This document shows positions 1 to 64,000 of a stretch of 64,000 bases of DNA, one piece after another; positions within the stretch are counted from its first letter, which is position 1; every line of letters starts with the position of its first letter. The stretch comes from a virus. The DNA is taken from the IMG/VR virus record IMGVR_UViG_3300033747_000022, positions 1 through 64,000 of that record, one strand, 5' to 3'. Below the pieces are notes generated by a model. The model was given only the letters and a program-made list of their open reading frames with translations. It was not told where the DNA came from and did no database searches. A program made the translations under genes and the position numbers.

Positions 1-42
1 TCTCCACAGGCTTAAAATCCTGTTAGCCCAACAGTATATCCT
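1..42 (-). ncRNA. possible right end / omega-RNA 3' hairpin of an IS200/IS605-family element
   Basis: The minus strand just after the TnpB remnant stop contains an ACAGG ... CCTGT hairpin (positions 6-23) followed by GGAGA. This resembles the GACTTTAGTC-type hairpin plus GGAG that ends many TnpB omega-RNAs and IS605 right ends. The element would continue past the window edge, so neither the guide segment nor the true end can be seen. The call rests on resemblance and position only. Confidence 0.3.
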
Positions 43-240
43 CTAACTTGCCTTTTGCATTTTTAAACCTTCATCTAAGATGTTTTTGCTAGCATTAATG
101 TCTCTATCGTGTACTTCTCCACATTCAGGACATTTCCACTTTCTGATTTTTAAATCTTTAACTTCTTCATTTTTATAGCCACAATTATTACACAGCTGGC
201 TGCTAGCAAAAAATGTGTCTATCTTAATCACTAATAATAT
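43..240 (-). pseudogene. tnpB: TnpB (IS200/IS605 accessory nuclease) C-terminal remnant
   Basis: About 62 residues remain of a protein that is normally around 370-450. What survives is the end of TnpB: the SSQLCNNCGY and KCPECG halves of the four-cysteine zinc ribbon, then HDRDINASKNI, which holds the last RuvC catalytic Asp. The first two RuvC acidic blocks and the wedge domain are absent. Upstream in the same frame is a TAA (241-243) and then unrelated sequence. The fragment cannot be an active RNA-guided nuclease. It lies directly after phage fibre genes, so an element probably inserted at the end of this operon and later decayed. A GTG at 229-231 could start translation but has no convincing ribosome binding site. 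Confidence 0.9.
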
Positions 241-339
241 TTATGCTTTTTGTTTCTCCAATCTCGTATTTGCTGCTAGAATAAACAGAGAGTGAGTCAT
301 TAGTGTAATACCAGTCTCAATACTGTAGTCTAATGACAA
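241..339 (-). CDS. 32-residue ORF with a good RBS, probably the head of a truncated phage gene
   Basis: A TTG start at 337-339 sits seven bases after GGAGG (within AAAGGAGG), a better start signal than many real genes here have. It encodes 32 residues beginning MSLDYSIETG and ends at a TAA in the same frame as the TnpB remnant. I do not recognise the sequence. The strong ribosome binding site and its position directly after a fibre gene suggest the 5' end of the next phage gene, cut by insertion or deletion involving the IS element. The ORF contains an 8-base inverted repeat (GTCATTAG/CTAATGAC, 26-base loop) of unknown meaning. It could also be a functionless leftover. Confidence 0.4.
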   Translation of the reverse strand: MSLDYSIETGITLMTHSLFILAANTRLEKQKA

Positions 340-388
340 GCTAAAACCTCCTTTCTATTGTTAAGTATTATAAACATTACTAAACTAA

Positions 389-787
389 TTACTTAACATA
401 TTCATCATAATTTTCTATGTGATGTTCTATATTACTTATTGTAAAGGCGGTTGTTATATTTGGTGCTGTCATCTTCCTCCAGATAGGTACTGGTGGGTCA
501 AAGTCATTGTTTGGTACGTTTAAAATTTGGTTGTAAGTTCCCGGACTGCCGTTACTGTCTAGAGCATACTCTATATCAATTTCTCCTGCGTTTGATGTAT
601 TATCAAAATCATTTACTGTGCTGACAACTATATTTTCGTATGTTAAATTAGGGTCATCTGAACCTATATAAATTTGTGTTTCTGATATAATAGTGCTGCC
701 TACAACATCAGCAAGTCTTTCATGGTCTACATCTGCTTCTGTTATTTCTTGAGTACCTGCTGCATCATGATAAAAATGTAATGCCAT
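389..787 (-). CDS. small tail-fibre-region protein of unknown function
   Basis: The product is 132 residues, acidic and without signal peptide or membrane segment. ATG at 787 is chosen over an in-frame GTG at 796 because AAGGAG lies eight bases before the ATG but abuts the GTG. The first residues are MALHFYHDAAG, a style of N-terminus seen in small virion accessory proteins. The rest is rich in D, N and T and probably beta-stranded. It follows the FN3 fibre protein by 12 bases and is the last intact gene before the IS remnant, so it is likely a fibre-associated or capping protein. No family was recognised and the assignment rests on position. Confidence 0.6.
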   Translation of the reverse strand: MALHFYHDAAGTQEITEADVDHERLADVVGSTIISETQIYIGSDDPNLTYENIVVSTVNDFDNTSNAGEIDIEYALDSNGSPGTYNQILNVPNNDFDPPVPIWRKMTAPNITTAFTISNIEHHIENYDEYVK

Positions 788-799
788 TATCCTCACTCC

Positions 800-2134
800 T
801 TAAACTGGTTTTATTATTGTTATCATTTCTCCCTGGGTGGATGTGAAGTGCTTGTCAAAATGCCACAACTTACCACCTTCGGGTTTTACATTTACCTTTT
901 CTTTCACTGATTCGTTTATCGTTTTGAGTATCGACTTGCCTTCTGCTCCTACTGTAACACCATCAGATATGTATCCATCTTCTGCATATATAGTTCCGTT
1001 AACAAGTAAGCCTAAGTTTGGCTCGTAGTATAACCTTCCTCCAAAGTCTATAATGCCGCTATCTAGGTCAACCTGAGCTCCTTTTGTTTGTGGCTCATAA
1101 TTTTCTGACTGAATCTGCCCTGTCCTTACTACTCCACCAGAAATAGTTGTGTAATTTGTTGTATCAGAAGTCCAATTTTCAACAGCACCAACTGCATTTT
1201 CTGAATAAGATTTAGCGTTTTCTTCAGCAGAATCAGCTTTGCTTTGTGCCCCCGATTGTGTTTCTAAGTCATTGGTTGAAGTTGCTGTACCTCCAATTAC
1301 TATCTCGCCTTCAAAATGGGCGTTTCCGTCGGGGTCTATACTAAAGCTACCACTTGTATGTCTGATACCATTTTCGTCTAACAGGAATGTTCCTCCACCA
1401 GCTGAACCATTTACATTGTCGTGATTGATGGTTGCATCACCAACATCAACGTCTGTCCAACTTGCAGGGCTTACTATGTTGCCAATCTCTAATCCGTTCT
1501 CTGTTCTTCTTGCTGCTGCTATACCAAATCTATAAAATGTATTAGGAGCAAGACCTTCTAATAAGTAGTACGCACTATTGCTTTCGTTTACACTAAAGCT
1601 AACATTGCTGTCTTCTGTTGTCGGCACTCCAAGACCTGAAACATCACCTTTTTTCCAGAAAAGAATAAGCATATCAGCTATTTTAGTGCCCTGAGTGTAA
1701 GCACTCCATTCAACTCTAATATCTAAAGAGCCATTGCTGTTTTCATTAACAACTATATTTGTCGGTGTTGGCTCATTACTTGGAGCTCCCTGAGTTCTGT
1801 AATTTACAGTTTCGTCTAATAAAGCATCATGCTGGTCTTTAGTTGTGATAGTTGCAGTGCCATCATCCTGAGCGATAAAACCACTTACGCTAATCCACTC
1901 ACTATCTTTATTTTCGTATATTGCTTGAACCCAGGCTGTGTATTCTGTTCCATCCTTTAATGTTAATTGCCTAAATGTATGCTCAAATTTTTCTTTGCCT
2001 GTCTGGGCCAGCACCACAATTTCGTCTGTAGGCACAACTCCTGCAGGTGTTATTGCTACATTAAAACCTAAAACAGCATATATATCTCCTGACCACTGCC
2101 ATGTTACTTTTAAATTTTTTATAACATATGCCAT
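800..2134 (-). CDS. fibronectin-type-III-containing tail fibre / baseplate appendage protein
   Basis: The 444-residue protein opens with FN3-like segments: a first at about 1-95 and a second at about 120-225 containing LEGLAPNTFYRFGIAAAR, a typical FN3 F/G-strand pattern. The middle (about 240-330) resembles fibre shaft sequence, with HTSGSFSIDPDGNAHF and GGTATSTNDLETQSGA followed by an alanine/glutamate-rich stretch that could be coiled coil. The C-terminus ends in LWHFDKHFTSTQG plus a few residues. A nearly identical block occurs in the 1486-residue fibre (4034-8494), but there it opens a lectin-like domain that this protein lacks. FN3 domains are common on phage tails and bind surface glycans weakly. 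The exact place in the virion is inferred from gene order. Confidence 0.75.
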   Translation of the reverse strand: MAYVIKNLKVTWQWSGDIYAVLGFNVAITPAGVVPTDEIVVLAQTGKEKFEHTFRQLTLKDGTEYTAWVQAIYENKDSEWISVSGFIAQDDGTATITTKDQHDALLDETVNYRTQGAPSNEPTPTNIVVNENSNGSLDIRVEWSAYTQGTKIADMLILFWKKGDVSGLGVPTTEDSNVSFSVNESNSAYYLLEGLAPNTFYRFGIAAARRTENGLEIGNIVSPASWTDVDVGDATINHDNVNGSAGGGTFLLDENGIRHTSGSFSIDPDGNAHFEGEIVIGGTATSTNDLETQSGAQSKADSAEENAKSYSENAVGAVENWTSDTTNYTTISGGVVRTGQIQSENYEPQTKGAQVDLDSGIIDFGGRLYYEPNLGLLVNGTIYAEDGYISDGVTVGAEGKSILKTINESVKEKVNVKPEGGKLWHFDKHFTSTQGEMITIIKPV

Positions 2135-2169
2135 TATTTCACCTCTTTATTTTGAAGTTTGTCCCCTTT

Positions 2170-2466
2170 TTAAATTTTTAAGTCAAAATCATCTATGTTG
2201 TGCATCCTATCTCCTATATAAATATCTGCTGAGGGTTTTTTAAAAATTAATTTATGGTATTTAACATTCCATTTTTCAAATTGCTTTTCAGTAACAAAGC
2301 GCCAGTCTATATCTGTTTCTGTACCCCTTGCTGTGAAGTACCATATAGTATTTCCTTCATCATATAATCTGTTAAACATTTTTATTTTTTCTTTTTTTGG
2401 CTTAGCATCATGATAGTTTTTCTCTTGTGTACATATAGTTCCATCTATATCTACAACATATTTCAT
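2170..2466 (-). CDS. HAD-superfamily phosphatase, capsule-biosynthesis (EcbF/BcbF) type
   Basis: This 98-residue protein starts with the HAD nucleophile motif DIDGTIC (Asp6 nucleophile, Asp8 acid/base). FTARG supplies motif II, a lysine-rich stretch near residues 70-77 may supply motif III, and IGDRMHNIDDF is the motif IV region. Size and motif wording match the small capless EcbF/BcbF-like phosphatases of polysaccharide loci, which probably dephosphorylate sugar phosphates. It overlaps the preceding cytidylyltransferase gene by four bases (ATGA), implying coupled translation and a shared pathway. All key residues look intact. The substrate is unknown. Such an enzyme is unexpected inside a tail-fibre operon. 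Confidence 0.85.
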   Translation of the reverse strand: MKYVVDIDGTICTQEKNYHDAKPKKEKIKMFNRLYDEGNTIWYFTARGTETDIDWRFVTEKQFEKWNVKYHKLIFKKPSADIYIGDRMHNIDDFDLKI

Positions 2467-3128
2467 TTATTTTCCCACTTCCATTTAGCAAATTCATAAT
2501 CCTCTTTGGTGTCTATATCTATTACTTCTTTGTTTGGTACTTCTATTAAAGAATGGTTGTCCTTTAGCATCTGCCCATCTTTAAAGAAATTATCTTTGTT
2601 AAAAATATGAAAGCAGTGAGCAGCTTCGTAATAATCAGGTATTTCTTTTGTTGTCAGCCTCTCATAGTTTATATCTGTTAGGCATCTATTCTCATTATTA
2701 AATAACCAGTTTTTATAAACTTTTACGCTTGTTGCATAATTGCCCTCACAGTAATCTTCATCTAAGCTGTCAAATGTCTCTAATGACTTTAATATTGTTT
2801 CTTTTTCTAAAAAAGCAAGGCACGGATTTAAAAACATTAAGTGGGTATCTTCTACTTCTTTTAAGTCTTTAAATATATACTCAAGCGGGCCATCAACTAA
2901 GGCCGTATCTTCATCTCTTAAAATAACTGTTAGATTATCATATTTTTGAGCAATCTCTACAAGCTCTTTGTCGTAGCATAGTGCGTATTTATTATACTTA
3001 TCTGGCAGGCTGTTTAGCTTTTTGCAGGCTATATCCCAGAGGTTTGTATCTCCTAAAGGAAGTATTAATTTGTTTGGAAGCCTTTCGCTTTGTAATCTAC
3101 CAGGAATAAAAACTCCGATTTTTTTCAT
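2463..3128 (-). CDS. CMP-sugar cytidylyltransferase-like protein (CTP_transf_3 family)
   Basis: The 221-residue protein begins with VFIPGRLQSERLPNKLILPLG, equivalent to the IPARxxSxRLPxK nucleotide-binding loop of CMP-KDO synthetase, CMP-sialate synthetase (NeuA) and SpsF-like proteins. DEDTALVDGPLEYI (about 92-105) and a terminal VIDIDTKEDYEFA, which recalls the DIDxxxDLxxA ending of this family, support the assignment. Members transfer CMP from CTP to an acidic or other sugar. The length is slightly under the usual 230-250. It lies between a radical SAM gene upstream and a HAD phosphatase with which it overlaps, a grouping typical of surface-sugar loci. The sugar cannot be told from sequence. 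Confidence 0.85.
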   Translation of the reverse strand: MKKIGVFIPGRLQSERLPNKLILPLGDTNLWDIACKKLNSLPDKYNKYALCYDKELVEIAQKYDNLTVILRDEDTALVDGPLEYIFKDLKEVEDTHLMFLNPCLAFLEKETILKSLETFDSLDEDYCEGNYATSVKVYKNWLFNNENRCLTDINYERLTTKEIPDYYEAAHCFHIFNKDNFFKDGQMLKDNHSLIEVPNKEVIDIDTKEDYEFAKWKWENK

Positions 3129-3147
3129 TTTTTAACTCCTTTTAATC

Positions 3148-3951
3148 TCAATATTTTATACCGGGATTTTCCCTGGTATACCTACCCTCTTCTTTAATGC
3201 AGTACTTGCACTGCTCGGGAAAATCTAAGTTTTGAATTCTTAACTGCAGGCCTTTTAGTTTTTTAGAATCCAATATTGATTTAAGACTTTTGTTTTTTAT
3301 GTTACCAAGTACAAATTCCTGATGGATATCATTATCGCTTCTGAAGTTGCAGCAGGGCATCACATTCCCGTTGTAGTCTATACCAAGAAAATGAAAGGGT
3401 TCATAGCATTTCTTTTTTCTTATTTTTTTATCTGCTTTTTCTAAAGAGCCCGCCCTGTCTCCAAAGCTTTCCAGTCTGGCCCAGTCGCTAACATACACTA
3501 CTTCCATGTCGTGACCAAAACCGTATATCTTATTATCTATTATTTCTGTTATCTCAAAATTTAAATCTTCCATTCTTTGAATACAGTAGCCTAAACCTTT
3601 GTTGTCGTAATCCATTATTGAAAGCTCGTCTATTTCAACTCTATCTAAAATGGAGTTTGTAAGATAATCTCCATTGGTGTTTGTTACAAGTCTTGCTTCA
3701 GGTAATAACAACCTTGCTATTTTAGTATACTGAGTAAAAATTTCTTTCAGTGCAAAAGGTTCATTATACCTTGAGTAACTTATTGTTCCTTTATAATCGA
3801 TGGACTTGAGTTCGTTTAAAATATTTGTATAATTAGTCTTAGGCAGTATCTTTTTTATCTTTCGATTTATATATTTATTAGGACACCAATTACATGTTCT
3901 GTTGCAATAGCTGTGTATTTCTATTTCTACCATTCTTAGATTAGTGTACAT
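3148..3951 (-). CDS. radical SAM / SPASM-domain protein
   Basis: The 267-residue protein has the radical SAM cluster motif CNRTCNWC (CxxxCxxC) at residues 17-24, which binds the [4Fe-4S] cluster that cleaves S-adenosylmethionine. A C-terminal SPASM-type region follows: Cys near residue 190 (KKCYEPF), NGNVMPCCNF, the LGNIKNKSLKSI landmark and a final PEQCKYC. SPASM proteins modify peptides or, in some polysaccharide loci, act with sugar enzymes. ATG at 3951 follows AAGGGGG. It is first in the three-gene cassette and lies 36 bases downstream of the -10 box of a strong promoter. The substrate could be a small metabolite, a sugar nucleotide or a virion protein. Confidence 0.88.
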   Translation of the reverse strand: MYTNLRMVEIEIHSYCNRTCNWCPNKYINRKIKKILPKTNYTNILNELKSIDYKGTISYSRYNEPFALKEIFTQYTKIARLLLPEARLVTNTNGDYLTNSILDRVEIDELSIMDYDNKGLGYCIQRMEDLNFEITEIIDNKIYGFGHDMEVVYVSDWARLESFGDRAGSLEKADKKIRKKKCYEPFHFLGIDYNGNVMPCCNFRSDNDIHQEFVLGNIKNKSLKSILDSKKLKGLQLRIQNLDFPEQCKYCIKEEGRYTRENPGIKY

Positions 3952-3986
3952 TTTGGCCCCCTTTTTATTCTTTCCTTCTATATATA

Positions 3987-4015
3987 ATTATACCATATTC
4001 TGGACCATTTTTCAA
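3987..4015 (-). promoter_or_regulatory. sigma-A-type promoter for the enzyme cassette
   Basis: On the minus strand TTGAAA (4010-4015) is separated by exactly 17 bases from TATAAT (3987-3992), a consensus-quality vegetative promoter. It sits in the 82-base gap between the 1486-residue fibre gene and the radical SAM gene and directs transcription into the latter. The spacer begins AATGGTCC, matching AGTGGACC in the second promoter at 28365-28393. Confidence 0.85.
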
Positions 4016-4033
4016 GTTGTTTATTAAACTAAA

Positions 4034-7000
4034 CTAAACCTCTGTGACTACTACATTCGTAGGGCTTTTAGTTACAGTTTTGGGCTGTAAATCATTGAAA
4101 GGTTTTTTTATTTCATGCCATGCTTTTATTATTTCGTCTGCATAATATTTATTAGAAATTAAAACCTCATCTATCACGGAATTGACGTGCTCTTCGTTCT
4201 TATTTTTGGAACCGAAATATATTATATCTGAAGAAAAAAATTCCGGCAGATTGAAACTGTTTTTAATAAACTTCTCGCTGTCTATAAAGATTGCCATCTC
4301 ATCAGGACCCCACTTAAAAGTAAAGCGTTTAAATCCGGGCTCATAAACATGGTTTGCAGTAACTTCCTGTGCTGTTGTGCCGTCATGGATTCTGAATCTG
4401 AAGGTATTATCGCTTAAGTTATAGTAAGCTATAAACTGACCCTCTGCAGCAAACTCTCCTATGCTAAATAATCTCTTGTAACCTGAACTTCCTTTAAAAT
4501 CTACATCACTTGGTATCTTAAAAGCCATCGATATTGTTCCTGAATTTGTATTTAAATTAAGGTCTGCTGTATTATAGAACAAAACTCCCTCATCTACGCT
4601 GTGGATTCCAGCACCGTTTTTAAATAATCCAGCTTCTATTGAAGCTGTGAAATCTCCTGCTGGATAAACTCCCTTTGTCGATGTAAAATGCTTATCGAAA
4701 TGGAATATATTTATCTCAGGGTCACTTACTATATCAGCTTCAGAGTAAAGAATAGCCTCTTCCTGCTTGGCATCTGTAATTGAGTTATATAAAATGACTC
4801 TTTTAGATTCCAAATCATCAAATAGTGTTCTTACTTCAAGTCTTGTTGCATTTGTTGTCGTAATATCTAAAGGGTAAAGGTCAGAATCAAGACCTACCCA
4901 CTCTGAAAGTTTAACCTCTAAATCTATTAAAGACTGTTCGTAAGACTCTTTGATAGTGACTATATTCTTTTCTTCAGCTATCTGAACCAAGTCGACACTC
5001 TCTGTCTTTAAGCTTTCTAATGTTGTCTGAAGAGTGTTGGCTTCTGCTTTTGTAATAACAGAGTCCATTGAGAATCTATCAATCTGGTTTTGTATCTCAG
5101 TCTCTAATGAGTTTATCTCAGCCTGAGACCATGCTATAGCAGCATCCTGCCTGAACTTTGTTATCTCATTTAAAAGCTCTGCCTTGGTGCTCATTACATT
5201 ATCGAATTTTATTTCTATATTATCTTTATCGCTAACAGCTATATCAACAGGGTAAGACTCTAATCCTATCCATGAGTTTAGCTCAAGCTCTAATTCGTTT
5301 ATCGCATTTTCTGCTGCAGTTCTTTTGTCAGCAAGCGATGTAGTGTTGTGTGTTGATGTGGAAATAATAGAACTTGCTACTGTATTCAAGGAAGACCACT
5401 CTGATTTAACTCTTTCTTTTGAGCCCCTTAAAGTTTCAGCTTCTATTCTTGTCAGTTTTAAGTCATCTACAAATTGGCTCAGCTGGTTTCCTAAAGATGA
5501 AAAGCTTTTGTTTAAATCATTGATATCATCTGTTAGCTTGTCGTTTATTACTTTAGGATTGTATCCCTCTTCATACTGAGTGTCTGTTCCTATAACTATG
5601 TGGTCAGCACTCAGTCTACCTCTAACATCTAGCTTATCTATTTCAAGGTAGTCAATGTGGGCTGTATTAATCATGGCGTTTTCTATCTGAGCTGCCTTTG
5701 TTATAATCGAAGCTGCAGCCAGCTTGTCACCTGTAACAGAGCCGTTAGCAATTAAGTCTGCTTCTATATAAATATTTCCCGTGGTTGAGTCAACAGCAAA
5801 GATTGGTTTTCCAACCTCAGCTCCGTCTTCTGTATCTCCAAAAACAAAGAATCTGTCGGCCATTACAGAGAATTCAGATTCTCCATTTTCGCTGGCAAGA
5901 CCAAAGCCTGATATAACTTCTTTGCCGTTTGCATGCTCTCTTACCTTGACTGTAAATTCGTTGCTTAACTGTCTTACCTGACTTGTGGTGGACTCTATTC
6001 CGTACCATTCACATTTTTTGATAATCCCGTTTTGAACTTCTTTGATGTCGTTTACTATTAAGCCCGAGCCTTCATCTATCTTATATCCGCTTAAAAGACC
6101 AACTTCGTTTCCTTCAATATCAGCCATCAACCCTGTTGTCTGGTAGCTGTTCCAGAGCTGAATCTCGTCAAGATAGCCGCTAAAAAAGTTGGAATACTCT
6201 GCTGAGATAATACCAGAAGCTGGTGATTTTAGTTTTGTAGTACCAAAAGCAAATCCCTCTGATAAGTAAGATAAATTAAAGCTGTCTGTTATTTTGCTTT
6301 TAACTACTTCTCCATCAACTTTTAGGAAAAGCTTACCTGCTGGTCCGTCAGCTATAGCCTCTATCTCATACCATCTATCTTTGCTTAAATTTTCCAGTCC
6401 ATAATCTATACTCTTTTTAACTTCATTTTCTACAACCGTAAAATCAAGATTATTATTATAAAGTGATACCTCAAGCCCGCTGACATTATCTCCACCTGCA
6501 AAAAGAGCCTGATGCCCTTCAAATTCTGTAAAGTTAACCCTTAATTTTATCGAAAGAACATTGTTGCCAGGTACCGAGGCTAAAGTGTTAAAGTCAATCC
6601 AGCTTTCAACACCTCTAAACCTAAGATAACTTCCTTCATCTATGTTGATATGCCTTACTGTCGACTCAATAGAGTCAGCATTCTGGCTGATTTCTGTCTG
6701 GTTTAATTCTATGTTGCCTTCGTTTGTGTCAAGTCTATTTACTGCCGATGTAATATTTTCAGCGTTGACTGTTATCGCGGCTTCATTAGCTGATATATTA
6801 CCTTCGTTTGTAGTAAGTCTTTCAGCATGGAGGCCGATATCAGTCTCGTTTTGAGAAATAGAAGTCTGGTTGGTTGAAATTGAACCCTCGTTACCGCTGA
6901 CCCTTGTTTCAAGGCCTAAAATTGTAGACCCTTCAGGTATAGGTTCGTTCCACTTAAAGCCCTCTCCTTTAAGCTGGCTTATGGTGTCAACCACGCTTAC

Positions 7001-8494
7001 ATCAACTTCCTTGGCTGTTACACCTCTTTTGATTAAAGCGTCAACTGCAAGCTCTTTCATTGTCTTCTTTACTGCATAGCGGACTACTATATCTGTTAAT
7101 CCATCAGGAAGATTTGGTGTTGCAGATAAAACTAGGTGTATTTCCTCTCCTGGTTCTTTCCCGTACCATTTAATGTCATTTCCTTCTACATCTTGATGAG
7201 GTAGTTGAAGTCCGTTCTCGTCAACTAAATCTATAACCTCAACTGCATTACCATCTGCATCAAAAAGCTCTCCGTAATTCTCGTCAACAAAATCAAAAAA
7301 TGCATTAGCATCTTCTAAAGATGAACCCACATAAATATCCTCCGGGCCAGAATACTGGATTAAATAATCCATAGGTGTTATATCCTCTGTTAAAGTGTAG
7401 CTTTCTTCTACCGGATATCCTATTTCCTTATCCCAGTAAGCAGACCTTGACTCAAGGTTATTTATTTTATCTGTTAAGCCGTCAACAACTGATGACTTAT
7501 TTAAAAGATTAAAGTTGATAACTGTTTTTCTGTCACTTACTACAACAGCATCTTTAAAATAGGTGTAATAACCATCAGCTTCGGCTTTTACTGTGTAAGG
7601 CCCCTTTGGGATTCCTTCCCATAAAGCCTTAAAGCTACTTAGCTCATCTGAGTTTATAGTTTCTTCTCTCTCGACAAGGGTGATTGTTGCTGGAATTGAT
7701 TCTCCTGCAAGGTTAAAAGCTTCAACCTCCAAGTCTCCAAGGCCTGACTCTAAAGCTTTTAAGGCTGTAGAACCTATATCTACTGCAGTATTTGCTATTA
7801 CTTCTACATTCGTTATTGTCTCGGTCTCAAAACCGCTGGCATTGATTGTAATACTGTGTGTCCCTGCAGTTAGTCCGGGCAGTGTGAAATATCCATCAGG
7901 TCCTGTGACAATACTCATTCCTGATTCTACCTGAGCATTTGCTATCCCTACACCGTCTTCTCTTGTTACTCTACCTGTTACATCTCCAACTTCGGGGTCC
8001 AGGGCTATAATACCCATATCTGTTACCCCGCCGTTGGTTATTATTATATTCTTTCTTGCTTTTGTATAGTGTCCATCTGCACTTACTTCTACTAAGTATG
8101 TATCAGAAGCTACCCCTGTAGCCTTGAAATCTCCGTCTTCATCTGAAGTGAAGGTGTAATTATCGAAGTTTCCATAAAGGCTTATTGTAGCTCCTTGAGG
8201 GACTGTGCTACCGATTAATGTTCCCGGTCTTGGCAGGAGATAAATCGTTCCTATTTCTTTAACACTATTTTTTTGAACATTAACTTCTATAGTTTTTGTT
8301 TCATAGTCTGGATGGTAAATCATTACTTTCTGCAGCCCAACCTCAGCTTCAACTATGAACTCTCCTGTAGTTCCAGTGATGGTGGAGTTTCCAGTAACTA
8401 CAATAGTTACATTATCTACTGGGTCTTCAGCTGTCTTTACTTTGATAAACCCGTGTATTTTACCGGGCTTTGGGTCTAAAAATATCTGGCCCAT
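4034..8494 (-). CDS. giant multidomain tail fibre / central appendage protein
   Basis: The 1486 residues read as a modular fibre. Residues 1-340 contain tandem carboxypeptidase-regulatory-like beta-sandwiches (for example GRVTREDGVGIANAQV then GPDGYFTLPGLTAGTHSI). A coiled coil of NEGxIxxNxxxI repeats lies at about 540-615. A first LamG-type lectin sandwich spans about 620-790. A block like the C-terminal domain of lambda J-type proteins (DUF1983) holds SEFSVMADRFFVFGD and FAVDSTTGNIYIEADLI (about 870-930). Two tandem helical repeats of about 110 residues, each with an ELxSWxGL motif, lie at 1010-1125 and 1140-1255. A second LamG-type domain begins after HFDKHFTSTKG (about 1265-1470). RBS is AAGGAGGT. 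It is a probable receptor-contacting fibre; the adsorption role is inferred. Confidence 0.85.
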   Translation of the reverse strand: MGQIFLDPKPGKIHGFIKVKTAEDPVDNVTIVVTGNSTITGTTGEFIVEAEVGLQKVMIYHPDYETKTIEVNVQKNSVKEIGTIYLLPRPGTLIGSTVPQGATISLYGNFDNYTFTSDEDGDFKATGVASDTYLVEVSADGHYTKARKNIIITNGGVTDMGIIALDPEVGDVTGRVTREDGVGIANAQVESGMSIVTGPDGYFTLPGLTAGTHSITINASGFETETITNVEVIANTAVDIGSTALKALESGLGDLEVEAFNLAGESIPATITLVEREETINSDELSSFKALWEGIPKGPYTVKAEADGYYTYFKDAVVVSDRKTVINFNLLNKSSVVDGLTDKINNLESRSAYWDKEIGYPVEESYTLTEDITPMDYLIQYSGPEDIYVGSSLEDANAFFDFVDENYGELFDADGNAVEVIDLVDENGLQLPHQDVEGNDIKWYGKEPGEEIHLVLSATPNLPDGLTDIVVRYAVKKTMKELAVDALIKRGVTAKEVDVSVVDTISQLKGEGFKWNEPIPEGSTILGLETRVSGNEGSISTNQTSISQNETDIGLHAERLTTNEGNISANEAAITVNAENITSAVNRLDTNEGNIELNQTEISQNADSIESTVRHINIDEGSYLRFRGVESWIDFNTLASVPGNNVLSIKLRVNFTEFEGHQALFAGGDNVSGLEVSLYNNNLDFTVVENEVKKSIDYGLENLSKDRWYEIEAIADGPAGKLFLKVDGEVVKSKITDSFNLSYLSEGFAFGTTKLKSPASGIISAEYSNFFSGYLDEIQLWNSYQTTGLMADIEGNEVGLLSGYKIDEGSGLIVNDIKEVQNGIIKKCEWYGIESTTSQVRQLSNEFTVKVREHANGKEVISGFGLASENGESEFSVMADRFFVFGDTEDGAEVGKPIFAVDSTTGNIYIEADLIANGSVTGDKLAAASIITKAAQIENAMINTAHIDYLEIDKLDVRGRLSADHIVIGTDTQYEEGYNPKVINDKLTDDINDLNKSFSSLGNQLSQFVDDLKLTRIEAETLRGSKERVKSEWSSLNTVASSIISTSTHNTTSLADKRTAAENAINELELELNSWIGLESYPVDIAVSDKDNIEIKFDNVMSTKAELLNEITKFRQDAAIAWSQAEINSLETEIQNQIDRFSMDSVITKAEANTLQTTLESLKTESVDLVQIAEEKNIVTIKESYEQSLIDLEVKLSEWVGLDSDLYPLDITTTNATRLEVRTLFDDLESKRVILYNSITDAKQEEAILYSEADIVSDPEINIFHFDKHFTSTKGVYPAGDFTASIEAGLFKNGAGIHSVDEGVLFYNTADLNLNTNSGTISMAFKIPSDVDFKGSSGYKRLFSIGEFAAEGQFIAYYNLSDNTFRFRIHDGTTAQEVTANHVYEPGFKRFTFKWGPDEMAIFIDSEKFIKNSFNLPEFFSSDIIYFGSKNKNEEHVNSVIDEVLISNKYYADEIIKAWHEIKKPFNDLQPKTVTKSPTNVVVTEV

Positions 8495-8507
8495 TTACTC
8501 CACCTCC

Positions 8508-9932
8508 TTAAACTTCTTGTACTATGAGTTCTAGTTCTGTTGTTCTGTTTGCATTAACATCTACGTTATACCAGGCTGCTATATAATCAGCATGTGAAAC
8601 CTTCATCGTGTAATTGCCGGGCCTTACGTTAATCATTGTAAATCCACCGGAAGATTCTGTGACTGCTGTTCTGTTTTCTGCATCATCTACAAATAATTCC
8701 ACATTGGCATTTAATATCGGGCTGTTATCATAGGAACTTTTTACTATACCTATAATCTGTCCAAATAAATCAATGTCTACTGTCATACCCTTTAAAACGG
8801 GAGTTGCTATTCCATCTGTCTTATTTATCGTTACTTTAATCCAGAATTTCTGGTTATAATTTGTCGAGATATTTGTGCCTATATTGATTGGTACTAATGT
8901 GTTTGTCTCTAAGTTTTCTGCAAAGACATCAATTTGAACTGCTCCCGGGTCTTCTGTGTTTTCAAGTATAGGTGTGATATCCTTAATCATCTTAACTTCT
9001 GTTCCCGGGTCAAGTACAGCATAAAAACTGCTTTCTTTTATGTAATCAATATTATAGACTGCAATATTTTGGATACCCATCATAAACATCTTTGAGGATG
9101 AGTCGATATCAATAGCATTTCTCTGCCTGATATTTATCCTGATTTTTTCTATTGGCTTTTTCTCAAATGAAAGCATTACATTATTTGAGTTTTCTTTTGT
9201 CTTAAAAATTTCCTCATCCTGAAAGTTGAAATATCCTTCGCTGTTAATCTTTGTGTACTCAACTGATACTATATCAAGTGAAGAATCTGGATAAGGGTTA
9301 ATAAAAATTGTGTTCGAATACATGTTGTTAATAATACTTTTAGGTAATGTAATCTCTATTGAGGCGTTTACACTTGATATCGGTGAGTTGATATCATAAA
9401 CAACCTTTCTCTTCCACTGAGTTGAGATGTCCTGGTCGAAAGCGTACTTGATGTCGTTTTCTTTAACAACAGCATCTGTGTATTCTTTTGGAGTAACTTC
9501 AACTCTTAAATCTTCGGGTAAAAATACCTCATCATCCATCTTATTGTAGAGGAAGGTCTTGCTGTTTTGGAAGACAGGCTTAAGTGTTGCCACATTGTAG
9601 TCGTTATTGATATAAGCTCTTTTTGTCTCTTCTATTGGCTCTGTATCTATTTCTTCACCGTAGGATAATATTTCAGAGCGGTAAAAATCTATGTACTCTT
9701 TATCCACATCCATATTGTTAATCTGGTTTTCTAGAAAAGAAATCCTATTTGCAAGCTGCTGATTGTTAACCTGGAGAGTTTCTATTATCTGGTCAAGTTT
9801 ATTATCTTCTGTTGCAAATGTTTGGAATAATCCTGTAAGGTCAGTACCGAGCTCTTTATTCATTTTATTGAAGTCTTCTGAATCTAAAACGTTATTAAAC
9901 TTCACATTCCTCGGTTTAAATATAGAATCCAT
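8508..9932 (-). CDS. baseplate/fibre protein with coiled coil, discoidin-like and carboxypeptidase-regulatory-like domains
   Basis: The product is 474 residues. Residues 40-80 form a probable coiled coil (DNKLDQIIETLQVNNQQLANRI is part). A beta domain at about 155-300 carries AFDQDISTQWKRKVVYD, the sT.W strand pattern of F5/8 type C (discoidin) jelly rolls, and ends with MMGIQNIAVYNIDY. Residues 385-474 form a carboxypeptidase-regulatory-like sandwich (GIVKSSYDNSPILNANVELF, then GGFTMINVRPGNYTM). The discoidin-like unit and the GIxNIxV ending recur in the products of 12591-15029, 15029-16951 and, more weakly, 16965-19565. It is likely a structural linker between baseplate periphery and fibre. 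Confidence 0.75.
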   Translation of the reverse strand: MDSIFKPRNVKFNNVLDSEDFNKMNKELGTDLTGLFQTFATEDNKLDQIIETLQVNNQQLANRISFLENQINNMDVDKEYIDFYRSEILSYGEEIDTEPIEETKRAYINNDYNVATLKPVFQNSKTFLYNKMDDEVFLPEDLRVEVTPKEYTDAVVKENDIKYAFDQDISTQWKRKVVYDINSPISSVNASIEITLPKSIINNMYSNTIFINPYPDSSLDIVSVEYTKINSEGYFNFQDEEIFKTKENSNNVMLSFEKKPIEKIRINIRQRNAIDIDSSSKMFMMGIQNIAVYNIDYIKESSFYAVLDPGTEVKMIKDITPILENTEDPGAVQIDVFAENLETNTLVPINIGTNISTNYNQKFWIKVTINKTDGIATPVLKGMTVDIDLFGQIIGIVKSSYDNSPILNANVELFVDDAENRTAVTESSGGFTMINVRPGNYTMKVSHADYIAAWYNVDVNANRTTELELIVQEV

Positions 9933-9936
9933 TTTC

Positions 9937-10194
9937 TCACTCTCCTTTAAATCTGTACTGTTTTATAAAATCAAACTTCTTTTTAAGATAACTGAGCCTT
10001 CTTATAAGCTCGGCATTTTCTTTAATTATATTTAAAACATCTGTCTCTAAAATCTCAGTATTTTTATTCTTGCCATTTTTTAGGTATTCTAAGTTTATCT
10101 TAAGCTCATTTAAAAGCATATTATACTTAAAAGTTTCTGTTGGCCCATTTTTTCGATTGTTTCTTAAGGTCATTAAGGGCTTGTAATTTTCCAC
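9937..10194 (-). CDS. small coiled-coil protein of the baseplate region
   Basis: The product is 85 residues if translation starts at GTG 10194, where AAGGAG lies eight bases upstream. The in-frame GTG at 10203 directly abuts AAGGAG and is less likely. The sequence is lysine- and asparagine-rich and mainly helical (EILETDVLNIIKENAELIRRL region), suggesting a short coiled coil. No domain is recognised. It sits five bases before the 474-residue fibre-linker gene and 20 bases after the ZU5 protein gene. It could be a chaperone or a small wedge component. Confidence 0.6.
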   Translation of the reverse strand: MENYKPLMTLRNNRKNGPTETFKYNMLLNELKINLEYLKNGKNKNTEILETDVLNIIKENAELIRRLSYLKKKFDFIKQYRFKGE

Positions 10195-10213
10195 TTTAAC
10201 CACTCCTTACTTC

Positions 10214-12577
10214 TTAAAATACAAAGCTGTATTTTTGATTTTCTATATTCCAGTAGCCCTCATCCCATACCCACTGGTCCCAGTAAACATTAAGGTGGTT
10301 GTTTATATAACTTGAAATTGATAAAAGCCTTTCTGAGGCAGAGCCGTCAGCCTTTTTAAGTTCATTTAAATAACTATCATCAGAGAGTGAGTTAACATTA
10401 ACTTCATCTTTAGTAAGTGAAAGCTCCCTTGCTATATGGTTTCTTAGCCCCTCTACTGTTGAATCTCCGGGGTTTATTCCGTAATCTAATATTCTTTCCT
10501 TCAGCTCTTCGTTTGTTTCTTTTTCGTTTCTTTCCATATCAAAAAGGAGGGCAAACTCATCAAAGACATTCCATATCTTATGCTCTTTTAAGTTCGCCTC
10601 CAGGCTGTATGTGATATCATTATATAAATCGATTAGCTTTAAGTCTCTGCCGTAATTATCGCTGAAATATATTACCTCAGTTTTTAAATTAAAATAGCAG
10701 AGTTCATCTTTGGAGTTGTAATACTTTTTCTCATCGAAAGTTATTGGTATGTATTTACCCTTATACTTTGCCTTAAACTGCTCTGTATTGGCTATTAAAG
10801 GAGTATCCTCTCCGTTTTTGAAGTTTTTAGCTCTCGTCTTAAAAGCTATAGACTTCATTGATGTGTCAGCTGTATCTAAAAAATAGTTTTTTATAAGCTT
10901 GTAGTATTTACTTCCTGCATCTTCCACTTCTGTAAAAACACCGTGGTTTAAAATTTGCTGAAAGTTTGATTCTTTCTTCCTGACATCCATCCACCTTGGC
11001 AGTTTGGTAGCAGCCATCTTGGTTCTTGGTGAGTAGAGGTCATCTGTTGCCATAATTCCATAGGTGCTGAAATGTTCTATATATGAGATTGCTTTATTTC
11101 TTAATTCATCAACCACGGTAGATAGCTCTTCTGGTTCTGTGTTATCAAGGTAAGCCAGTTTAAGCCCGCTCTCGCTCTGGTAGGAGTTGAAATTAAAGCT
11201 TGAATAGTCAACCTCAAGCATAGCAGGTTTTAGAAACTGTAGTCCTTCAGGGCCAAACTCGAAGCCTATAATATCATCTGCAAATTTCTCTTCTGAGCTT
11301 GCAACTCTTCTAATAGTTATCGTCTCATCGGCTGTTAAAGCTCCTTCTGGAATGTATAAGCTGACAGGGAAGTATTCTGTGTCTAAACTTATAACTCCTC
11401 CAGCTTGGCCTATAATACGGCTTGTGCTGGATTCTGTTACTTCCTTCTGTACGTATCCACTCTGCTCGCTAGGAAGTAAGTATTCGAGCTTAAAATAATC
11501 GATTGAGTTCTGGTAGTTTTTGCTGTTTGAGATATTTATCTTGAGTTTCAAATACCTACCTTTAAGTTCCTGAAGCTCTTCTTCAAGCTCATTTGAGATT
11601 GTAAAATCTTTTTCTGTAGGAACTAAGTTTATGCTCCTTGACATATCTGATTCAATTGTCTCTGTGTTATCAGAAGCAAAAACATCTATTGTGATTGAGT
11701 TGGAACCGTCATCTATTAGTGCAGCTTCAGGAAAAGTACCGCTTAATGTTAGGTTCTCCCAAACTGAAGCGTTTTCTCCTGCATCAAAAATCTTGGACTC
11801 GTAAGATGTTGTTTCGTTAAAACCTTCGGCATATATCTCTTTAATGTTTAGCTCTTTATCAACAATTGAGTTAGTACCGTTATTTGCCGGCTGTACCAGT
11901 CTCATCTTTGATATTTTGTTTGCACCAAACTTAGCCCTGTACCAGATACTTTCATAACCAGAACATCTTAATCTACTTTCTAAATAATATACTGCTTCAG
12001 TCTCGTCATAATCAAGTCTTAAATCAACAAAGAAGTCTGCAAGGTTATTTGTTATGATTGATGTTATCTGACCTATTGAACCTACAGCAGAGTCTTCTAC
12101 AGTAAATTCCGTGGTTGACACTCCATCTGTGATACTCATCTTTATTTCCGACTGGTTTGTTAAAATAAGCCTGTAGACTGAAGATGCGCTATCTAAAAAC
12201 TCTATATAGGCATTTTCTTTGTGGTTTGTTTTTAGTGCTTCCCAGTCAAATTTAACTGAGATATAATCAAGCTCGTGAGCTATATTGTTCTTTTTGAATG
12301 TGCTCTCAGCCAGCATAAAGTTATCTTCAGTTAGTGCTTTTTCTGCGTCTTCTTTTTTTACCTTTAAATTTATTTTATTTCCTTCAATGTCAAAGCTTGA
12401 ATATTCCTCAAGGATAATACTTTCTGAAAAATCTGAGCGTACTGGAAGCTCAAGACTATAATCATTTAAGACCTTGAGTTTGTTTTTTATGGTGTTTGAA
12501 TCTGTTGCCTCAGCACCGTAAAGCGTACCTTCAAGCCATTGACTTTTATGGAAAATAGCCATTTCTTTTGAGGCCAT
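10214..12577 (-). CDS. baseplate protein with ZU5-like domain and wedge-type C-terminus
   Basis: The 787-residue protein has a beta-rich N-terminal half, then a clear ZU5-like module at about 385-475: GGVISLDTEYFPVSLYIPEGAL and later GPEGLQFLKPAML, the usual 'gG.v.l...v.l.IP.GAl ... GP.g..f..P..l' pattern. ZU5 is best known from ankyrins and netrin receptors, where it mediates protein contacts. The C-terminus (about 660-787) has FDEFALLFDMERNEKETNEELKERIL and NPGDSTVEGLRNHIARELSL, a wording common in phage baseplate wedge proteins that assemble next to baseplate-J proteins. ATG follows AAGGAGGT. It is probably a peripheral wedge protein joining baseplate to fibres. Confidence 0.78.
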   Translation of the reverse strand: MASKEMAIFHKSQWLEGTLYGAEATDSNTIKNKLKVLNDYSLELPVRSDFSESIILEEYSSFDIEGNKINLKVKKEDAEKALTEDNFMLAESTFKKNNIAHELDYISVKFDWEALKTNHKENAYIEFLDSASSVYRLILTNQSEIKMSITDGVSTTEFTVEDSAVGSIGQITSIITNNLADFFVDLRLDYDETEAVYYLESRLRCSGYESIWYRAKFGANKISKMRLVQPANNGTNSIVDKELNIKEIYAEGFNETTSYESKIFDAGENASVWENLTLSGTFPEAALIDDGSNSITIDVFASDNTETIESDMSRSINLVPTEKDFTISNELEEELQELKGRYLKLKINISNSKNYQNSIDYFKLEYLLPSEQSGYVQKEVTESSTSRIIGQAGGVISLDTEYFPVSLYIPEGALTADETITIRRVASSEEKFADDIIGFEFGPEGLQFLKPAMLEVDYSSFNFNSYQSESGLKLAYLDNTEPEELSTVVDELRNKAISYIEHFSTYGIMATDDLYSPRTKMAATKLPRWMDVRKKESNFQQILNHGVFTEVEDAGSKYYKLIKNYFLDTADTSMKSIAFKTRAKNFKNGEDTPLIANTEQFKAKYKGKYIPITFDEKKYYNSKDELCYFNLKTEVIYFSDNYGRDLKLIDLYNDITYSLEANLKEHKIWNVFDEFALLFDMERNEKETNEELKERILDYGINPGDSTVEGLRNHIARELSLTKDEVNVNSLSDDSYLNELKKADGSASERLLSISSYINNHLNVYWDQWVWDEGYWNIENQKYSFVF

Positions 12578-12590
12578 TATTTATACCTCC

Positions 12591-15029
12591 TTAATATTTT
12601 GCGTTTACTTTTATCGAGTCTATCTTGGGTGTGATATATGTGTTCTCACTTTCCATCTCTGCCATTATTTTTATAGATTTTACCCTGTTTATATTGTATT
12701 TATAATTAATTGAATAGTTGTTGTTGATTCCAGCTTCTGAGTTGTTGAATATGATACTGTTTCCTTCTATAGCAAACACGCTGTCATCTTCGTAATCATA
12801 GCCGGACATTAAGGAAGATAATGAAACCTGCTTTAAACCTTCTCTCTTTGCTCTCCATTTTTCAAAAGAACTTAAATCTATTAAGTCATCAAAAAAGCTG
12901 GCCTTTGTGCTGTCTCCAAGATAAATTACAATATCAATCTTATTCCAGCCTCTATCAAGCTGAATATCATAAAGGTATGTGCTTCCGTTTACCTGTCTTT
13001 CAAGCTTCATTCCGTTAACATAAAGTGCTTCATTCTGGTAACATTCACTGTAATCAATGCCGTCTTTTGTTATTGACTTAGGCTCATCTAAATAAAGCCA
13101 GGTAGAAAAAAGATAATGGCTGTTATCTGTAGCATCAAGACTTACATTATCTTTGTATGTCTTGGTAAAGCTTTGACCCATTGGATAGTAAAAATAATTC
13201 TTTTTAGTAAAGGTTGGCATCTTTCTTTTATTCCATAAGAATAAGCCGACCTGAGAGTCTAGATTTATTTCCTTTTCGTATTTATAAACAGACCATCTGT
13301 TAACACCCGCAACAACTTCAGCCTCTTTTTTGAGAGGTATATACGGAAGATTGTAGCTTTTGAAATCCTTGCCGTGCTTATTTTTATAAAGTGAAAGATT
13401 TGCCGTACTGAAATTAGCCTCTCCCTTAAGCGTATTTTTAAGCTTTAGAGAAGTTTTGTTTTTGGGGTTTTCTCTATTATCAGGACTAATTATGTAAGGG
13501 TTGCTGTAGTCTACCTTTCCTGCCTCACTACCCTCAACCAGGAAGAATTTGTCTGCTAGAACTTCTGTTTGAGGGGTGTCAGAATCCTTTATTCTTATTC
13601 TCTGAGTTCCCTCTACTTCGTTTAAAAATGTATACTCAAAGTGGTTCCATTCTTGGTTGTCCTCTAAAGATAGAACCTCTATAACCTCTCCATCATGCTC
13701 TCTTATGATATTGATTGGTTCCATTGATATTTCTCTTTTTAAATAGCCAGACAGTGTGTATTCTCTTCCGGGAATAAGCTCTACATCCTGATACATTCCT
13801 TCAGAACTTGAATCTCCACAGTAAGAACCTCCGTCAGCACCACCTTCATCATAGTAGTTTTCTGCATGCCAGCTCTCAGCTTTGTCAAACTCGGAGTCAT
13901 TAAAGAAGTTGTTATTCTCCTTTATCTTAAGGTAGTATCTTATCTCAGAACCCTGTGGTACTATCTCGTCTGCGGTTATTGAAAGTTCTTCCAGTGTGTC
14001 CTTATCTTCTCTGTCATTGATTGTCAGTTCTTTTGTTTCTATTTTTGCTGTAGGCTCATACTCTCTGTAATCAATTGAGATATTTTTAAGCCCAAATAGA
14101 TATTCCTTTTCTGTCAGTTCAATATCGGGAGAACTCTTAGATAGTATCAATTTTATTTTTTCTGTTTTTATAGGTTCAGGGAAGGAAAACCATGCTTCTT
14201 TTTTGTTTAAAATTGTCTTTTCTTTGAAGTCGAATTTGTGCCAGCCTCCATCAAGAAGATAATGAAGCTCTACTTCCATCAAGCCTGATGACTGCGGTGT
14301 TAGCTGTATTTCAGATATCTTATATGAATCAGCAAGCTCAATCTCAAGTTCTAGGCTGACAGAGTTATCTATCTCAAAACCTTTAGGATAAATCACTTTA
14401 GTTGCCCAGAAGGTATTTAAATAATCATCAAGAAGGTTTGATAGAGGACTTACCTCATTTATATATGCCTTCTCAGTTGGAGTTATGTTTGTTATTTTTA
14501 CTCTGGCGTTTGACAGTGGAACCTTGACAACATCCTTATTTGAAATAGGGAGCATCGCTCTTTTCTCATTCAGGTCAATAAATGCGTTAGAATTTTCCAT
14601 GTCGATGTTTTTAAAGCTCGAAAAGTTTTCCTCAAATGAATAGTTAAAGTCATTTGATTTACTGCTTTCTGTTGTCAGCTTAGAAATCCTGTTCTGAAGG
14701 CTTTTTATTTTAGCCATCAGCTTTATTCTCTCATCTTCTTTGATTGAAAAATTGTTCAGAATTTCTTTGTGCTGCTCATTAAAAGATTCAAAAAGACAGC
14801 TTATATCAAAGTGTATATCATCTAGCAGGCTGTTGTAGGATTTTATATCTGAGCGCTCTCTTTTTTCTATAGGCTCAAAGTTGGCCATCGGCATCCCAAG
14901 CTCGTTTCCCTCAATGATTTTCCCAAACAAAAACTCAATGGTCTCCTCTGTTGGATTAACACCGGATTTAAGCTGATTTGACATAATAGCCTCAAGTATC
15001 CTTCTTGTTTGTATGCTTTTGTTGTCCAT
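12591..15029 (-). CDS. baseplate/fibre protein with discoidin-like and carbohydrate-binding-like domains
   Basis: The 812-residue protein begins with a helical, partly coiled-coil segment (1-130). A discoidin-like jelly roll (about 195-315) contains DDYLNTFWATKVIYPKG and ends at YLFGLKNISIDYREY, the signature shared with its paralogues. At about 385-510 a segment with ADGGSYCGDSSSEGMYQ and LIPGREYTLSGYLKRE resembles CBM4/9-type carbohydrate-binding modules. A further lectin-like beta domain may follow at 560-730. Its ATG overlaps the stop of the upstream gene in TAATG, indicating coupled translation. It is a baseplate-peripheral paralogue probably exposed to the cell surface; sugar binding is inferred. 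Confidence 0.75.
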   Translation of the reverse strand: MDNKSIQTRRILEAIMSNQLKSGVNPTEETIEFLFGKIIEGNELGMPMANFEPIEKRERSDIKSYNSLLDDIHFDISCLFESFNEQHKEILNNFSIKEDERIKLMAKIKSLQNRISKLTTESSKSNDFNYSFEENFSSFKNIDMENSNAFIDLNEKRAMLPISNKDVVKVPLSNARVKITNITPTEKAYINEVSPLSNLLDDYLNTFWATKVIYPKGFEIDNSVSLELEIELADSYKISEIQLTPQSSGLMEVELHYLLDGGWHKFDFKEKTILNKKEAWFSFPEPIKTEKIKLILSKSSPDIELTEKEYLFGLKNISIDYREYEPTAKIETKELTINDREDKDTLEELSITADEIVPQGSEIRYYLKIKENNNFFNDSEFDKAESWHAENYYDEGGADGGSYCGDSSSEGMYQDVELIPGREYTLSGYLKREISMEPINIIREHDGEVIEVLSLEDNQEWNHFEYTFLNEVEGTQRIRIKDSDTPQTEVLADKFFLVEGSEAGKVDYSNPYIISPDNRENPKNKTSLKLKNTLKGEANFSTANLSLYKNKHGKDFKSYNLPYIPLKKEAEVVAGVNRWSVYKYEKEINLDSQVGLFLWNKRKMPTFTKKNYFYYPMGQSFTKTYKDNVSLDATDNSHYLFSTWLYLDEPKSITKDGIDYSECYQNEALYVNGMKLERQVNGSTYLYDIQLDRGWNKIDIVIYLGDSTKASFFDDLIDLSSFEKWRAKREGLKQVSLSSLMSGYDYEDDSVFAIEGNSIIFNNSEAGINNNYSINYKYNINRVKSIKIMAEMESENTYITPKIDSIKVNAKY

Positions 15030-16951
15030 TAATAATCATCTCCACTTAAATCGATAAGCATATCTGCTTTGAAATTTTTCAAAATAGGAGTAAAAAACTC
15101 GGCATCTTCAATTGTTACCGGTCTTTTAAAAACAGCCTTAAATTTGAAGTTGTTATCGGAATCGCTTTTGATATACTTTACGTTCTCATTCTGCATTTCA
15201 TCAGGTATTTTTGAATTAAGATATATTTCATTTGCTATTCCATCTTTGCCGTTACCTATTTCATGCCACTCTTTACCATCATCAAAACTAACAAAGTATT
15301 TAATCCAGTTATTTTTATTTTTAATAGATGTCTCGCTATTTTGGCCGGAGTAAAATACTTTAGGCAGATGTTCATTTGCACTAATTAGAACCCTTTTTAT
15401 TCTGCCGGGAATTATATAGTTTCTGGAAACAATCTGTGATTCTTCAGAGTATCCATAAGCATTTACATTAATATCTCTAATTCCAATAGCCCATCTTTTT
15501 CCATCGAAAGCTTCGACTCTGTTTTCTGTCTTGTCGGAAACTATTGTTTTTTCAACGCTACCCCCAAATATGCTTTTAAAAGCGCCCTCAAGCCAGTTAT
15601 CGTCGTTTCCTTCAATTAGTTTCTTATCGTATTTATTGAGCTCTGTTGGAATTCTATACTTTCTTGTTTCATAAGTTGTATCATCGCTATGGAACCAGCC
15701 ACCATCTTCTTTTATTTTTATTCTTGTTATTCTTAAAACATAGTTGTGACCTATAATGCAGCTATATGGACTGTTCTGCTCAAAGGTAATATAGATATGT
15801 TTTGCAGTCCTTGGAGAGAATGTAAATACACCTCTGCCTGTAAAATAATCATTGCCTGGAATTAGGTCTTCATCTAAAAACCTGTCGTAGGTTTCTGTAT
15901 TTTCATTTAACCTATAGTTTATGAACTCATTACTGTAGATGCTCTTTGGAGTCTCGTTTATTCTCTTTGATGTTTTTATGCTTTTTATTATGGCCCCTTT
16001 TGCACCCTTAAATTCTGGCACATATGGGTTAACATCAATCCAGTTTATTCTTTGAGCTTTATCTAAAGTTATCTTTAAAGTTAAGCTAAGCCTTCCATTT
16101 TTAGGGTTTCTTGCCCATGACACCTCTTTATTATCCGATACTTTGTAGCTAAAACCATAGCCCTTAGCCTTCTTTTTGGCCGCATTTGAAACATTAACAA
16201 GCTCATACTCAAACCATGTATTTGGGTTGTCATCTAAGATGTCATACTTATTTAATCTAGGATTTTCTTCTCCATACCAGACAATCTTTTTTTCTCTTTC
16301 ATTTCTGCTGTACTCTATATCTCTCACACCATCAGTTTTAACCTGGTGCAAGTTGCCCACAAAACCTTCAGAGTCACCAACTATCTCAACTTTTGTACCT
16401 GAATCTATTAAGTTTACAGAGCGGTCCTTATTTAAAGATACGACACCGCTGTGGTTATCTATATCAGCTGTTGTTAGGCTTTTATCTATGTTGTTTGAGG
16501 TTTTAAAATCCTCTGTTATGACAAAGGTTCCGCTGTCATTTTTTACCTCTGCCTCGTTATTGTAGAGGCTTATTTTGTCAACCTGATTTTTTAGTTCAAA
16601 AACTTCTTTTTCCAGTTTATTATTTGAGATGGCATTATAGTTGAAATTGTTTTTAATATCATTTGTTAAATTTTCAATTTCTATATAGGAAGAGTCTATA
16701 TCATTACAGATTTCTCTGATGTTTTTATTATAATCCTCTACATTGGGTATCCTTTTGGCATACCTTTTTTGAAAAGAAGGTTCTCCTATACCATCTATTG
16801 CCTCTTTTATACCAGAGACTATAGAGCTTATAATTCCTCCGAAGTCCATATCTTTATTTTCTTCTAAGTTGTCATGTATCTTATTAACCCCATCTTTTAA
16901 CTGCTTTCTTATTGTCTCAACATTGTGTTTAAATCTGTATGGGTTTGGCAT
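15029..16951 (-). CDS. baseplate structural protein, discoidin-like paralogue
   Basis: The 640-residue protein belongs to the same family as the flanking genes. It has an N-terminal helical region with short coiled coil (about 60-135), then a beta region in which DDNPNTWFEYELVN and RINWIDVNPYVPEF match the discoidin-like strand order of its paralogues. The family motif appears as KRWAIGIRDINVNAYGY (near residue 490). The last 100 residues form another beta domain (WIKYFVSFDDGKEWHEIG). ATG follows AAAGGAGG. It lies in a head-to-tail series with 12591-15029 and 16965-19565, suggesting gene duplication built the peripheral baseplate. No enzymatic motif was seen. Confidence 0.7.
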   Translation of the reverse strand: MPNPYRFKHNVETIRKQLKDGVNKIHDNLEENKDMDFGGIISSIVSGIKEAIDGIGEPSFQKRYAKRIPNVEDYNKNIREICNDIDSSYIEIENLTNDIKNNFNYNAISNNKLEKEVFELKNQVDKISLYNNEAEVKNDSGTFVITEDFKTSNNIDKSLTTADIDNHSGVVSLNKDRSVNLIDSGTKVEIVGDSEGFVGNLHQVKTDGVRDIEYSRNEREKKIVWYGEENPRLNKYDILDDNPNTWFEYELVNVSNAAKKKAKGYGFSYKVSDNKEVSWARNPKNGRLSLTLKITLDKAQRINWIDVNPYVPEFKGAKGAIIKSIKTSKRINETPKSIYSNEFINYRLNENTETYDRFLDEDLIPGNDYFTGRGVFTFSPRTAKHIYITFEQNSPYSCIIGHNYVLRITRIKIKEDGGWFHSDDTTYETRKYRIPTELNKYDKKLIEGNDDNWLEGAFKSIFGGSVEKTIVSDKTENRVEAFDGKRWAIGIRDINVNAYGYSEESQIVSRNYIIPGRIKRVLISANEHLPKVFYSGQNSETSIKNKNNWIKYFVSFDDGKEWHEIGNGKDGIANEIYLNSKIPDEMQNENVKYIKSDSDNNFKFKAVFKRPVTIEDAEFFTPILKNFKADMLIDLSGDDY

Positions 16952-16964
16952 AAAAGCCTCCTTT

Positions 16965-19565
16965 CTATTTGAATGGTTTTACTTTGATTGCATAATTTTT
17001 TATAACAGGTGTTATACCGTTCTGATGCTTTACATTTCTGTACATTACAGCCTTTACTCTAAGACACTCTGTTAAGTATTTGTATTTTACTCTTATCTCT
17101 GATTTTTTATCTCCGTCTTCTAAGCTGTGGCTGAATATTATATTTTTTCCATCATGAAAGTAGTCTATGATTGGGTAGTCAGAGGCGGAATACTCTATTA
17201 AAGGTACCTGTATTCCCTGACTGAAAGGTAGTGCTTCTCTGCCTCTGTAATCAGTCTTATTAAAAAAGTATGGCTTGCTTTCTTTTTTGTACTCAAAAGA
17301 TTCAATAACACCGTCACCGTTAGTGTCTTTAAAATAAGGGAACCTGTATGGAATGCCTGAAAGGTCCTGCTCTACGTTAATCTCTTCTTCTTTTATTTCG
17401 CTTCCCTCTAGATACTCAAGCTTACCAAACCCACTTACCTCTATTGGCCTATAACACTTATGGTAGTTAGGATTATATGAGCCGTAAAATGGGTTTTTAT
17501 CTGTTGAGCTTTCCTTAACATCTACTTTAGGACTTGAATAGAGTTTTTCTTTGTCAGTGAAGGGATAATATTTTAACCTTATTCTATTGTCACTGTAGTC
17601 ACTGATATTAAAAAGTTCTCCCTCATTCCCGTCACTGTCTATAAAGTCAACAGGTGGTACCGACTCTTCAAGGTCTAGTATAGTGGGGTCGAAGCCATCT
17701 TTGACAGTGTAATTTACAGTATAGATACTGCTGTTGTAGATTGAGTTTATTTCATTTACAAGTGTGATTATATTGTCTGTTAATAGTGAGTTTGATGAAT
17801 CAGTTTCGCTATAGGTAATATAATCTGAGTCAATCTCTACACCATCTTTAAAAACCTCAATGGTATCAGGATTAGCTGGAAATCTTATTTTTGCCTTAAA
17901 ATCCTCTCCACCAAGAGCAAAAAGCCTTTCGCCTTTTATTTTGGGGTTACCGTTTATATCTCTATATTCATAGTTTGTTGGCAGAATAGGATACCAGGTA
18001 GCTTTTCTTGGAGACGGGTTCTTTAAATTTGTTATGTAATACTCTGTTGAGGTTGAAAACTCCTCACTATCCTCATGGTAGAGTTTTTGATTTGTTTCAT
18101 CAACTTCTATTGCAACCTCTTTTATATTGCTGATAAAATTATATGGTTTTGATACATATACAGCCCTATCTAAATATTCCTTGTATGATGGCTCTATATT
18201 TTTAAAGCCATACTGATATGAGTATTTGTTTAAGCTGACAATCTTTTCTGTTTCTTTTCCGGTGTTTTCTGATAGCGGATTGAATTTCTCAGAACTTAAT
18301 TCAGGTATAATTGAGTTGATTGAGTTTAAGATATTTCTTATTACCTTGTTTTTGTTGTTTACATCAAGCTCTTTAAAAAAGTTTCCAACCATATCCTTAA
18401 GGTAATCCCAGAGGATACTGTTATTTGAGTAGTCAAGCTCAAGCAGAGATTCATTGCTGCTTTCTTCAAGGTTTAAAACTGTGTGCCGGCTTGAATACAT
18501 TTTCTCTGCTATATTAATATCGTTTTTATCTGACTCTTTAATGCTGAATTGTTCGTATTCGTAGTGTTCTTGGTTAACAACAAACTCGACAATCTGGATG
18601 TTTCTGGTAGGAAACTCGAGTGTTTCAGCATCATCAATATACTTAGGGTCAAAAAAGGACTCGTAGATATCTGATAAAATAGGATTTGCAAAATCCTCCC
18701 CCTTCATATAATCTTCAGCATTTTCGTATGTGTTTATCTTTATAATCTTTAAAGGGTATTTGCTGAAAGGGTCTATTGAAATATTATTAATAGGCATCGG
18801 CTTTTCAAATATTATCCTAAATTTAAATACCGCCCCTTCTTTCTCTTCCTCCATTTCTACCTCAAATGGCCTATCTGTGAGTATGCTCTCACTCCATACA
18901 TCTTCAGGTTTATCATTTTTTATAATGTTTTCCAAAGGGTAAAGGTTGTTTTCTACTTTAAGATACTTCCCTACCTGACTGTCCATCTCAACAAGGGGAG
19001 CTTCAGGTCTGATAGTTCCTATAGGAGATAGGGTTAGGCTATCACTGTATTTATTTATATCTGCTATAAAATCAGAGCTATAGATTCTGTCATCCTTTGG
19101 GTTTGTAAAAAGCATCTTGGTCTCATCGTTCATTTCCTCAAAAGACTCTTTATCGTTAAAGTTTTCAAACTTTACTTCTGAAAACCCTTCATCATTATTT
19201 GCTATGTAACTGTAGGCCTCTATTTTGTTTTCTATTTTTTTAAGGTTATTCTTGAGGCTTGAAATAAAGGAATCATAAAGGTAATTATTTGTACTGATTG
19301 AAGCTGATGTTTTGTTTGCTAGTGTAAAAAGTTTAATCAGGTCAGTCAGTACATCCTCAAACTGTCTGTTAAAAAGCTCTGAACTTGTTTTTTCACCCTG
19401 ATAAAGCGGCTTAGATACCGCTCTCAGGGCATTGTTTTTAAAATCATCTATAATTTCTTCTTCGTTTTTTTCTGTAGTTGTTTTATTTTTTACAGTTTCT
19501 ACAAAAAGCTTTTTATCTTTGTAATCTAAATTAAGATTTAAGCTTTCTAAAGTCCTGGTTTCCAT
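16965..19565 (-). CDS. baseplate structural protein, long discoidin-like paralogue
   Basis: The product is 866 residues. The first 180 are helical and acidic. A beta domain follows with EDVWSESILTDRPFEVEM and INNISIDPFSKYPL, weakly matching the strand pattern of its neighbours, and the family motif is YGFKNIEPSYKEY (about 440). The C-terminal half is beta-rich, with a possible Ca-binding-type DTNGDGVIESFEYK (near residue 745) in an otherwise structural segment. The start has a modest GGTGGTGA ribosome binding site. It is grouped with the discoidin-like baseplate series on motif, size and position; the assignment is weaker than for the two shorter paralogues. Confidence 0.65.
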   Translation of the reverse strand: METRTLESLNLNLDYKDKKLFVETVKNKTTTEKNEEEIIDDFKNNALRAVSKPLYQGEKTSSELFNRQFEDVLTDLIKLFTLANKTSASISTNNYLYDSFISSLKNNLKKIENKIEAYSYIANNDEGFSEVKFENFNDKESFEEMNDETKMLFTNPKDDRIYSSDFIADINKYSDSLTLSPIGTIRPEAPLVEMDSQVGKYLKVENNLYPLENIIKNDKPEDVWSESILTDRPFEVEMEEEKEGAVFKFRIIFEKPMPINNISIDPFSKYPLKIIKINTYENAEDYMKGEDFANPILSDIYESFFDPKYIDDAETLEFPTRNIQIVEFVVNQEHYEYEQFSIKESDKNDINIAEKMYSSRHTVLNLEESSNESLLELDYSNNSILWDYLKDMVGNFFKELDVNNKNKVIRNILNSINSIIPELSSEKFNPLSENTGKETEKIVSLNKYSYQYGFKNIEPSYKEYLDRAVYVSKPYNFISNIKEVAIEVDETNQKLYHEDSEEFSTSTEYYITNLKNPSPRKATWYPILPTNYEYRDINGNPKIKGERLFALGGEDFKAKIRFPANPDTIEVFKDGVEIDSDYITYSETDSSNSLLTDNIITLVNEINSIYNSSIYTVNYTVKDGFDPTILDLEESVPPVDFIDSDGNEGELFNISDYSDNRIRLKYYPFTDKEKLYSSPKVDVKESSTDKNPFYGSYNPNYHKCYRPIEVSGFGKLEYLEGSEIKEEEINVEQDLSGIPYRFPYFKDTNGDGVIESFEYKKESKPYFFNKTDYRGREALPFSQGIQVPLIEYSASDYPIIDYFHDGKNIIFSHSLEDGDKKSEIRVKYKYLTECLRVKAVMYRNVKHQNGITPVIKNYAIKVKPFK

Positions 19566-19582
19566 TGCTTCACCACCATTCT

Positions 19583-21418
19583 TTAAACGTATTCTATTAC
19601 AGGAAGAACTCCTAGAGCTACCTGTTTTTCTACTCTTGCCACTATTTCATTGTGTGTAAACCTTTCAAGAACTTCTTCTGGAAGCTCTATAACAACAACC
19701 CCGTTTGAAGGGTATGACTTTCCGTTCCACTTTCCTATATCCCAGTAGAATTCTGCGTTTCTATCAATCTTTTTAACTTCTTTAATTAGCTTTTCTTTAA
19801 TCCCTCCACCACGAGTTCTGGTATCTGTTACTTCAAGCTTTTCTGGATTAGTTATCGGTACTATAAAAATCCTAGAAATTAGTTTTACATCTTCATAATT
19901 GTAGTAATTATTTTCTATATCAGAATTTATCATCGGATGGTTCTCGCTTACGTGAATATCGTTATTTATAGTGTGGAATAATGTTTCACCATTCCTTGTT
20001 ATTATCTCATTTCCGTCGATTACATACTCAGGTTTTAAATAAATGCTAATCATTTTGCTTGTAAGTTTATATGAGGGAATATTATGAGTTACAGCTCCGC
20101 CGTTTTTTATGTCCTTTGTGCTGTAAAAATGTCCTGACCGAGGGTTTATATCAAGTTGAATAAACTGCCCGTTTTCATCATAATATCCTCTATATTTAAA
20201 CTTATTCTGCCTTACTACATAGTCAGCAATTATTTTTTTGTAGATTATGTTTTCATCAACATAGAGCAGGCCGTTTTCTATATCCCAATTTTTTACTGTA
20301 TATTCATTACCTGCTGTATCTTTTAGGCTTATATTTGAAGGAACTTTAATGCCTTCCTCGTTAGTTTCTGTCTTTATAAATAAAGGTGCGTTTTTAAGCT
20401 CAACGGTATGTTCGTCTACTACGCTAACTTCTTCCTCGAAATATTTCATGCAGGGATAGCCGTCAATCCAATAAATATCTTGGTATAAAAACTCTGGAAT
20501 TTCATAGATATATAGCCTGTCAATTTTATTATCAACAAAAGAATCTCTGTTAATATCTATATGCCATGAGTCGTTTTTTCTTAGGTTTTTATTTACACTG
20601 GCATAAATCTTACTTGTAGAGTCATTGAAAGAAAGGAAGAATTTTTTGGTATCATAAATGAAGTTATTAGAAGATAGGTACTCTTCTGTCCTTACTGAAT
20701 CATCATCGTTTACTATCTGCATAATAGCCTTAATTGGAACCATGATTGCAAATCCATTTCTTCTGTTTTCTATAGCATAGACTTTATCATTGGTGTTTAA
20801 CCTATTTTCATAGAAGTCGTTTGCTGAAACTCGCTGGTATATTTCTACGGGATTAAGTATTTCTTCGTAGTTGTTTAACTTTTTATTTTCCGGATTATAT
20901 ATTATTTTAAACTGCTCATCCGGTTTAAAGTTTAAATAAATAGTAATTTCATATCTGTTTTTGTTGTTTGTCTGGCCCGGAAGCTCCTTGATGTCTAGCT
21001 TGTAAAAATACCTTTTATCTATTGAGTCTCTTCCTTCATCTATAATATCTATATTCTTTTCTACCTGTTCAAACTCTGTGTCAAGATGAATATATCTCAG
21101 CTTATGTCTAAAAAACACAGCCTCACCATCTATAGTTATATCTGTTAGAGAAAAGTCTTTTGAATAAAAAGTATCAACAAAATCATCACTATCTCCGTAT
21201 ATGTTGTAAAAGAGCTTATAACATTCATCAACATAGCATACCATGTCAGAATTATTGTTTATATTATCGTTCATGCTCACAGATTGATTGATTATTTCTA
21301 TATTATTTTCTACTGTAACTTCTGGTGTTTTGTAGAATGCAATATTTACATCCTGTTCTGGAACTTCCCTGCCAACTTTTAAAAATACTTCGCTGCTTCC
21401 GTTAAATTTATCTGGCAT
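19583..21418 (-). CDS. baseplate/tail structural protein of unknown fold
   Basis: The 611-residue product has no signal peptide, membrane segment or recognised enzyme motif. Sequence is strongly beta-type with many Asn and Tyr. A segment near residues 370-410 (KNWDIENGLLYVDENI ending IIADYVVRQ) matches the small beta-module that recurs in the sheath, decoration and hub proteins of this phage. The C-terminus is ALGVLPVIEY. GGAAGGAGGG precedes ATG. It lies 22 bases after the 1542-residue protein gene and 18 before the 866-residue one, so a peripheral baseplate role is the best guess. Confidence 0.6.
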   Translation of the reverse strand: MPDKFNGSSEVFLKVGREVPEQDVNIAFYKTPEVTVENNIEIINQSVSMNDNINNNSDMVCYVDECYKLFYNIYGDSDDFVDTFYSKDFSLTDITIDGEAVFFRHKLRYIHLDTEFEQVEKNIDIIDEGRDSIDKRYFYKLDIKELPGQTNNKNRYEITIYLNFKPDEQFKIIYNPENKKLNNYEEILNPVEIYQRVSANDFYENRLNTNDKVYAIENRRNGFAIMVPIKAIMQIVNDDDSVRTEEYLSSNNFIYDTKKFFLSFNDSTSKIYASVNKNLRKNDSWHIDINRDSFVDNKIDRLYIYEIPEFLYQDIYWIDGYPCMKYFEEEVSVVDEHTVELKNAPLFIKTETNEEGIKVPSNISLKDTAGNEYTVKNWDIENGLLYVDENIIYKKIIADYVVRQNKFKYRGYYDENGQFIQLDINPRSGHFYSTKDIKNGGAVTHNIPSYKLTSKMISIYLKPEYVIDGNEIITRNGETLFHTINNDIHVSENHPMINSDIENNYYNYEDVKLISRIFIVPITNPEKLEVTDTRTRGGGIKEKLIKEVKKIDRNAEFYWDIGKWNGKSYPSNGVVVIELPEEVLERFTHNEIVARVEKQVALGVLPVIEYV

Positions 21419-21439
21419 AGAACCCTCCTTCCTTTCTTT

Positions 21440-24400
21440 TTATGCTCTCATAACCGTAATATTTGTTGTATCCTCGATAACTGAACCCTCAACATCTGCA
21501 CTTGCTTTAATCATGTAAGTATCAAGCACTGTGTGGCTTAAGGTCTTAACGAACTCAAATGAACATAGTCCATCTTTATCAGTTGTTAAACTTTTAGATT
21601 CTGTGCCACCTGTATAAGTGTCTTTTATTTCTATATTTATCGCAGTATCAGTAATCGGATTTTCATTCTTGTCGTACATTTTTACATTTACTCTGATTTG
21701 TTCTCCCTTTAAAATAACGTACTTATCAGGAGTGATATTGATTCTGAATTCATCTTTTGTTTCGTTATTTGTGTAGGCACTATTATCAAGGTCATTTTTT
21801 ATTCTCTTGGGGTTTATTCTTACAGTATTTGACGCTGATAGGTCTCCGTAATTTCCATATATTAAATCCTCACTAAGACCTTCTCCACCAGCATAAGTAT
21901 ATACTGCATAAACGTTACCGAATTTATCCGGTATTGATAGGTCTTCTCCAGGAATTTCAGACTGTAAATTACCTTCATAATCTATAAACTCTATGGTTCC
22001 ACCATTACTTCCAAGGCTTACACCTTTTGTCATATCAGGGTTAAAGAACGGATTTCCGTAATTATCAAAAAGCGAAACCTTTAAGTATACTTTCTGCAGC
22101 CCATCTGAATAAATAGTCTCTGGAAAAACTGAGATTTCCATAGTTCCTATCTGAGGTTTTTTGTTTGAGATAAATAAAAAGCCTTCGTTATAATCATTAA
22201 TGTGTGGGTTTAAGTTTATCTCAACCTCTTCAAAGTATGAAGTAGAAATTGAACTCTCATAAGATATATCTACACCATCTAAATAGTTGTTACTGAATTT
22301 GATTGTGGGAACATCACCAAAGGTGTTTACTAAAAATGAATCGTTTATCATGTATTCTATATTTACTTTTTGGTCAGCATAATCAGCTGTAAGGTCTATT
22401 TCTATATAGTTTTTGTTAACATCTTTGACAGTGATAGGGTTTCCTTCATGGTCTGAGACCACAAGTGTGTCCTCTTTGATGTTTGTATAGTCTGTAAATA
22501 TACCTGCAACAAAAGCCTCACTGAGCTCTATTGTAAGCTCTGAAGAAACGGTTAGTGTATCAGTCTTTTTATTTGAACCTGAATAATAATATTCAACATT
22601 AACAACGTCTCCTGGACTCACCTTTGAACTGCTTAGGTAGATTATATTACCTTCTTTTTTAACAACATCTACTTTGATTTCTGATGTGTTTATCACACTT
22701 AACTTAACTGGAGTATGCTCAACTTTAACATCATGAGACTCTTTACTTGTCAGGCTAGGATTATAGTTTTCATCGAAAAACATAACACCTGTTAGCTCTT
22801 TTCCTTCTTTATCTTTTGCTATTACTGGTGATAGCTGTTTAGGGAAATCCTGAAGCTCGTACTCGTAGCCGTTTACCACCTCAATTATTTCTTCATCTTT
22901 AACCATAGAGTATAGATAGTATTCTTTCGGCATCAGGTCATTGTTAGCATCAGTTATGTAGAAATATCCGTTGTGAATATATGGCTTCCAACTCATAACA
23001 CTTGTCATCTTTACCATAGCTTTAAACTGTTCATTTTCCTTCAATATCACCACATCAGGGTTTAACATCTGTTCTCGACATTCAGCAAGCAGAGAGTAAC
23101 TTCCTATATCTCCTTCCGGAACTGAGAAAACAGAGGCTAGTGACATATCATCTTCTGGTATTTTCAAAGACCAGATAGGTTCTGAAAGGGAAACTGAACC
23201 GAGCTTTGTTATAGTATCACTCCACCCTTTTAAGTAATACCCATCTTCAAGGATATCCGAACTGATATTTATTGTATCTTCAGTAAATAAGTTGCTGGAG
23301 TTTGTCGAGCTGCTTGTAAAAGAACTTACTATATCATCAAGTTGAGCTTCGACAGTCTCTTTAACTATGTATCCATACTTATTTTCTCCAATAACAACTG
23401 TTGTGTCCTCAATGCTGTCTCCATTTGCAGTAACAGTAATAAAATCATAAACAGCTGATTTTAAGTCTATATTGTATTCTACTGTGCCAAAATCTATATC
23501 TCTTGGAAAAAGAATTTTAGCTGAAACATTATTACCTCTGTTTGAGTTAACTATTATCTGGCGTGAACTGCCTGTGCCTGTCTGGTTTATGGAAGCACTG
23601 TAGTCATATTTTCCTGTTTCATCCTGAACATAATAGCCGTTAACATATGCCTTTAAGTTAATTGTAGCATCTTCTATCTCGTCTTCTGTAGCAGGCCATG
23701 GTTCGTCAAAAATTGTAGTTGTAATAGCAGCTGCATTTGGGAAAATTAATATATTGTCATTGCTTAATGCTCCGTTTATTTCGTGATAATTTGTAGTGTC
23801 TGTTCTTGTTAGCTCAAACTCTATATTTGTATCTTTAGGGTCAGCTAATTTATTTATGAGCTTAATTTCTATCTTTGAATCACCAATAGTTGAAGTTATT
23901 CCATCATCATCTATTGTTACCTCTTCTATTCCAGACCATAAATCAGCACCAGGAAATCTTGGGTCTTCCTCTCTTATCTTGGGAATCTCAACTCTCTGGA
24001 TTTCATCAAGTGTCCCAGTAAGGTTTTTTACTATCTCAAAGTCTGTACTTAAAATTACGCTGTCGGTAATTGCTGTTGAACTTAAAGTTCCAGAACTCGA
24101 CCACGAGAAATTAAGTGGCTTTTCATAGTTTTCGTACTCTTCAAGTACACTAACTGGTGTTATGTCCTGTATCTCGACTCTGCATAATGTGTAATCCTCA
24201 AGTGTCGGATAACCAGACAAGCTTATTGTTGGCAACACGTTTGTGTAGTTTTTGCCAGAATAATTAAGTGAGTTGTTACCATCAATATAATTTGAGTTGC
24301 TAATTTCTGTAAAACCATAAATTCTTTTTTGGGTATAGCTTGGAGACTGCCAGAATCTATCCTGTCTATCAACCCATCTTCTTATCTTTAGATAACTGCC

Positions 24401-26068
24401 ATTGTTTCTGTTATAAGTTTTGCCCCAATAACTTACAGTAAAGTTATGGTAGACAACTCTTATTCGTCTTCTTTTTGTGCCGGATAAGTTGATAGTTATA
24501 TTTCTGTTTTTGCTAGAATAATTACTGGTATCTTCAGTGCTTTTTTTTCTGGTGTAGTAGTTCCAGGTTGACTCACCTTCGTTTTGATAGTAAATAGAGT
24601 AATCTACTTTAAATCTCCATCTGTCCTGGTCCGAATGGTATGTTCTGTCCTTTTCATAATGGTCACCATATTCAGTAAAAGAAATTTCAAGTCTATCAAC
24701 CTTATCCCTTGACCAGGCAGAAATCCACTCGTTGCCGGCACTGATATTATTGTTTATATAGTATCCTTTTCTGTGTTTATAACTTGAGTCTGGCTTAAAC
24801 CAATTATTAGAAAGATAAGAATCTTTTCGCTGTGGCTTAAGTATTTTATTTGCCTGATACCAGATATACCATGAATTATTAACATTAGAGATAGATAACC
24901 TGTTATCCATATCAGCCTTAAAGATTTCATTAAAAGTCTGTGTAGATAAAACTTTACTAGCCTCTCCATATTTTAAGAAGTCATCTTGGGCTGTATTCTC
25001 TAAAACTATATACCTATCAAAAGATATGTTTTCAAATCTTGCGTTTGTAACCCTGTATGTTGCCAGACCAAAACCATTAGCGGTGAGCGGGTTGGCATCA
25101 TTATATGAAATAACCTTTCTGCCGTTTGCAAAAACCTGTATTTGACCTTCTATTTTCCTTACTTCAAGGGTTAGGATATTAAAATCAGGACCAAACCGAC
25201 CAGCATCCTTAATTCGCCTAGCGTATGGTGATTTTGCTAATACCTCTTTTGCCCCTCCAGAGACTTTAAAAAGTGTAATTTTATTATCGACTCCATTATG
25301 TCCGGCAAAATAAAAGTTATTAGCATCCTGAACATTAAAAGCAAAACCAACAAGTCCATACCCTAATTCTTCAAAGGTTAACTCTGCTTTAATTCTAAAA
25401 TTACTGTAGTTAAATTCGCTGTGGTTGGCTTTTAAGATAGCAAACCTTGAATTCGCTCCGTTTACAGATGCTCTTCCTTCTCTCTGGTAATAGTTATATC
25501 TAGGATAACCAAGAGAAGGTATTGAGCTTTCTCCTGAATTAATAGAGCTGTTGTATAATTTCTGCCAGGTGCTAAAGCCTGTAAATCTGTGGACATAAAA
25601 GGCTGAAGTTTCTACAGTAACCATCTTCTCCTGATGAGAGAAGGTCATAGCCCTCCTGTTTAAGGTTGAGTTTGTGCCGTCGAGAGTTAACACGTTTTTG
25701 TTGCCTTCTGATTTTTTAATTGAAGTTCTTTTATCTACATTGTCAATTTCTGTATCAAAAATAGGGTCAAAAGATTTTAATCTATAATAAGCCTTAAAGT
25801 TGGGCTCGTATAAAACATCAAAATTGTAATCAGCTGGGTCTGTTGTTCTTTCAACTTTTCTTGTACCGGAAGCTTTTACCTCGTAGTCAACATCAAGCTT
25901 TGGGTAAAAGGTGTCATTTTCTAATGTTTTGCCTGATAAGGTTAAGTCTACCTCGAAGTCCTCTTCATGTTTTCTGCTGTAGTCATCTAAAACTTTTAGG
26001 TCTTCTAAATCCCCGATACCGGATTTGAAATATTTTTCGTTGTCTTCTATCTTAATTTCTCTGTCCAA
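21440..26068 (-). CDS. giant lectin-like and Ig-like baseplate/fibre protein
   Basis: The 1542-residue protein is read from TTG at 26068, eight bases after GGAGGG; no ATG nearby has a comparable site. At about 200-360 lies a concanavalin-like sandwich of the kind used for glycan binding (YGLVGFAFNVQDANNFYF, then VFANGRKVISYND). A second beta/WxxK-rich region follows at 370-600. Long Ig-like stretches fill the middle, including copies of the shared small beta-module near 1150-1260 (VNVEYYYSG; VNIEYMIND). The C-terminus (about 1440-1542) is an invasin-type Big_1 Ig domain (ILKGEQIRVNVKMYDKNENP, later LTTDKDGLCSFEF). It is a probable elongated host-binding appendage at the baseplate rim. Confidence 0.75.
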   Translation of the reverse strand: MDREIKIEDNEKYFKSGIGDLEDLKVLDDYSRKHEEDFEVDLTLSGKTLENDTFYPKLDVDYEVKASGTRKVERTTDPADYNFDVLYEPNFKAYYRLKSFDPIFDTEIDNVDKRTSIKKSEGNKNVLTLDGTNSTLNRRAMTFSHQEKMVTVETSAFYVHRFTGFSTWQKLYNSSINSGESSIPSLGYPRYNYYQREGRASVNGANSRFAILKANHSEFNYSNFRIKAELTFEELGYGLVGFAFNVQDANNFYFAGHNGVDNKITLFKVSGGAKEVLAKSPYARRIKDAGRFGPDFNILTLEVRKIEGQIQVFANGRKVISYNDANPLTANGFGLATYRVTNARFENISFDRYIVLENTAQDDFLKYGEASKVLSTQTFNEIFKADMDNRLSISNVNNSWYIWYQANKILKPQRKDSYLSNNWFKPDSSYKHRKGYYINNNISAGNEWISAWSRDKVDRLEISFTEYGDHYEKDRTYHSDQDRWRFKVDYSIYYQNEGESTWNYYTRKKSTEDTSNYSSKNRNITINLSGTKRRRIRVVYHNFTVSYWGKTYNRNNGSYLKIRRWVDRQDRFWQSPSYTQKRIYGFTEISNSNYIDGNNSLNYSGKNYTNVLPTISLSGYPTLEDYTLCRVEIQDITPVSVLEEYENYEKPLNFSWSSSGTLSSTAITDSVILSTDFEIVKNLTGTLDEIQRVEIPKIREEDPRFPGADLWSGIEEVTIDDDGITSTIGDSKIEIKLINKLADPKDTNIEFELTRTDTTNYHEINGALSNDNILIFPNAAAITTTIFDEPWPATEDEIEDATINLKAYVNGYYVQDETGKYDYSASINQTGTGSSRQIIVNSNRGNNVSAKILFPRDIDFGTVEYNIDLKSAVYDFITVTANGDSIEDTTVVIGENKYGYIVKETVEAQLDDIVSSFTSSSTNSSNLFTEDTINISSDILEDGYYLKGWSDTITKLGSVSLSEPIWSLKIPEDDMSLASVFSVPEGDIGSYSLLAECREQMLNPDVVILKENEQFKAMVKMTSVMSWKPYIHNGYFYITDANNDLMPKEYYLYSMVKDEEIIEVVNGYEYELQDFPKQLSPVIAKDKEGKELTGVMFFDENYNPSLTSKESHDVKVEHTPVKLSVINTSEIKVDVVKKEGNIIYLSSSKVSPGDVVNVEYYYSGSNKKTDTLTVSSELTIELSEAFVAGIFTDYTNIKEDTLVVSDHEGNPITVKDVNKNYIEIDLTADYADQKVNIEYMINDSFLVNTFGDVPTIKFSNNYLDGVDISYESSISTSYFEEVEINLNPHINDYNEGFLFISNKKPQIGTMEISVFPETIYSDGLQKVYLKVSLFDNYGNPFFNPDMTKGVSLGSNGGTIEFIDYEGNLQSEIPGEDLSIPDKFGNVYAVYTYAGGEGLSEDLIYGNYGDLSASNTVRINPKRIKNDLDNSAYTNNETKDEFRINITPDKYVILKGEQIRVNVKMYDKNENPITDTAINIEIKDTYTGGTESKSLTTDKDGLCSFEFVKTLSHTVLDTYMIKASADVEGSVIEDTTNITVMRA

Positions 26069-26099
26069 TTAGAACCCTCCTTTAGGTAATCAAGGGATT

Positions 26100-26921
26100 T
26101 TAGTTTATTTTTATATCTCCTGGAACTATTCTTTCGTCCCAATATGTATTTTTATTGCCTATTATTGTCTCTCTACCATCTACAAACATTTTTAATATTT
26201 CAACATTTTTAATTTTGTTACGGTCAACACTCATTAAAATATCTATAAGTCTATTCAGTACAAGCTCAGAACCAAGCTCTAAATTTGCTAGATATTCTCT
26301 TATCTCCTCTTCTGCACTGTAAACTATTCTTGTTTTATCCTCAGCGTTAACATTAGAAAAAAATGTATACTGAAGAGTGAAATCTATGTACTTAAGTTTT
26401 GGGCTAAGTGCAAGGCCTTTAACCCCTGCTGATTGAACGCTATCTATCTTTTCCTGAACCTCTGATATTACTTCGCTTGGTGTTTCAGGGTCTTCTGTAA
26501 TAACATAAGCATCGAAAGTTCCTGTGCCTCTTACATATTTTTTTATTTTAATATCTATCACGGAGTCTACTGATAGGCAGGCTAAACGTACTGCTATTTC
26601 ATTTGCTGCTGCTCTTGTTTCTGTCCAGCTTTTAATCCTGTATCTAAAATTCCCGTCATCTTCTCCCTGCTCTCTTTCAATACCAAAAAGTAATGCCAGC
26701 TCATCTAAATAAATTCCCTCAGTATCTGAGATGAAATACTTTTTAGCAACCTGAGACAAATCTCTGTACAGGTCATCTAAATCATCGTAAAAAACTTCTA
26801 TTAAAGACCGGGCCAGAGAACCTGCAGAAAAGTCAGTAAGCTCAGTTTTATCTTTAAGTCTATCTATGGCATCTTCCACCATCGTATTATAATCTTTTAA
26901 AATCGCCTCATCATAAAGCAT
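26100..26921 (-). CDS. baseplate J-like (gp47/gp6-type) wedge protein
   Basis: The 273-residue protein fits the baseplate-J family. The N-terminus has TDFSAGSLARSLIEVFYDDLDDLYRDL and EGIYLDELALLFGIERE, the usual dimerising helical part. The middle holds the beta core with GTGTFDAYVITEDPETPSEVISEVQEKI, followed by the AGVKGLAL turn and a C-terminal ELGSELVLNRLIDILMSVDRNKIKNVEIL. In contractile tails this protein forms the inner wedge ring with gp25. It is shorter than typical gp47 (about 350-400) but motif order is complete. Gene order with the gp25-like gene immediately upstream supports the call. Confidence 0.88.
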   Translation of the reverse strand: MLYDEAILKDYNTMVEDAIDRLKDKTELTDFSAGSLARSLIEVFYDDLDDLYRDLSQVAKKYFISDTEGIYLDELALLFGIEREQGEDDGNFRYRIKSWTETRAAANEIAVRLACLSVDSVIDIKIKKYVRGTGTFDAYVITEDPETPSEVISEVQEKIDSVQSAGVKGLALSPKLKYIDFTLQYTFFSNVNAEDKTRIVYSAEEEIREYLANLELGSELVLNRLIDILMSVDRNKIKNVEILKMFVDGRETIIGNKNTYWDERIVPGDIKIN

Positions 26922-26933
26922 TTTATCACCGCC

Positions 26934-27314
26934 TTAAGCTATATCTATTGGAAACTCCATTGTTATCTGTTCGTTGTAACCGAGTCTTACTGCAATATAA
27001 TATGTAATTTCGGTTCCTCCTGTAGGTACTGCCCTAACATTTAAGTCTTTTTCTTCAATAAAACCGTCATGTGTCAGCGCCCTTACTATATTGGCCCGAC
27101 CGGACTCTCCAGTTTGTCTAGTGTTATCCATACCCCTTAAGTCCTCAAGGTCACTTCCTATATTAAAATGCCTGTACCAGTCTGGATTATCTGTCTTGAG
27201 TCTTTTTTCTATGCCCTGCTTTACCGTTTGTTTAAAATCTGCTAAAAGCAGTTTACCTTCATCTATTATAATATCGCCAGAACTTGCCCCTTTGAAATCT
27301 CTGATAGAATCCAT
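26934..27314 (-). CDS. gp25-like baseplate wedge protein
   Basis: The 126-residue product matches the size and layout of gp25/GpW lysozyme-like-fold wedge subunits: an N-terminal FKGASSGDIII beta strand, a helix with ADFKQTVKQGIEKRLKT, and a C-terminal sheet ending in YYIAVRLGYNEQITMEFPI. These proteins nucleate sheath assembly and bind the baseplate-J protein, whose gene lies directly downstream. Its ATG follows immediately after the upstream TAG stop (TAGATG), so expression is probably coupled. No enzymatic activity is expected despite the historical lysozyme name. Confidence 0.82.
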   Translation of the reverse strand: MDSIRDFKGASSGDIIIDEGKLLLADFKQTVKQGIEKRLKTDNPDWYRHFNIGSDLEDLRGMDNTRQTGESGRANIVRALTHDGFIEEKDLNVRAVPTGGTEITYYIAVRLGYNEQITMEFPIDIA

Positions 27315-27896
27315 CTATACCAAATCCTTTATATTTTCCATGTCTAAATCCTGAGCTATCCCGCTCATAGCGTTTTTTATAGTTCTAAGCATATTCAGCT
27401 TTTCCTCTCCGTTGTAAGCTCTTATTCCCTTAAACTCAAAGTTATTTAGAGACTTAACTGTTCCTGGGCTTACCGGGCCATCCTTGGCAACATAAGCACC
27501 TGATGATGTTAGGCTGTCAATTAAAGCTTCTGTACCCATAGGTGTTGTTGTCACAATCTCTCTTAAGGGGTCGCTTAAAGCCCTGTTAAAGGGTGTAAAG
27601 TTCCACTTTAGTCCGTTGTCATCTGTTAAAAAATGAATGCTTGAGCTGAACATATTTGTTTTATCAGCAAAGATATTGATTGAGTTATATTTTGGGTCAA
27701 GCCTGACTCCAGTCTTGCCGTTTGCAAACATCTGAATTATACCATTATCTTTAATTCTGATATTGCTTTCATTGTCGGGGTGTTTAATAACTATATCATT
27801 ATCGCTAGGAAGAGCTCTTTTTTTAAGCTCTTCTTCAGGATTGAAAGGGTCTCTTAATCTTTCTTTTCTTATTCTCCAGCTTCTTTTTTCTGCCAT
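27315..27896 (-). CDS. baseplate spike/hub-associated protein
   Basis: The 193-residue product has a basic N-terminus (MAEKRSWRIRKERL), then a beta-stranded segment where IVIKHPDNESNIRIKDNG and VRLDPKYNSINIFA look like the repeating strands of a spike beta-prism or helix. The C-terminal third is helical. No usual ribosome binding site precedes the ATG (the bases upstream read CTGCAACAAGTT), which suggests coupling to the OB-fold gene ending 15 bases earlier. Position between an OB-type hub protein and gp25 matches spike or spike-cap genes of other myoviruses. Confidence 0.6.
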   Translation of the reverse strand: MAEKRSWRIRKERLRDPFNPEEELKKRALPSDNDIVIKHPDNESNIRIKDNGIIQMFANGKTGVRLDPKYNSINIFADKTNMFSSSIHFLTDDNGLKWNFTPFNRALSDPLREIVTTTPMGTEALIDSLTSSGAYVAKDGPVSPGTVKSLNNFEFKGIRAYNGEEKLNMLRTIKNAMSGIAQDLDMENIKDLV

Positions 27897-27911
27897 AACT
27901 TGTTGCAGGGA

Positions 27912-28313
27912 TTAAATTCTAGATGTATATTCTGGAGTGTAGTTTCCTGCATCTGATTTCAGGCTTTCATTTATCTCTTTGGGGTTTTCATAAACCCTAC
28001 CTTTAATTCTTGGATTTTTAGCATCTCCACCCTCAAATGACATCGAAACTTTATCTCCTTTTTTAATCCTTGCGCCTTTCACACCTCCCATAGTCCCACT
28101 TATTATGATAGGAACTCTATGAAATATATGTTTAAAACCAGTGGAAGGCAGCACCACCTCAACATCTGCAGCGTTGTAATTTCTGGCCTCTACATCTGAT
28201 GTTTCCTCGTCGTAATATGTTCTTACGACAGTACCACTAATAGTGTACATTTTTTCATCAAGAAGTGGCTTAACTATATTATCATTTATCGCTTTTTTTA
28301 TTCTCTCATTCAT
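27912..28313 (-). CDS. OB-fold spike/hub protein (gpV/gp5-N type)
   Basis: The product is 133 residues if started at ATG 28313, chosen because GGAGGGG lies six bases upstream. An in-frame TTG at 28337 would add eight residues but lacks a site. Residues 20-100 look like the OB barrel of phage spike proteins: YTISGTVVRTYYDEETSDVEA, NAADVEVVLPSTG, RVPIIISG, and IKKGDKVSMSFEGGDAKNPRI, whose 'GD.V.v.f..gd...P.i.G' ending is typical. It probably sits at the tail tip on the central axis. It is the first gene after a strong promoter at 28365-28393, giving an expected leader of about 45 bases. Confidence 0.75.
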   Translation of the reverse strand: MNERIKKAINDNIVKPLLDEKMYTISGTVVRTYYDEETSDVEARNYNAADVEVVLPSTGFKHIFHRVPIIISGTMGGVKGARIKKGDKVSMSFEGGDAKNPRIKGRVYENPKEINESLKSDAGNYTPEYTSRI

Positions 28314-28364
28314 TTGCTGCCCCTCCACTTTTTTCAATTAATTTCTTTTTCTACCTCTAATTCT

Positions 28365-28393
28365 ATTATATCACATATCGGTCCACTTTTCAA
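28365..28393 (-). promoter_or_regulatory. sigma-A-type promoter for the baseplate genes
   Basis: On the minus strand TTGAAA (28388-28393) and TATAAT (28365-28370) are spaced by exactly 17 bases. The -35 box overlaps the TGA stop of the 2388-residue hub gene. Spacer bases AGTGGACC match AATGGTCC in the promoter at 3987-4015. It drives transcription towards the OB-fold spike gene and the baseplate genes beyond it. Confidence 0.85.
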
Positions 28394-31300
28394 CTTCCGT
28401 AACAGTCGTCAATAGTATTGCTGACAGTGTTCTTAGCATCTCCATATGCCTTATTGTAAGTGTCGCTTTTTAGCTTTTTATTGTCAAATAAAGGAAATAA
28501 ATCAACCTGAACAGAGTTGTCTTTAAATACCTTTACTGTTCCGAATCCGTTAACTGCTGCTTCCTTAATTATTTTTACTGTATCATTGATATCCATCTCA
28601 CCTGTTCTTGGCTCAAATCTGATTGCAAGTCCATTATCATAGAGGATTTTATCCTCATTATAGGAGCCGAAAGATTTTCCATCTACTAGAGCTATTACAT
28701 TAGTAGAGCCTAAAGACCTTTTTACAGATTCAAAAAGTGTTATTATTTTAGGGTGAACTTTGTGCCCCTTGTAATCTGCTAGAATATCAGGATTGTCTTT
28801 TACAAAAAGAGAAGCTTTCATGGACCATCCAATTCTGCTATCTTCTTTGATATCGTATATTGACTTAAGCTCCTGAGTCTTTTTCTTTCCCTCGTCTTTA
28901 TTATTCTTATCTACCTGAACGGCATCTTCTACTTCTCTTTTCTTAGCTTCTTCTTTGGCCTCTTCTTCAATTTCTTTAGTGAAATTTAAGTTGTATGAGT
29001 CTTTATAGATTCCTTTAACATCATCTATATTTGTTACACCCATTACCTTCCTTGTCATTTCACTATTTTGTTTGGCACCATAAAGGCTTGCCGAGTTTGT
29101 TATCCTCTCACTATTGTCAATCATGTACTGCCTCATCTCGTCTTTACTGATTGACTCTTCTGACTTTCCGATGAAGAAGTTTATTATACTGCTGTCCCAG
29201 AACTTATCCATCTTGCTTGGGTCGTCACCTATGATACAGCCCTTGTGTCCTTCAAGTCCTGCCGTAAATTCTTTGCCATCTCTTTTGAGTGGCATTATTG
29301 TAAGAACTTCTCTATTAGCCCTCATATTTTTTAGAAACTTCATGATGTGGCTTACTATTACAAATTCCACAACCTCAGTCACGAGAAAGAACATTGGGCC
29401 TGACAGTATCTTAGCTACATCTTTGGCATTTGAAAGTCCGTAAGTTGTTAGCCTTCTAAAAACCCTGACATCGTCAAGTATATCTCCGACCTTCATTCCG
29501 GATTTTCTGAGCTTGCTGTACTTTCTCATATCATTCATAAATCCGGGAAAATCGTCAGCATTTCTAGATGCAGTTTTTAGGTATTCTCCCATTCTTACAT
29601 AACCGTTTCTGAAATCATTTAATCCGTCACTTATCTTTTGTGCCCTGCTGGAAAACTTACCTGAAATCATCATCTTCCTCAAATAGTCTACGTTCTTAAG
29701 CCCTTTTCCACCAAGCTTGGATATGTCGCTCATTTTATTTGCATTATCTAAAAATCTTGAAACCCAAATAACAAACTTATCTGTTTTTGTTCCGAGGTCC
29801 TTTATTCTTTCTAAAACATTTTTTCCTAAAAGAAATGGAAGGTAACCAAGATTTGAATGCTTTAAAGCGTCTGTTGTTACGTCAAGGTATTTAGTAGCTG
29901 CCATACCGGCATTTGTTGCCGGGAGAAGTGAGCCAGCTGCACTTGTTATCTTTAGTGATTCTAGAACGCTTTTCAGGCTTGCTAAAGCTGTGTATGTCGA
30001 AAGCCTTGCTACAACACTGTTAGCATAAAGACTTGAGAACTTGGAGTTTGTCCACTTCCAAAAATCCTTGTCGTATTGAAGGCCCTCATTTACAGAAACT
30101 ACCGGTGATGGATTGATTGATGTTACAAAACCAGTTGTATCATTTAAGCTGTGGACAACTGATGAGACTTCAAAGGTTCCTGAAATTCTATCTCTTACAT
30201 CTGCTAGGTATCCATAATCATATGGTTTAACAGAAGGGTCTCCTGTAACTACTATCTCTCCGTCGTACATATTCTCTACTGCCTGTTTTAAGGCTCCAGC
30301 CCCATACCTTCTTGCATTTATCTCAGCGTTTTCTGGTGTAACCTGAAAGGTGTTTGTAAATTTCTTGACAAAATCAGGGGTTGGTATTGAAGTATCTATC
30401 TTTTTTAACCTCTGTCTATCAGGAAAAATATCTGTGTCTACAAACATCTCATCAAGCTCTTTATAGCTTCCGTCTTTTGAAAGGACAGGCTTAACTGCTG
30501 TGTACATATTCTTTTCTGTAGCTCTAATATTATTTGCTATTATGTCATAATAGCTTGAATAGAAATGGTTCTGCCTGTAAGATTTTAACTTTTCTCTAAC
30601 ATTTAACGGCTCTATCTTTCCTCGAACCAAGGTTTTGAAGGTAAAAATTACATTTTTTACATCGTCTTTTGGAGGGATACTGAAAATAACACGACCTAAT
30701 CTATGGTCAATCTTGTCGATATTATCTGTTATTTTTTTGTCTCCATCCCTAACTTCAAGACTTCCTTCAATTATATTCATTCTTAGTTCAAAGGTTTTTC
30801 TAGTTCCGTTACCTGTAAACGAAAGCTCAACTTCTTCCTCTTTAGATTCTTCCCTGATATAGTTGCCCTTTTCATCCATTTCAGCTTCATAGTCATAAGC
30901 CAAATCAAAGTTTGGGTGGCCAAAAAAGATTGTATTTCTAAAAGCAAATGGGTGGACTGCTGCTATATAGTTAGGTGCTACAAGAGCACATGTTTCCAAA
31001 ACATCCCATACTGTCTTACCATAGAGATACATAGAGAAGTCTTTGTTTTCATAAAGAGATGAGTTTATGTTCTGTGTAACCTCATAAGTTCTTTCTTCAT
31101 CCCTGACTGCTCTTTCCATCTTGTCGCTAGACCTTGAGTTTTGATTTATATATATATCAGTTATTGGATGTCTTTTTGTTAAATACTGACTCTCATCCCA
31201 CCACTCAGGCCTTTTGGGCTCTCCAAAATGCTGTATTCCGTAAGCACTCTCATTATAGAGTAAGTTACCTGAAATGTTATTCATAAACCTAGACCATAAG

Positions 31301-34300
31301 TTGCCTCTATCTCCTATTATCTTGCTGATTATAGTTCTTGGTTCATCTAGCTGTCCAAGTATGTCAAAATCAGTCTTTTCGTTGGGAGATGCTGGTATTG
31401 GTTTGTTTAACTCTATGCCGTCATTTTGAGCTACAAAGGTTATAGTATCACCAAGCTGAAGCTCTGTTATAGTTCCGTTGAATACAGTTGGAAGCTTATC
31501 TGGTGTTGAACCATAGCCCATTCTTAAATGAAGCCTGGCACCTGTTGCAAGCTGTACGCTTTCAAACTCTGAGTTTCTCTTAGCTTTTTCCCACTCAAAT
31601 TCAGCAAAAGGTGTTAAAGACCATAAAGTCTCCATTACTCCTTTTTCCTGATAGTATTTATTTCTGTAACCACCAGAAGCATCTGATAATCTGCCCTTTG
31701 AGTTTGACATTGTAATCATACATGTATCTGATATGTTCTTCTTATCTCTGACAACATCTATACTCTGTACACCATTGTAGTGGTAGAATAAATCCTGCAT
31801 TTTCCAGAACATAAACTCTCTACCCTCATCAATCAGGAGCATGTAATATGATGGAAAAGCTCTAATTAGCCTTCCTTTTCTGTCATACTCAAGCATGTCG
31901 TTGAACGAGCTTGCAAACCTAACATCTTCTCTTCTTGACTGCATGTATGTTCCTTCAGAGGTTAATACGAAATTATCTCCGTTAATAGATTCTAGAGATT
32001 TTTTAATTAACATCGCAAAATTAGGAAGCATATCAATCATTTCTGTGGGATTTATATAAATACCCTTAGAACCTATAATATTTTTAGCTGATTTTTCAAA
32101 CTCTAAATATGCTTCCTTGACATTATTTGCAGACTCAGGATAACCTCCTTCGTAATTAGATATATCATTTAGTGAGATGCCTTTAACTAAAAAGTATGAA
32201 AGCATCTTGAACATATAGTCAACACTTTCTCTTTTAGAATAGTTCTCATAAAGATTGCTTACACCTGTGCCTTCGATTCTGTCAAAGTTTATTTGTGGAG
32301 ATTTTTCTTTTAATATGTCATATATTTTTCCAGATTCAAGCTCATACTTTAGTATACTGGCCCTGTAATTAGAAGCTATTTTTTTCTTAACATCTTGGTT
32401 TAAATTATCTCCATTTAAATTTAAAACACCATAATAGCTAGCTTCAGATAGTTCATCTACCAATTCTCCACTGCTGTTTCTGTAAAGGCTTTTCTTTGGA
32501 AACTCCAGGTAGTCATCATCTATGTAGTCCTTATCCCAGTTTCCTACAATAAAACCTGCTGCAATTATTCTTTCTATTTCACTAATATCTTTCTGAACAG
32601 TGCTATCAAGCCATTTAATAACATATGACTCCCAGAAGTCACTAATCTTTATTTTTTTATGTTTAACATTACTTACCATTTTATCTTCAGAGGCAAGGTA
32701 GCTTTTAAGCTCTTTGTCTGATACAAAAGACATGTTGCTTCTATCCAAACTTCTATTATCCATAAACTCGCTTAACTCATTGTAGCCTACATCTCCTTTT
32801 TCGTATGCTATATCTGCAAGTGTTGGCTTGGAATCTCTTTTGTATTCGCTTTGAATATTAGAGTCAATTAAATTTATATTACCTTTATCATCAACTAAAG
32901 CTCTAACAGCATTACCCTCTGTGTCTCTACCGATAATTACTGCATCATCTTCATCATATAAAGCCCTGATTACATCTTCTGAAAATACTTTTGGCACATC
33001 AAGAGCATAAAAATCAGGGTCTACAAAGCTGTCATCATTAGCATCAAATAGTTCGTGCCTTAATGGAAGCTCTGAATATCTAGGAAGCTCAAGGTCCGGA
33101 TAAAGGTTGATGTATTTAAGTCTCTCTTTCATATTGAAATAGTCTGTTAAATTATCGTGACCCATTTTTCCGTCGACACCAAGCTCCGAACGGTACTGAA
33201 GTGATAGAGAGTCTTTGTCTCCTGGCGCACCAATATAGCCGAAAAATGAAATCTCAATTTGGAATAATCCCGGCATAGAAGGTACAGTATTTGTCTCTAT
33301 ATTTTTAATATAAGCACCATCTAATCCAAACATATCAACTATATTGTTTTGGACTTTCATTACCGGATTATCTAAAACTTTTTTGTATCTAAGCTCCATA
33401 GCACTAGTATGAGATGCAAGAAAGTTAATGCTCTCTAATGTATGTTCGTTATCTGTGACAAAGCTAGTTGAAATAACTATATCTTTTGAGCCTAAATACT
33501 GATGAGTTGGTTTTGTGTGCATATTTAACTTTACGGTATTTACGCCGTTTGACATCGATACATTTATTTGGTTTAAATGAAGGTCGCTGTAATAATGTTT
33601 GTTCCACTCGTAATCATCCATCTGATTGTCGGTCATAGATACAGCTTCTTCTCTTTCTTTTAAGAGGTCTTTACCACCGGCTATTACTCTGTCTTTTATA
33701 TATAAAAAGCTGTCTCTTGAGATTTTAATATTAAAAGAATTAGCCTCTTTTATCCTCTCGATTTCTTTTTCAGTTGACTTAACTAAATCGAGTTCTGTTG
33801 GTATTAAATTATCTTCTTCTTTTTGCTTTAAGTAGTTGATTAAAAATTCTTTATTTTTCTCGCTTCTTAAAGCTATATCGAAATAGTCACCATCATAGCC
33901 TTCAATTTTAACAAGGTCTTCAATTAGATTATCGTAGCGGCTAAGTCTTCCATTTTCCAAGAAATCAAGCTCGTTGTGGATATTAGGCTCATAATAGAGC
34001 CCATCGTTGAAGCTGTCATTTCTTCTTTCCTGTTTGTCAGCAATTTTTCTTATGTATTCTAGGTAAAGCTCTTTTTTTGAATCCTCATTATTAAGGTTAT
34101 AACTTCCCTTTAGCTCATTAAAAAGTTCATACTGTTCCAGAGCTTCTGTAAACACCTCATATTCAAAGACTAGCTTTTCGTATTCTGTACTGCCTTCTTC
34201 AAGGTCTATCTGGTATTCTCTTAAGACATCTTCCAGTGAAGCTTCAAGGTTTTCTCTTTTCTGTAAGGACCAGCTATCTACTGTAAAGAAGGAAAAATCC

Positions 34301-35556
34301 TCTCCGTCTCTCTGGTAAAAGGGTAGTTTTGTACCCCTATGCTTTATTCCGGTACCATCTATAAGTCTCTGGTAGTAAAATCTAAATAAACCCCAGTCGA
34401 AGACATCTTTAAAAGGTCCAACCATATTTATGTAAGCTTCATGATTAAACTCCAGTGCTATTAATGTAGCCTTAACAAGTCCCGGAAATCCCTCAACATT
34501 ACTGATTGATAGGTTTTGAAGTGTTAAAGCTGAGATATCATGAGTTTTGTTTAGGTATTCATTTTCTATAGGTAAAAAAGGTGTCAATTTAAATTGGGCC
34601 ATTAAAGGCCTCAATCCGTTTATGTAATATACTGGTCTAAATTCCTCTCCATCCTGCATGATAACTGCGCTTTTACCGGCAGCTAATTTAGGAAAGCCGT
34701 TAATCTGGTCACCTTCATAGGTTCTTCCCTTTATAAGTTCTTTTGTTCTTTTGTTGCTGTCGAAATAAAACTCCATCTGTACCTGTTTTTGCCTGTGGCC
34801 TGTTGAGGACATTAAAGTGCTTCCACCACGAATGACTGATGTTGGATTGACTTCATTTATGTCGTTTACCACAATAGCTTCAGGAGGTATCGGAAGAATG
34901 CTGTCACCTATTTTGATGTTTGTTTCAGGGTCAAAAGAACCTACAAACTCATCTAAGTCCTCTTCAATCTTTTCTGTTTCTTCTTCCATCTTCAGCATAT
35001 CTGCTATAATAGATAGGTTAGACCACTCTTTTTTCTCGCTGTCACTTAAGTTCATAGCTTCAACATAATAAGGTGTCCCGAGAGAGTTTGTTAAAAGAGA
35101 AACGTTGGCATTTACATATTCTTCTCCCATTTTAGCAAAGATAATTGCTATCGGCCGTGAAAACCTTCCTGTTATCAAGCTCCCGTTTTCTTTAGTCCTT
35201 AAATCAAGTATTACTTCCTTACCCAAAAGTAGGTCTTTCATAAAAAGAAAGGACTCTTCAGAAAACTCATCTTTTTCTTCATAACCTGTGTACCTATAAT
35301 CATCATAATCTCTTAAGCCAGACTTATCATCTTCCATATCCCAGAAAGATGTGCCCTCGGGAGCCTGAACACCCGAGAGTCTTATTGAATAAGTGCCGTC
35401 AAATTCTTTTTCAGTACCCTTAAATATAGGGTCTGAACTGGTAACATATATAGTGTCACCATCCTGAACTCTTACGACTTTTGCTTTAACAGGCTTTGAC
35501 TGAAGATTTTCTTTCATTATTATATTTTTAGTTGTTGCGTAATTGTACTTTGCCAT
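28390..35556 (-). CDS. giant baseplate hub / tail-tip protein with N-terminal nuclease (SNase) domain
   Basis: ATG at 35556 (eight bases after AGGGG) gives 2388 residues; the GTG nine bases earlier abuts the site. Residues 24-165 are a staphylococcal-nuclease domain with active-site landmarks present: D32-G-D34-T, R59-L-S-G, A-P-E67 and R134 (equivalents of D21, R35, E43 and R87); only D40 is changed, to Q64. Residues 210-370 and 690-790 look like tail-tip/LysM-adjacent hub modules. The centre has hub wording such as TVWDVLETCALVAPNYIAAVHPF (part, about 1510-1540). A hydrophobic stretch lies near 2030-2060. The end (about 2290-2360) resembles an M15 peptidase fold with replaced metal ligands. 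It is likely the central hub, possibly carrying DNA-processing activity. Confidence 0.78.
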   Translation of the reverse strand: MAKYNYATTKNIIMKENLQSKPVKAKVVRVQDGDTIYVTSSDPIFKGTEKEFDGTYSIRLSGVQAPEGTSFWDMEDDKSGLRDYDDYRYTGYEEKDEFSEESFLFMKDLLLGKEVILDLRTKENGSLITGRFSRPIAIIFAKMGEEYVNANVSLLTNSLGTPYYVEAMNLSDSEKKEWSNLSIIADMLKMEEETEKIEEDLDEFVGSFDPETNIKIGDSILPIPPEAIVVNDINEVNPTSVIRGGSTLMSSTGHRQKQVQMEFYFDSNKRTKELIKGRTYEGDQINGFPKLAAGKSAVIMQDGEEFRPVYYINGLRPLMAQFKLTPFLPIENEYLNKTHDISALTLQNLSISNVEGFPGLVKATLIALEFNHEAYINMVGPFKDVFDWGLFRFYYQRLIDGTGIKHRGTKLPFYQRDGEDFSFFTVDSWSLQKRENLEASLEDVLREYQIDLEEGSTEYEKLVFEYEVFTEALEQYELFNELKGSYNLNNEDSKKELYLEYIRKIADKQERRNDSFNDGLYYEPNIHNELDFLENGRLSRYDNLIEDLVKIEGYDGDYFDIALRSEKNKEFLINYLKQKEEDNLIPTELDLVKSTEKEIERIKEANSFNIKISRDSFLYIKDRVIAGGKDLLKEREEAVSMTDNQMDDYEWNKHYYSDLHLNQINVSMSNGVNTVKLNMHTKPTHQYLGSKDIVISTSFVTDNEHTLESINFLASHTSAMELRYKKVLDNPVMKVQNNIVDMFGLDGAYIKNIETNTVPSMPGLFQIEISFFGYIGAPGDKDSLSLQYRSELGVDGKMGHDNLTDYFNMKERLKYINLYPDLELPRYSELPLRHELFDANDDSFVDPDFYALDVPKVFSEDVIRALYDEDDAVIIGRDTEGNAVRALVDDKGNINLIDSNIQSEYKRDSKPTLADIAYEKGDVGYNELSEFMDNRSLDRSNMSFVSDKELKSYLASEDKMVSNVKHKKIKISDFWESYVIKWLDSTVQKDISEIERIIAAGFIVGNWDKDYIDDDYLEFPKKSLYRNSSGELVDELSEASYYGVLNLNGDNLNQDVKKKIASNYRASILKYELESGKIYDILKEKSPQINFDRIEGTGVSNLYENYSKRESVDYMFKMLSYFLVKGISLNDISNYEGGYPESANNVKEAYLEFEKSAKNIIGSKGIYINPTEMIDMLPNFAMLIKKSLESINGDNFVLTSEGTYMQSRREDVRFASSFNDMLEYDRKGRLIRAFPSYYMLLIDEGREFMFWKMQDLFYHYNGVQSIDVVRDKKNISDTCMITMSNSKGRLSDASGGYRNKYYQEKGVMETLWSLTPFAEFEWEKAKRNSEFESVQLATGARLHLRMGYGSTPDKLPTVFNGTITELQLGDTITFVAQNDGIELNKPIPASPNEKTDFDILGQLDEPRTIISKIIGDRGNLWSRFMNNISGNLLYNESAYGIQHFGEPKRPEWWDESQYLTKRHPITDIYINQNSRSSDKMERAVRDEERTYEVTQNINSSLYENKDFSMYLYGKTVWDVLETCALVAPNYIAAVHPFAFRNTIFFGHPNFDLAYDYEAEMDEKGNYIREESKEEEVELSFTGNGTRKTFELRMNIIEGSLEVRDGDKKITDNIDKIDHRLGRVIFSIPPKDDVKNVIFTFKTLVRGKIEPLNVREKLKSYRQNHFYSSYYDIIANNIRATEKNMYTAVKPVLSKDGSYKELDEMFVDTDIFPDRQRLKKIDTSIPTPDFVKKFTNTFQVTPENAEINARRYGAGALKQAVENMYDGEIVVTGDPSVKPYDYGYLADVRDRISGTFEVSSVVHSLNDTTGFVTSINPSPVVSVNEGLQYDKDFWKWTNSKFSSLYANSVVARLSTYTALASLKSVLESLKITSAAGSLLPATNAGMAATKYLDVTTDALKHSNLGYLPFLLGKNVLERIKDLGTKTDKFVIWVSRFLDNANKMSDISKLGGKGLKNVDYLRKMMISGKFSSRAQKISDGLNDFRNGYVRMGEYLKTASRNADDFPGFMNDMRKYSKLRKSGMKVGDILDDVRVFRRLTTYGLSNAKDVAKILSGPMFFLVTEVVEFVIVSHIMKFLKNMRANREVLTIMPLKRDGKEFTAGLEGHKGCIIGDDPSKMDKFWDSSIINFFIGKSEESISKDEMRQYMIDNSERITNSASLYGAKQNSEMTRKVMGVTNIDDVKGIYKDSYNLNFTKEIEEEAKEEAKKREVEDAVQVDKNNKDEGKKKTQELKSIYDIKEDSRIGWSMKASLFVKDNPDILADYKGHKVHPKIITLFESVKRSLGSTNVIALVDGKSFGSYNEDKILYDNGLAIRFEPRTGEMDINDTVKIIKEAAVNGFGTVKVFKDNSVQVDLFPLFDNKKLKSDTYNKAYGDAKNTVSNTIDDCYGS

Positions 35557-35567
35557 AAAAAACACCC

Positions 35568-38500
35568 CTATTCAAGTGCAGCAAGAATTCTATCTTCTAT
35601 CCAGCTTTGGTTTATTGAACCTCGATTATCACTGGCGTTGACATTTATGTTAACCGGTATATTCATTGCAGAACCTACGCTTTGTGATACAACTCCTGCC
35701 AATTCGTTTACATCTTTATCTATTGTTGTGTTTCCATTAATTATGATATCCATACCCTGATTATTTACTATATTCTGGATGCTGTTCATATCCATCATGG
35801 GCTGTCTTGAGCCTGCACCAGAAACGGCATTCATTGCCGGATTATTCATGTAGTCCATAGGTAGAGGCTGTGTGCTCATTGCAGCTCCAGCACCCATTAT
35901 AGCTCCACCTATAGCTAATCCTGCGGCCGCCATAGGACCGAAAGCCTTATGCTGTGCTACTTCTGATGACATAATTGCTGCAGTTTTGGTATTTGCTACC
36001 TTTAAAAATTCCGAAGCTGCATTGCCTGTATAGTTGATTCCGTTTTCAGCTATATGACCAGCATTTTTTGATAAGTTTTGATTGCCCTTGTAGATATTTC
36101 TGCCCGGGCCAGTTGTATAAACACTTGCCATTTCTTTTTCTAAACTATCTACCATTGTATCTTTTATCATGGAATAATCTGCAACGTTAACTTCTCTTGC
36201 AACTTTCTCACTTAAAAATATCTTGTTTGCCACATTTTCAAGCGGATTATTTGCATCTTTTCTCATTCTAAAGTGGACATCATTCATCGCCTGTATCTCT
36301 TCTGGTGATAGGTCCATCATGCCTTCAAAGTTGCTGAACTTACCTTCTCTAACCCATTTTATAATCTGGTCTGTTGATACTGATGAGCCGGACTTTTTAG
36401 TCATTGAGTGTTTACCCGATACAGCTTCCTGAGTGATTAATCCAAGCCCAGAAGCAAAATTAACAAGCTCTTTGTCGGATGTTGCATAACCCTTACCAAG
36501 TCTTTTGATTTCATCTGTCAGGTTATTAATCATACCTGTATAAGTTGCATTTGTAAGTTTAGCTTTAGAAAGCCTTGTTGCATAATTTTCAAGCTCTGAT
36601 TTTGTCATTTGCCTTGTATCCCAGACATCAAGTTTGCCCTTAAAGTCTGAATTTGATTCTATTGTTTCAAATACTGAATCTACATAATTCTTCTTACCTA
36701 AAGTTACATCTTTTTCTAGGGCCACCATATTCCTTTTAACCCATGGCCCTTTTGAGTTGTATGAAGTGTTTCTCATTTCATCAGCAACTCTGGCTACTTC
36801 TTCTTCCATTTTTTTGGCATTTGTTCTGACACCTTGTTTATTATAGGCCATTACAAAAGATACCCCGTCACCATCAGAATCACCAAATTGAGCAGCTGCC
36901 ATTGTTGATGATATTCTAACAGTATCATAATCAAGCTCATCATCTATTCTGTATTCAACAGGCATTGCTGACTCTGTATGGATTACAGGTGAGCGGAACA
37001 TCATTCCAGGCATTCCTTTACCTTCTTCAAGTCCTGACATTATATTGTCAAACTGTTTTTTGTCTGTTTTTTCCAAACCTTTAAGCATGTCTTTTGCTCT
37101 ATCTCGACTGATATAAATAGCATTAGATTTGTCAAGGCCTTTGTAGCCAGCACCCTTTACCCCTGCATATGCTTTTTTTATTACTTTTTCATCTATATCA
37201 AATTTTCTTGCTACCTTTGATATTTTCTCTTCTGTAGTGCCGCTTGCTCTATTAACCTCATCTGCAATTTCTAGAGCTGGAGACATAATCTGCAGGTTAA
37301 GCCTTCCCGAGCCTTTAAACCTTGCCGATAATGCCCTGTTATATTTTTGCCCGTGAGAGCTTGTAGACTGATGGAAGATTGCGTTATAGTAATTTTTGAT
37401 ACCTGTTTTCATACTTCTTAAAGCTTTTTCTTTAGCCTCCCTTGCTGAAAGGTCTCCAGCAAGTTGCGAGGAGTTTTGGACTGCTGTATTATATTCCCTC
37501 ATCGCATTAAAGATGTCTGATTCTGCACTACCTATTTCTCCTAAAGAGTAAAGGGCTTCTCCATTTTTTTTCTTGGACATCTCAATTGCCGTATCTGAAA
37601 GGAATATTTCGTTTAATTTAACCCTTGTTCTTCCTGTTTTTTCGTTTCCAAACTCTATCTCAAGTTCTTCTGGCAGTGAAATATAAAGGCCGTTTTTCCC
37701 TCTTCTTCTGTATTCGGGGTCAAAAACTGTCTTTGTTAAATCCGATTTAGAGAAAAGGCCTTTTTCCTGCCCCTGAGTTCCACCTTCTCTTAATTCGCTT
37801 AACTCTTCTAGAACTTCTGTGTATTCATTTATTCTGGAACCATCTGGTACTGCACCTTCACCTCGAGCTGCTCTTGCAAGCAGTTCCATAGCTATTGATT
37901 GGCCTTCAAGTGCTCCATTTAAGCCTCTTGTTCCAGGTAGTGATGAAATCCTGTTTGCCTGTTTTGCTTCTTCTAAAACTGAGTCTTTTAGCCATCTGGC
38001 GTATTCTGTGTAACCCTTGTCCATCATGACTCCGATATGTCTTGGACCTACTTTTACGCCTTTTTTGCCGTAGCCTCCGACTGACATGAAGTTTATGTCT
38101 TCACTGTTTTGAGCTAAGACTGCCTCTAGGTTTAAGATATTATCTTTTAATCCTAGGTTGAAGGATTTTATGTTGTTTAAGTTAGTTCTTAAATCTTTGA
38201 TACTTAAGGCCCCTTTGTTTCTAACTACGTTGGCAACTCTTGGGTCAATATTTTTAAGACCTAGATTTGCCTGGTCTATTCCTCCTTCGGCTACCATCAG
38301 GTGCTTGAATCCGGCTTTGTTGTTGTTGATTACAAGTCTAAACTTACCGCTACCTGTTTTGCCCTCTTCTTTGATTGTTGTTGCCAGACCAAAGGTTCTA
38401 TCTACAATATCCTGAACTTCCTGTATAGCTTCCTGTTTGATTTGTCTATCTATATTTGAATGGTTTATTTTATTTATCGACTCTTTGATTAAGCCCTCTG

Positions 38501-41500
38501 CTACTTCTCCATAACCCTGATGTCCTGCGTGGTTTATATTACCTGCAACATGAACGCCTTCGCCGAATGCTGCCTTCATAATTTCATCAGGCACAATATT
38601 TCTGACAGTAACCTTCTCTGAAGCCAAAAATAGTTTGGTTACCCCAGCCCTTGTGCTGAAGTTCTCTTCGAACTTGAAGCTTATCTTGCCGTCATTGATG
38701 TTGAATCCTGTAATGAAGTGTTCAACCCCATCTTTTCTGGATACCCTTTTAAATATCTCGTCAGGACCCATCTGCTCCATGTAACCCATTCTGTAACCTG
38801 AGCCGCCATCTTTAAGTGAACGTTTAACTTTATTAATAAAGCCTTCATCTAAATCAGACAGCTTGTAGTCTTTTGTATATGAGTTTACTGAATGTAGCGA
38901 GTCTGCAAAACTTTGAGATACAATAGCCTGGTTTTCCCAGAAAGAAGGGAAGTTAGCTGGAGATTTACCAAAAACACCTTCCATAGTATATTTGTCGCTT
39001 TTATCAAAGGCATTTTTTAGCTTCTCTATTCCCTCAAGCTCATCAACATTTGCTATGCTGACATTAACGCCTGGATATTTAGCAAAAGCATTATCAGTAT
39101 CTCTTAAAAACTGTTCGGACTGTGTGATAAGTAAGGGGTCAATAGAGAGTCCTGAATAACCCTTAGCTTTATTTATATTGTCCTGTATTGACTCTATAGC
39201 CTTTTTAGAAAGTGTTCTTTTATTTCTCATCTGTATCATGTTGTCACGACCGGGAGAGTTGTACATCCCGAAGTTAACAAAATTTCTGTTTTCGATTGAG
39301 CTTAAAAAGAACTGATTTACTGCGTGTGCACCTCTTGTCGATTCTAAGGATGCATCAATTCCTAATTTATTTTTAATCATTTTTTGAACTGAGCCATCAG
39401 CAAACATGTTAAACTTTTTAGATGGGTACAATGTTTCACCATCAAGCCCTACCTGTTCGCCTTGATTTTCAAAGACACCTCTAAATAGTACATATCCTTT
39501 TTTAAGAAAGTCGGCTTCTGCTGTTGAAGAATACATCTTCTCTGCGTCTCTTACATACTTGTTTGAGCCCGAGAGATAGCCTAAAGATTTTTGTATCTTA
39601 CCGTTTGCTATCATTTCTATTCTTCTAAAGTCGCCTTCCTGAGCTGCCTTAATCATACTGTTGGCCTCTCCGTTAAGCTCATGCATCATGTAGCTGAAAG
39701 AGGTTCCTGTTTTTATATCGGCTCCTGCACTGAATTTATCCCTATAAAGGAGTGCAAGTGGTGATATTTTTTTCTGGTTTCCGTAATGAATATACTGGTC
39801 TGCATTAACCAGAGGTATATCTATTATAGCAGCATTTTTATTTGCTTTTAATGCATCAAGTGTGAGCACATCATCTGAGCCCTGCTTGAAAATAGCCATT
39901 GATACCTGCGGCTTTTCTACCGTACCTGTGTTGAAGAGCTCAAAGCCTAAGTCGATATCTCCTTTGCTTGAGAACGCTGTCCCAAATTTGCGTATGGTGC
40001 TATTTAGCGAGTTTTCCATTGTAGGTATATTTGAAACGAATTCTTTTTTAACTCCAAGTGCCATATAGTTTTTCTGCAAAGCTTCATCTAAAGCCCTTAC
40101 AGTAGTTAAAACACTGTTGTTAGCTCCACCTGAAAGACCCTTAGCAAAGCCGTGATTGATGGTTATTCCACTAGCATAGTCTAAACCTTTTCTTAAATAT
40201 GTATCCACATTATCCATCATCTTTTGGGTTGTGAAAGCATTTCTTGCTCCAAGTCCCTCAACTTCCATCACGCTTTTTTTAAGTCCCGGTATTTTATCTC
40301 TATAATCAACCAGTAGGTCTGAAAGTGCATTTATCTGGGTGAAGGCATTGTCCTGACTTTTAGCCATAGGTCTTATAATTTCGTCAAGCCTGTACATAAA
40401 GCCCTCATAATCTTTGTTGGCCATATTCTTCTGGTACTGACTTGCATGGTCTTTTACGCTGTCTAAAACTTCAATAAAAAATCCGTCAGCTGTTTTGAAG
40501 TTTCTTCCTGCTGTTGACTCTGTATAGTTGAATAGTCTTCTTAAGTCACGTCTTGCATTTGATTTTCTCGCAAGTGAGATTCTTGTGTTTCTACCATCTG
40601 GCCCCAGAAGGTCTATTCCGTAAGCCTTGTTGCTTTTAAGGTTTATAATATCTTTATTTTTTCCAAAATCTTTTTGCATTTCCTGATAGGCATTTACAAC
40701 TGCTGCGTGTCTTTTTTGCACCGGCCAGTAGTTTGGGTTTTCTTTATCTCCACCATGCAGTGCTTCTACTTCCTTAACAAGCTTGTCTAGTATAGGAGCA
40801 TCACTTGTAAGTCTGCCCCTCATTCTTCTGTAGTTTTCTTTCCAGTTGCCCCTTATAATTTTAGAGCCGCTTTTATCTGTATATGAGAATATTTCATCAA
40901 GTTCGTTATTTAAAAGACTTCTTCCCTGTGCTTTTTCTAAGTTATAGGCCTTTAATGTTGCCTGTAAGTTTTTGTAGTTTTTAAAGCTGATATTGTTTGT
41001 CATCTGTCTGAACTTAGAACGAGCGATATCGTTTCTGGTATTCATATACATTCTCTGCATATCGGTATTTGAATACTTTGCAGCATTGTCAAATTTGGAA
41101 TAGATAAACTGTCTTAATTCCTTCTCGTTTGACTTATTGACATAGACATTTTCCCCTGTCATAGCATTCTGCAGCTTAACTCCGACCGAGTCTTTATTCC
41201 TAAAACTTCCTACAAATCTGTATTTTGTGTGTGAACTTATGTAAAATTTGCTTCCATCTACTACTTCTTTGCCGTCATTGAATGCCGTAACAAAACTCAA
41301 TGGACCTTTACCTGTATCCATTGCCCCTGCTGTAGAAAACAGCTCGTCTCCGGGTTTTAGGGAGCTTATATTAAAGTTCTTTGAAAAATCTCCACCACTA
41401 GATAAGATGTTTTTATTTATGTGGTCGAGGCCCTCTTGGCTGAAAAATAAGTTTGAGACTACGTTAAAAGCTTTTCTTGTATCATCAGCTGCTGAGTGAG

Positions 41501-42632
41501 TATAGTTTCCAAAACCCATAACTTTGGTCAGGTTCTCCATTTTTAAATGACCTGAGTTAAGTCTTGTTAACTGCCCTGTATCTACACTGCTTAATTTCTG
41601 CAGGTCAAGCGGTGTGGAATAAAAGGCGTTTGCTAAATCCAGTGTATCTATATACTGTTTTGGTTTAAATCCGTTATCAAAGCCGTTAGCCTGCATGAAT
41701 TTTGTCAGGCCTATATTATCAAAATTTTCTATATTGTGACCCATAAAGAAGGCATTTGAATTTGCATTCTGTTCGGCAAGATAGTAGCTTAAGTTTTGAG
41801 CTACACTACTTGCATCTTTACCATATTTTTGTAAGTTGCCCAAACCCTCTCTTGCTAGGGCCAGCATCTTTTTACCTGAACTTGCAGAGCTTAATCTTTT
41901 AAGCTGACCTCCATCAGTAACAAACTGTTTGTACATATTAGAAGCTTTTCCTAGTTCTGTCATAGAATTTTTCTGTACAAACTCTGCACCGTTTGAGTAT
42001 TTGATTAAATCTCCGAGAGTCCTTCTTTCGGAGTCGCTGAGCATTGGAGTTCTGCCGTTTTCGTAAAAAGCCTGTACTTTATCAAATAGCTCGTTGATAT
42101 TATCAACAGAAGCTCTATTTGGTGCTACAATAAATGAACGCTCTAAGGCTCTTTTAGAAAGCTCATCACCGTTCATTGTGGCAGAGTAGAAGGAGATTTC
42201 TGTCGGTGTAAAAATATTACCTTCATTCATATCTCCTAAACTCTCTATATCGAAACCAATTATTTTTGAATTTGTGTTGATGGCCTTCTGCCAGTTTCTA
42301 ATAGCTTTATGTGGATTCCTGCCGTAAGTTACTGCATTTACATCCTTGAAAATATCAAGGGTTCCTCTTTTAACACCATTTTCTGTCATTGCATTTTTTA
42401 TTTTACCAAGGTCATTATATATTGCATTTATCTCTTCAAAGTTGTGCGAATACTGAACGGCTTTATTGGCAGCTTTATCAAGCTTTGCCTTAGCCTTTCT
42501 TTGACTGCTTACTTGAAAGAGAAAGGAAGGCTGAGGGTCAGAGACCCTATTTGTAACCTTTAAACCGTATTTATTATACATTTCTTCTTTGTAATCCGAC
42601 GAGACTGCCGGCATGTTATCAAAATCGTACAT
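35568..42632 (-). CDS. giant virion protein: DEDDh exonuclease fused to a two-barrel RNA polymerase-like core
   Basis: In 2354 residues two enzymes can be read. (1) Residues about 120-390: DEDDh exonuclease, with D128-I-E130 (FDIES), GH299NIENFD305 and H379SAAD-D384 (Hx4D); all five catalytic positions are present. (2) Residues about 1320-2090: multisubunit-type RNA polymerase signatures. K1333 and K1340 head a block aligning with the bacterial beta lysine region (K.....I.P.E.M). S1775GR, R1880SPVIH (compare RAPTLH) and D1918SDGD1922 follow in beta-prime order, and AVSGK2074 resembles the bridge/trigger block of YonO/QDE-1-type enzymes. The C-terminus (INVNASDNRG then a short helix) resembles tape-measure ends. 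It follows the 1941-residue gene by three bases. I infer a virion-carried, perhaps injected, RNA polymerase. Confidence 0.8.
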   Translation of the reverse strand: MYDFDNMPAVSSDYKEEMYNKYGLKVTNRVSDPQPSFLFQVSSQRKAKAKLDKAANKAVQYSHNFEEINAIYNDLGKIKNAMTENGVKRGTLDIFKDVNAVTYGRNPHKAIRNWQKAINTNSKIIGFDIESLGDMNEGNIFTPTEISFYSATMNGDELSKRALERSFIVAPNRASVDNINELFDKVQAFYENGRTPMLSDSERRTLGDLIKYSNGAEFVQKNSMTELGKASNMYKQFVTDGGQLKRLSSASSGKKMLALAREGLGNLQKYGKDASSVAQNLSYYLAEQNANSNAFFMGHNIENFDNIGLTKFMQANGFDNGFKPKQYIDTLDLANAFYSTPLDLQKLSSVDTGQLTRLNSGHLKMENLTKVMGFGNYTHSAADDTRKAFNVVSNLFFSQEGLDHINKNILSSGGDFSKNFNISSLKPGDELFSTAGAMDTGKGPLSFVTAFNDGKEVVDGSKFYISSHTKYRFVGSFRNKDSVGVKLQNAMTGENVYVNKSNEKELRQFIYSKFDNAAKYSNTDMQRMYMNTRNDIARSKFRQMTNNISFKNYKNLQATLKAYNLEKAQGRSLLNNELDEIFSYTDKSGSKIIRGNWKENYRRMRGRLTSDAPILDKLVKEVEALHGGDKENPNYWPVQKRHAAVVNAYQEMQKDFGKNKDIINLKSNKAYGIDLLGPDGRNTRISLARKSNARRDLRRLFNYTESTAGRNFKTADGFFIEVLDSVKDHASQYQKNMANKDYEGFMYRLDEIIRPMAKSQDNAFTQINALSDLLVDYRDKIPGLKKSVMEVEGLGARNAFTTQKMMDNVDTYLRKGLDYASGITINHGFAKGLSGGANNSVLTTVRALDEALQKNYMALGVKKEFVSNIPTMENSLNSTIRKFGTAFSSKGDIDLGFELFNTGTVEKPQVSMAIFKQGSDDVLTLDALKANKNAAIIDIPLVNADQYIHYGNQKKISPLALLYRDKFSAGADIKTGTSFSYMMHELNGEANSMIKAAQEGDFRRIEMIANGKIQKSLGYLSGSNKYVRDAEKMYSSTAEADFLKKGYVLFRGVFENQGEQVGLDGETLYPSKKFNMFADGSVQKMIKNKLGIDASLESTRGAHAVNQFFLSSIENRNFVNFGMYNSPGRDNMIQMRNKRTLSKKAIESIQDNINKAKGYSGLSIDPLLITQSEQFLRDTDNAFAKYPGVNVSIANVDELEGIEKLKNAFDKSDKYTMEGVFGKSPANFPSFWENQAIVSQSFADSLHSVNSYTKDYKLSDLDEGFINKVKRSLKDGGSGYRMGYMEQMGPDEIFKRVSRKDGVEHFITGFNINDGKISFKFEENFSTRAGVTKLFLASEKVTVRNIVPDEIMKAAFGEGVHVAGNINHAGHQGYGEVAEGLIKESINKINHSNIDRQIKQEAIQEVQDIVDRTFGLATTIKEEGKTGSGKFRLVINNNKAGFKHLMVAEGGIDQANLGLKNIDPRVANVVRNKGALSIKDLRTNLNNIKSFNLGLKDNILNLEAVLAQNSEDINFMSVGGYGKKGVKVGPRHIGVMMDKGYTEYARWLKDSVLEEAKQANRISSLPGTRGLNGALEGQSIAMELLARAARGEGAVPDGSRINEYTEVLEELSELREGGTQGQEKGLFSKSDLTKTVFDPEYRRRGKNGLYISLPEELEIEFGNEKTGRTRVKLNEIFLSDTAIEMSKKKNGEALYSLGEIGSAESDIFNAMREYNTAVQNSSQLAGDLSAREAKEKALRSMKTGIKNYYNAIFHQSTSSHGQKYNRALSARFKGSGRLNLQIMSPALEIADEVNRASGTTEEKISKVARKFDIDEKVIKKAYAGVKGAGYKGLDKSNAIYISRDRAKDMLKGLEKTDKKQFDNIMSGLEEGKGMPGMMFRSPVIHTESAMPVEYRIDDELDYDTVRISSTMAAAQFGDSDGDGVSFVMAYNKQGVRTNAKKMEEEVARVADEMRNTSYNSKGPWVKRNMVALEKDVTLGKKNYVDSVFETIESNSDFKGKLDVWDTRQMTKSELENYATRLSKAKLTNATYTGMINNLTDEIKRLGKGYATSDKELVNFASGLGLITQEAVSGKHSMTKKSGSSVSTDQIIKWVREGKFSNFEGMMDLSPEEIQAMNDVHFRMRKDANNPLENVANKIFLSEKVAREVNVADYSMIKDTMVDSLEKEMASVYTTGPGRNIYKGNQNLSKNAGHIAENGINYTGNAASEFLKVANTKTAAIMSSEVAQHKAFGPMAAAGLAIGGAIMGAGAAMSTQPLPMDYMNNPAMNAVSGAGSRQPMMDMNSIQNIVNNQGMDIIINGNTTIDKDVNELAGVVSQSVGSAMNIPVNINVNASDNRGSINQSWIEDRILAALE

Positions 42633-42635
42633 TTA

Positions 42636-45600
42636 CTAGCCCCCCAGTGCTCTCTGTATTTCAAGCTGTATTTTTCCTGTTACATCCTGTACCATATCGA
42701 AATTTATATTTATACTGTTATCTTCTCTTGGAGTTATTTTAATATCCACATCTCTGATATCATAATCTGTTAATACTTCTTCTAATCTTGTTCTGATAAA
42801 TCCGGATGACTTTCTGTCGAAACGCCTACCATACTCAACTGGAGCTGGTGTTAGCTCTTCCTCTACAGTGTAATCCTTCCAGAGTCCGAAATCTTTAGGG
42901 TCATAACCATTATTTTCAATGAGTTTTATCATTGAATCTTCAAGGTCTGCCTCTTCCCTCCAGCCAAACCAATTTTCATCTGGCAGTGCATACTCTCCGA
43001 ACATATCTATTAGAGATTCTTTTTCTGTTTCCATACCCCATAGAATTTTGTAAGCTCTCTTCTGGTTGTCAGGAACAATTTTTAGTATTTCTTCTCTTTC
43101 CTTTTCGTCTGTAACCTTAGAGAAATGCTGTAAATATTCCCTATCCTTACTTGGAAAAGCAGAAAACATCTGCTGGAAAGTTGAACTTCCATCAAGTCCA
43201 AATAGTGTAGAGCGGTATTCCTGTCTGTATTTAACCGCCATTCTTGCATAAGGGCCTAAGCCAACAAGTACTTCTTCTGCTTTTGTATCCCTTAATTCTT
43301 GAAGTATTTCTTTTCTTTTTGATTCTATAAACTCTTTTTCTGTGACTAAATTGTATTCGACCCTACCCTCTGAGTTTATTCGTTTTTGGACAGTGTCTTC
43401 TTTACTGATGCCGTATCTTAGTAAGTGTTTTGAAAAGCCTTCAAGCATTTCTTCTTTCTTTTTTAGCCTTTCGTCAATCTCTTCCATTTCACTTATTATC
43501 TTTTCAACATCAACATTTTCTTCTTTTTTAGCTACGTCTACATATTTATTATATAGCCTCTTATTTTTAACAAACTTTAAGAGGTCGTAGTATTCCCATA
43601 TCTTTCTTTCTTCTTCTCTTCTTTCCGGTATCCACGCCTTACCCGTCTCCAACTCGTACTGTGAGCGAGCAATAGAACCGACACCTGCAGCTACCGCACC
43701 GAAGCCACTCATTGCCTTTCTAACTCCGGGACCTCCAAGCAGAAGTCCTGTTATAGCTCCTGCTGTAGCACCAGATAATGTAGCCCAGAAAGGATTTCTG
43801 GCCCAGGCACTCTGGAATGACGGTACTAAAAGGTCGTCAACTGGCTCGTTCCATGACTGCCATTCTTTGCCGTAAACTTGATAGTCTTTGTAGTGTTCCA
43901 TAGGTGAGCGTACATTGAAGAATTTATTATGGACTATAGGGATTGGGGCGTGTGCTACTCCTTCCCATATCCTTCCTAAAGCCCTTCCTCCTACGCCTAA
44001 GTTTACATAAGTATCAATAGCCCCATCTTCTTCTTTGGCCTGAACTCCGCTGTCTAAAAGCCTTCTATTTACATTTGAGTCCTGACTGTAGACAACGGCT
44101 GGAGTTGAGGCGTTGGGGTTGCTGTCTTTTGATGCTAGAAGTGTTATTTCGCTTCCAGGCATCATTGTCTGTTCTAATATGTTTAGGGTGTTTTTGCCCT
44201 CTTCGGTCTCTGCATTGAAGTTGGTATTAACACCTGCAAGGCGGTATATTCTGTCTGAACCTTTAACCGTAAAGCGGCTGGAATCTAAAAACTTTTCTAC
44301 AACAGCTGATTCTCTCTCTATATCCTGACCCAAAAACTTATATGGTGTTATATGATATTTCTTATTTGCCTCTTCTTTTTGTTCCTTAGCCTGAGCTAAG
44401 AACTCTTTGGCCTCCTGTGAGAGATTCTGTTCTGAAGCTATTTTAGACCAGAGCTTATATTCCTGTGAATATGGTGCTATATCAGCTAAGATGGCTGCTC
44501 TATCAACTGCTCCATACCTTCCATACTCATCTGGGTGGAGCTTATTCATTGACTCGTAAGCTTCTCCTGGGAGCCTTATTTCGCCGCGGTTTACTTCTGT
44601 ATAAGGGTCTCCAGTGCGGAACCTATCAGGCATCCAGCCGGGCATTGTATTTGGTATGTCGTTTATTACCTTGTATAATCCCGGTCTTTTGTTGATAAAT
44701 CTTCTGAAAATCTCTGAAAGCTCTCCACCACGGCCACCAAGCCCTGTATCCCAGAACCTTGATGAGGCAGCGTAAGCATCAGATGCTGTCGCTAAAACAG
44801 CCTGACCTTCACCGTAATCGTCTCCTCCAGTTACCATAGAAGCTAAGAATCCTCTTGCACCTGTGATATCCTTGAAGATGTCTAATGTTCTTTCCATACT
44901 GTAGCCGATATCAGTTGGGCTTTGCACATCTAAAGCAAGTTCGCCCTCTTCTCTCGGCTCGTAATATGACATTGTAAATCCTGTATTTAAAATGCTCTTT
45001 TTGTTTATCCTGCTTATCTTACCTGATTTATCTATAATTGATTGGTTTATATTCTTTAAATCTTTTAGTGAGTAGTTCTGGCCGTTTACTACAAGACCAC
45101 TTCTTTCAGGGTTTTCAGTAAGCCTAATAGCAGCTCCTGAACCTCCCGGACCACCACCTTGAACACCAACTGCATTTGCATTTGCCTTATTGCCTGCAAC
45201 ACCATTTACCATGACATTACCCGAACCTATTCTTCCTCCACCTGTGGCAACGCCAACATTTGTTGACATTGTGTATTTAGGTATATAGGTTGAAAGCTGT
45301 AAATCTCCACCTGAGAATCTGGCTATTACATCTTTGGCATAAGCATTATTTTTCTCTATTCTTTCTAAGTCTTCATCTGTTGCGCCTGCAGACAGTTTAA
45401 ATTGTGGTTTTAATATCCTGCCTATTGTTGGGTTTAAGAGTGTGCCCCATGGTGTATTAGGGTCAAACATTTCTCCTGTTAGAGGGTATGGTCTGTCTTT
45501 TAAGTGCATCTTTTCAAACCAGTACCTGTCCGTCACGAAGCGTTTAACTGGTGCAAGAGGTTCTGTTGGAGTAGGCATCCAGCTGTGAGCCCAGTAATTT

Positions 45601-48461
45601 TCTCTTGAGCCGTAAACCGTATCTGTATATTCCCACTGACTCATAGCCTGTCTATAGCTATTTGGTTCGTAGTGGTCTATACTTTCACCCATCCAGGGGG
45701 TTGAACCTAATATCCAGTACCTACCCTTTCTGACCGGGTCCTCTCCTGTATTGAAGTAATCTACCCACTCTTTTTCAGTTCTGCCGCTGAATGTTCCGAC
45801 AGAATTTAGGGCTTCCATACCTATTGTTAAAGGAGCTAAAGGTCCAATGAAAGGAAGCTTATTAACACTTGCCTTTATACCTTCATTTCCCGGAGTTACC
45901 CTATCAAAAAATTTGAAAGCACTTGTAAGGCCTGTTGCATCTTTAAACTTTGATAGTCTTAAGGTTGCATTTGCCTTTGCTCTTTCTTTGTGCTGTTCTA
46001 GTGTGTATCCACTACCTGATATTTCAGACCAGTAATCGCTTGTATATTTTAAGGCTGTAACACCAGCGTAAATCGGCATAACTCTTTTAGCCATAATGTT
46101 GCCAAATGTTGATAAAGGTGAGCCCATACTGTCATCTGACATAGCAAGAGGCATAAAATCAAAATGCCTTACCATATCATTTAGTCTGTGCATCATACCG
46201 TAAGTTAAAAGGGTTCCCTTATTAACTTTGGACATGTCATTGCGACCGCCGGTTATAACTGACTTCCAGTCGTTTAAAATCTTAGGGTTGAACTTCTTTA
46301 CCGGAAGTACATCTCCGTGGAAGTTTTCTTGGAATTCCTTAACCCTTCCGAAGCCAAAAGCAGGGTGTGTTTCTTTTAGTGAATCTTCAATAGCAAGCCT
46401 TACATAAGGGTCTTTCTTGCCTGCTAGAATCTTAGTGATTTCAGCTCCATCAAATGATGAGCCGTCCATAGAACCGCTTATTTTAAAGCTTGCAACTGAT
46501 TTATTTATTTCAACAAATTGGGCCCCTGATATCTCCTTATTTTTATACATTGATTCTGCAATCTCTAGGGTTCTGTCACTACCCCTTAGATTAGTTACCT
46601 TCTCTGAGATATCTCTTAAGAGCCTGTCTTTACCTTCGTTCAGTTTGTTTCCGGCAAATATTCTTTTATTTTTTCTCTGAGTTGATGTATTAAGAATATT
46701 ATAAGCCCTTGCCCTAAGAGATGTATCATCTGGCATCTTAGCGCCTTGTTTACCTAGATGCTCTTTTGTAACTTTAATATATGATTCAACAAGGTCATCT
46801 TCTGTATCAAATTTTAATCCCTTTAGTTTTGAGCTGATTTCTGTACCATCTAAATCACGAAGGACCTTTTCTAACATCTCATGACCAAAGCCTGATGATT
46901 GATGTCTCATATACTGTTCTAGGTCTTTCATCATTCTGTAATCTATTTCAGGTAGAACAGATGATGCTGTGCCGGACTGTATTTTTTGAGCCATATCTTC
47001 TGTTACTGTAAAGAGCCTGTTCATTTCATTTTTGAAATATAGTGGGTCTTTAGATTTTGTAAAAATAGATTTAAACTTTGTTAAAAGCCCCGGCTGTCTC
47101 TTGCCCCCTACATCTAAAAGCCAATTGTATGTCCTTTCATTACTCCAGTCAGGAGCGTTAACTCCAGACATACTTGACACTAATCTCTTAGTAGAGCCGT
47201 ACCTTCCTGAAGCTAGGTGGAAGCCTTCAGCCAGAGGTTTTGACATATCATTTAGTCTGTATATGTTATCTCCAACAGAAATTAATGACTCTTTTAAAAC
47301 TCCGTCTTTTCCTAAAACTCCATAGCCTTCAAGTGTTGGTACATTGTAGCCTGAACGAATCAGTGTTCCAGCTCTCTTAGAGAAATCATTCATGGCCATT
47401 AAGTCTCTCTGGTAAGTTAAGTGACCTAAAATACCACCAGAAAATCCTGAGCGAATATTTCTGCCAAGCTTTTTGAAGTTTCTGGAATCAACAACCTTAC
47501 CTTTGTACATGTATAGGCTGTCATCTACTACAAACTTTTTAAAGTCAGCACCGTGGTTTATCTTTAAAGTGTTTAAAAACTTTCTGCTCTCATCATCTAA
47601 AAAGTCGTCACCATAATTTAAAAGGTCATCCACCGTTGCGTTTTTGTATCCAAAAATATTATTAAACTTTTTCTTTATAAATGAACTCTGGGACTGCTGG
47701 TTTTCTACAATCTCATCCATCATTTTCTTTAAGGCATCTGCCTGAATATTCTCTACATTCTTTGGTCTGGCCTCTGAAGCCCCTGATATACTGTCAAATA
47801 TCATTTTTTGTGCACTATCTCTAATTTCTTTATTAGCTTCATTAAATGAGTCTAATTTTGCAAGTGCATAGTTAACTTCTTTTTTATCGCCAGAACTTAG
47901 CTTTGAAAGTCTGTACTGGTTTTTTTTCTGAAAATCAGAGGCTATTTTGGCTAAGTCGCCTTCATTATCTTCGATAAATTTATTTAAATTCTTATTTGCC
48001 TGAGTGCTGATAGCATCTCTTTTTAATGCCTTTTTAATTCCGTCAATAACATTTGTTTTCTGTTTTCTTAAAATATCTATATGTAAGTCGTCTGTTCTTT
48101 TTGCAATACTTTTATATGTACTTCTAAAATGGTCTACTGCACCCTTTGGATTATTAAATACATCAACAGCGTTTATAGCTGTATCAACACCCTTTAAAAC
48201 TCCGTGCCCGGAACCTGACACATATCTATCCATTGTGCTTTTGAAGGCTCCAAAGGCAGCATTTGTGGGCTTTGCTACACTCTCTAAAGCTCCTATTATA
48301 CCTTTGGGGTGAAGTGTGTGGGCTGCAAATGCACCTGCTGTAATTGCGGCTGCACCTGTTAGAAATTTATTTGTTTTAGACCAGGCCATTTTAGACTGTC
48401 TTTTTTCTTCTCTTTGCTGGAGGCCTTTTTTATACCTCTCTATGTATCTGTTTGCAGCCAT
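42636..48461 (-). CDS. giant tape-measure-position virion protein with degenerate SNase-like domain
   Basis: The 1941-residue product follows the tail assembly chaperones, the classic place of the tape measure gene. The N-terminus is basic with a short hydrophobic segment (FLTGAAAITAGAFAAH), followed by long helical regions to about 800. A Trp/Tyr-rich section near 905-1010 holds GRYWILGSTPWMG. Residues about 1385-1490 look like a staphylococcal-nuclease fold (IYRLAGVNTNF, later NRRLLDSG), but the DGDT loop and catalytic arginine are missing. A glycine/alanine hydrophobic segment near 1565-1600 could be membrane-active. The end (NININFDMVQDVTG then EIQRALGG) resembles tape-measure C-termini. 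Tape measure or ejection protein is the best reading. Confidence 0.7.
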   Translation of the reverse strand: MAANRYIERYKKGLQQREEKRQSKMAWSKTNKFLTGAAAITAGAFAAHTLHPKGIIGALESVAKPTNAAFGAFKSTMDRYVSGSGHGVLKGVDTAINAVDVFNNPKGAVDHFRSTYKSIAKRTDDLHIDILRKQKTNVIDGIKKALKRDAISTQANKNLNKFIEDNEGDLAKIASDFQKKNQYRLSKLSSGDKKEVNYALAKLDSFNEANKEIRDSAQKMIFDSISGASEARPKNVENIQADALKKMMDEIVENQQSQSSFIKKKFNNIFGYKNATVDDLLNYGDDFLDDESRKFLNTLKINHGADFKKFVVDDSLYMYKGKVVDSRNFKKLGRNIRSGFSGGILGHLTYQRDLMAMNDFSKRAGTLIRSGYNVPTLEGYGVLGKDGVLKESLISVGDNIYRLNDMSKPLAEGFHLASGRYGSTKRLVSSMSGVNAPDWSNERTYNWLLDVGGKRQPGLLTKFKSIFTKSKDPLYFKNEMNRLFTVTEDMAQKIQSGTASSVLPEIDYRMMKDLEQYMRHQSSGFGHEMLEKVLRDLDGTEISSKLKGLKFDTEDDLVESYIKVTKEHLGKQGAKMPDDTSLRARAYNILNTSTQRKNKRIFAGNKLNEGKDRLLRDISEKVTNLRGSDRTLEIAESMYKNKEISGAQFVEINKSVASFKISGSMDGSSFDGAEITKILAGKKDPYVRLAIEDSLKETHPAFGFGRVKEFQENFHGDVLPVKKFNPKILNDWKSVITGGRNDMSKVNKGTLLTYGMMHRLNDMVRHFDFMPLAMSDDSMGSPLSTFGNIMAKRVMPIYAGVTALKYTSDYWSEISGSGYTLEQHKERAKANATLRLSKFKDATGLTSAFKFFDRVTPGNEGIKASVNKLPFIGPLAPLTIGMEALNSVGTFSGRTEKEWVDYFNTGEDPVRKGRYWILGSTPWMGESIDHYEPNSYRQAMSQWEYTDTVYGSRENYWAHSWMPTPTEPLAPVKRFVTDRYWFEKMHLKDRPYPLTGEMFDPNTPWGTLLNPTIGRILKPQFKLSAGATDEDLERIEKNNAYAKDVIARFSGGDLQLSTYIPKYTMSTNVGVATGGGRIGSGNVMVNGVAGNKANANAVGVQGGGPGGSGAAIRLTENPERSGLVVNGQNYSLKDLKNINQSIIDKSGKISRINKKSILNTGFTMSYYEPREEGELALDVQSPTDIGYSMERTLDIFKDITGARGFLASMVTGGDDYGEGQAVLATASDAYAASSRFWDTGLGGRGGELSEIFRRFINKRPGLYKVINDIPNTMPGWMPDRFRTGDPYTEVNRGEIRLPGEAYESMNKLHPDEYGRYGAVDRAAILADIAPYSQEYKLWSKIASEQNLSQEAKEFLAQAKEQKEEANKKYHITPYKFLGQDIERESAVVEKFLDSSRFTVKGSDRIYRLAGVNTNFNAETEEGKNTLNILEQTMMPGSEITLLASKDSNPNASTPAVVYSQDSNVNRRLLDSGVQAKEEDGAIDTYVNLGVGGRALGRIWEGVAHAPIPIVHNKFFNVRSPMEHYKDYQVYGKEWQSWNEPVDDLLVPSFQSAWARNPFWATLSGATAGAITGLLLGGPGVRKAMSGFGAVAAGVGSIARSQYELETGKAWIPERREEERKIWEYYDLLKFVKNKRLYNKYVDVAKKEENVDVEKIISEMEEIDERLKKKEEMLEGFSKHLLRYGISKEDTVQKRINSEGRVEYNLVTEKEFIESKRKEILQELRDTKAEEVLVGLGPYARMAVKYRQEYRSTLFGLDGSSTFQQMFSAFPSKDREYLQHFSKVTDEKEREEILKIVPDNQKRAYKILWGMETEKESLIDMFGEYALPDENWFGWREEADLEDSMIKLIENNGYDPKDFGLWKDYTVEEELTPAPVEYGRRFDRKSSGFIRTRLEEVLTDYDIRDVDIKITPREDNSININFDMVQDVTGKIQLEIQRALGG

Positions 48462-48472
48462 CTATTTCACCT

Positions 48473-49105
48473 CTATCTTTGTCCGAAAAATGAGGAGCCT
48501 CTGTTTTGCGGCTCTTGAACCTCATCGCTTTGCTGATGTGGAAGCTGGTGCATAGGCATTAAATTCTGGATAATCCATTCAGCCCTAGTAAAATAATCTA
48601 AAAGTTTATACATGTCCCAGCCCCTAATCTCTTCTAAAGTTACATGAGGAAAGGCTGTTATTATAATGTTTTCCATTTGTTTGTCAAAATCATTTGCTAT
48701 CACGGAACGATACTCATTTGCTTTTGCTTTTAAAAGGTCGTTATTTGTAAAACCAGATACCTCTTTTATTTCCTTAAATAGCACATCAGGAATCCCTGCA
48801 TAGTCCGGATTTTTGAAATCGTAATCCCTTGGATATAATACACAGATTTCCGATATTTTCTCTGCAAGACAAACTTCTTTAACACCTGGATTATTTAAAA
48901 TATACTCAAAATATTCAAATTTTGTAAGGGGCCTGAAAACAAATTCAAGCCCTTTGATGTTTATTACAAAAATATCTTTATGCTCTCTTTTAAGCTCTAC
49001 TATTTTCGTCTTACTTTCAAGAAGAGAACTACTTTCAGTTTTTTGAGGTTTTATGCCGTCATCTTTTATTAAAGATTTTAAAAATCTCTTAATTTTTTTT
49101 AGCAT
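48473..49105 (-). CDS. tail assembly chaperone, second paralogue
   Basis: The 210-residue product aligns by eye with its upstream neighbour: FVFRPLTKFEYFEYI, EKISEICVLYPRDYDF, YAGIPDVLFKEIKEVSGF correspond to FIWRPISRLEFKKIV, ERVTELCVLWPENYSH and KAGVPAVLADQIMNKSGF. It has a basic N-terminal extension and a longer helical C-terminus ending in a Gln/Pro-rich tail. Tail assembly chaperones coat the tape measure and recruit tube subunits; they are often made as a frameshift pair (G/GT). Here two separate genes exist, each with its own start (this one after AGAGGGG). The giant tape-measure-type gene follows 12 bases later. Confidence 0.75.
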   Translation of the reverse strand: MLKKIKRFLKSLIKDDGIKPQKTESSSLLESKTKIVELKREHKDIFVINIKGLEFVFRPLTKFEYFEYILNNPGVKEVCLAEKISEICVLYPRDYDFKNPDYAGIPDVLFKEIKEVSGFTNNDLLKAKANEYRSVIANDFDKQMENIIITAFPHVTLEEIRGWDMYKLLDYFTRAEWIIQNLMPMHQLPHQQSDEVQEPQNRGSSFFGQR

Positions 49106-49119
49106 ATTAAATCCCCTCT

Positions 49120-49491
49120 TTACAGCTTTTTAGCTCCTGTTGTTGGTAAGAAGCCTGATTTATTCATAATCTGGTCTGCTAAAACAGCAGGAACACCAGC
49201 TTTGCCGTCAATAATATCATCATGGCTGTAATTTTCTGGCCATAATACACACAGCTCTGTTACCCTTTCTTCTCTATAGAAATCGTCCTGATTGCCTTCT
49301 GCATTAACAATCTTTTTAAATTCTAGTCTTGAGATTGGTCTCCAGATAAAAGTCTCTGTGTCGAATTCTGTCATATAAATATCTCCACCGAATTGGTTTT
49401 TCCAGTTTTCTACAGCGTCTTTTGTTGGGCCACCCTCAAATACCTTTTCTGTTCCTTTTTCCATCTGATTGTTGAATTGTTCTTTTGCCAT
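49120..49491 (-). CDS. tail assembly chaperone, first paralogue
   Basis: The 123-residue acidic protein lies between the tube genes and the giant tail genes, the usual place of gpG-type chaperones. It shares a core of about 65 residues with the next gene (FIWRPISRLEF; TELCVLWPENY; GVPAVLADQI), so the pair arose by duplication. ATG at 49491 follows a GGGGG site that can be drawn into a small hairpin (49496-49514). No slippery heptamer was needed to explain the neighbour, which has its own start codon. The function is inferred from position and paralogy. Confidence 0.72.
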   Translation of the reverse strand: MAKEQFNNQMEKGTEKVFEGGPTKDAVENWKNQFGGDIYMTEFDTETFIWRPISRLEFKKIVNAEGNQDDFYREERVTELCVLWPENYSHDDIIDGKAGVPAVLADQIMNKSGFLPTTGAKKL

Positions 49492-49495
49492 TAAT

Positions 49496-49514
49496 ATAAC
49501 CCCCTTAAGGTTAT
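49496..49514 (-). promoter_or_regulatory. possible RBS-loop hairpin before the chaperone gene
   Basis: On the minus strand ATAACC (49509-49514) pairs perfectly with GGTTAT (49496-49501) around the loop TTAAGGG. Most of the ribosome binding site AAGGGGG for the 123-residue chaperone lies in the loop and stem. It could tune chaperone translation. The stem is only six base pairs, so it may be incidental. Confidence 0.3.
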
Positions 49515-49523
49515 GTAATATTT

Positions 49524-50264
49524 TTATGCTCTATCTAAATCTTGTGCTAGAAAATTATAAACTTCTTTGATTGGTTTACCACTGCCATCAATGACCTGTG
49601 ATAAGCCTGTTATCTGTATATTATTTATTGAACGGACTGTGCCGTTATTAACATTTTGGTAATAGTTTAATTCTTTCTCATTGCCAAAACCCTCTTTAGC
49701 ATAGAGTCTATCTTTGCTGTAAGGACCGTAAGTAATTAGAATATCAAAGGTTTCATCTGAATTATCTTTTGACTGAAAAAAAGCTTTATTATCTCTGCTG
49801 TAGTTTATATTCTTATTGACTCCGCCCCAGATTTTATCTTCATATTCTGTGGCCATCCTGTCGAATTTGGTGCTCCAGCCTCTTTCAAGATATTCATAAA
49901 GCTTATCTCTTTCTTCAAGCTCATTTTCTAAATAACCCTCATTTACATCCTGCTCTTTTGCTATATAGTTTTGAGAGATATCAAACTCACTTTTATCTTC
50001 TATAACTTCTCTGATAGCCTTTCTTAAATAGTCAGCTTCTTTGAAGTTTATTGCAAATGTGCCTTGCACTATTCTTGAACCTCTTGCTACAGCATCGTAG
50101 GTAAAAGAATTATAGCCGTGTATCGGCAAAACCCTTTCCTCCATCACGAACTGTAAGTCTGTGATTTCATCGATTAGTACATCTTCAAAATATACCCTGA
50201 TATCACTGCCAGAAAAGTATTCACTTGGAAATCTTTCGTAATTAACACTTGGTTGTGGTTGCAA
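49524..50264 (-). CDS. third tail-tube-like protein (baseplate-proximal tube candidate)
   Basis: The 246-residue product has the tube-family opening FSGSDIRVYFEDVLIDEITDL, matching FSGSDITATFGGRVIGELLS of the main tube protein, and later RIVQGTFAINFKEADYLR, corresponding to GIAGSLVFGVFDRN. A charged insertion (about 95-165) distinguishes it, and the ending (IQITGLSQVIDGSG to FLAQDLDRA) matches the last tube strands. TTG at 50264 is used, nine bases after GGGAG, which itself overlaps the stop of the preceding gene. A second tube homologue at the end of the set often forms the ring between tube and baseplate; that role is inferred. Confidence 0.72.
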   Translation of the reverse strand: MQPQPSVNYERFPSEYFSGSDIRVYFEDVLIDEITDLQFVMEERVLPIHGYNSFTYDAVARGSRIVQGTFAINFKEADYLRKAIREVIEDKSEFDISQNYIAKEQDVNEGYLENELEERDKLYEYLERGWSTKFDRMATEYEDKIWGGVNKNINYSRDNKAFFQSKDNSDETFDILITYGPYSKDRLYAKEGFGNEKELNYYQNVNNGTVRSINNIQITGLSQVIDGSGKPIKEVYNFLAQDLDRA

Positions 50265-50269
50265 TATTA

Positions 50270-51379
50270 TCAGCTCCCATAAATATATTTAATAACGTTT
50301 GGATACCAGTTCTCATTAAGATGGTGAGCATCTCCAGGAGCGTAATTGCTTCCAAGATAATAAAGAAAATCTTTCTGTTCTGACTCGCTCAAATCATTAA
50401 AGTTGGTACTCAAGCTTCTGTTGTTGTTCTCAAGCCAACCTTCCCACCAGTCAGTTACAGTAGTTGCAGAGCTTGCGGCAAACCAGGCATTTGTATTATC
50501 TTTTAAGTCTAGGTTGTCGACCACATTATTAAAAAAGTCATTGTTTGACTGATGGACAAATTTATATCCGTTAGATTTAAAGCCTGTTGTTCCGTAAGGA
50601 ACTGAGGCCCTTTTTTCAGGGTTTTGATGGTTTATGTCACCCTCTGCATAGTTAATAGCAGCAAGTACTGTTGCCAAACCTTCATTTCCTATAAACTCTT
50701 CTATTCTCTTTTCATTGCTTGCTCTAATTTCATCATACGGAGTGTTCTCATTAACTTTTGATGCTACTTTTGTTTCTTCAATTTTTTGATTTTCTGGTAC
50801 CTGATATGTGTAGTGGAACTCTTTTTCCAACTCTCTTAGTGTCATATCCTTATCGATATTGACCTCTCTGCTTTCTGTTACCGGGTTATAATAGGATAAA
50901 ACTCCAGGCTTTTTTTCGGAGTCTACCAAAACAATATCTTGAGCAACGAAAGAATACTGCTCATTTGTCTGCAGATTATCAACTGTCATGACCTGATTTC
51001 CCTCTACAATCTCAACACCAAATAATGCTATATGGGTTTTGTTGCCGTACTCATTAGCCATTGTTATATCTATTGAAAATGCAGGCAGTTCATCAGGTAT
51101 AATATTAAACTTTTTTGAATATATTTCTTCTACAATTTGATTTATTATTGACTTTTCAAACATCGTAAAGATTAAAGACCCGGCTACTGTTCTGCCAGCT
51201 TTTGTATAGCCCTTTGCATTAACATGGCCCAGTGCTCTTACAGGAAATTTATCTCTGTAGGTACTAAAGCTTATTGTTGCAAGTTCTCCAAAAACTAAGG
51301 GTTCTTTTTTTACAAAGTCAGGAAATTTAAAAACACAGACTATATCAGTACCTGCATATCCACTTTGATAAGTAGGCAT
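50270..51379 (-). CDS. second tail-tube-like protein with C-terminal extension
   Basis: Residues 1-175 of 369 follow the tube fold of the neighbouring paralogues (MPTYQSGYAGTDIVCVF; GRTVAGSLIFTMFEKS; LQTNEQYSFVAQDIVLVD). An added region of about 190 residues then contains EGLATVLAAINYAEGDI (from 228) and a C-terminal NYAPGDAHHLNENWYPNVI. The latter wording recalls endings of some phage structural proteins with lysozyme-like domains, so a cell-wall-active or decoration domain is possible but not shown. ATG follows AGAGGTG. Transcripts reaching it must pass a terminator at 51398-51432, so it may be made in smaller amounts than the main tube. Confidence 0.7.
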   Translation of the reverse strand: MPTYQSGYAGTDIVCVFKFPDFVKKEPLVFGELATISFSTYRDKFPVRALGHVNAKGYTKAGRTVAGSLIFTMFEKSIINQIVEEIYSKKFNIIPDELPAFSIDITMANEYGNKTHIALFGVEIVEGNQVMTVDNLQTNEQYSFVAQDIVLVDSEKKPGVLSYYNPVTESREVNIDKDMTLRELEKEFHYTYQVPENQKIEETKVASKVNENTPYDEIRASNEKRIEEFIGNEGLATVLAAINYAEGDINHQNPEKRASVPYGTTGFKSNGYKFVHQSNNDFFNNVVDNLDLKDNTNAWFAASSATTVTDWWEGWLENNNRSLSTNFNDLSESEQKDFLYYLGSNYAPGDAHHLNENWYPNVIKYIYGS

Positions 51380-51397
51380 TCAAACACCTCTTTTCTT

Positions 51398-51432
51398 AAA
51401 AAAAGGGCATGAAACTCTCGCCTCACACCCTT
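51398..51432 (-). terminator. rho-independent terminator after the main tube gene
   Basis: On the minus strand AAGGGTGTGAGG (51421-51432) pairs with TTTCATGCCCTT (51403-51414) over 12 positions, including four wobbles, around a CGAGAG loop. The stem is followed by an unbroken run of T (seven, counting two in the stem base). It lies between the main tube gene and the second tube paralogue, giving a way to express the abundant tube protein above downstream genes. Confidence 0.82.
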
Positions 51433-51452
51433 AAGTTTTGTCAATTATTTTT

Positions 51453-52133
51453 CTATCCTACTGTTGTAAATGGGTCTGGATTGTATGTGCTTGGTTTATC
51501 CTGACGATTTCCAATTCTATCAACAGGAGTTAGTTCCTGAATGTCACGGCAGACGAATGTATAGTTTTGACTTGTTGCCAAATCATCAACACTAACACCC
51601 ATACCCTGATTTAAAATTTCTACATCTGTAAGAGTAAGTTTAGCTCTTGCTCCCGTCTCATTAACGAAGTTTACTGTTATGTCGAAGGGCATCAGCTGGT
51701 CTGCATACTCTACATCATTTGTAAATTCAGTAGCTTCTAGTAAGCCCTGATTGTTTGCTGTTCTGCTCATCATATCGTTAAATGATTCTGGCTGATAAAG
51801 GTCTCTTCCACCAGGAAGTTCTACGAATCTTTCTCCTGTTTCAGAAGATGCTTTATAGGAGTAGTATCTTGCAGCTTCTCCATCTATAAGTGAACTACGT
51901 CCACCCTTTCTCATTTCAGCAAGCAGTGCGTTTCTATCAAAAACACCAAACACCAAAGAACCTGCAATACCTCTGCGTCCACGAGCAAATCCTCTTGGGT
52001 TTTTAAAGCCCATTGTATAGTTTGGAGCTTTTTCTCTAGTGACACTCCAATTGATACTTAAAAGTTCACCAATTACACGACCGCCAAAGGTCGCTGTTAT
52101 ATCTGAACCTGAAAAACTCTGATAGCTAGGCAT
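51453..52133 (-). CDS. tail tube protein (major)
   Basis: The 226-residue product lies directly downstream of the sheath gene, the standard place for the tube subunit. It opens MPSYQSFSGSDITATFGG, continues with the GIAGSLVFGVF strand pair and PFDITVNFVNETGARAKLTLTDVEIL, and ends with NYTFVCRDIQEL, a pattern found in two downstream paralogues and in tube proteins of SPO1-like phages. Tube hexamers stack to form the inner tail channel for DNA passage. Hairpins on both sides and a strong AAGGAGGA site fit high-level expression. Confidence 0.83.
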   Translation of the reverse strand: MPSYQSFSGSDITATFGGRVIGELLSINWSVTREKAPNYTMGFKNPRGFARGRRGIAGSLVFGVFDRNALLAEMRKGGRSSLIDGEAARYYSYKASSETGERFVELPGGRDLYQPESFNDMMSRTANNQGLLEATEFTNDVEYADQLMPFDITVNFVNETGARAKLTLTDVEILNQGMGVSVDDLATSQNYTFVCRDIQELTPVDRIGNRQDKPSTYNPDPFTTVG

Positions 52134-52155
52134 AATTTTCCTCCTTCTACTTTTT

Positions 52156-52178
52156 AGAGAGGGGGGCTGCCCCTCCCT
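52156..52178 (-). terminator. GC-rich hairpin between sheath and tube genes
   Basis: The minus strand carries AGGGAGGGG pairing with CCCCTCTCT (one wobble) around a five-base loop, a strong stem in an AT-rich gap. No long T run follows (CTAAAAAG), so it may be a weak terminator, an RNA-end stabiliser for the sheath transcript, or a processing site. Confidence 0.55.
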
Positions 52179-52199
52179 TATTTGTGTTTAAAATATTAC

Positions 52200-54848
52200 T
52201 TAGTCAAGCTGAGCATTGATGGAAACAACTGTATGAATCTTCTGTAATTCTCCAATAGGTACTATATCCAGCTCGACAACCATTCTTCCCATTACTTTAT
52301 CTGAAGGACTCTGAATTAAAGTATAATCAAAGTCTGCAATAGTATTTTTCTTTTTCAGGGCATTATAAATATCGGAATCAAGAGAGTTTCTCTTCTCGAT
52401 TGTGTTACCCTGTCCGATATATGGGTCATAGATATCTCTTAATAAGTTAATTGCATTAAAGACAATGTCAACTGTCAAGTATCTTGTCCATCCTGAATTT
52501 GGCTGTGCACATGTCAAAGCAGAAGCTACTTTTGGTATTCCGCCTTTAACCATAAATACTACAAGTTTGTTTCCTGCTAAGAGGTTAGCCTGTGTATTTG
52601 ACAGTTTGTATGCTGAGCGTGCTCCAGGAACCTTCTCGTTTGTAGGAGAGTTTGTCTCTGCAAGTTGTGAAGCTAATCCAGCATATAGTGCTGCTCCGTT
52701 TTCTGGTGATGCTACAGCTAAGTTTCTGTCAGCAACCAAGAAGTCATGAGCCACAACTGAGATAAATTTACCTACATCAACTTTATTTCCTTCTCTGTCT
52801 CTGATTTCGTTCCCGTTATCATCTGTCAGGAAGTAGTTTGTATCAAGCAACTGCAGTTCTTTAACTCTGTTGATTACATTAATTCTGCTTGGCTTGCTTA
52901 AAGGCTTAGTTCCGATAATACCTCGGATTTCATTGTTTCTAAAGAACGCCTTGGCACAGAAGTTTGCAAGCTGCTGGTCGAATTTCTTAAACTCGCTGGC
53001 AAGTATATCATCTGCATAAACGCCCAATGGAACAACAATGTCAGCTTCTTCATCTTCTAAGAGGATATCGTAAGCTCCAGGTCTCTCTTCAGAGCCTCCT
53101 AAAAGCTCGTAGATTTCTTCTTTTGTGATGTTGATGCCGTCTTTACCTTTGCTTAAGTAAGTTGCTGTTCTAGCTGTATTACCTTCTGCATTGATTTTGA
53201 CATCAGGTGTTTTTAGGTTCATTGCTGAAATAGCTACATACTCTTCAGGAATGCTTAATCTTACAACATTGTTTGAAGGATGAGCGTTTACAGCTGCAAC
53301 CAGTTCACCTAGAGTGTTAATTACATCTCCAACAGGGAATTCAATAACTAAATCCTCTTTTTCGATTCTCTTTTCTTCAGGCTTATAAAGCTTTAATACC
53401 TTTGAACTTACATTGTAATATTCGTAAGCATCAGCTGTTGCTGAAATATCATCAGGTCTAAAAGCTAAGGCATTGTCTAAAATTGTGATAATACCATTTG
53501 CCCAGTTAACACTGATATCGCCGTTGGCTACTGTTAAGGTGCTTTCTGAAGCATCAGTTCTTGTGATAGTTATTCCAAAAGCGTCATTTGGAACAATGTA
53601 TTCATTGTTAAGTCTTGCTTTTGTAGAAGAGATAACATTAAACTCTTCACCAGCATCAACTGACTCAGTTTTGTTTCCTAATTCATCCTCATATAAAACA
53701 TCCTGCATCTCGAATTTAACCTTGTTGTATAGGTTACCTCCGTAAACACTTTCTGCTTCTATTTCTGGCTGAATTAACTCTTCTTTAGAGTAGTAGTACT
53801 TAACATAAACATCTTCATTAAGCTCTCCTACACCAGCATCAATAAAGACTCTGGATGTGTCATAGCTTGTGTAGTTTACGTTGTAATGTACTGGGTCTAC
53901 CTCAATTCCTCCGACTGTAACAACCATAGCTTTAGAAGCGTCAGCTGTATGTTCTAGGTCAACAAAGAAGTCGCTTCCTTCTGCATCAAATGAAGCCTGT
54001 GCTTCTTCTTCTGTTAAGTCCTTCCAGTCATAGTCGAATTCGATAGTCTCTGTTTCTTCGATAGCTCTTTCGAATGTTACAATACCAGCCTGATAGTCAA
54101 TGCTGTAAGCTGGCTCTTCTAAGACACCAGTATCGCTCCAGGTTAAAATATCGCTTCCTTCGATTAAGTTTTCATTGTCCAGCTTAAACTGAACACCCTC
54201 TCCAGTCATATCTTCTGGGGTGGCAGCTGTTACATTATAGATATTTACATCTACTTCTTTGTAATGAATATCAATAACTGCACCAGAGTTTGCTGCATCT
54301 TCATGAAGTGTTACTGTACCAGCATTGCTGTTTACAGTGTACTTGTATGAATTAAGCATTGCTCCATCTGCATATACTGAAACATCGTTAGCATAAACAT
54401 CATCAAAGCCCTCTTTTACAGCAAGCCCTAAGTCGAATGTCTGCTCAATATTTCCTGCATACTTACCCGCATATTCTCTAGCCTGATAAGTTTTGGTCTT
54501 AAGTTCCTCATTCATCTTAATAGAAGCTTCTGCATGACTTCCAGATACTCTTAAGAGAGTTACGTTTGCAGCACCCGCTCTTAAAGCTCTTTCGTACCCT
54601 TTCATCAAACTAGCACCATTATAAGTTTTTGTTGCCTTGTCATAATAGCGACCAAATGTTTTTTCACCATCGTTAAATGATTGTGGACTGATTGGCTCTA
54701 AAACAGGTCCATCGATTGCTGTACCAATTAAGTACACGTTCTTGCCACTAAGACTGTTGTTTTGCATGTTTTTAATCCCGTCTTTTAACTCCATAACACT
54801 ACCAGGTAGGTTATTGTAAAAATCGGGATAAATTCCGGTTTCAGGCAT
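52200..54848 (-). CDS. contractile tail sheath protein with inserted beta domains
   Basis: The 882-residue protein has sheath ends around a large insertion. The N-terminus (about 35-110) reads GKNVYLIGTAIDGPVLEPISPQ and ALRAGAANVTLLRV. The C-terminal half has the sheath core with EADIVVPLGVYADDIL, FISVVAHDFLVADRN, a catalysis-free Rossmann-like part, and the wrap-around end VDIVFNAINLLRDIYDPYIGQGN through DFDYTLIQSPSDKVMG. Residues about 130-560 are extra, built of several small beta-modules (for example YSIDYQAGIVTFERAI; HYNVNYTSYD), probably displayed on the tail outside. A second, short sheath homologue lies upstream (55460-56974). The N- and C-terminal arms needed to link neighbouring subunits are present. 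Confidence 0.88.
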   Translation of the reverse strand: MPETGIYPDFYNNLPGSVMELKDGIKNMQNNSLSGKNVYLIGTAIDGPVLEPISPQSFNDGEKTFGRYYDKATKTYNGASLMKGYERALRAGAANVTLLRVSGSHAEASIKMNEELKTKTYQAREYAGKYAGNIEQTFDLGLAVKEGFDDVYANDVSVYADGAMLNSYKYTVNSNAGTVTLHEDAANSGAVIDIHYKEVDVNIYNVTAATPEDMTGEGVQFKLDNENLIEGSDILTWSDTGVLEEPAYSIDYQAGIVTFERAIEETETIEFDYDWKDLTEEEAQASFDAEGSDFFVDLEHTADASKAMVVTVGGIEVDPVHYNVNYTSYDTSRVFIDAGVGELNEDVYVKYYYSKEELIQPEIEAESVYGGNLYNKVKFEMQDVLYEDELGNKTESVDAGEEFNVISSTKARLNNEYIVPNDAFGITITRTDASESTLTVANGDISVNWANGIITILDNALAFRPDDISATADAYEYYNVSSKVLKLYKPEEKRIEKEDLVIEFPVGDVINTLGELVAAVNAHPSNNVVRLSIPEEYVAISAMNLKTPDVKINAEGNTARTATYLSKGKDGINITKEEIYELLGGSEERPGAYDILLEDEEADIVVPLGVYADDILASEFKKFDQQLANFCAKAFFRNNEIRGIIGTKPLSKPSRINVINRVKELQLLDTNYFLTDDNGNEIRDREGNKVDVGKFISVVAHDFLVADRNLAVASPENGAALYAGLASQLAETNSPTNEKVPGARSAYKLSNTQANLLAGNKLVVFMVKGGIPKVASALTCAQPNSGWTRYLTVDIVFNAINLLRDIYDPYIGQGNTIEKRNSLDSDIYNALKKKNTIADFDYTLIQSPSDKVMGRMVVELDIVPIGELQKIHTVVSINAQLD

Positions 54849-54873
54849 TTTATTCCTCCTTACTGAATTTTAA

Positions 54874-55446
54874 TTACTTTATTCTGTCTTTTATATATTG
54901 ATAATTATCAACACTATCGTTTATTGCTGTGTCAATAGAGCTGATATTTTCAACTGGTAATTCTAAAACCCTCTCATTTCTAAAATAGTAATGAAGTGGT
55001 TGTTTTATAAAGTTGTTGTCTTTAACCTCTACTATCTTATCCTCAAGCTGTTCTTGAAATATTACCTCAAGCATCCCCTCTTCCCTAAACTTATCTGTAT
55101 ACCTAAGCATAAATTTCTCAAACCACTCTCTTTTATCATCGACAGTCTTATAGTCTTTGCCCCAAATAGCAAACTCTATTGTTCCTGCAAACATCTGAGA
55201 GTATTTAAGCACTGTGTTATCCTTATCATTTTTATCAGGGTAGCTATCTTTTCTTCTAGGCTTATGGCCCTGATATGGCTTTCTCTCTTTTATCCTGTAG
55301 GTTATACAGGGAAAGCTTATATCTTCTATTAGGTAGATTGATGTCTCGGGATAAAAAGTAAAATCCTGATTTATTTTCTTTCCTATACTGTTTATTTGAC
55401 TTAAAAAATGCTTAACTGTTGTTCCTTCTTTAATCTCTGTAGTCAC
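54874..55446 (-). CDS. putative tail terminator / neck protein
   Basis: The 190-residue product lies between two sheath-family genes, where tail terminator (gp15/gpU-type) genes are often found. It has a mixed alpha/beta make-up: a helical start (TVKHFLSQINSIGKKI), strands (FPCITYRIKERKP; FAGTIEFAIWGKDY), and a helix with REWFEKFMLRYTDKF, similar in order to small terminator-type proteins. GTG at 55446 follows AAGGTGGTGA. The assignment depends on size, fold impression and gene order; no residue-level signature confirms it. Confidence 0.55.
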   Translation of the reverse strand: MTTEIKEGTTVKHFLSQINSIGKKINQDFTFYPETSIYLIEDISFPCITYRIKERKPYQGHKPRRKDSYPDKNDKDNTVLKYSQMFAGTIEFAIWGKDYKTVDDKREWFEKFMLRYTDKFREEGMLEVIFQEQLEDKIVEVKDNNFIKQPLHYYFRNERVLELPVENISSIDTAINDSVDNYQYIKDRIK

Positions 55447-55459
55447 TTACTCACCACCT

Positions 55460-56974
55460 TTAACTCCCGGATACTATTCCTGCTTTGAGAGTTTTTACTT
55501 CATTGATAAGCTTTAACTCAACTTCTGTTTTGATATAGCTTGTTGTTGCATTTACTATCTTGAAGCTGTAATCATCAATCTTTCCCTCTATCACAAGGTT
55601 ATCCAGAAGCTCTACTGATTTTGAGTAAAGCTTTGACTGTATATTAATGTTGCCCCTGCCGATGAAGACATCGGTTATTTCCTTCAGTCTTTTCTGCACT
55701 TCTTTAACAACTCTCACATTTTTTAGCGACTTAAATTCTGTAGTCTCCGATAATGTGACAGCTTTATATGGGACAATTCCATTCCTGATTGAGTTGTAAG
55801 CAAAAGTATAACCATCTTCTGTCAGCTTTTTAATTTCTAAGTTGCTAAACTCATCCTTTACCTCAACAACAATCTCTGAGTTTTTGTTTGTAGGACTTAT
55901 GCTGCTTGGGAAGCTACCAAGGATACCCGTAAAAGCTTTTTCGTAGCCTGTTTTATAGCTGCTTGAGTTGATACGGCATAAACAATCAGATGCTATTGCA
56001 ACTACATTTTTGCCGTAGTTTCTTTTTTCGTTTAACATAGCCTTAATGTCAAGTATATTTTCTGACATAGTCAGGTAATCTTTGCTTGATTTTTTAATAA
56101 CCCCAACCGAATTTGTAAGCTCTGCAATTTGTGCCAGTTTCTCTACAAAATATTTATACTCTGTGTTATCTGAGATATATTTTTGGTAGTCAAATTCAGC
56201 ATAAACAAGACCTTCTCCATCTTTTTGAGTGTAGACATTAAAGGCTTCATTCTTACATCTTGCTACATAAACAGCCTCCTCATCACCGTAGAAGAACTCT
56301 TTGGCCTTCTTTTCTGTTAGAACACTGTTTTTAATATCAACATTGATGTTTTTATTAAGGGTTATACTATTTTCTATTCTTCCGTTTAAAAACTTTAAAA
56401 TTTCAAACTCAATCTCTAGATTCTTTATACAGTTGTAATCTATAGTTATGGTGTCTCCTCTATCTAAATCAAAGTCCTCTCTGCTTAAAATAACAGCATC
56501 AAAGTTACCATTTACTCCGCTATCTCTTAAAGAGTAAAACTTTGTTTTTTCTCCTTTTACTTTGACGTAGTTGATTGACTCCATTATTCTCTCTGTTTCA
56601 AACATCAGGTCACCGTTGTAGGAAAATTCCTCTTTGTAATTAAAGATGTTTGGATATTCAACTATCTTATCAGTAAGCGATATTCCAAGAGGCAGGATGA
56701 CATCTACATCTCCCATGCTCTCTAAAACAAAGTATGCATTTATTAAATCGTAGTATCTTTCGTATTCGTTTTCGGGGTCTATTCTGATTAAGTAGATATA
56801 CTCAGTGCCGGCATTTATAATCTCTCTGGCAGATTCTACAAGCTCTCCACCACCAAAAATATCGTATGCATCCTCTATTGATTCTATAAATACAGGCTCA
56901 AGAATCTCTCCTTTTTGAGACTCTCCAATCAAAACAACCGAGCGACTGTAGTAGTTTCTGTAATTTTTAGCCAT
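55460..56974 (-). CDS. short second tail-sheath-like protein
   Basis: The 504-residue product has both sheath ends without the large insertion of the 882-residue sheath. The start (SVVLIGESQKGEILEPVFIES; NAGTEYIYLIRI) and end (VVKEVQKRLKEITDVFIGRGN; KIDDYSFKIVNATTS) align with the long sheath, as does VDVILPLGISLTDKI against ADIVVPLGVYADDIL. At this length it resembles typical sheath proteins, yet it lies on the head side of the terminator gene. It may form the sheath's first ring, a collar, or a neck piece. ATG follows GAAGGTG. It is an intact gene, not a remnant. Confidence 0.75.
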   Translation of the reverse strand: MAKNYRNYYSRSVVLIGESQKGEILEPVFIESIEDAYDIFGGGELVESAREIINAGTEYIYLIRIDPENEYERYYDLINAYFVLESMGDVDVILPLGISLTDKIVEYPNIFNYKEEFSYNGDLMFETERIMESINYVKVKGEKTKFYSLRDSGVNGNFDAVILSREDFDLDRGDTITIDYNCIKNLEIEFEILKFLNGRIENSITLNKNINVDIKNSVLTEKKAKEFFYGDEEAVYVARCKNEAFNVYTQKDGEGLVYAEFDYQKYISDNTEYKYFVEKLAQIAELTNSVGVIKKSSKDYLTMSENILDIKAMLNEKRNYGKNVVAIASDCLCRINSSSYKTGYEKAFTGILGSFPSSISPTNKNSEIVVEVKDEFSNLEIKKLTEDGYTFAYNSIRNGIVPYKAVTLSETTEFKSLKNVRVVKEVQKRLKEITDVFIGRGNINIQSKLYSKSVELLDNLVIEGKIDDYSFKIVNATTSYIKTEVELKLINEVKTLKAGIVSGS

Positions 56975-56977
56975 TTA

Positions 56978-57490
56978 TTACACCTTCCCTAAATCTTTTG
57001 AAGTTATATTTCTTAGGGCTTTTTGCATTACGTCCTGTTCTATAAGGACTTTATTGGCTATAAATGACTTGAATGCAGCTGTTCCTCCATCACCCTCATT
57101 AAGTTTGTCATTTTTGATAAAATATAATGGATACTTATCTCTACCTTCACTGTTCATAAACTCTATAATGAAGTCATAAGAACTTACGTCACATTCTGTT
57201 TTAAAATAATATTTAAAATTTAAAGTGCTTATATCAAACGGAAGCCTAAAATCTATCTTGTCATTTGATGCCGATATACCAGTTGAACCTTGGCTTCTTC
57301 TTGCTTTTGTTAAAAACCAGTCATACTTCCAGCCGGTACCAAAACATTTATGACATTTAGGGTCTGCATTTTCTCCATCAAAGCAGGTGCAGTGGTTTTT
57401 TCTTTTAGTATGCCCTACAAGTCTTAGAGTTCCGTGCTTTTCTGAAAATCTGTCAAATTCATTTTTTGTAAAGCTCAAATTAACCACCAC
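56978..57490 (-). CDS. zinc-motif head-tail connector protein
   Basis: The 170-residue product contains CTCFDGENADPKCHKCFGTGW at about residues 34-54: two Cys pairs ending in CFGTG, as in DnaJ-type zinc knuckles and in neck proteins of many Firmicutes myoviruses. The rest is beta-rich (IDFRLPFDISTLNFKYYF). Position between an adaptor and sheath-family proteins fits a connector closing the portal channel. Start is uncertain: GTG at 57490 follows the previous stop directly, while TTG four codons later sits eight bases after AGGTGG and may be the real start. Confidence 0.65.
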   Translation of the reverse strand: MVVNLSFTKNEFDRFSEKHGTLRLVGHTKRKNHCTCFDGENADPKCHKCFGTGWKYDWFLTKARRSQGSTGISASNDKIDFRLPFDISTLNFKYYFKTECDVSSYDFIIEFMNSEGRDKYPLYFIKNDKLNEGDGGTAAFKSFIANKVLIEQDVMQKALRNITSKDLGKV

Positions 57491-59206
57491 CTAGAAAGTT
57501 CTGTCGCTTAGAGAATATGTGCCTTCTGATTTTGTTACACTTAGAGGACTGGCAAAACTGCTTTCATTTCCTCTTAAGACACCTTCCCAGTAGTCTATCT
57601 GCTCTCTTAATTCATCAAGTATTGGACTTATCTCCTCAAACTTAAAGGCATCAACTGAAAAGTCTCCAAGTGTTGTTGACTTTGTACTTGTTTTTTGGAG
57701 ATACAAAGCATACAAGAGGTCAAGCTCGGACTTTAATGTCGTATATTTAACTGCCTCAAAAGAGGGTTTATCAATATCTATTTCGTTCCCACTTGATTCT
57801 GCTATATCAATAGCAAGCACTGAGTTATCATAAATGCTGTAGAGTACAATTTCATCATTTATATCTTTTAAAAAGGACCCGACATTACTGTTTTTTATAA
57901 TCTTTATGGTTGTAAGTGCAGGGCTTATTTTAGATATCAATTTAAATGTTTGTTCATTACCTAAAGCATTTACTTTTAGTGTGTATTCATTATTCTCAAA
58001 AAGTTCTGGCACTGAATAACTCAAACTTAGATAATTATCTTCTCTGCTTAAGAGGCTTAAAGTGCCTGAAACTTCTCCGTGTCCTTCTATATATGGAATG
58101 TCATTTATAGCAAGACCATCAAGCTCAACTGAAATATCTTCAATACTTTCTGCACCATAAACCTTAAATTTTATTTCACTTATGTCGGTCTTTACATTTA
58201 CAAGGCTTTTAGGTGATACTATCTCTACGTCTCCAACTGACATACCTTCGAGAGAGCTTAGTATGGAATTTTTAAAATCTTCCTCTATTTTTTTCTCGTA
58301 ATAGAATGAAACTGTCTCAGACCAGCTGCTGTTGTCTTTTTTAATTCCATAATCCATATCAACCAGAACTGACTCTAGCTTTATATTGCCTGCATCTATC
58401 AGGATGCTTTCCATCTGTGGGCCTATTTCGAAATTTTCAGGCTTTAGATTATAAGCATTGTTTAGCTCATCAAATGCTGTGACCGAATTGATTGTTTCTA
58501 CAGGTGTGTACTTATCATCTATTACAACTTTTCTTTTTGTATCCTCGTAATAGTAGATATCACCTTTTTCTATTTCAGTCTCTATATTTGCCGTATCATA
58601 GATTACATCAAGCGCTCTAACTCTTAGGAAATACTCTTTATCGAATTCAAGATTCTTAGGAGTTATGCCAACTCTTTCTTTGTCTGAATCAATAATTATT
58701 TGGTAATCATTAATAAAATTATTTGAATAAACAAGTCTTTTGAAGTTAGGGTCTTCGGCAATCTCTACTCCATAAGCTTCAGCAAGGTCTGTTTTTTTCC
58801 AGACTACATCTGGATTATTTACTATGGATTGATTTAAGGGCTTTATAATTTCTGGAGATTTTAAAATATCCAGGTCGTTTGTTTTAAATTCAAAGAACTT
58901 ATCTTTTTCTAAACTTTCACCTGATATATTCTGTATCTCAGAATCAAGCTTTAAAGTGTACTCTTCGCCAGAAATTAATCTGTTATCCGGACTTACTGTG
59001 AGCATTCTTTTTTCGCTATCATAATCAAGATTTACCTTAAGATAATCTAAAGAGCTTGAGAATATTACAGTCCTTTGGTTTAAAGTTGCCCTATCGACAT
59101 CGTCAGAGAAAATTATCTTTATATCAGTGCCTACATCAACATTTTGAGCTTTGTTTTCTGGTTCAATACTCTCTACAAATAGTGTCGAATAGGCTAGATT
59201 TGGCAT
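57491..59206 (-). CDS. neck/adaptor protein with Ig-like domain
   Basis: Residues 10-110 of 571 form a bacterial Ig-like (Big_5/SbsA-type) domain: VESIEPENKAQNVDVGTDIKI, IIFSDDVDR and SGEEYTLKLDSEIQNISG. A FN3-like part follows (about 115-225) with PNFKRLVYSNNF and FDKEYFLRVRALD. The C-terminal 100 residues change character to helix: LKSELDLLYALYLQKTSTKSTTLGDFSV and ISPILDELREQIDYWEGVL. That resembles head-tail adaptor proteins that sit under the portal, where a Leu-rich helix and the LGDF phrase are common. It looks like an adaptor carrying outward-facing decorations. The function is inferred. Confidence 0.65.
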   Translation of the reverse strand: MPNLAYSTLFVESIEPENKAQNVDVGTDIKIIFSDDVDRATLNQRTVIFSSSLDYLKVNLDYDSEKRMLTVSPDNRLISGEEYTLKLDSEIQNISGESLEKDKFFEFKTNDLDILKSPEIIKPLNQSIVNNPDVVWKKTDLAEAYGVEIAEDPNFKRLVYSNNFINDYQIIIDSDKERVGITPKNLEFDKEYFLRVRALDVIYDTANIETEIEKGDIYYYEDTKRKVVIDDKYTPVETINSVTAFDELNNAYNLKPENFEIGPQMESILIDAGNIKLESVLVDMDYGIKKDNSSWSETVSFYYEKKIEEDFKNSILSSLEGMSVGDVEIVSPKSLVNVKTDISEIKFKVYGAESIEDISVELDGLAINDIPYIEGHGEVSGTLSLLSREDNYLSLSYSVPELFENNEYTLKVNALGNEQTFKLISKISPALTTIKIIKNSNVGSFLKDINDEIVLYSIYDNSVLAIDIAESSGNEIDIDKPSFEAVKYTTLKSELDLLYALYLQKTSTKSTTLGDFSVDAFKFEEISPILDELREQIDYWEGVLRGNESSFASPLSVTKSEGTYSLSDRTF

Positions 59207-59214
59207 TTAACCAC

Positions 59215-59628
59215 CTACTCTTCGTCTTTTTTATGTGTTCCGCAGTATTTTGGGTCCTCTTCAGGGTATTTAGCAGCGTTTTTGCACTGGCTTCCAGAGC
59301 CTGTAATCTCCTGACATCTAGGGTCACCATCGTCAGTAAACTCTTCTAAAGCCAACTCTTCTTCCTGCAAAACTTCTTCTGTTTCTTCCTTCACAGGTTC
59401 TTCAGTTACTTCCTGTTTAACTTCATTTGTTTCTTCCTGCACTACTTCTTCTGCATCTACTTCAGTTTTTTTAAGTACATTTACATTTATAGCAAACTCA
59501 ATATTTTCCATATCAAGTCTTTCAAGCTCTTCATCGCTAAAAGTTCTTGTCTTTTTGCTGAGCTTTAAGCTTGTATTTGTCTTTGGGTCAAAATAAGATG
59601 TTCCTTTATTTAAAGTTACTTTATACAT
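59215..59628 (-). CDS. small acidic protein with C-terminal zinc-binding motif (DUF5763-like)
   Basis: The 137-residue product has a compact N-terminus (1-55; VTLNKGTSYFDPKTN), a long Glu/Val-rich acidic linker (56-105), and a terminal CQEITGSGSQCKNAAKYP then YCGTHK. The spacing C..(T)..G..C...A......C..H is that of a short zinc-binding motif found in many phage and bacterial proteins (DUF5763-like). It follows the major capsid gene and a terminator hairpin, with RBS GGGGGG. It may be a head-completion or DNA-contacting protein; the acidic linker could mimic DNA. Role unknown. Confidence 0.65.
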   Translation of the reverse strand: MYKVTLNKGTSYFDPKTNTSLKLSKKTRTFSDEELERLDMENIEFAINVNVLKKTEVDAEEVVQEETNEVKQEVTEEPVKEETEEVLQEEELALEEFTDDGDPRCQEITGSGSQCKNAAKYPEEDPKYCGTHKKDEE

Positions 59629-59656
59629 TTTTTACCCCCCGTAAATTTGATAAAAT

Positions 59657-59685
59657 AATAGGGGCTTAAGTTAAAAGCCCCTATT
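59657..59685 (-). terminator. strong hairpin terminator after the major capsid gene
   Basis: AATAGGGGCTT and AAGCCCCTATT form a perfect 11-base-pair stem with a seven-base loop (59668-59674), followed on the minus strand by ATTTTATCAAATTT. It sits 16 bases beyond the capsid stop and would raise capsid mRNA relative to neck genes. The U run is short, so read-through is likely. Confidence 0.75.
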
Positions 59686-59701
59686 TAGTTGTTATTTATT
59701 T

Positions 59702-60826
59702 CTAGTTCTGAGTTACATCTAAAGTACGAACAAGCTGTGGCTTTTCGTAAGTTGTATCAAGAGCAATATTCTTAGCTACACTGATAGCTTTACCTTCATC
59801 AAGTATGCCCAGTCCATAACGCTCTTTGAACTTTAAGTTATAGATATCTTTATATGGGTCAGTAAACTGGTCAGTTGTCATATCTTCACGCTGTACGATT
59901 ACACCAACATTGTTTCTGTCGATTGCGTACATATCGAAAGTTTTGTCCACCTGGTTGAAAGGAATAAATGGTGAAGCAGTAATATTTAAACTGAAAGGTA
60001 ATCTACCCTTAGTTGCATCTCTATCGATAGTACCAATACTAGCGTCTCCACCTAAAGCAGGCTTACTGAATAAATCGATAAGACCATTCTTAGCAAAAAC
60101 ACCCCATGTCAGCGGATGTACTAAAATATCAGTTGGCATATACTCGTTGTTCATTAGAGCAAGAACGATATCGAACATATCCTCTGTGCTTAATGTATTG
60201 TTTAGATTACCATACTCATCTAAACCAGTAGTTCCAGCTTCAGGATACTTTTCTCTTCTATCGTTGTCGAAAGTTGTCCATCCGTGCTTGGTCATAGCCT
60301 TAAAGATTAACTCTTCTTTAAGTCTGGCTAGTGAACGTCCAGCTGCCTCAACGTGAAGTCCGATAACTTCCCACTGAGAATCGTCAATCATTTCTTCGGT
60401 GATTCCTACCATTACACCTTTCTTTGTAACAGTAACCTCAGTAGCACGCTCTTTGAGCATGATGTCTAAAGATTCCTGTCTGTAGGATTCACCTTCACCC
60501 ATTTCGTGAGCTCTTAAAGCTCCGATTGCAGGAAATACGATTCTGTTTCCACTATCAAGGTTAATCTTTTTGAAGAACTTAGAACCGATATAGAGTGGCT
60601 CTGCAGCCTTTTCCATTGTTCCTTCCATTACTTTTGTCATTAAAACAGCAGCATCAGAAGTAGATAGTGCTTCTTTAACACCCTTTGGGCTTTCGCCTAA
60701 GTCAAAATTACTCATGTCACCTTCACTCATTAAAGGTGTATATTTTTTTACAAATTCAATGGCTTTTTTCGCTTTTTTGGAATCTGCCTTAGCGCAGAAT
60801 TCACGGAAATTATTTGTTTTTCCCAT
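59702..60826 (-). CDS. major capsid protein (HK97 fold)
   Basis: The 374-residue product has the features of HK97-fold capsid subunits: helical N-terminal arm (to about 60), ALSTSDAAVLMTKVMEGTM, an E-loop/P-domain region with GIGALRAHEM-type wording (FPAIGALRAHEMGEG), EVTVTKKGVMVGITEEMIDDSQWEVIG, and late A-domain strands with PTDILVHPLTWGVFAKN, FDMYAIDRNNVGVIVQRED and IYNLKFKERYGLGILDEG. The strong AAGGAGGA site and hairpins on both sides fit a very abundant product. The N-terminal arm is probably cleaved by the protease encoded upstream, which is usual but not visible here. Confidence 0.9.
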   Translation of the reverse strand: MGKTNNFREFCAKADSKKAKKAIEFVKKYTPLMSEGDMSNFDLGESPKGVKEALSTSDAAVLMTKVMEGTMEKAAEPLYIGSKFFKKINLDSGNRIVFPAIGALRAHEMGEGESYRQESLDIMLKERATEVTVTKKGVMVGITEEMIDDSQWEVIGLHVEAAGRSLARLKEELIFKAMTKHGWTTFDNDRREKYPEAGTTGLDEYGNLNNTLSTEDMFDIVLALMNNEYMPTDILVHPLTWGVFAKNGLIDLFSKPALGGDASIGTIDRDATKGRLPFSLNITASPFIPFNQVDKTFDMYAIDRNNVGVIVQREDMTTDQFTDPYKDIYNLKFKERYGLGILDEGKAISVAKNIALDTTYEKPQLVRTLDVTQN

Positions 60827-60856
60827 TATTTTTGTTCCTCCTTAAAATTTTTGTAA

Positions 60857-60880
60857 GAGCCTCCGTTTTTCAGAAGGCTC
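60857..60880 (-). terminator. hairpin between decoration and capsid genes
   Basis: GAGCCT...AGGCTC forms a stem in the 69-base gap before the capsid gene, with an A-rich loop and AT-rich flank (TTACAAAAATTTT). There is no clean U run, so it may be a weak terminator or an mRNA stabiliser or processing hairpin for capsid expression. Confidence 0.5.
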
Positions 60881-60895
60881 AATATTTTTTATTTA

Positions 60896-62248
60896 TTAAA
60901 GCTGTAGTAAAATGTCTGCGTCTCCATATACTCCAGAGAAATCATACTGACTTGGTAGACCTGCAAGCTGCTGTTTAGCAGAGAAGTCAACTGTTACTTC
61001 AACAGTTTCTCCAGCTGCTGTAGCGTTAGCTGCATCAAGTTTAATCATAATTAAACCAGCATCAGCATCAATGTGCTCAACTACATCTGCAGTAACATCT
61101 ACACCGTCGAATTTAACTACTACTGTTTCTCTTAAAATAGGAGTTTCAGTAGGTAGCACACGGAAGTTAAAGCTTTCGCCCTCTGCCATGTTTTCAGGGA
61201 TTGTTCCTAGAGGCTTGTCAGCATAAGGAACTGTGATGTTATAACCATCTGTTAGACCAGGGATTCCTGTAGGAGCCATAGTCTTGTCGTCGAAACCTTC
61301 AAAGTACTGAGGGTCATAAGGATGGCCGTCAGCAGATAAATCTTCTGGACGATATCCGGAAGCATCTACATATTTACCTTCTGGCATAACCCACTTTAAC
61401 CAGCCAGCATAGTTAACCATACCGTCATTTACATGAGCGTTTAGGTTCTGTACCTGTCCAACAATCTGCTCAGCGTTGGATAATACGGAGCGGTAAGTTA
61501 CTTCAACTTCAGTATCAGTAGCGTCAACAGTAACTTGACCAGCTTTGTGGTCTACTGCTGTAACTGTAACTGCTGTACCGTCAGCTGTTGTAACAACTGC
61601 AAAATCTTCTACAGCTTCTCCAGGGAAAATTGCAACATCTAAGTCAACAATACCTGAAGCGTCAGAAGTTTTTACTTCAGTTTTTAATTTACCTTCTTTC
61701 CACTTAACAAAACGGCCATTCTCATCAGCCATAACTTTATCTCCTGGCTTCAATGGACCGTAAACACTACCCCACTCTGTCTTTTCAGCATCTGCTTTAA
61801 GAGCAAAGTATGGTAAGTTAATATTGCTTCTTGTGTAGTAAACTGGAACATTACCTCTAAAGCTGTCATCGATATCCTCATATACGTTAACTGTGGACAC
61901 ACCTGCAGGTTTATTGGCTGCTCTTACATAGTCTTCTCCATCAGGATTAGCTTCTGTTACTTTTTTACCACCGTTAGCTAATGTAGCCACGTTGTAGTAC
62001 ATTTCATCGTCAAATGACTTTCTTTCAAAGTCAGGGTCAATCGCTACGATACGACCTTTAGGAATAACTACCCATCCGTTCTGTCCACCGAAGTGGAACT
62101 TGAATTTCTTTTCTAGTCTTGGGTCAACTGCCTTTCTTCCAGAAGGAGCATCCCCCTCATCCTTGATTAAATTAGTCTGAGTTCTGTTATACTCGTCTGC
62201 GTTACTTTCAATAATGGAAGGTTCAGGATTCATGTTATATAATGCCAT
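60896..62248 (-). CDS. putative capsid decoration / head structural protein
   Basis: The 450-residue product lies between the protease/scaffold and capsid genes, a slot often used by decoration proteins. It begins with an Asn-rich arm, then FGGQNGWVVIPKGRIVAIDPDFE, a beta-barrel-like opening seen in head decoration proteins. Two segments (about 220-255, VTAVDHKAGQVTVDA; about 390-440, EHIDADAGLIMIKLDA) are the same small beta-module found in the sheath insertion. There are no cysteines or membrane segments. Strong AAGGAGGA site. The role is inferred from place and fold impression. Confidence 0.65.
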   Translation of the reverse strand: MALYNMNPEPSIIESNADEYNRTQTNLIKDEGDAPSGRKAVDPRLEKKFKFHFGGQNGWVVIPKGRIVAIDPDFERKSFDDEMYYNVATLANGGKKVTEANPDGEDYVRAANKPAGVSTVNVYEDIDDSFRGNVPVYYTRSNINLPYFALKADAEKTEWGSVYGPLKPGDKVMADENGRFVKWKEGKLKTEVKTSDASGIVDLDVAIFPGEAVEDFAVVTTADGTAVTVTAVDHKAGQVTVDATDTEVEVTYRSVLSNAEQIVGQVQNLNAHVNDGMVNYAGWLKWVMPEGKYVDASGYRPEDLSADGHPYDPQYFEGFDDKTMAPTGIPGLTDGYNITVPYADKPLGTIPENMAEGESFNFRVLPTETPILRETVVVKFDGVDVTADVVEHIDADAGLIMIKLDAANATAAGETVEVTVDFSAKQQLAGLPSQYDFSGVYGDADILLQL

Positions 62249-62292
62249 TATTAAATTTCCTCCTTGCTTTCTTTTAGTATTTTTTTAAATTA

Positions 62293-62850
62293 TTATAAGT
62301 TTTTTAACTCTTCGTTAATGTCGAACTTATCGTCTAAATCTTCGTTTTCTTCAACAGTCTCTACGTTCTCTTCACCCTCAGCATTGTGTAGGCCTTCTTT
62401 GTCAGTTGGCTCGCCGGGTTCTGTAATTTCTGTTTCTCCTTCAGACTCTTCAGCAAGCATTTCAGCTTCTTTTTCCAAATCTTTTAGAGTATCCTTTAAA
62501 GACTCTTCTTTTCTACCTACATGCTCCTCAATAGCATCTTCAAGCTCTTCTTCTTTCAGCTTATTCATCTCGATTTTTTTCTGAACAACTTTCTCAGCTA
62601 AAATCTTATGCTGTTTGTCTTTCAACTCAGCATTTTCAGCAGTAAGGTCGTCAAGTTCCTTTTCTAAATTTGTAAGCTTAATCTCAAGATTACTATTTTT
62701 CTCCGATAAAGTTTTGCTTTCTTCTAAGGCTGCATCTCTTTCATTTTCGATGTTTTCAACTTGTTTTTCTAAAAGAGTTACTCTTTCTTCTTTAGTTTTA
62801 TATGACTCATTTAGTTTGTCATATTTAGACTGTAATTCTTTTAAATCCAT
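62293..62850 (-). CDS. nested in-frame scaffold protein
   Basis: Inside the protease/scaffold gene an ATG at 62848-62850 is preceded by AGGAGGT (62857-62863) with a six-base spacer, a consensus start in mid-gene. It would yield a 185-residue protein starting MDLKELQSKYDKL: almost entirely heptad-type coiled coil to about residue 130, then a very acidic Glu/Thr tail. That is the usual composition of phage scaffolds. The arrangement copies lambda C/Nu3, where a protease gene contains a separately translated scaffold sharing its C-terminus. Confidence 0.78.
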   Translation of the reverse strand: MDLKELQSKYDKLNESYKTKEERVTLLEKQVENIENERDAALEESKTLSEKNSNLEIKLTNLEKELDDLTAENAELKDKQHKILAEKVVQKKIEMNKLKEEELEDAIEEHVGRKEESLKDTLKDLEKEAEMLAEESEGETEITEPGEPTDKEGLHNAEGEENVETVEENEDLDDKFDINEELKNL

Positions 62851-63534
62851 TTCTTTACCTCCTTGCATATTTTCTTCAACAGCTTTCCCATTTGTTGTTA
62901 TATAAAATTCTTCTGTTGTTTTTGCACCCTGTGATTCTTCGACATCTATTATCTTTGCATAGCTGTCTGCCGGCACGTTAACAAATGAAACTTCAACAAA
63001 AGTTAAATCAGCCATCTCAAGTGTTGCTGTCTTCCCATCATATTCATAGCCTGGCCAGTGCTCACATCTTCCTTCTTCCAACCAGTCATTACCACATATA
63101 CTGCAGTATGCATGTTCTGCACTACCACCAATGGATACAGTAACATATCTTCCATCTTTGACCTTTTCTATAGCGTCTTTATCTGTTATCTCAACAGTTA
63201 AGACTATAACAGGTGGTCCAGCCTGTGAACTTTCTTGATATTTAGCTTCTATTACTCTACCAACTGGTTCTCCATTGTATGAGTTGTGGTGTGTTAATAC
63301 TGGCTTATTGTAAGGATGTGTCCATGAAAATGCACCAGTTCTTTTGGTTACATCTCCTCTAAGCTCCTTTGCAGGATAAGTATTATAATTTCCTGTAGTT
63401 ATTGCATGTATTGCTTCGATTTTTACTGTAAGCTTATCCTCTTTGTCGTTTAAAAAAGACTCTTTGACTTTTGTTTTTTTTAAATCTTTTGATTCGTTTA
63501 TCTTGAAGTTTTCTTTAAATTCAAGCCTCTTCAC
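62293..63534 (-). CDS. capsid maturation protease fused to scaffold
   Basis: The 413-residue product is read from GTG 63534 (RBS GGGGGG); it overlaps the preceding gene by 14 bases. Residues 25-200 form the prohead-protease part: HAITTGNYNTYPAKEL, WTHPYNKPVLTHHNSYNG, GPPVIVLTVEITD, YVTVSIGGSAEHA and the strand FVEVSFVNVPAD. TxSIGG and FVEVSFVN are landmarks of herpes/HK97-type serine proteases, with a His (H54 or H60 region) as candidate partner. An inserted CSICGNDWLEEGRCEHW suggests a zinc knuckle. Residues 229-413 are coiled-coil scaffold plus acidic tail, with an internal start (see nested entry). It should process scaffold and capsid in the procapsid. Confidence 0.85.
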   Translation of the reverse strand: MKRLEFKENFKINESKDLKKTKVKESFLNDKEDKLTVKIEAIHAITTGNYNTYPAKELRGDVTKRTGAFSWTHPYNKPVLTHHNSYNGEPVGRVIEAKYQESSQAGPPVIVLTVEITDKDAIEKVKDGRYVTVSIGGSAEHAYCSICGNDWLEEGRCEHWPGYEYDGKTATLEMADLTFVEVSFVNVPADSYAKIIDVEESQGAKTTEEFYITTNGKAVEENMQGGKEMDLKELQSKYDKLNESYKTKEERVTLLEKQVENIENERDAALEESKTLSEKNSNLEIKLTNLEKELDDLTAENAELKDKQHKILAEKVVQKKIEMNKLKEEELEDAIEEHVGRKEESLKDTLKDLEKEAEMLAEESEGETEITEPGEPTDKEGLHNAEGEENVETVEENEDLDDKFDINEELKNL

Positions 63535-64000
63535 TAGCTTCCCCCCTTTCTTTGAGGGGTTTTATATTTTCAATTCTATATTGTGGTACCGTATTTAGCA
63601 TATTTTCATCTACATCTAATTCTATGTTTTCGCCTTTTTTGAAGCTTATATCTAATTTTTCATTACTTCCTTTAAAGGCTTCTATAGCTCCTGTGTTGTA
63701 GGCTTCATTGTTTTGGATATTAAAGCCTTTGCTGAATTCACTTTCGAAAGATTTAAGGAATATTTTCTTATCTCCCTCATCTAAATTTCTTAGCTTCTCT
63801 ATGAACTCATTCTTTAAGGAGTTTAGTTTAACTTCGACAGCTTCTACAAGTTCTTGCAGGTTTTTACTTTCTTCAAAGTCAAAGTCTGAATACTCTTCAA
63901 AACCAGAGCTGAAAGATTTTCTGACACTGTTTCTTACATAAAATAGCGACTTCTGGAAAAACTGTTCTGTTATTGATTCAAGGGCCTCAAGCTCCTCGGC
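63521..64000 (-). CDS. C-terminal part of a head protein (portal or minor head protein), cut by the window edge
   Basis: An open frame enters from beyond 64000 and gives 159 residues before TGA at 63521-63523. It is helical and charged (LQELVEAVEVKLNSLKNEFIEKL; FLKSFESEFSKGFNI), ending in a less structured tail. The next start, GTG 63534, lies within its last codons. In head operons the gene before the capsid protease is usually the portal or a minor head protein, and a helical charged C-terminus fits either. No diagnostic motif is visible in this part. Confidence 0.7.
   Translation of the reverse strand, partial: AEELEALESITEQFFQKSLFYVRNSVRKSFSSGFEEYSDFDFEESKNLQELVEAVEVKLNSLKNEFIEKLRNLDEGDKKIFLKSFESEFSKGFNIQNNEAYNTGAIEAFKGSNEKLDISFKKGENIELDVDENMLNTVPQYRIENIKPLKERGEASEEA

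Follow-up and report, generated by a model that had tools for sequence, protein, structure and literature searches.

A putative CMP-nonulosonate gene set with radical SAM and ParB/sulfiredoxin-fold genes in a phage tail-fibre region

Why should a phage carry, among its tail-fibre genes, three genes of families typical of activated-sugar pathways? The window, the 64,000-nucleotide stretch analysed here (positions 1 to 64,000 of IMG/VR record IMGVR_UViG_3300033747_000022), belongs to a phage genome of 203,584 bases (203.6 kb) and encodes, on its minus strand, a radical SAM protein of 267 aa (3148-3951), a CMP-sugar (nonulosonate-type) cytidylyltransferase (CT) of 221 aa (2463-3128) and a cap-less HAD phosphatase of 98 aa (2170-2466), putatively a nonulosonate-9-phosphate phosphatase. 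As a preliminary description of the locus had it, the three ORFs are intact and tightly linked, with a gap of 19 bases (20 in that description) between the radical SAM and CT genes and a 4-base ATGA overlap between CT and HAD, and they sit between structural genes at 4034-8494 (Phage_Tail_Tip, carboxypeptidase-regulatory and laminin-G domains) and 800-2134 (fn3 domain). The description also gave them a consensus promoter of their own. A predicted sigma-70-like promoter (TTGAAA-17-TATAAT, a pattern match at 3987-4015, minus strand) does lie upstream of the triple, with a score of 11/12, an extended -10 and the top rank among 35 matches in 10 kb, but 34 such matches are expected by chance, so that only score and position favor the candidate at 4015-3987.

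The putative sugar-activating genes of the triple

Profile matches and motifs bear out the families first assigned to the triple (SPASM radical SAM, cytidylyltransferase and HAD). The CT matches CTP_transf_3 above the cut-off (1e-8), scores 35.8 bits against PF02348 (CMP-NulO/CMP-Kdo synthetases; cut-off 22.6), and has an invariant RxxSxRxPxK motif and a DxD at D204/D206. A narrower identity, PseF, was rejected, as the CT scores 49.7 bits against TIGR03584, for which the cut-off is 205.7. The HAD protein falls below Pfam cut-offs, scores 19.2 bits against the EcbF/BcbF model TIGR01689 (curated cut-off 162), matches PHROG 1238 (9e-26) and has the catalytic DxDGT. The phage also encodes a CTP synthase (176093-176881), which could feed CMP-sugar synthesis, and an anaerobic ribonucleotide reductase, which suggests an anaerobic host.

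The GC content of the triple (31.9%, compared with 34.0% for the genome and 37-38% for the flanking fibre genes) does not clearly mark the triple as a recent insertion. Moreover, a recent insertion from a host capsule locus was rejected because few bacteria have the CT: among 84,980 species scanned by pattern, it turned up at three loci, of which two lie in phage regions and the third is beside GT2 genes in Coriobacteriaceae (L046), and it is present in only one of 391 genomes of one bacterial class, that one being the starting genome. Among GenBank phages, neither the CT nor the ParB-like proteins described below have a match, the radical SAM protein has one weak match (uncultured) and NeuB has three.

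NeuB and the scattered parts of the gene set

A nonulosonate synthase is encoded elsewhere in the same genome. A complete NeuB of 273 aa (101,579-102,400 of the phage genome; PF03102, 9e-77) retains the metal-site histidines H197 and H218 and matches PDB chains at 7.5e-53, the best being the solved NeuB 6ncs (290 aa). Only the TIM-barrel domain is matched, and the C-terminal SAF (antifreeze-like) domain is absent. NeuB synthase, HAD phosphatase and CMP synthetase are thus all present in this genome, and in relatives their genes are contiguous or fused. A matching enzyme set is known to convert mannose-6-phosphate and phosphoenolpyruvate to Kdn-9-phosphate, which is dephosphorylated and activated to CMP-Kdn (PMC6200933). 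The HAD phosphatase, together with the mannose-6-phosphate isomerase domain found in relatives, fits this phosphorylated Kdn route, and mannose-6-phosphate is the plausible substrate feeding NeuB and the HAD, the isomerase-domain support coming from the relatives. We consider it likely, judging from sequence comparisons, that the phage encodes a CMP-nonulosonate pathway. The activated-sugar idea of the preliminary description therefore stands, with a sugar class far more specific than it had named, viz., a nonulosonic acid that is probably Kdn-like.

What does not stand is the picture of the triple as a self-contained module, since the set also includes NeuB, ParB/sulfiredoxin-fold proteins and additional radical SAM genes, and is divided into three parts that lie apart, of which the triple is one. 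A second part comprises three tandem radical SAM paralogs (189.9-192.5 kb) and two ParB/sulfiredoxin-like genes (192.5-194.2 kb). The contig ends share an exact and unique 59-base terminal repeat, and the only other match of the junction is to a diverged (66%) TnpB region; the genome is thus most simply circular, which brings the ParB/radical SAM block into the fibre region that contains the triple, about 11.5 kb downstream of it (on the minus strand, around the circle), with fibre genes and a TnpB remnant between. NeuB, the third part, lies 98 kb from the triple, a distance that weakens the case for their co-regulation and that we count against a joint module. Near the second radical SAM cluster the phage also encodes an alpha-amylase-family protein (L026:2479-3588). 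One protein family (DUF2828 and VWA domains, TROVE-like, in the Pfam list of the region) is represented both just downstream of NeuB, from 102831 onward (L021:18831-20000), and near the split module of another phage (L048:2917-4482).

The separation could mean that IS605-like elements split an ancestral cluster whose pieces no longer form one working pathway here. A C-terminal TnpB remnant (Cas12f-like TNB domain) is present in the fibre region at 43-231 of the window, and a full-length TnpB (100191-101321) lies 260 bases upstream of NeuB, so that an IS605-type rearrangement may have moved NeuB; the two TnpB copies may be traces of the rearrangement by which the module was split. In addition, a NeuB-like ORF at 188.3 kb (188315-188938; L026:4315-4938) encodes a short paralog of 207 aa in which part of the barrel and the conserved histidines are missing and which is degenerate or repurposed. 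Against such decay, the ORFs of the triple, NeuB, both ParB-like proteins and all four radical SAM proteins are intact with conserved catalytic residues, and a second phage (G002) carries an intact split arrangement, and we regard a defunct pathway as highly improbable.

The set is also not confined to this genome; confinement would have counted against the proposed module. Protein searches of IMG/VR found a ParB-like gene, one to three radical SAM genes, CT, usually HAD and/or a cupin, and NeuB together in a dozen or more phage contigs that are only distantly related, and the set appears from these sequence surveys to occur almost only in phages. There it usually adjoins baseplate, tail-fibre or lysis genes, and its neighbors also include portal and head-tail connector genes. 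Fusions tie the members further: a CT-HAD fusion is present in L045 and L124, and in L124, where the module is at its most compact, a single protein combining ParB-like and radical SAM regions (L124:4937-6577) adjoins the fused CT-HAD and NeuB. The HAD is fused to a MannoseP_isomer cupin (mannose-6-phosphate isomerase) in L052, as seen by profile, and in L048 and L075, as seen by sequence, and L049 and its near-identical relatives encode this cupin as a separate protein. In L125/G012, CT-HAD-NeuB and three ParB-like genes occur with no radical SAM of the window family; next to CT-HAD-NeuB (L125:1518-7816) are genes for a protein that resembles U32 peptidases, for a radical SAM protein of another kind, for a glycosyltransferase-like protein and for a small tryptophan-rich-repeat protein that is a possible modification substrate.

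The radical SAM and ParB/sulfiredoxin-fold proteins

The radical SAM protein matches the SPASM (9e-13) and Radical_SAM (3e-4) profiles, and its best profile match is the BtrN HMM (8e-44). Its CxxxCxxC motif (C16/C20/C23) is more than 90% conserved in relatives and shares the numbering of the radical-cluster cysteines of BtrN, and the four invariant ligands C182, C200, C248 and C251 align with BtrN C169, C187, C232 and C235, in accordance with the single auxiliary 4Fe-4S cluster of BtrN-type twitch radical SAM dehydrogenases. R166 aligns with BtrN R152, which is reportedly the proposed base according to structural work on BtrN. The predicted structure (pLDDT 92.9) finds BtrN as the top Foldseek match (PDB identifier 4m7t; E-value 9.5e-16, TM scores 0.70/0.76), followed by SpeY and DesII, all three being sugar or aminocyclitol enzymes, with viperin-like folds that act on CTP as more distant neighbors. 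BtrN carries out a two-electron alcohol oxidation with its auxiliary cluster as the electron acceptor (PMC9012708). Thus, the SPASM-type radical enzyme of the preliminary description was rightly recognized, and it resembles sugar dehydrogenases such as BtrN and SpeY and not peptide maturases; a maturase identity was rejected, with NCBIfam maturase models scoring far under their cut-offs and BtrN being the best match by both sequence and fold. We regard the window protein as a putative BtrN-like sugar-alcohol dehydrogenase of the twitch/SPASM type, for which the conservation of R152 as R166 is suggestive. BtrN F188 and E189 are replaced, which makes a different substrate likely, and that substrate need not be a nonulosonate since the radical SAM gene occurs without the CT in 58 surveyed loci of other phages. 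Some of these CT-less homologs (L053, L056, L059, L062 and L067) are found near apparent replication genes.

No PDB chain matches the ParB-like protein in sequence, but its predicted structure (pLDDT 89.9) contains a middle domain that matches sulfiredoxin with a probability of 1.00 (E-value 2.7e-3) and ParB/Noc CTP domains with a probability of 0.99, E-values that are modest; a ParB/sulfiredoxin fold is assigned on these matches. No PDB matches were found for its N- and C-terminal domains, and a relationship between the N-terminal domain and a 169-aa protein encoded beside ParB-like genes found no support. In place of the FGGCHR of sulfiredoxin with its catalytic Cys, the family has EGxHR and no conserved Cys, a motif that presumably keeps the nucleotide-phosphate HR of sulfiredoxin. 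ParB folds bind cytidine nucleotides, and the ParB/sulfiredoxin fold includes phosphotransferases such as serine kinases. The number of ParB-like genes (1-3) tracks the radical SAM and fibre genes and not NeuB.

These properties allow other assignments. The ParB/sulfiredoxin-fold protein could be a sugar kinase that supplies the NeuB substrate, with transfer left to an unrecognized fibre domain or to the radical SAM protein; the phosphotransferases of the fold, the HR presumably retained in EGxHR and the phosphorylated intermediate implied by the HAD all agree with this. A kinase is nevertheless improbable, given that genomes with mannose-6-phosphate isomerase domains need none and yet have ParB-like genes, whose number does not follow NeuB. 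Equally improbable, in our estimate, is a free small-molecule product, for example an oxidized CMP-sugar or a nucleotide analog acting on the host, with no glycan made. The CTP binding of ParB folds, the action of BtrN, SpeY and DesII on small antibiotic sugars, the CTP-acting viperin-like folds among the structural neighbors and the failure to find a transferase would be explained by it. Also, the radical SAM enzyme BlsE acts on a cytosine-linked sugar (PMC3715490). Such a product would, however, leave unexplained the location among fibre genes, where late expression is expected, and the constant ParB-like partner; no known exporter and no resistance or target gene was seen.

Possible transfer to the virion and relation to known systems

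The preliminary description saw no glycosyltransferase near the triple, and indeed none was found in the whole phage genome with GT2, GT1/4 or MptE-like models. A comparison of 86 distinct viral NeuB genes revealed two kinds of clusters. An MptE-like glycosyltransferase is nearby in 44, with neither radical SAM nor ParB-like genes in any of them, whereas 13 have a radical SAM gene (10 of these also a ParB-like gene) and none an MptE-like transferase. Over whole contigs, ParB-like genes are present in 13 of 13 of the present type vs. 0 of 39 with an MptE-like transferase, and the profile of that transferase matches all three tested contigs of the other type vs. none of the 13; radical SAM genes are found in 12 of these 13. 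The NeuB proteins of the present type form one well-supported group, as do the CTs, so that the exclusion may reflect a single evolutionary event and its Fisher p-values do not represent independent evidence. In most members of these groups without a radical SAM gene, the contig is cut off, genes are fused or the cluster is split; L125/L126 and the CT from Coriobacteriaceae are the true exceptions. Among the families listed when 83 other proteins were scanned against Pfam (one list giving 25 of 51 families), none is a transferase, a GT2 gene is present in two of 11 related viral contigs, one of them GtrB-like and near the module (L052), and L125 has a GT1/4-like gene as judged by eye.

Based on these observations, we propose that NeuB would condense a sugar phosphate, likely mannose-6-phosphate, with phosphoenolpyruvate to a nonulosonate-9-phosphate such as Kdn-9-phosphate, from which the 98-aa HAD would remove the phosphate before the CT forms the CMP-sugar. 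The BtrN-like protein would oxidize a hydroxyl of the free, CMP-bound or attached sugar to a ketone, its auxiliary 4Fe-4S cluster accepting the electrons, and the sugar would be transferred to a virion protein encoded nearby, such as a tail fibre, with the ParB/sulfiredoxin-fold partner encoded where a glycosyltransferase gene would otherwise be expected. The first three steps draw on family membership, motif conservation, fused genes and co-occurrence, and the oxidation on homology and fold, while the case for transfer consists of gene location and mutual exclusion with the glycosyltransferase. The Kdn-like nature of the sugar, the action of the radical enzyme on a nonulosonate, the transfer or acceptor role of the ParB-like protein and the tail-fibre target may thus each be proposed. 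We put the chances of the composite, a phage CMP-nonulosonate pathway with radical oxidation decorating the tail fibre, at about even. A more specific proposal, which we consider unlikely, is that the ParB/sulfiredoxin-fold protein represents a hitherto undescribed class of transferase that depends on CMP-nonulosonate and, with its radical SAM partner, places an oxidized nonulosonic acid on the tail fibres of phages that lack a classical glycosyltransferase.

A different destination would be the host surface, with the phage-made CMP-nonulosonate, perhaps oxidized, added to the envelope by host glycosyltransferases to block superinfection or change the receptor. The failure to find a phage glycosyltransferase, the GtrB-like gene near the module in L052 and the single module CT beside GT2 genes in Coriobacteriaceae (L046) are in line with this, and phage or prophage genes are known to remodel host nonulosonic acids, as EpaA/EpaB do with the pseudaminic acid of the Acinetobacter capsule (PMC12053666). 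Yet the phages in which these genes accompany tail-fibre and baseplate genes have very different hosts, each of which would need a suitable transferase, the set contains no membrane protein, flippase or acyltransferase, and a non-exhaustive look at this genome noticed no lysogeny genes; we therefore hold modification of the host surface to be rather unlikely.

To our knowledge, glycosylation of phage virions has been little explored and its enzymes are mostly unknown. The compact, almost phage-restricted set offers a testable route to sugar-coated tails which, if true, accounts for a family of unannotated fibre-operon genes, and a ParB-fold protein where a glycosyltransferase is expected could reveal a new type of transferase. 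The data hint that some phages sugar-coat their own tails by an unfamiliar route. A non-exhaustive search of the open-licence literature found no report of BtrN-like dehydrogenases combined with ParB-fold proteins in fibre regions, and nothing that brings phage, radical SAM and nonulosonic acid together.

Individual parts of the set have counterparts. The Kdn pathway of Bacteroides thetaiotaomicron and Prymnesium parvum likewise consists of a NeuB-family synthase, a HAD-type phosphatase and a CMP-sugar synthetase (Kdn-9-phosphate synthase, Kdn-9-phosphate phosphatase and CMP-Kdn synthetase; PMC6200933 and references therein), and the mannose-6-phosphate isomerase domain linked to the set in phage relatives is a further likeness; the present module differs in being phage-borne, in its ties to radical SAM and ParB/sulfiredoxin-fold genes, in a short NeuB without SAF and in a substrate assigned by analogy. 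BtrN (2-deoxy-scyllo-inosamine dehydrogenase of butirosin) and SpeY (spectinomycin) share with the window protein the twitch fold, one auxiliary cluster and the Cys positions, BtrN also the R152/R166 arginine, but identity is only about 24%, F188 and E189 of BtrN are not conserved and the partner genes are different. With sulfiredoxin, KorB, Noc and PadC, the ParB-like protein shares the predicted fold of the middle domain and a GxHR-type phosphate-binding turn, and it differs from them in lacking the sulfiredoxin Cys and in having extra N- and C-terminal domains. The marine phage clusters of NeuB, CT, HAD and MptE-like genes found here employ the same three families for CMP-nonulosonate, but they carry the MptE-like transferase, often with epimerase or transferase genes, and never a ParB-like gene, and their CT is only about 27% identical to that of the window. 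EpaA/EpaB of Acinetobacter prophages are likewise phage-encoded enzymes of nonulosonic acid chemistry, though they convert the existing nonulosonic acid of the host capsule and come with no NeuB/CT/radical SAM set (PMC12053666). Thus, the type of pathway and phage-borne nonulosonate chemistry, as in EpaA/EpaB, are already known.
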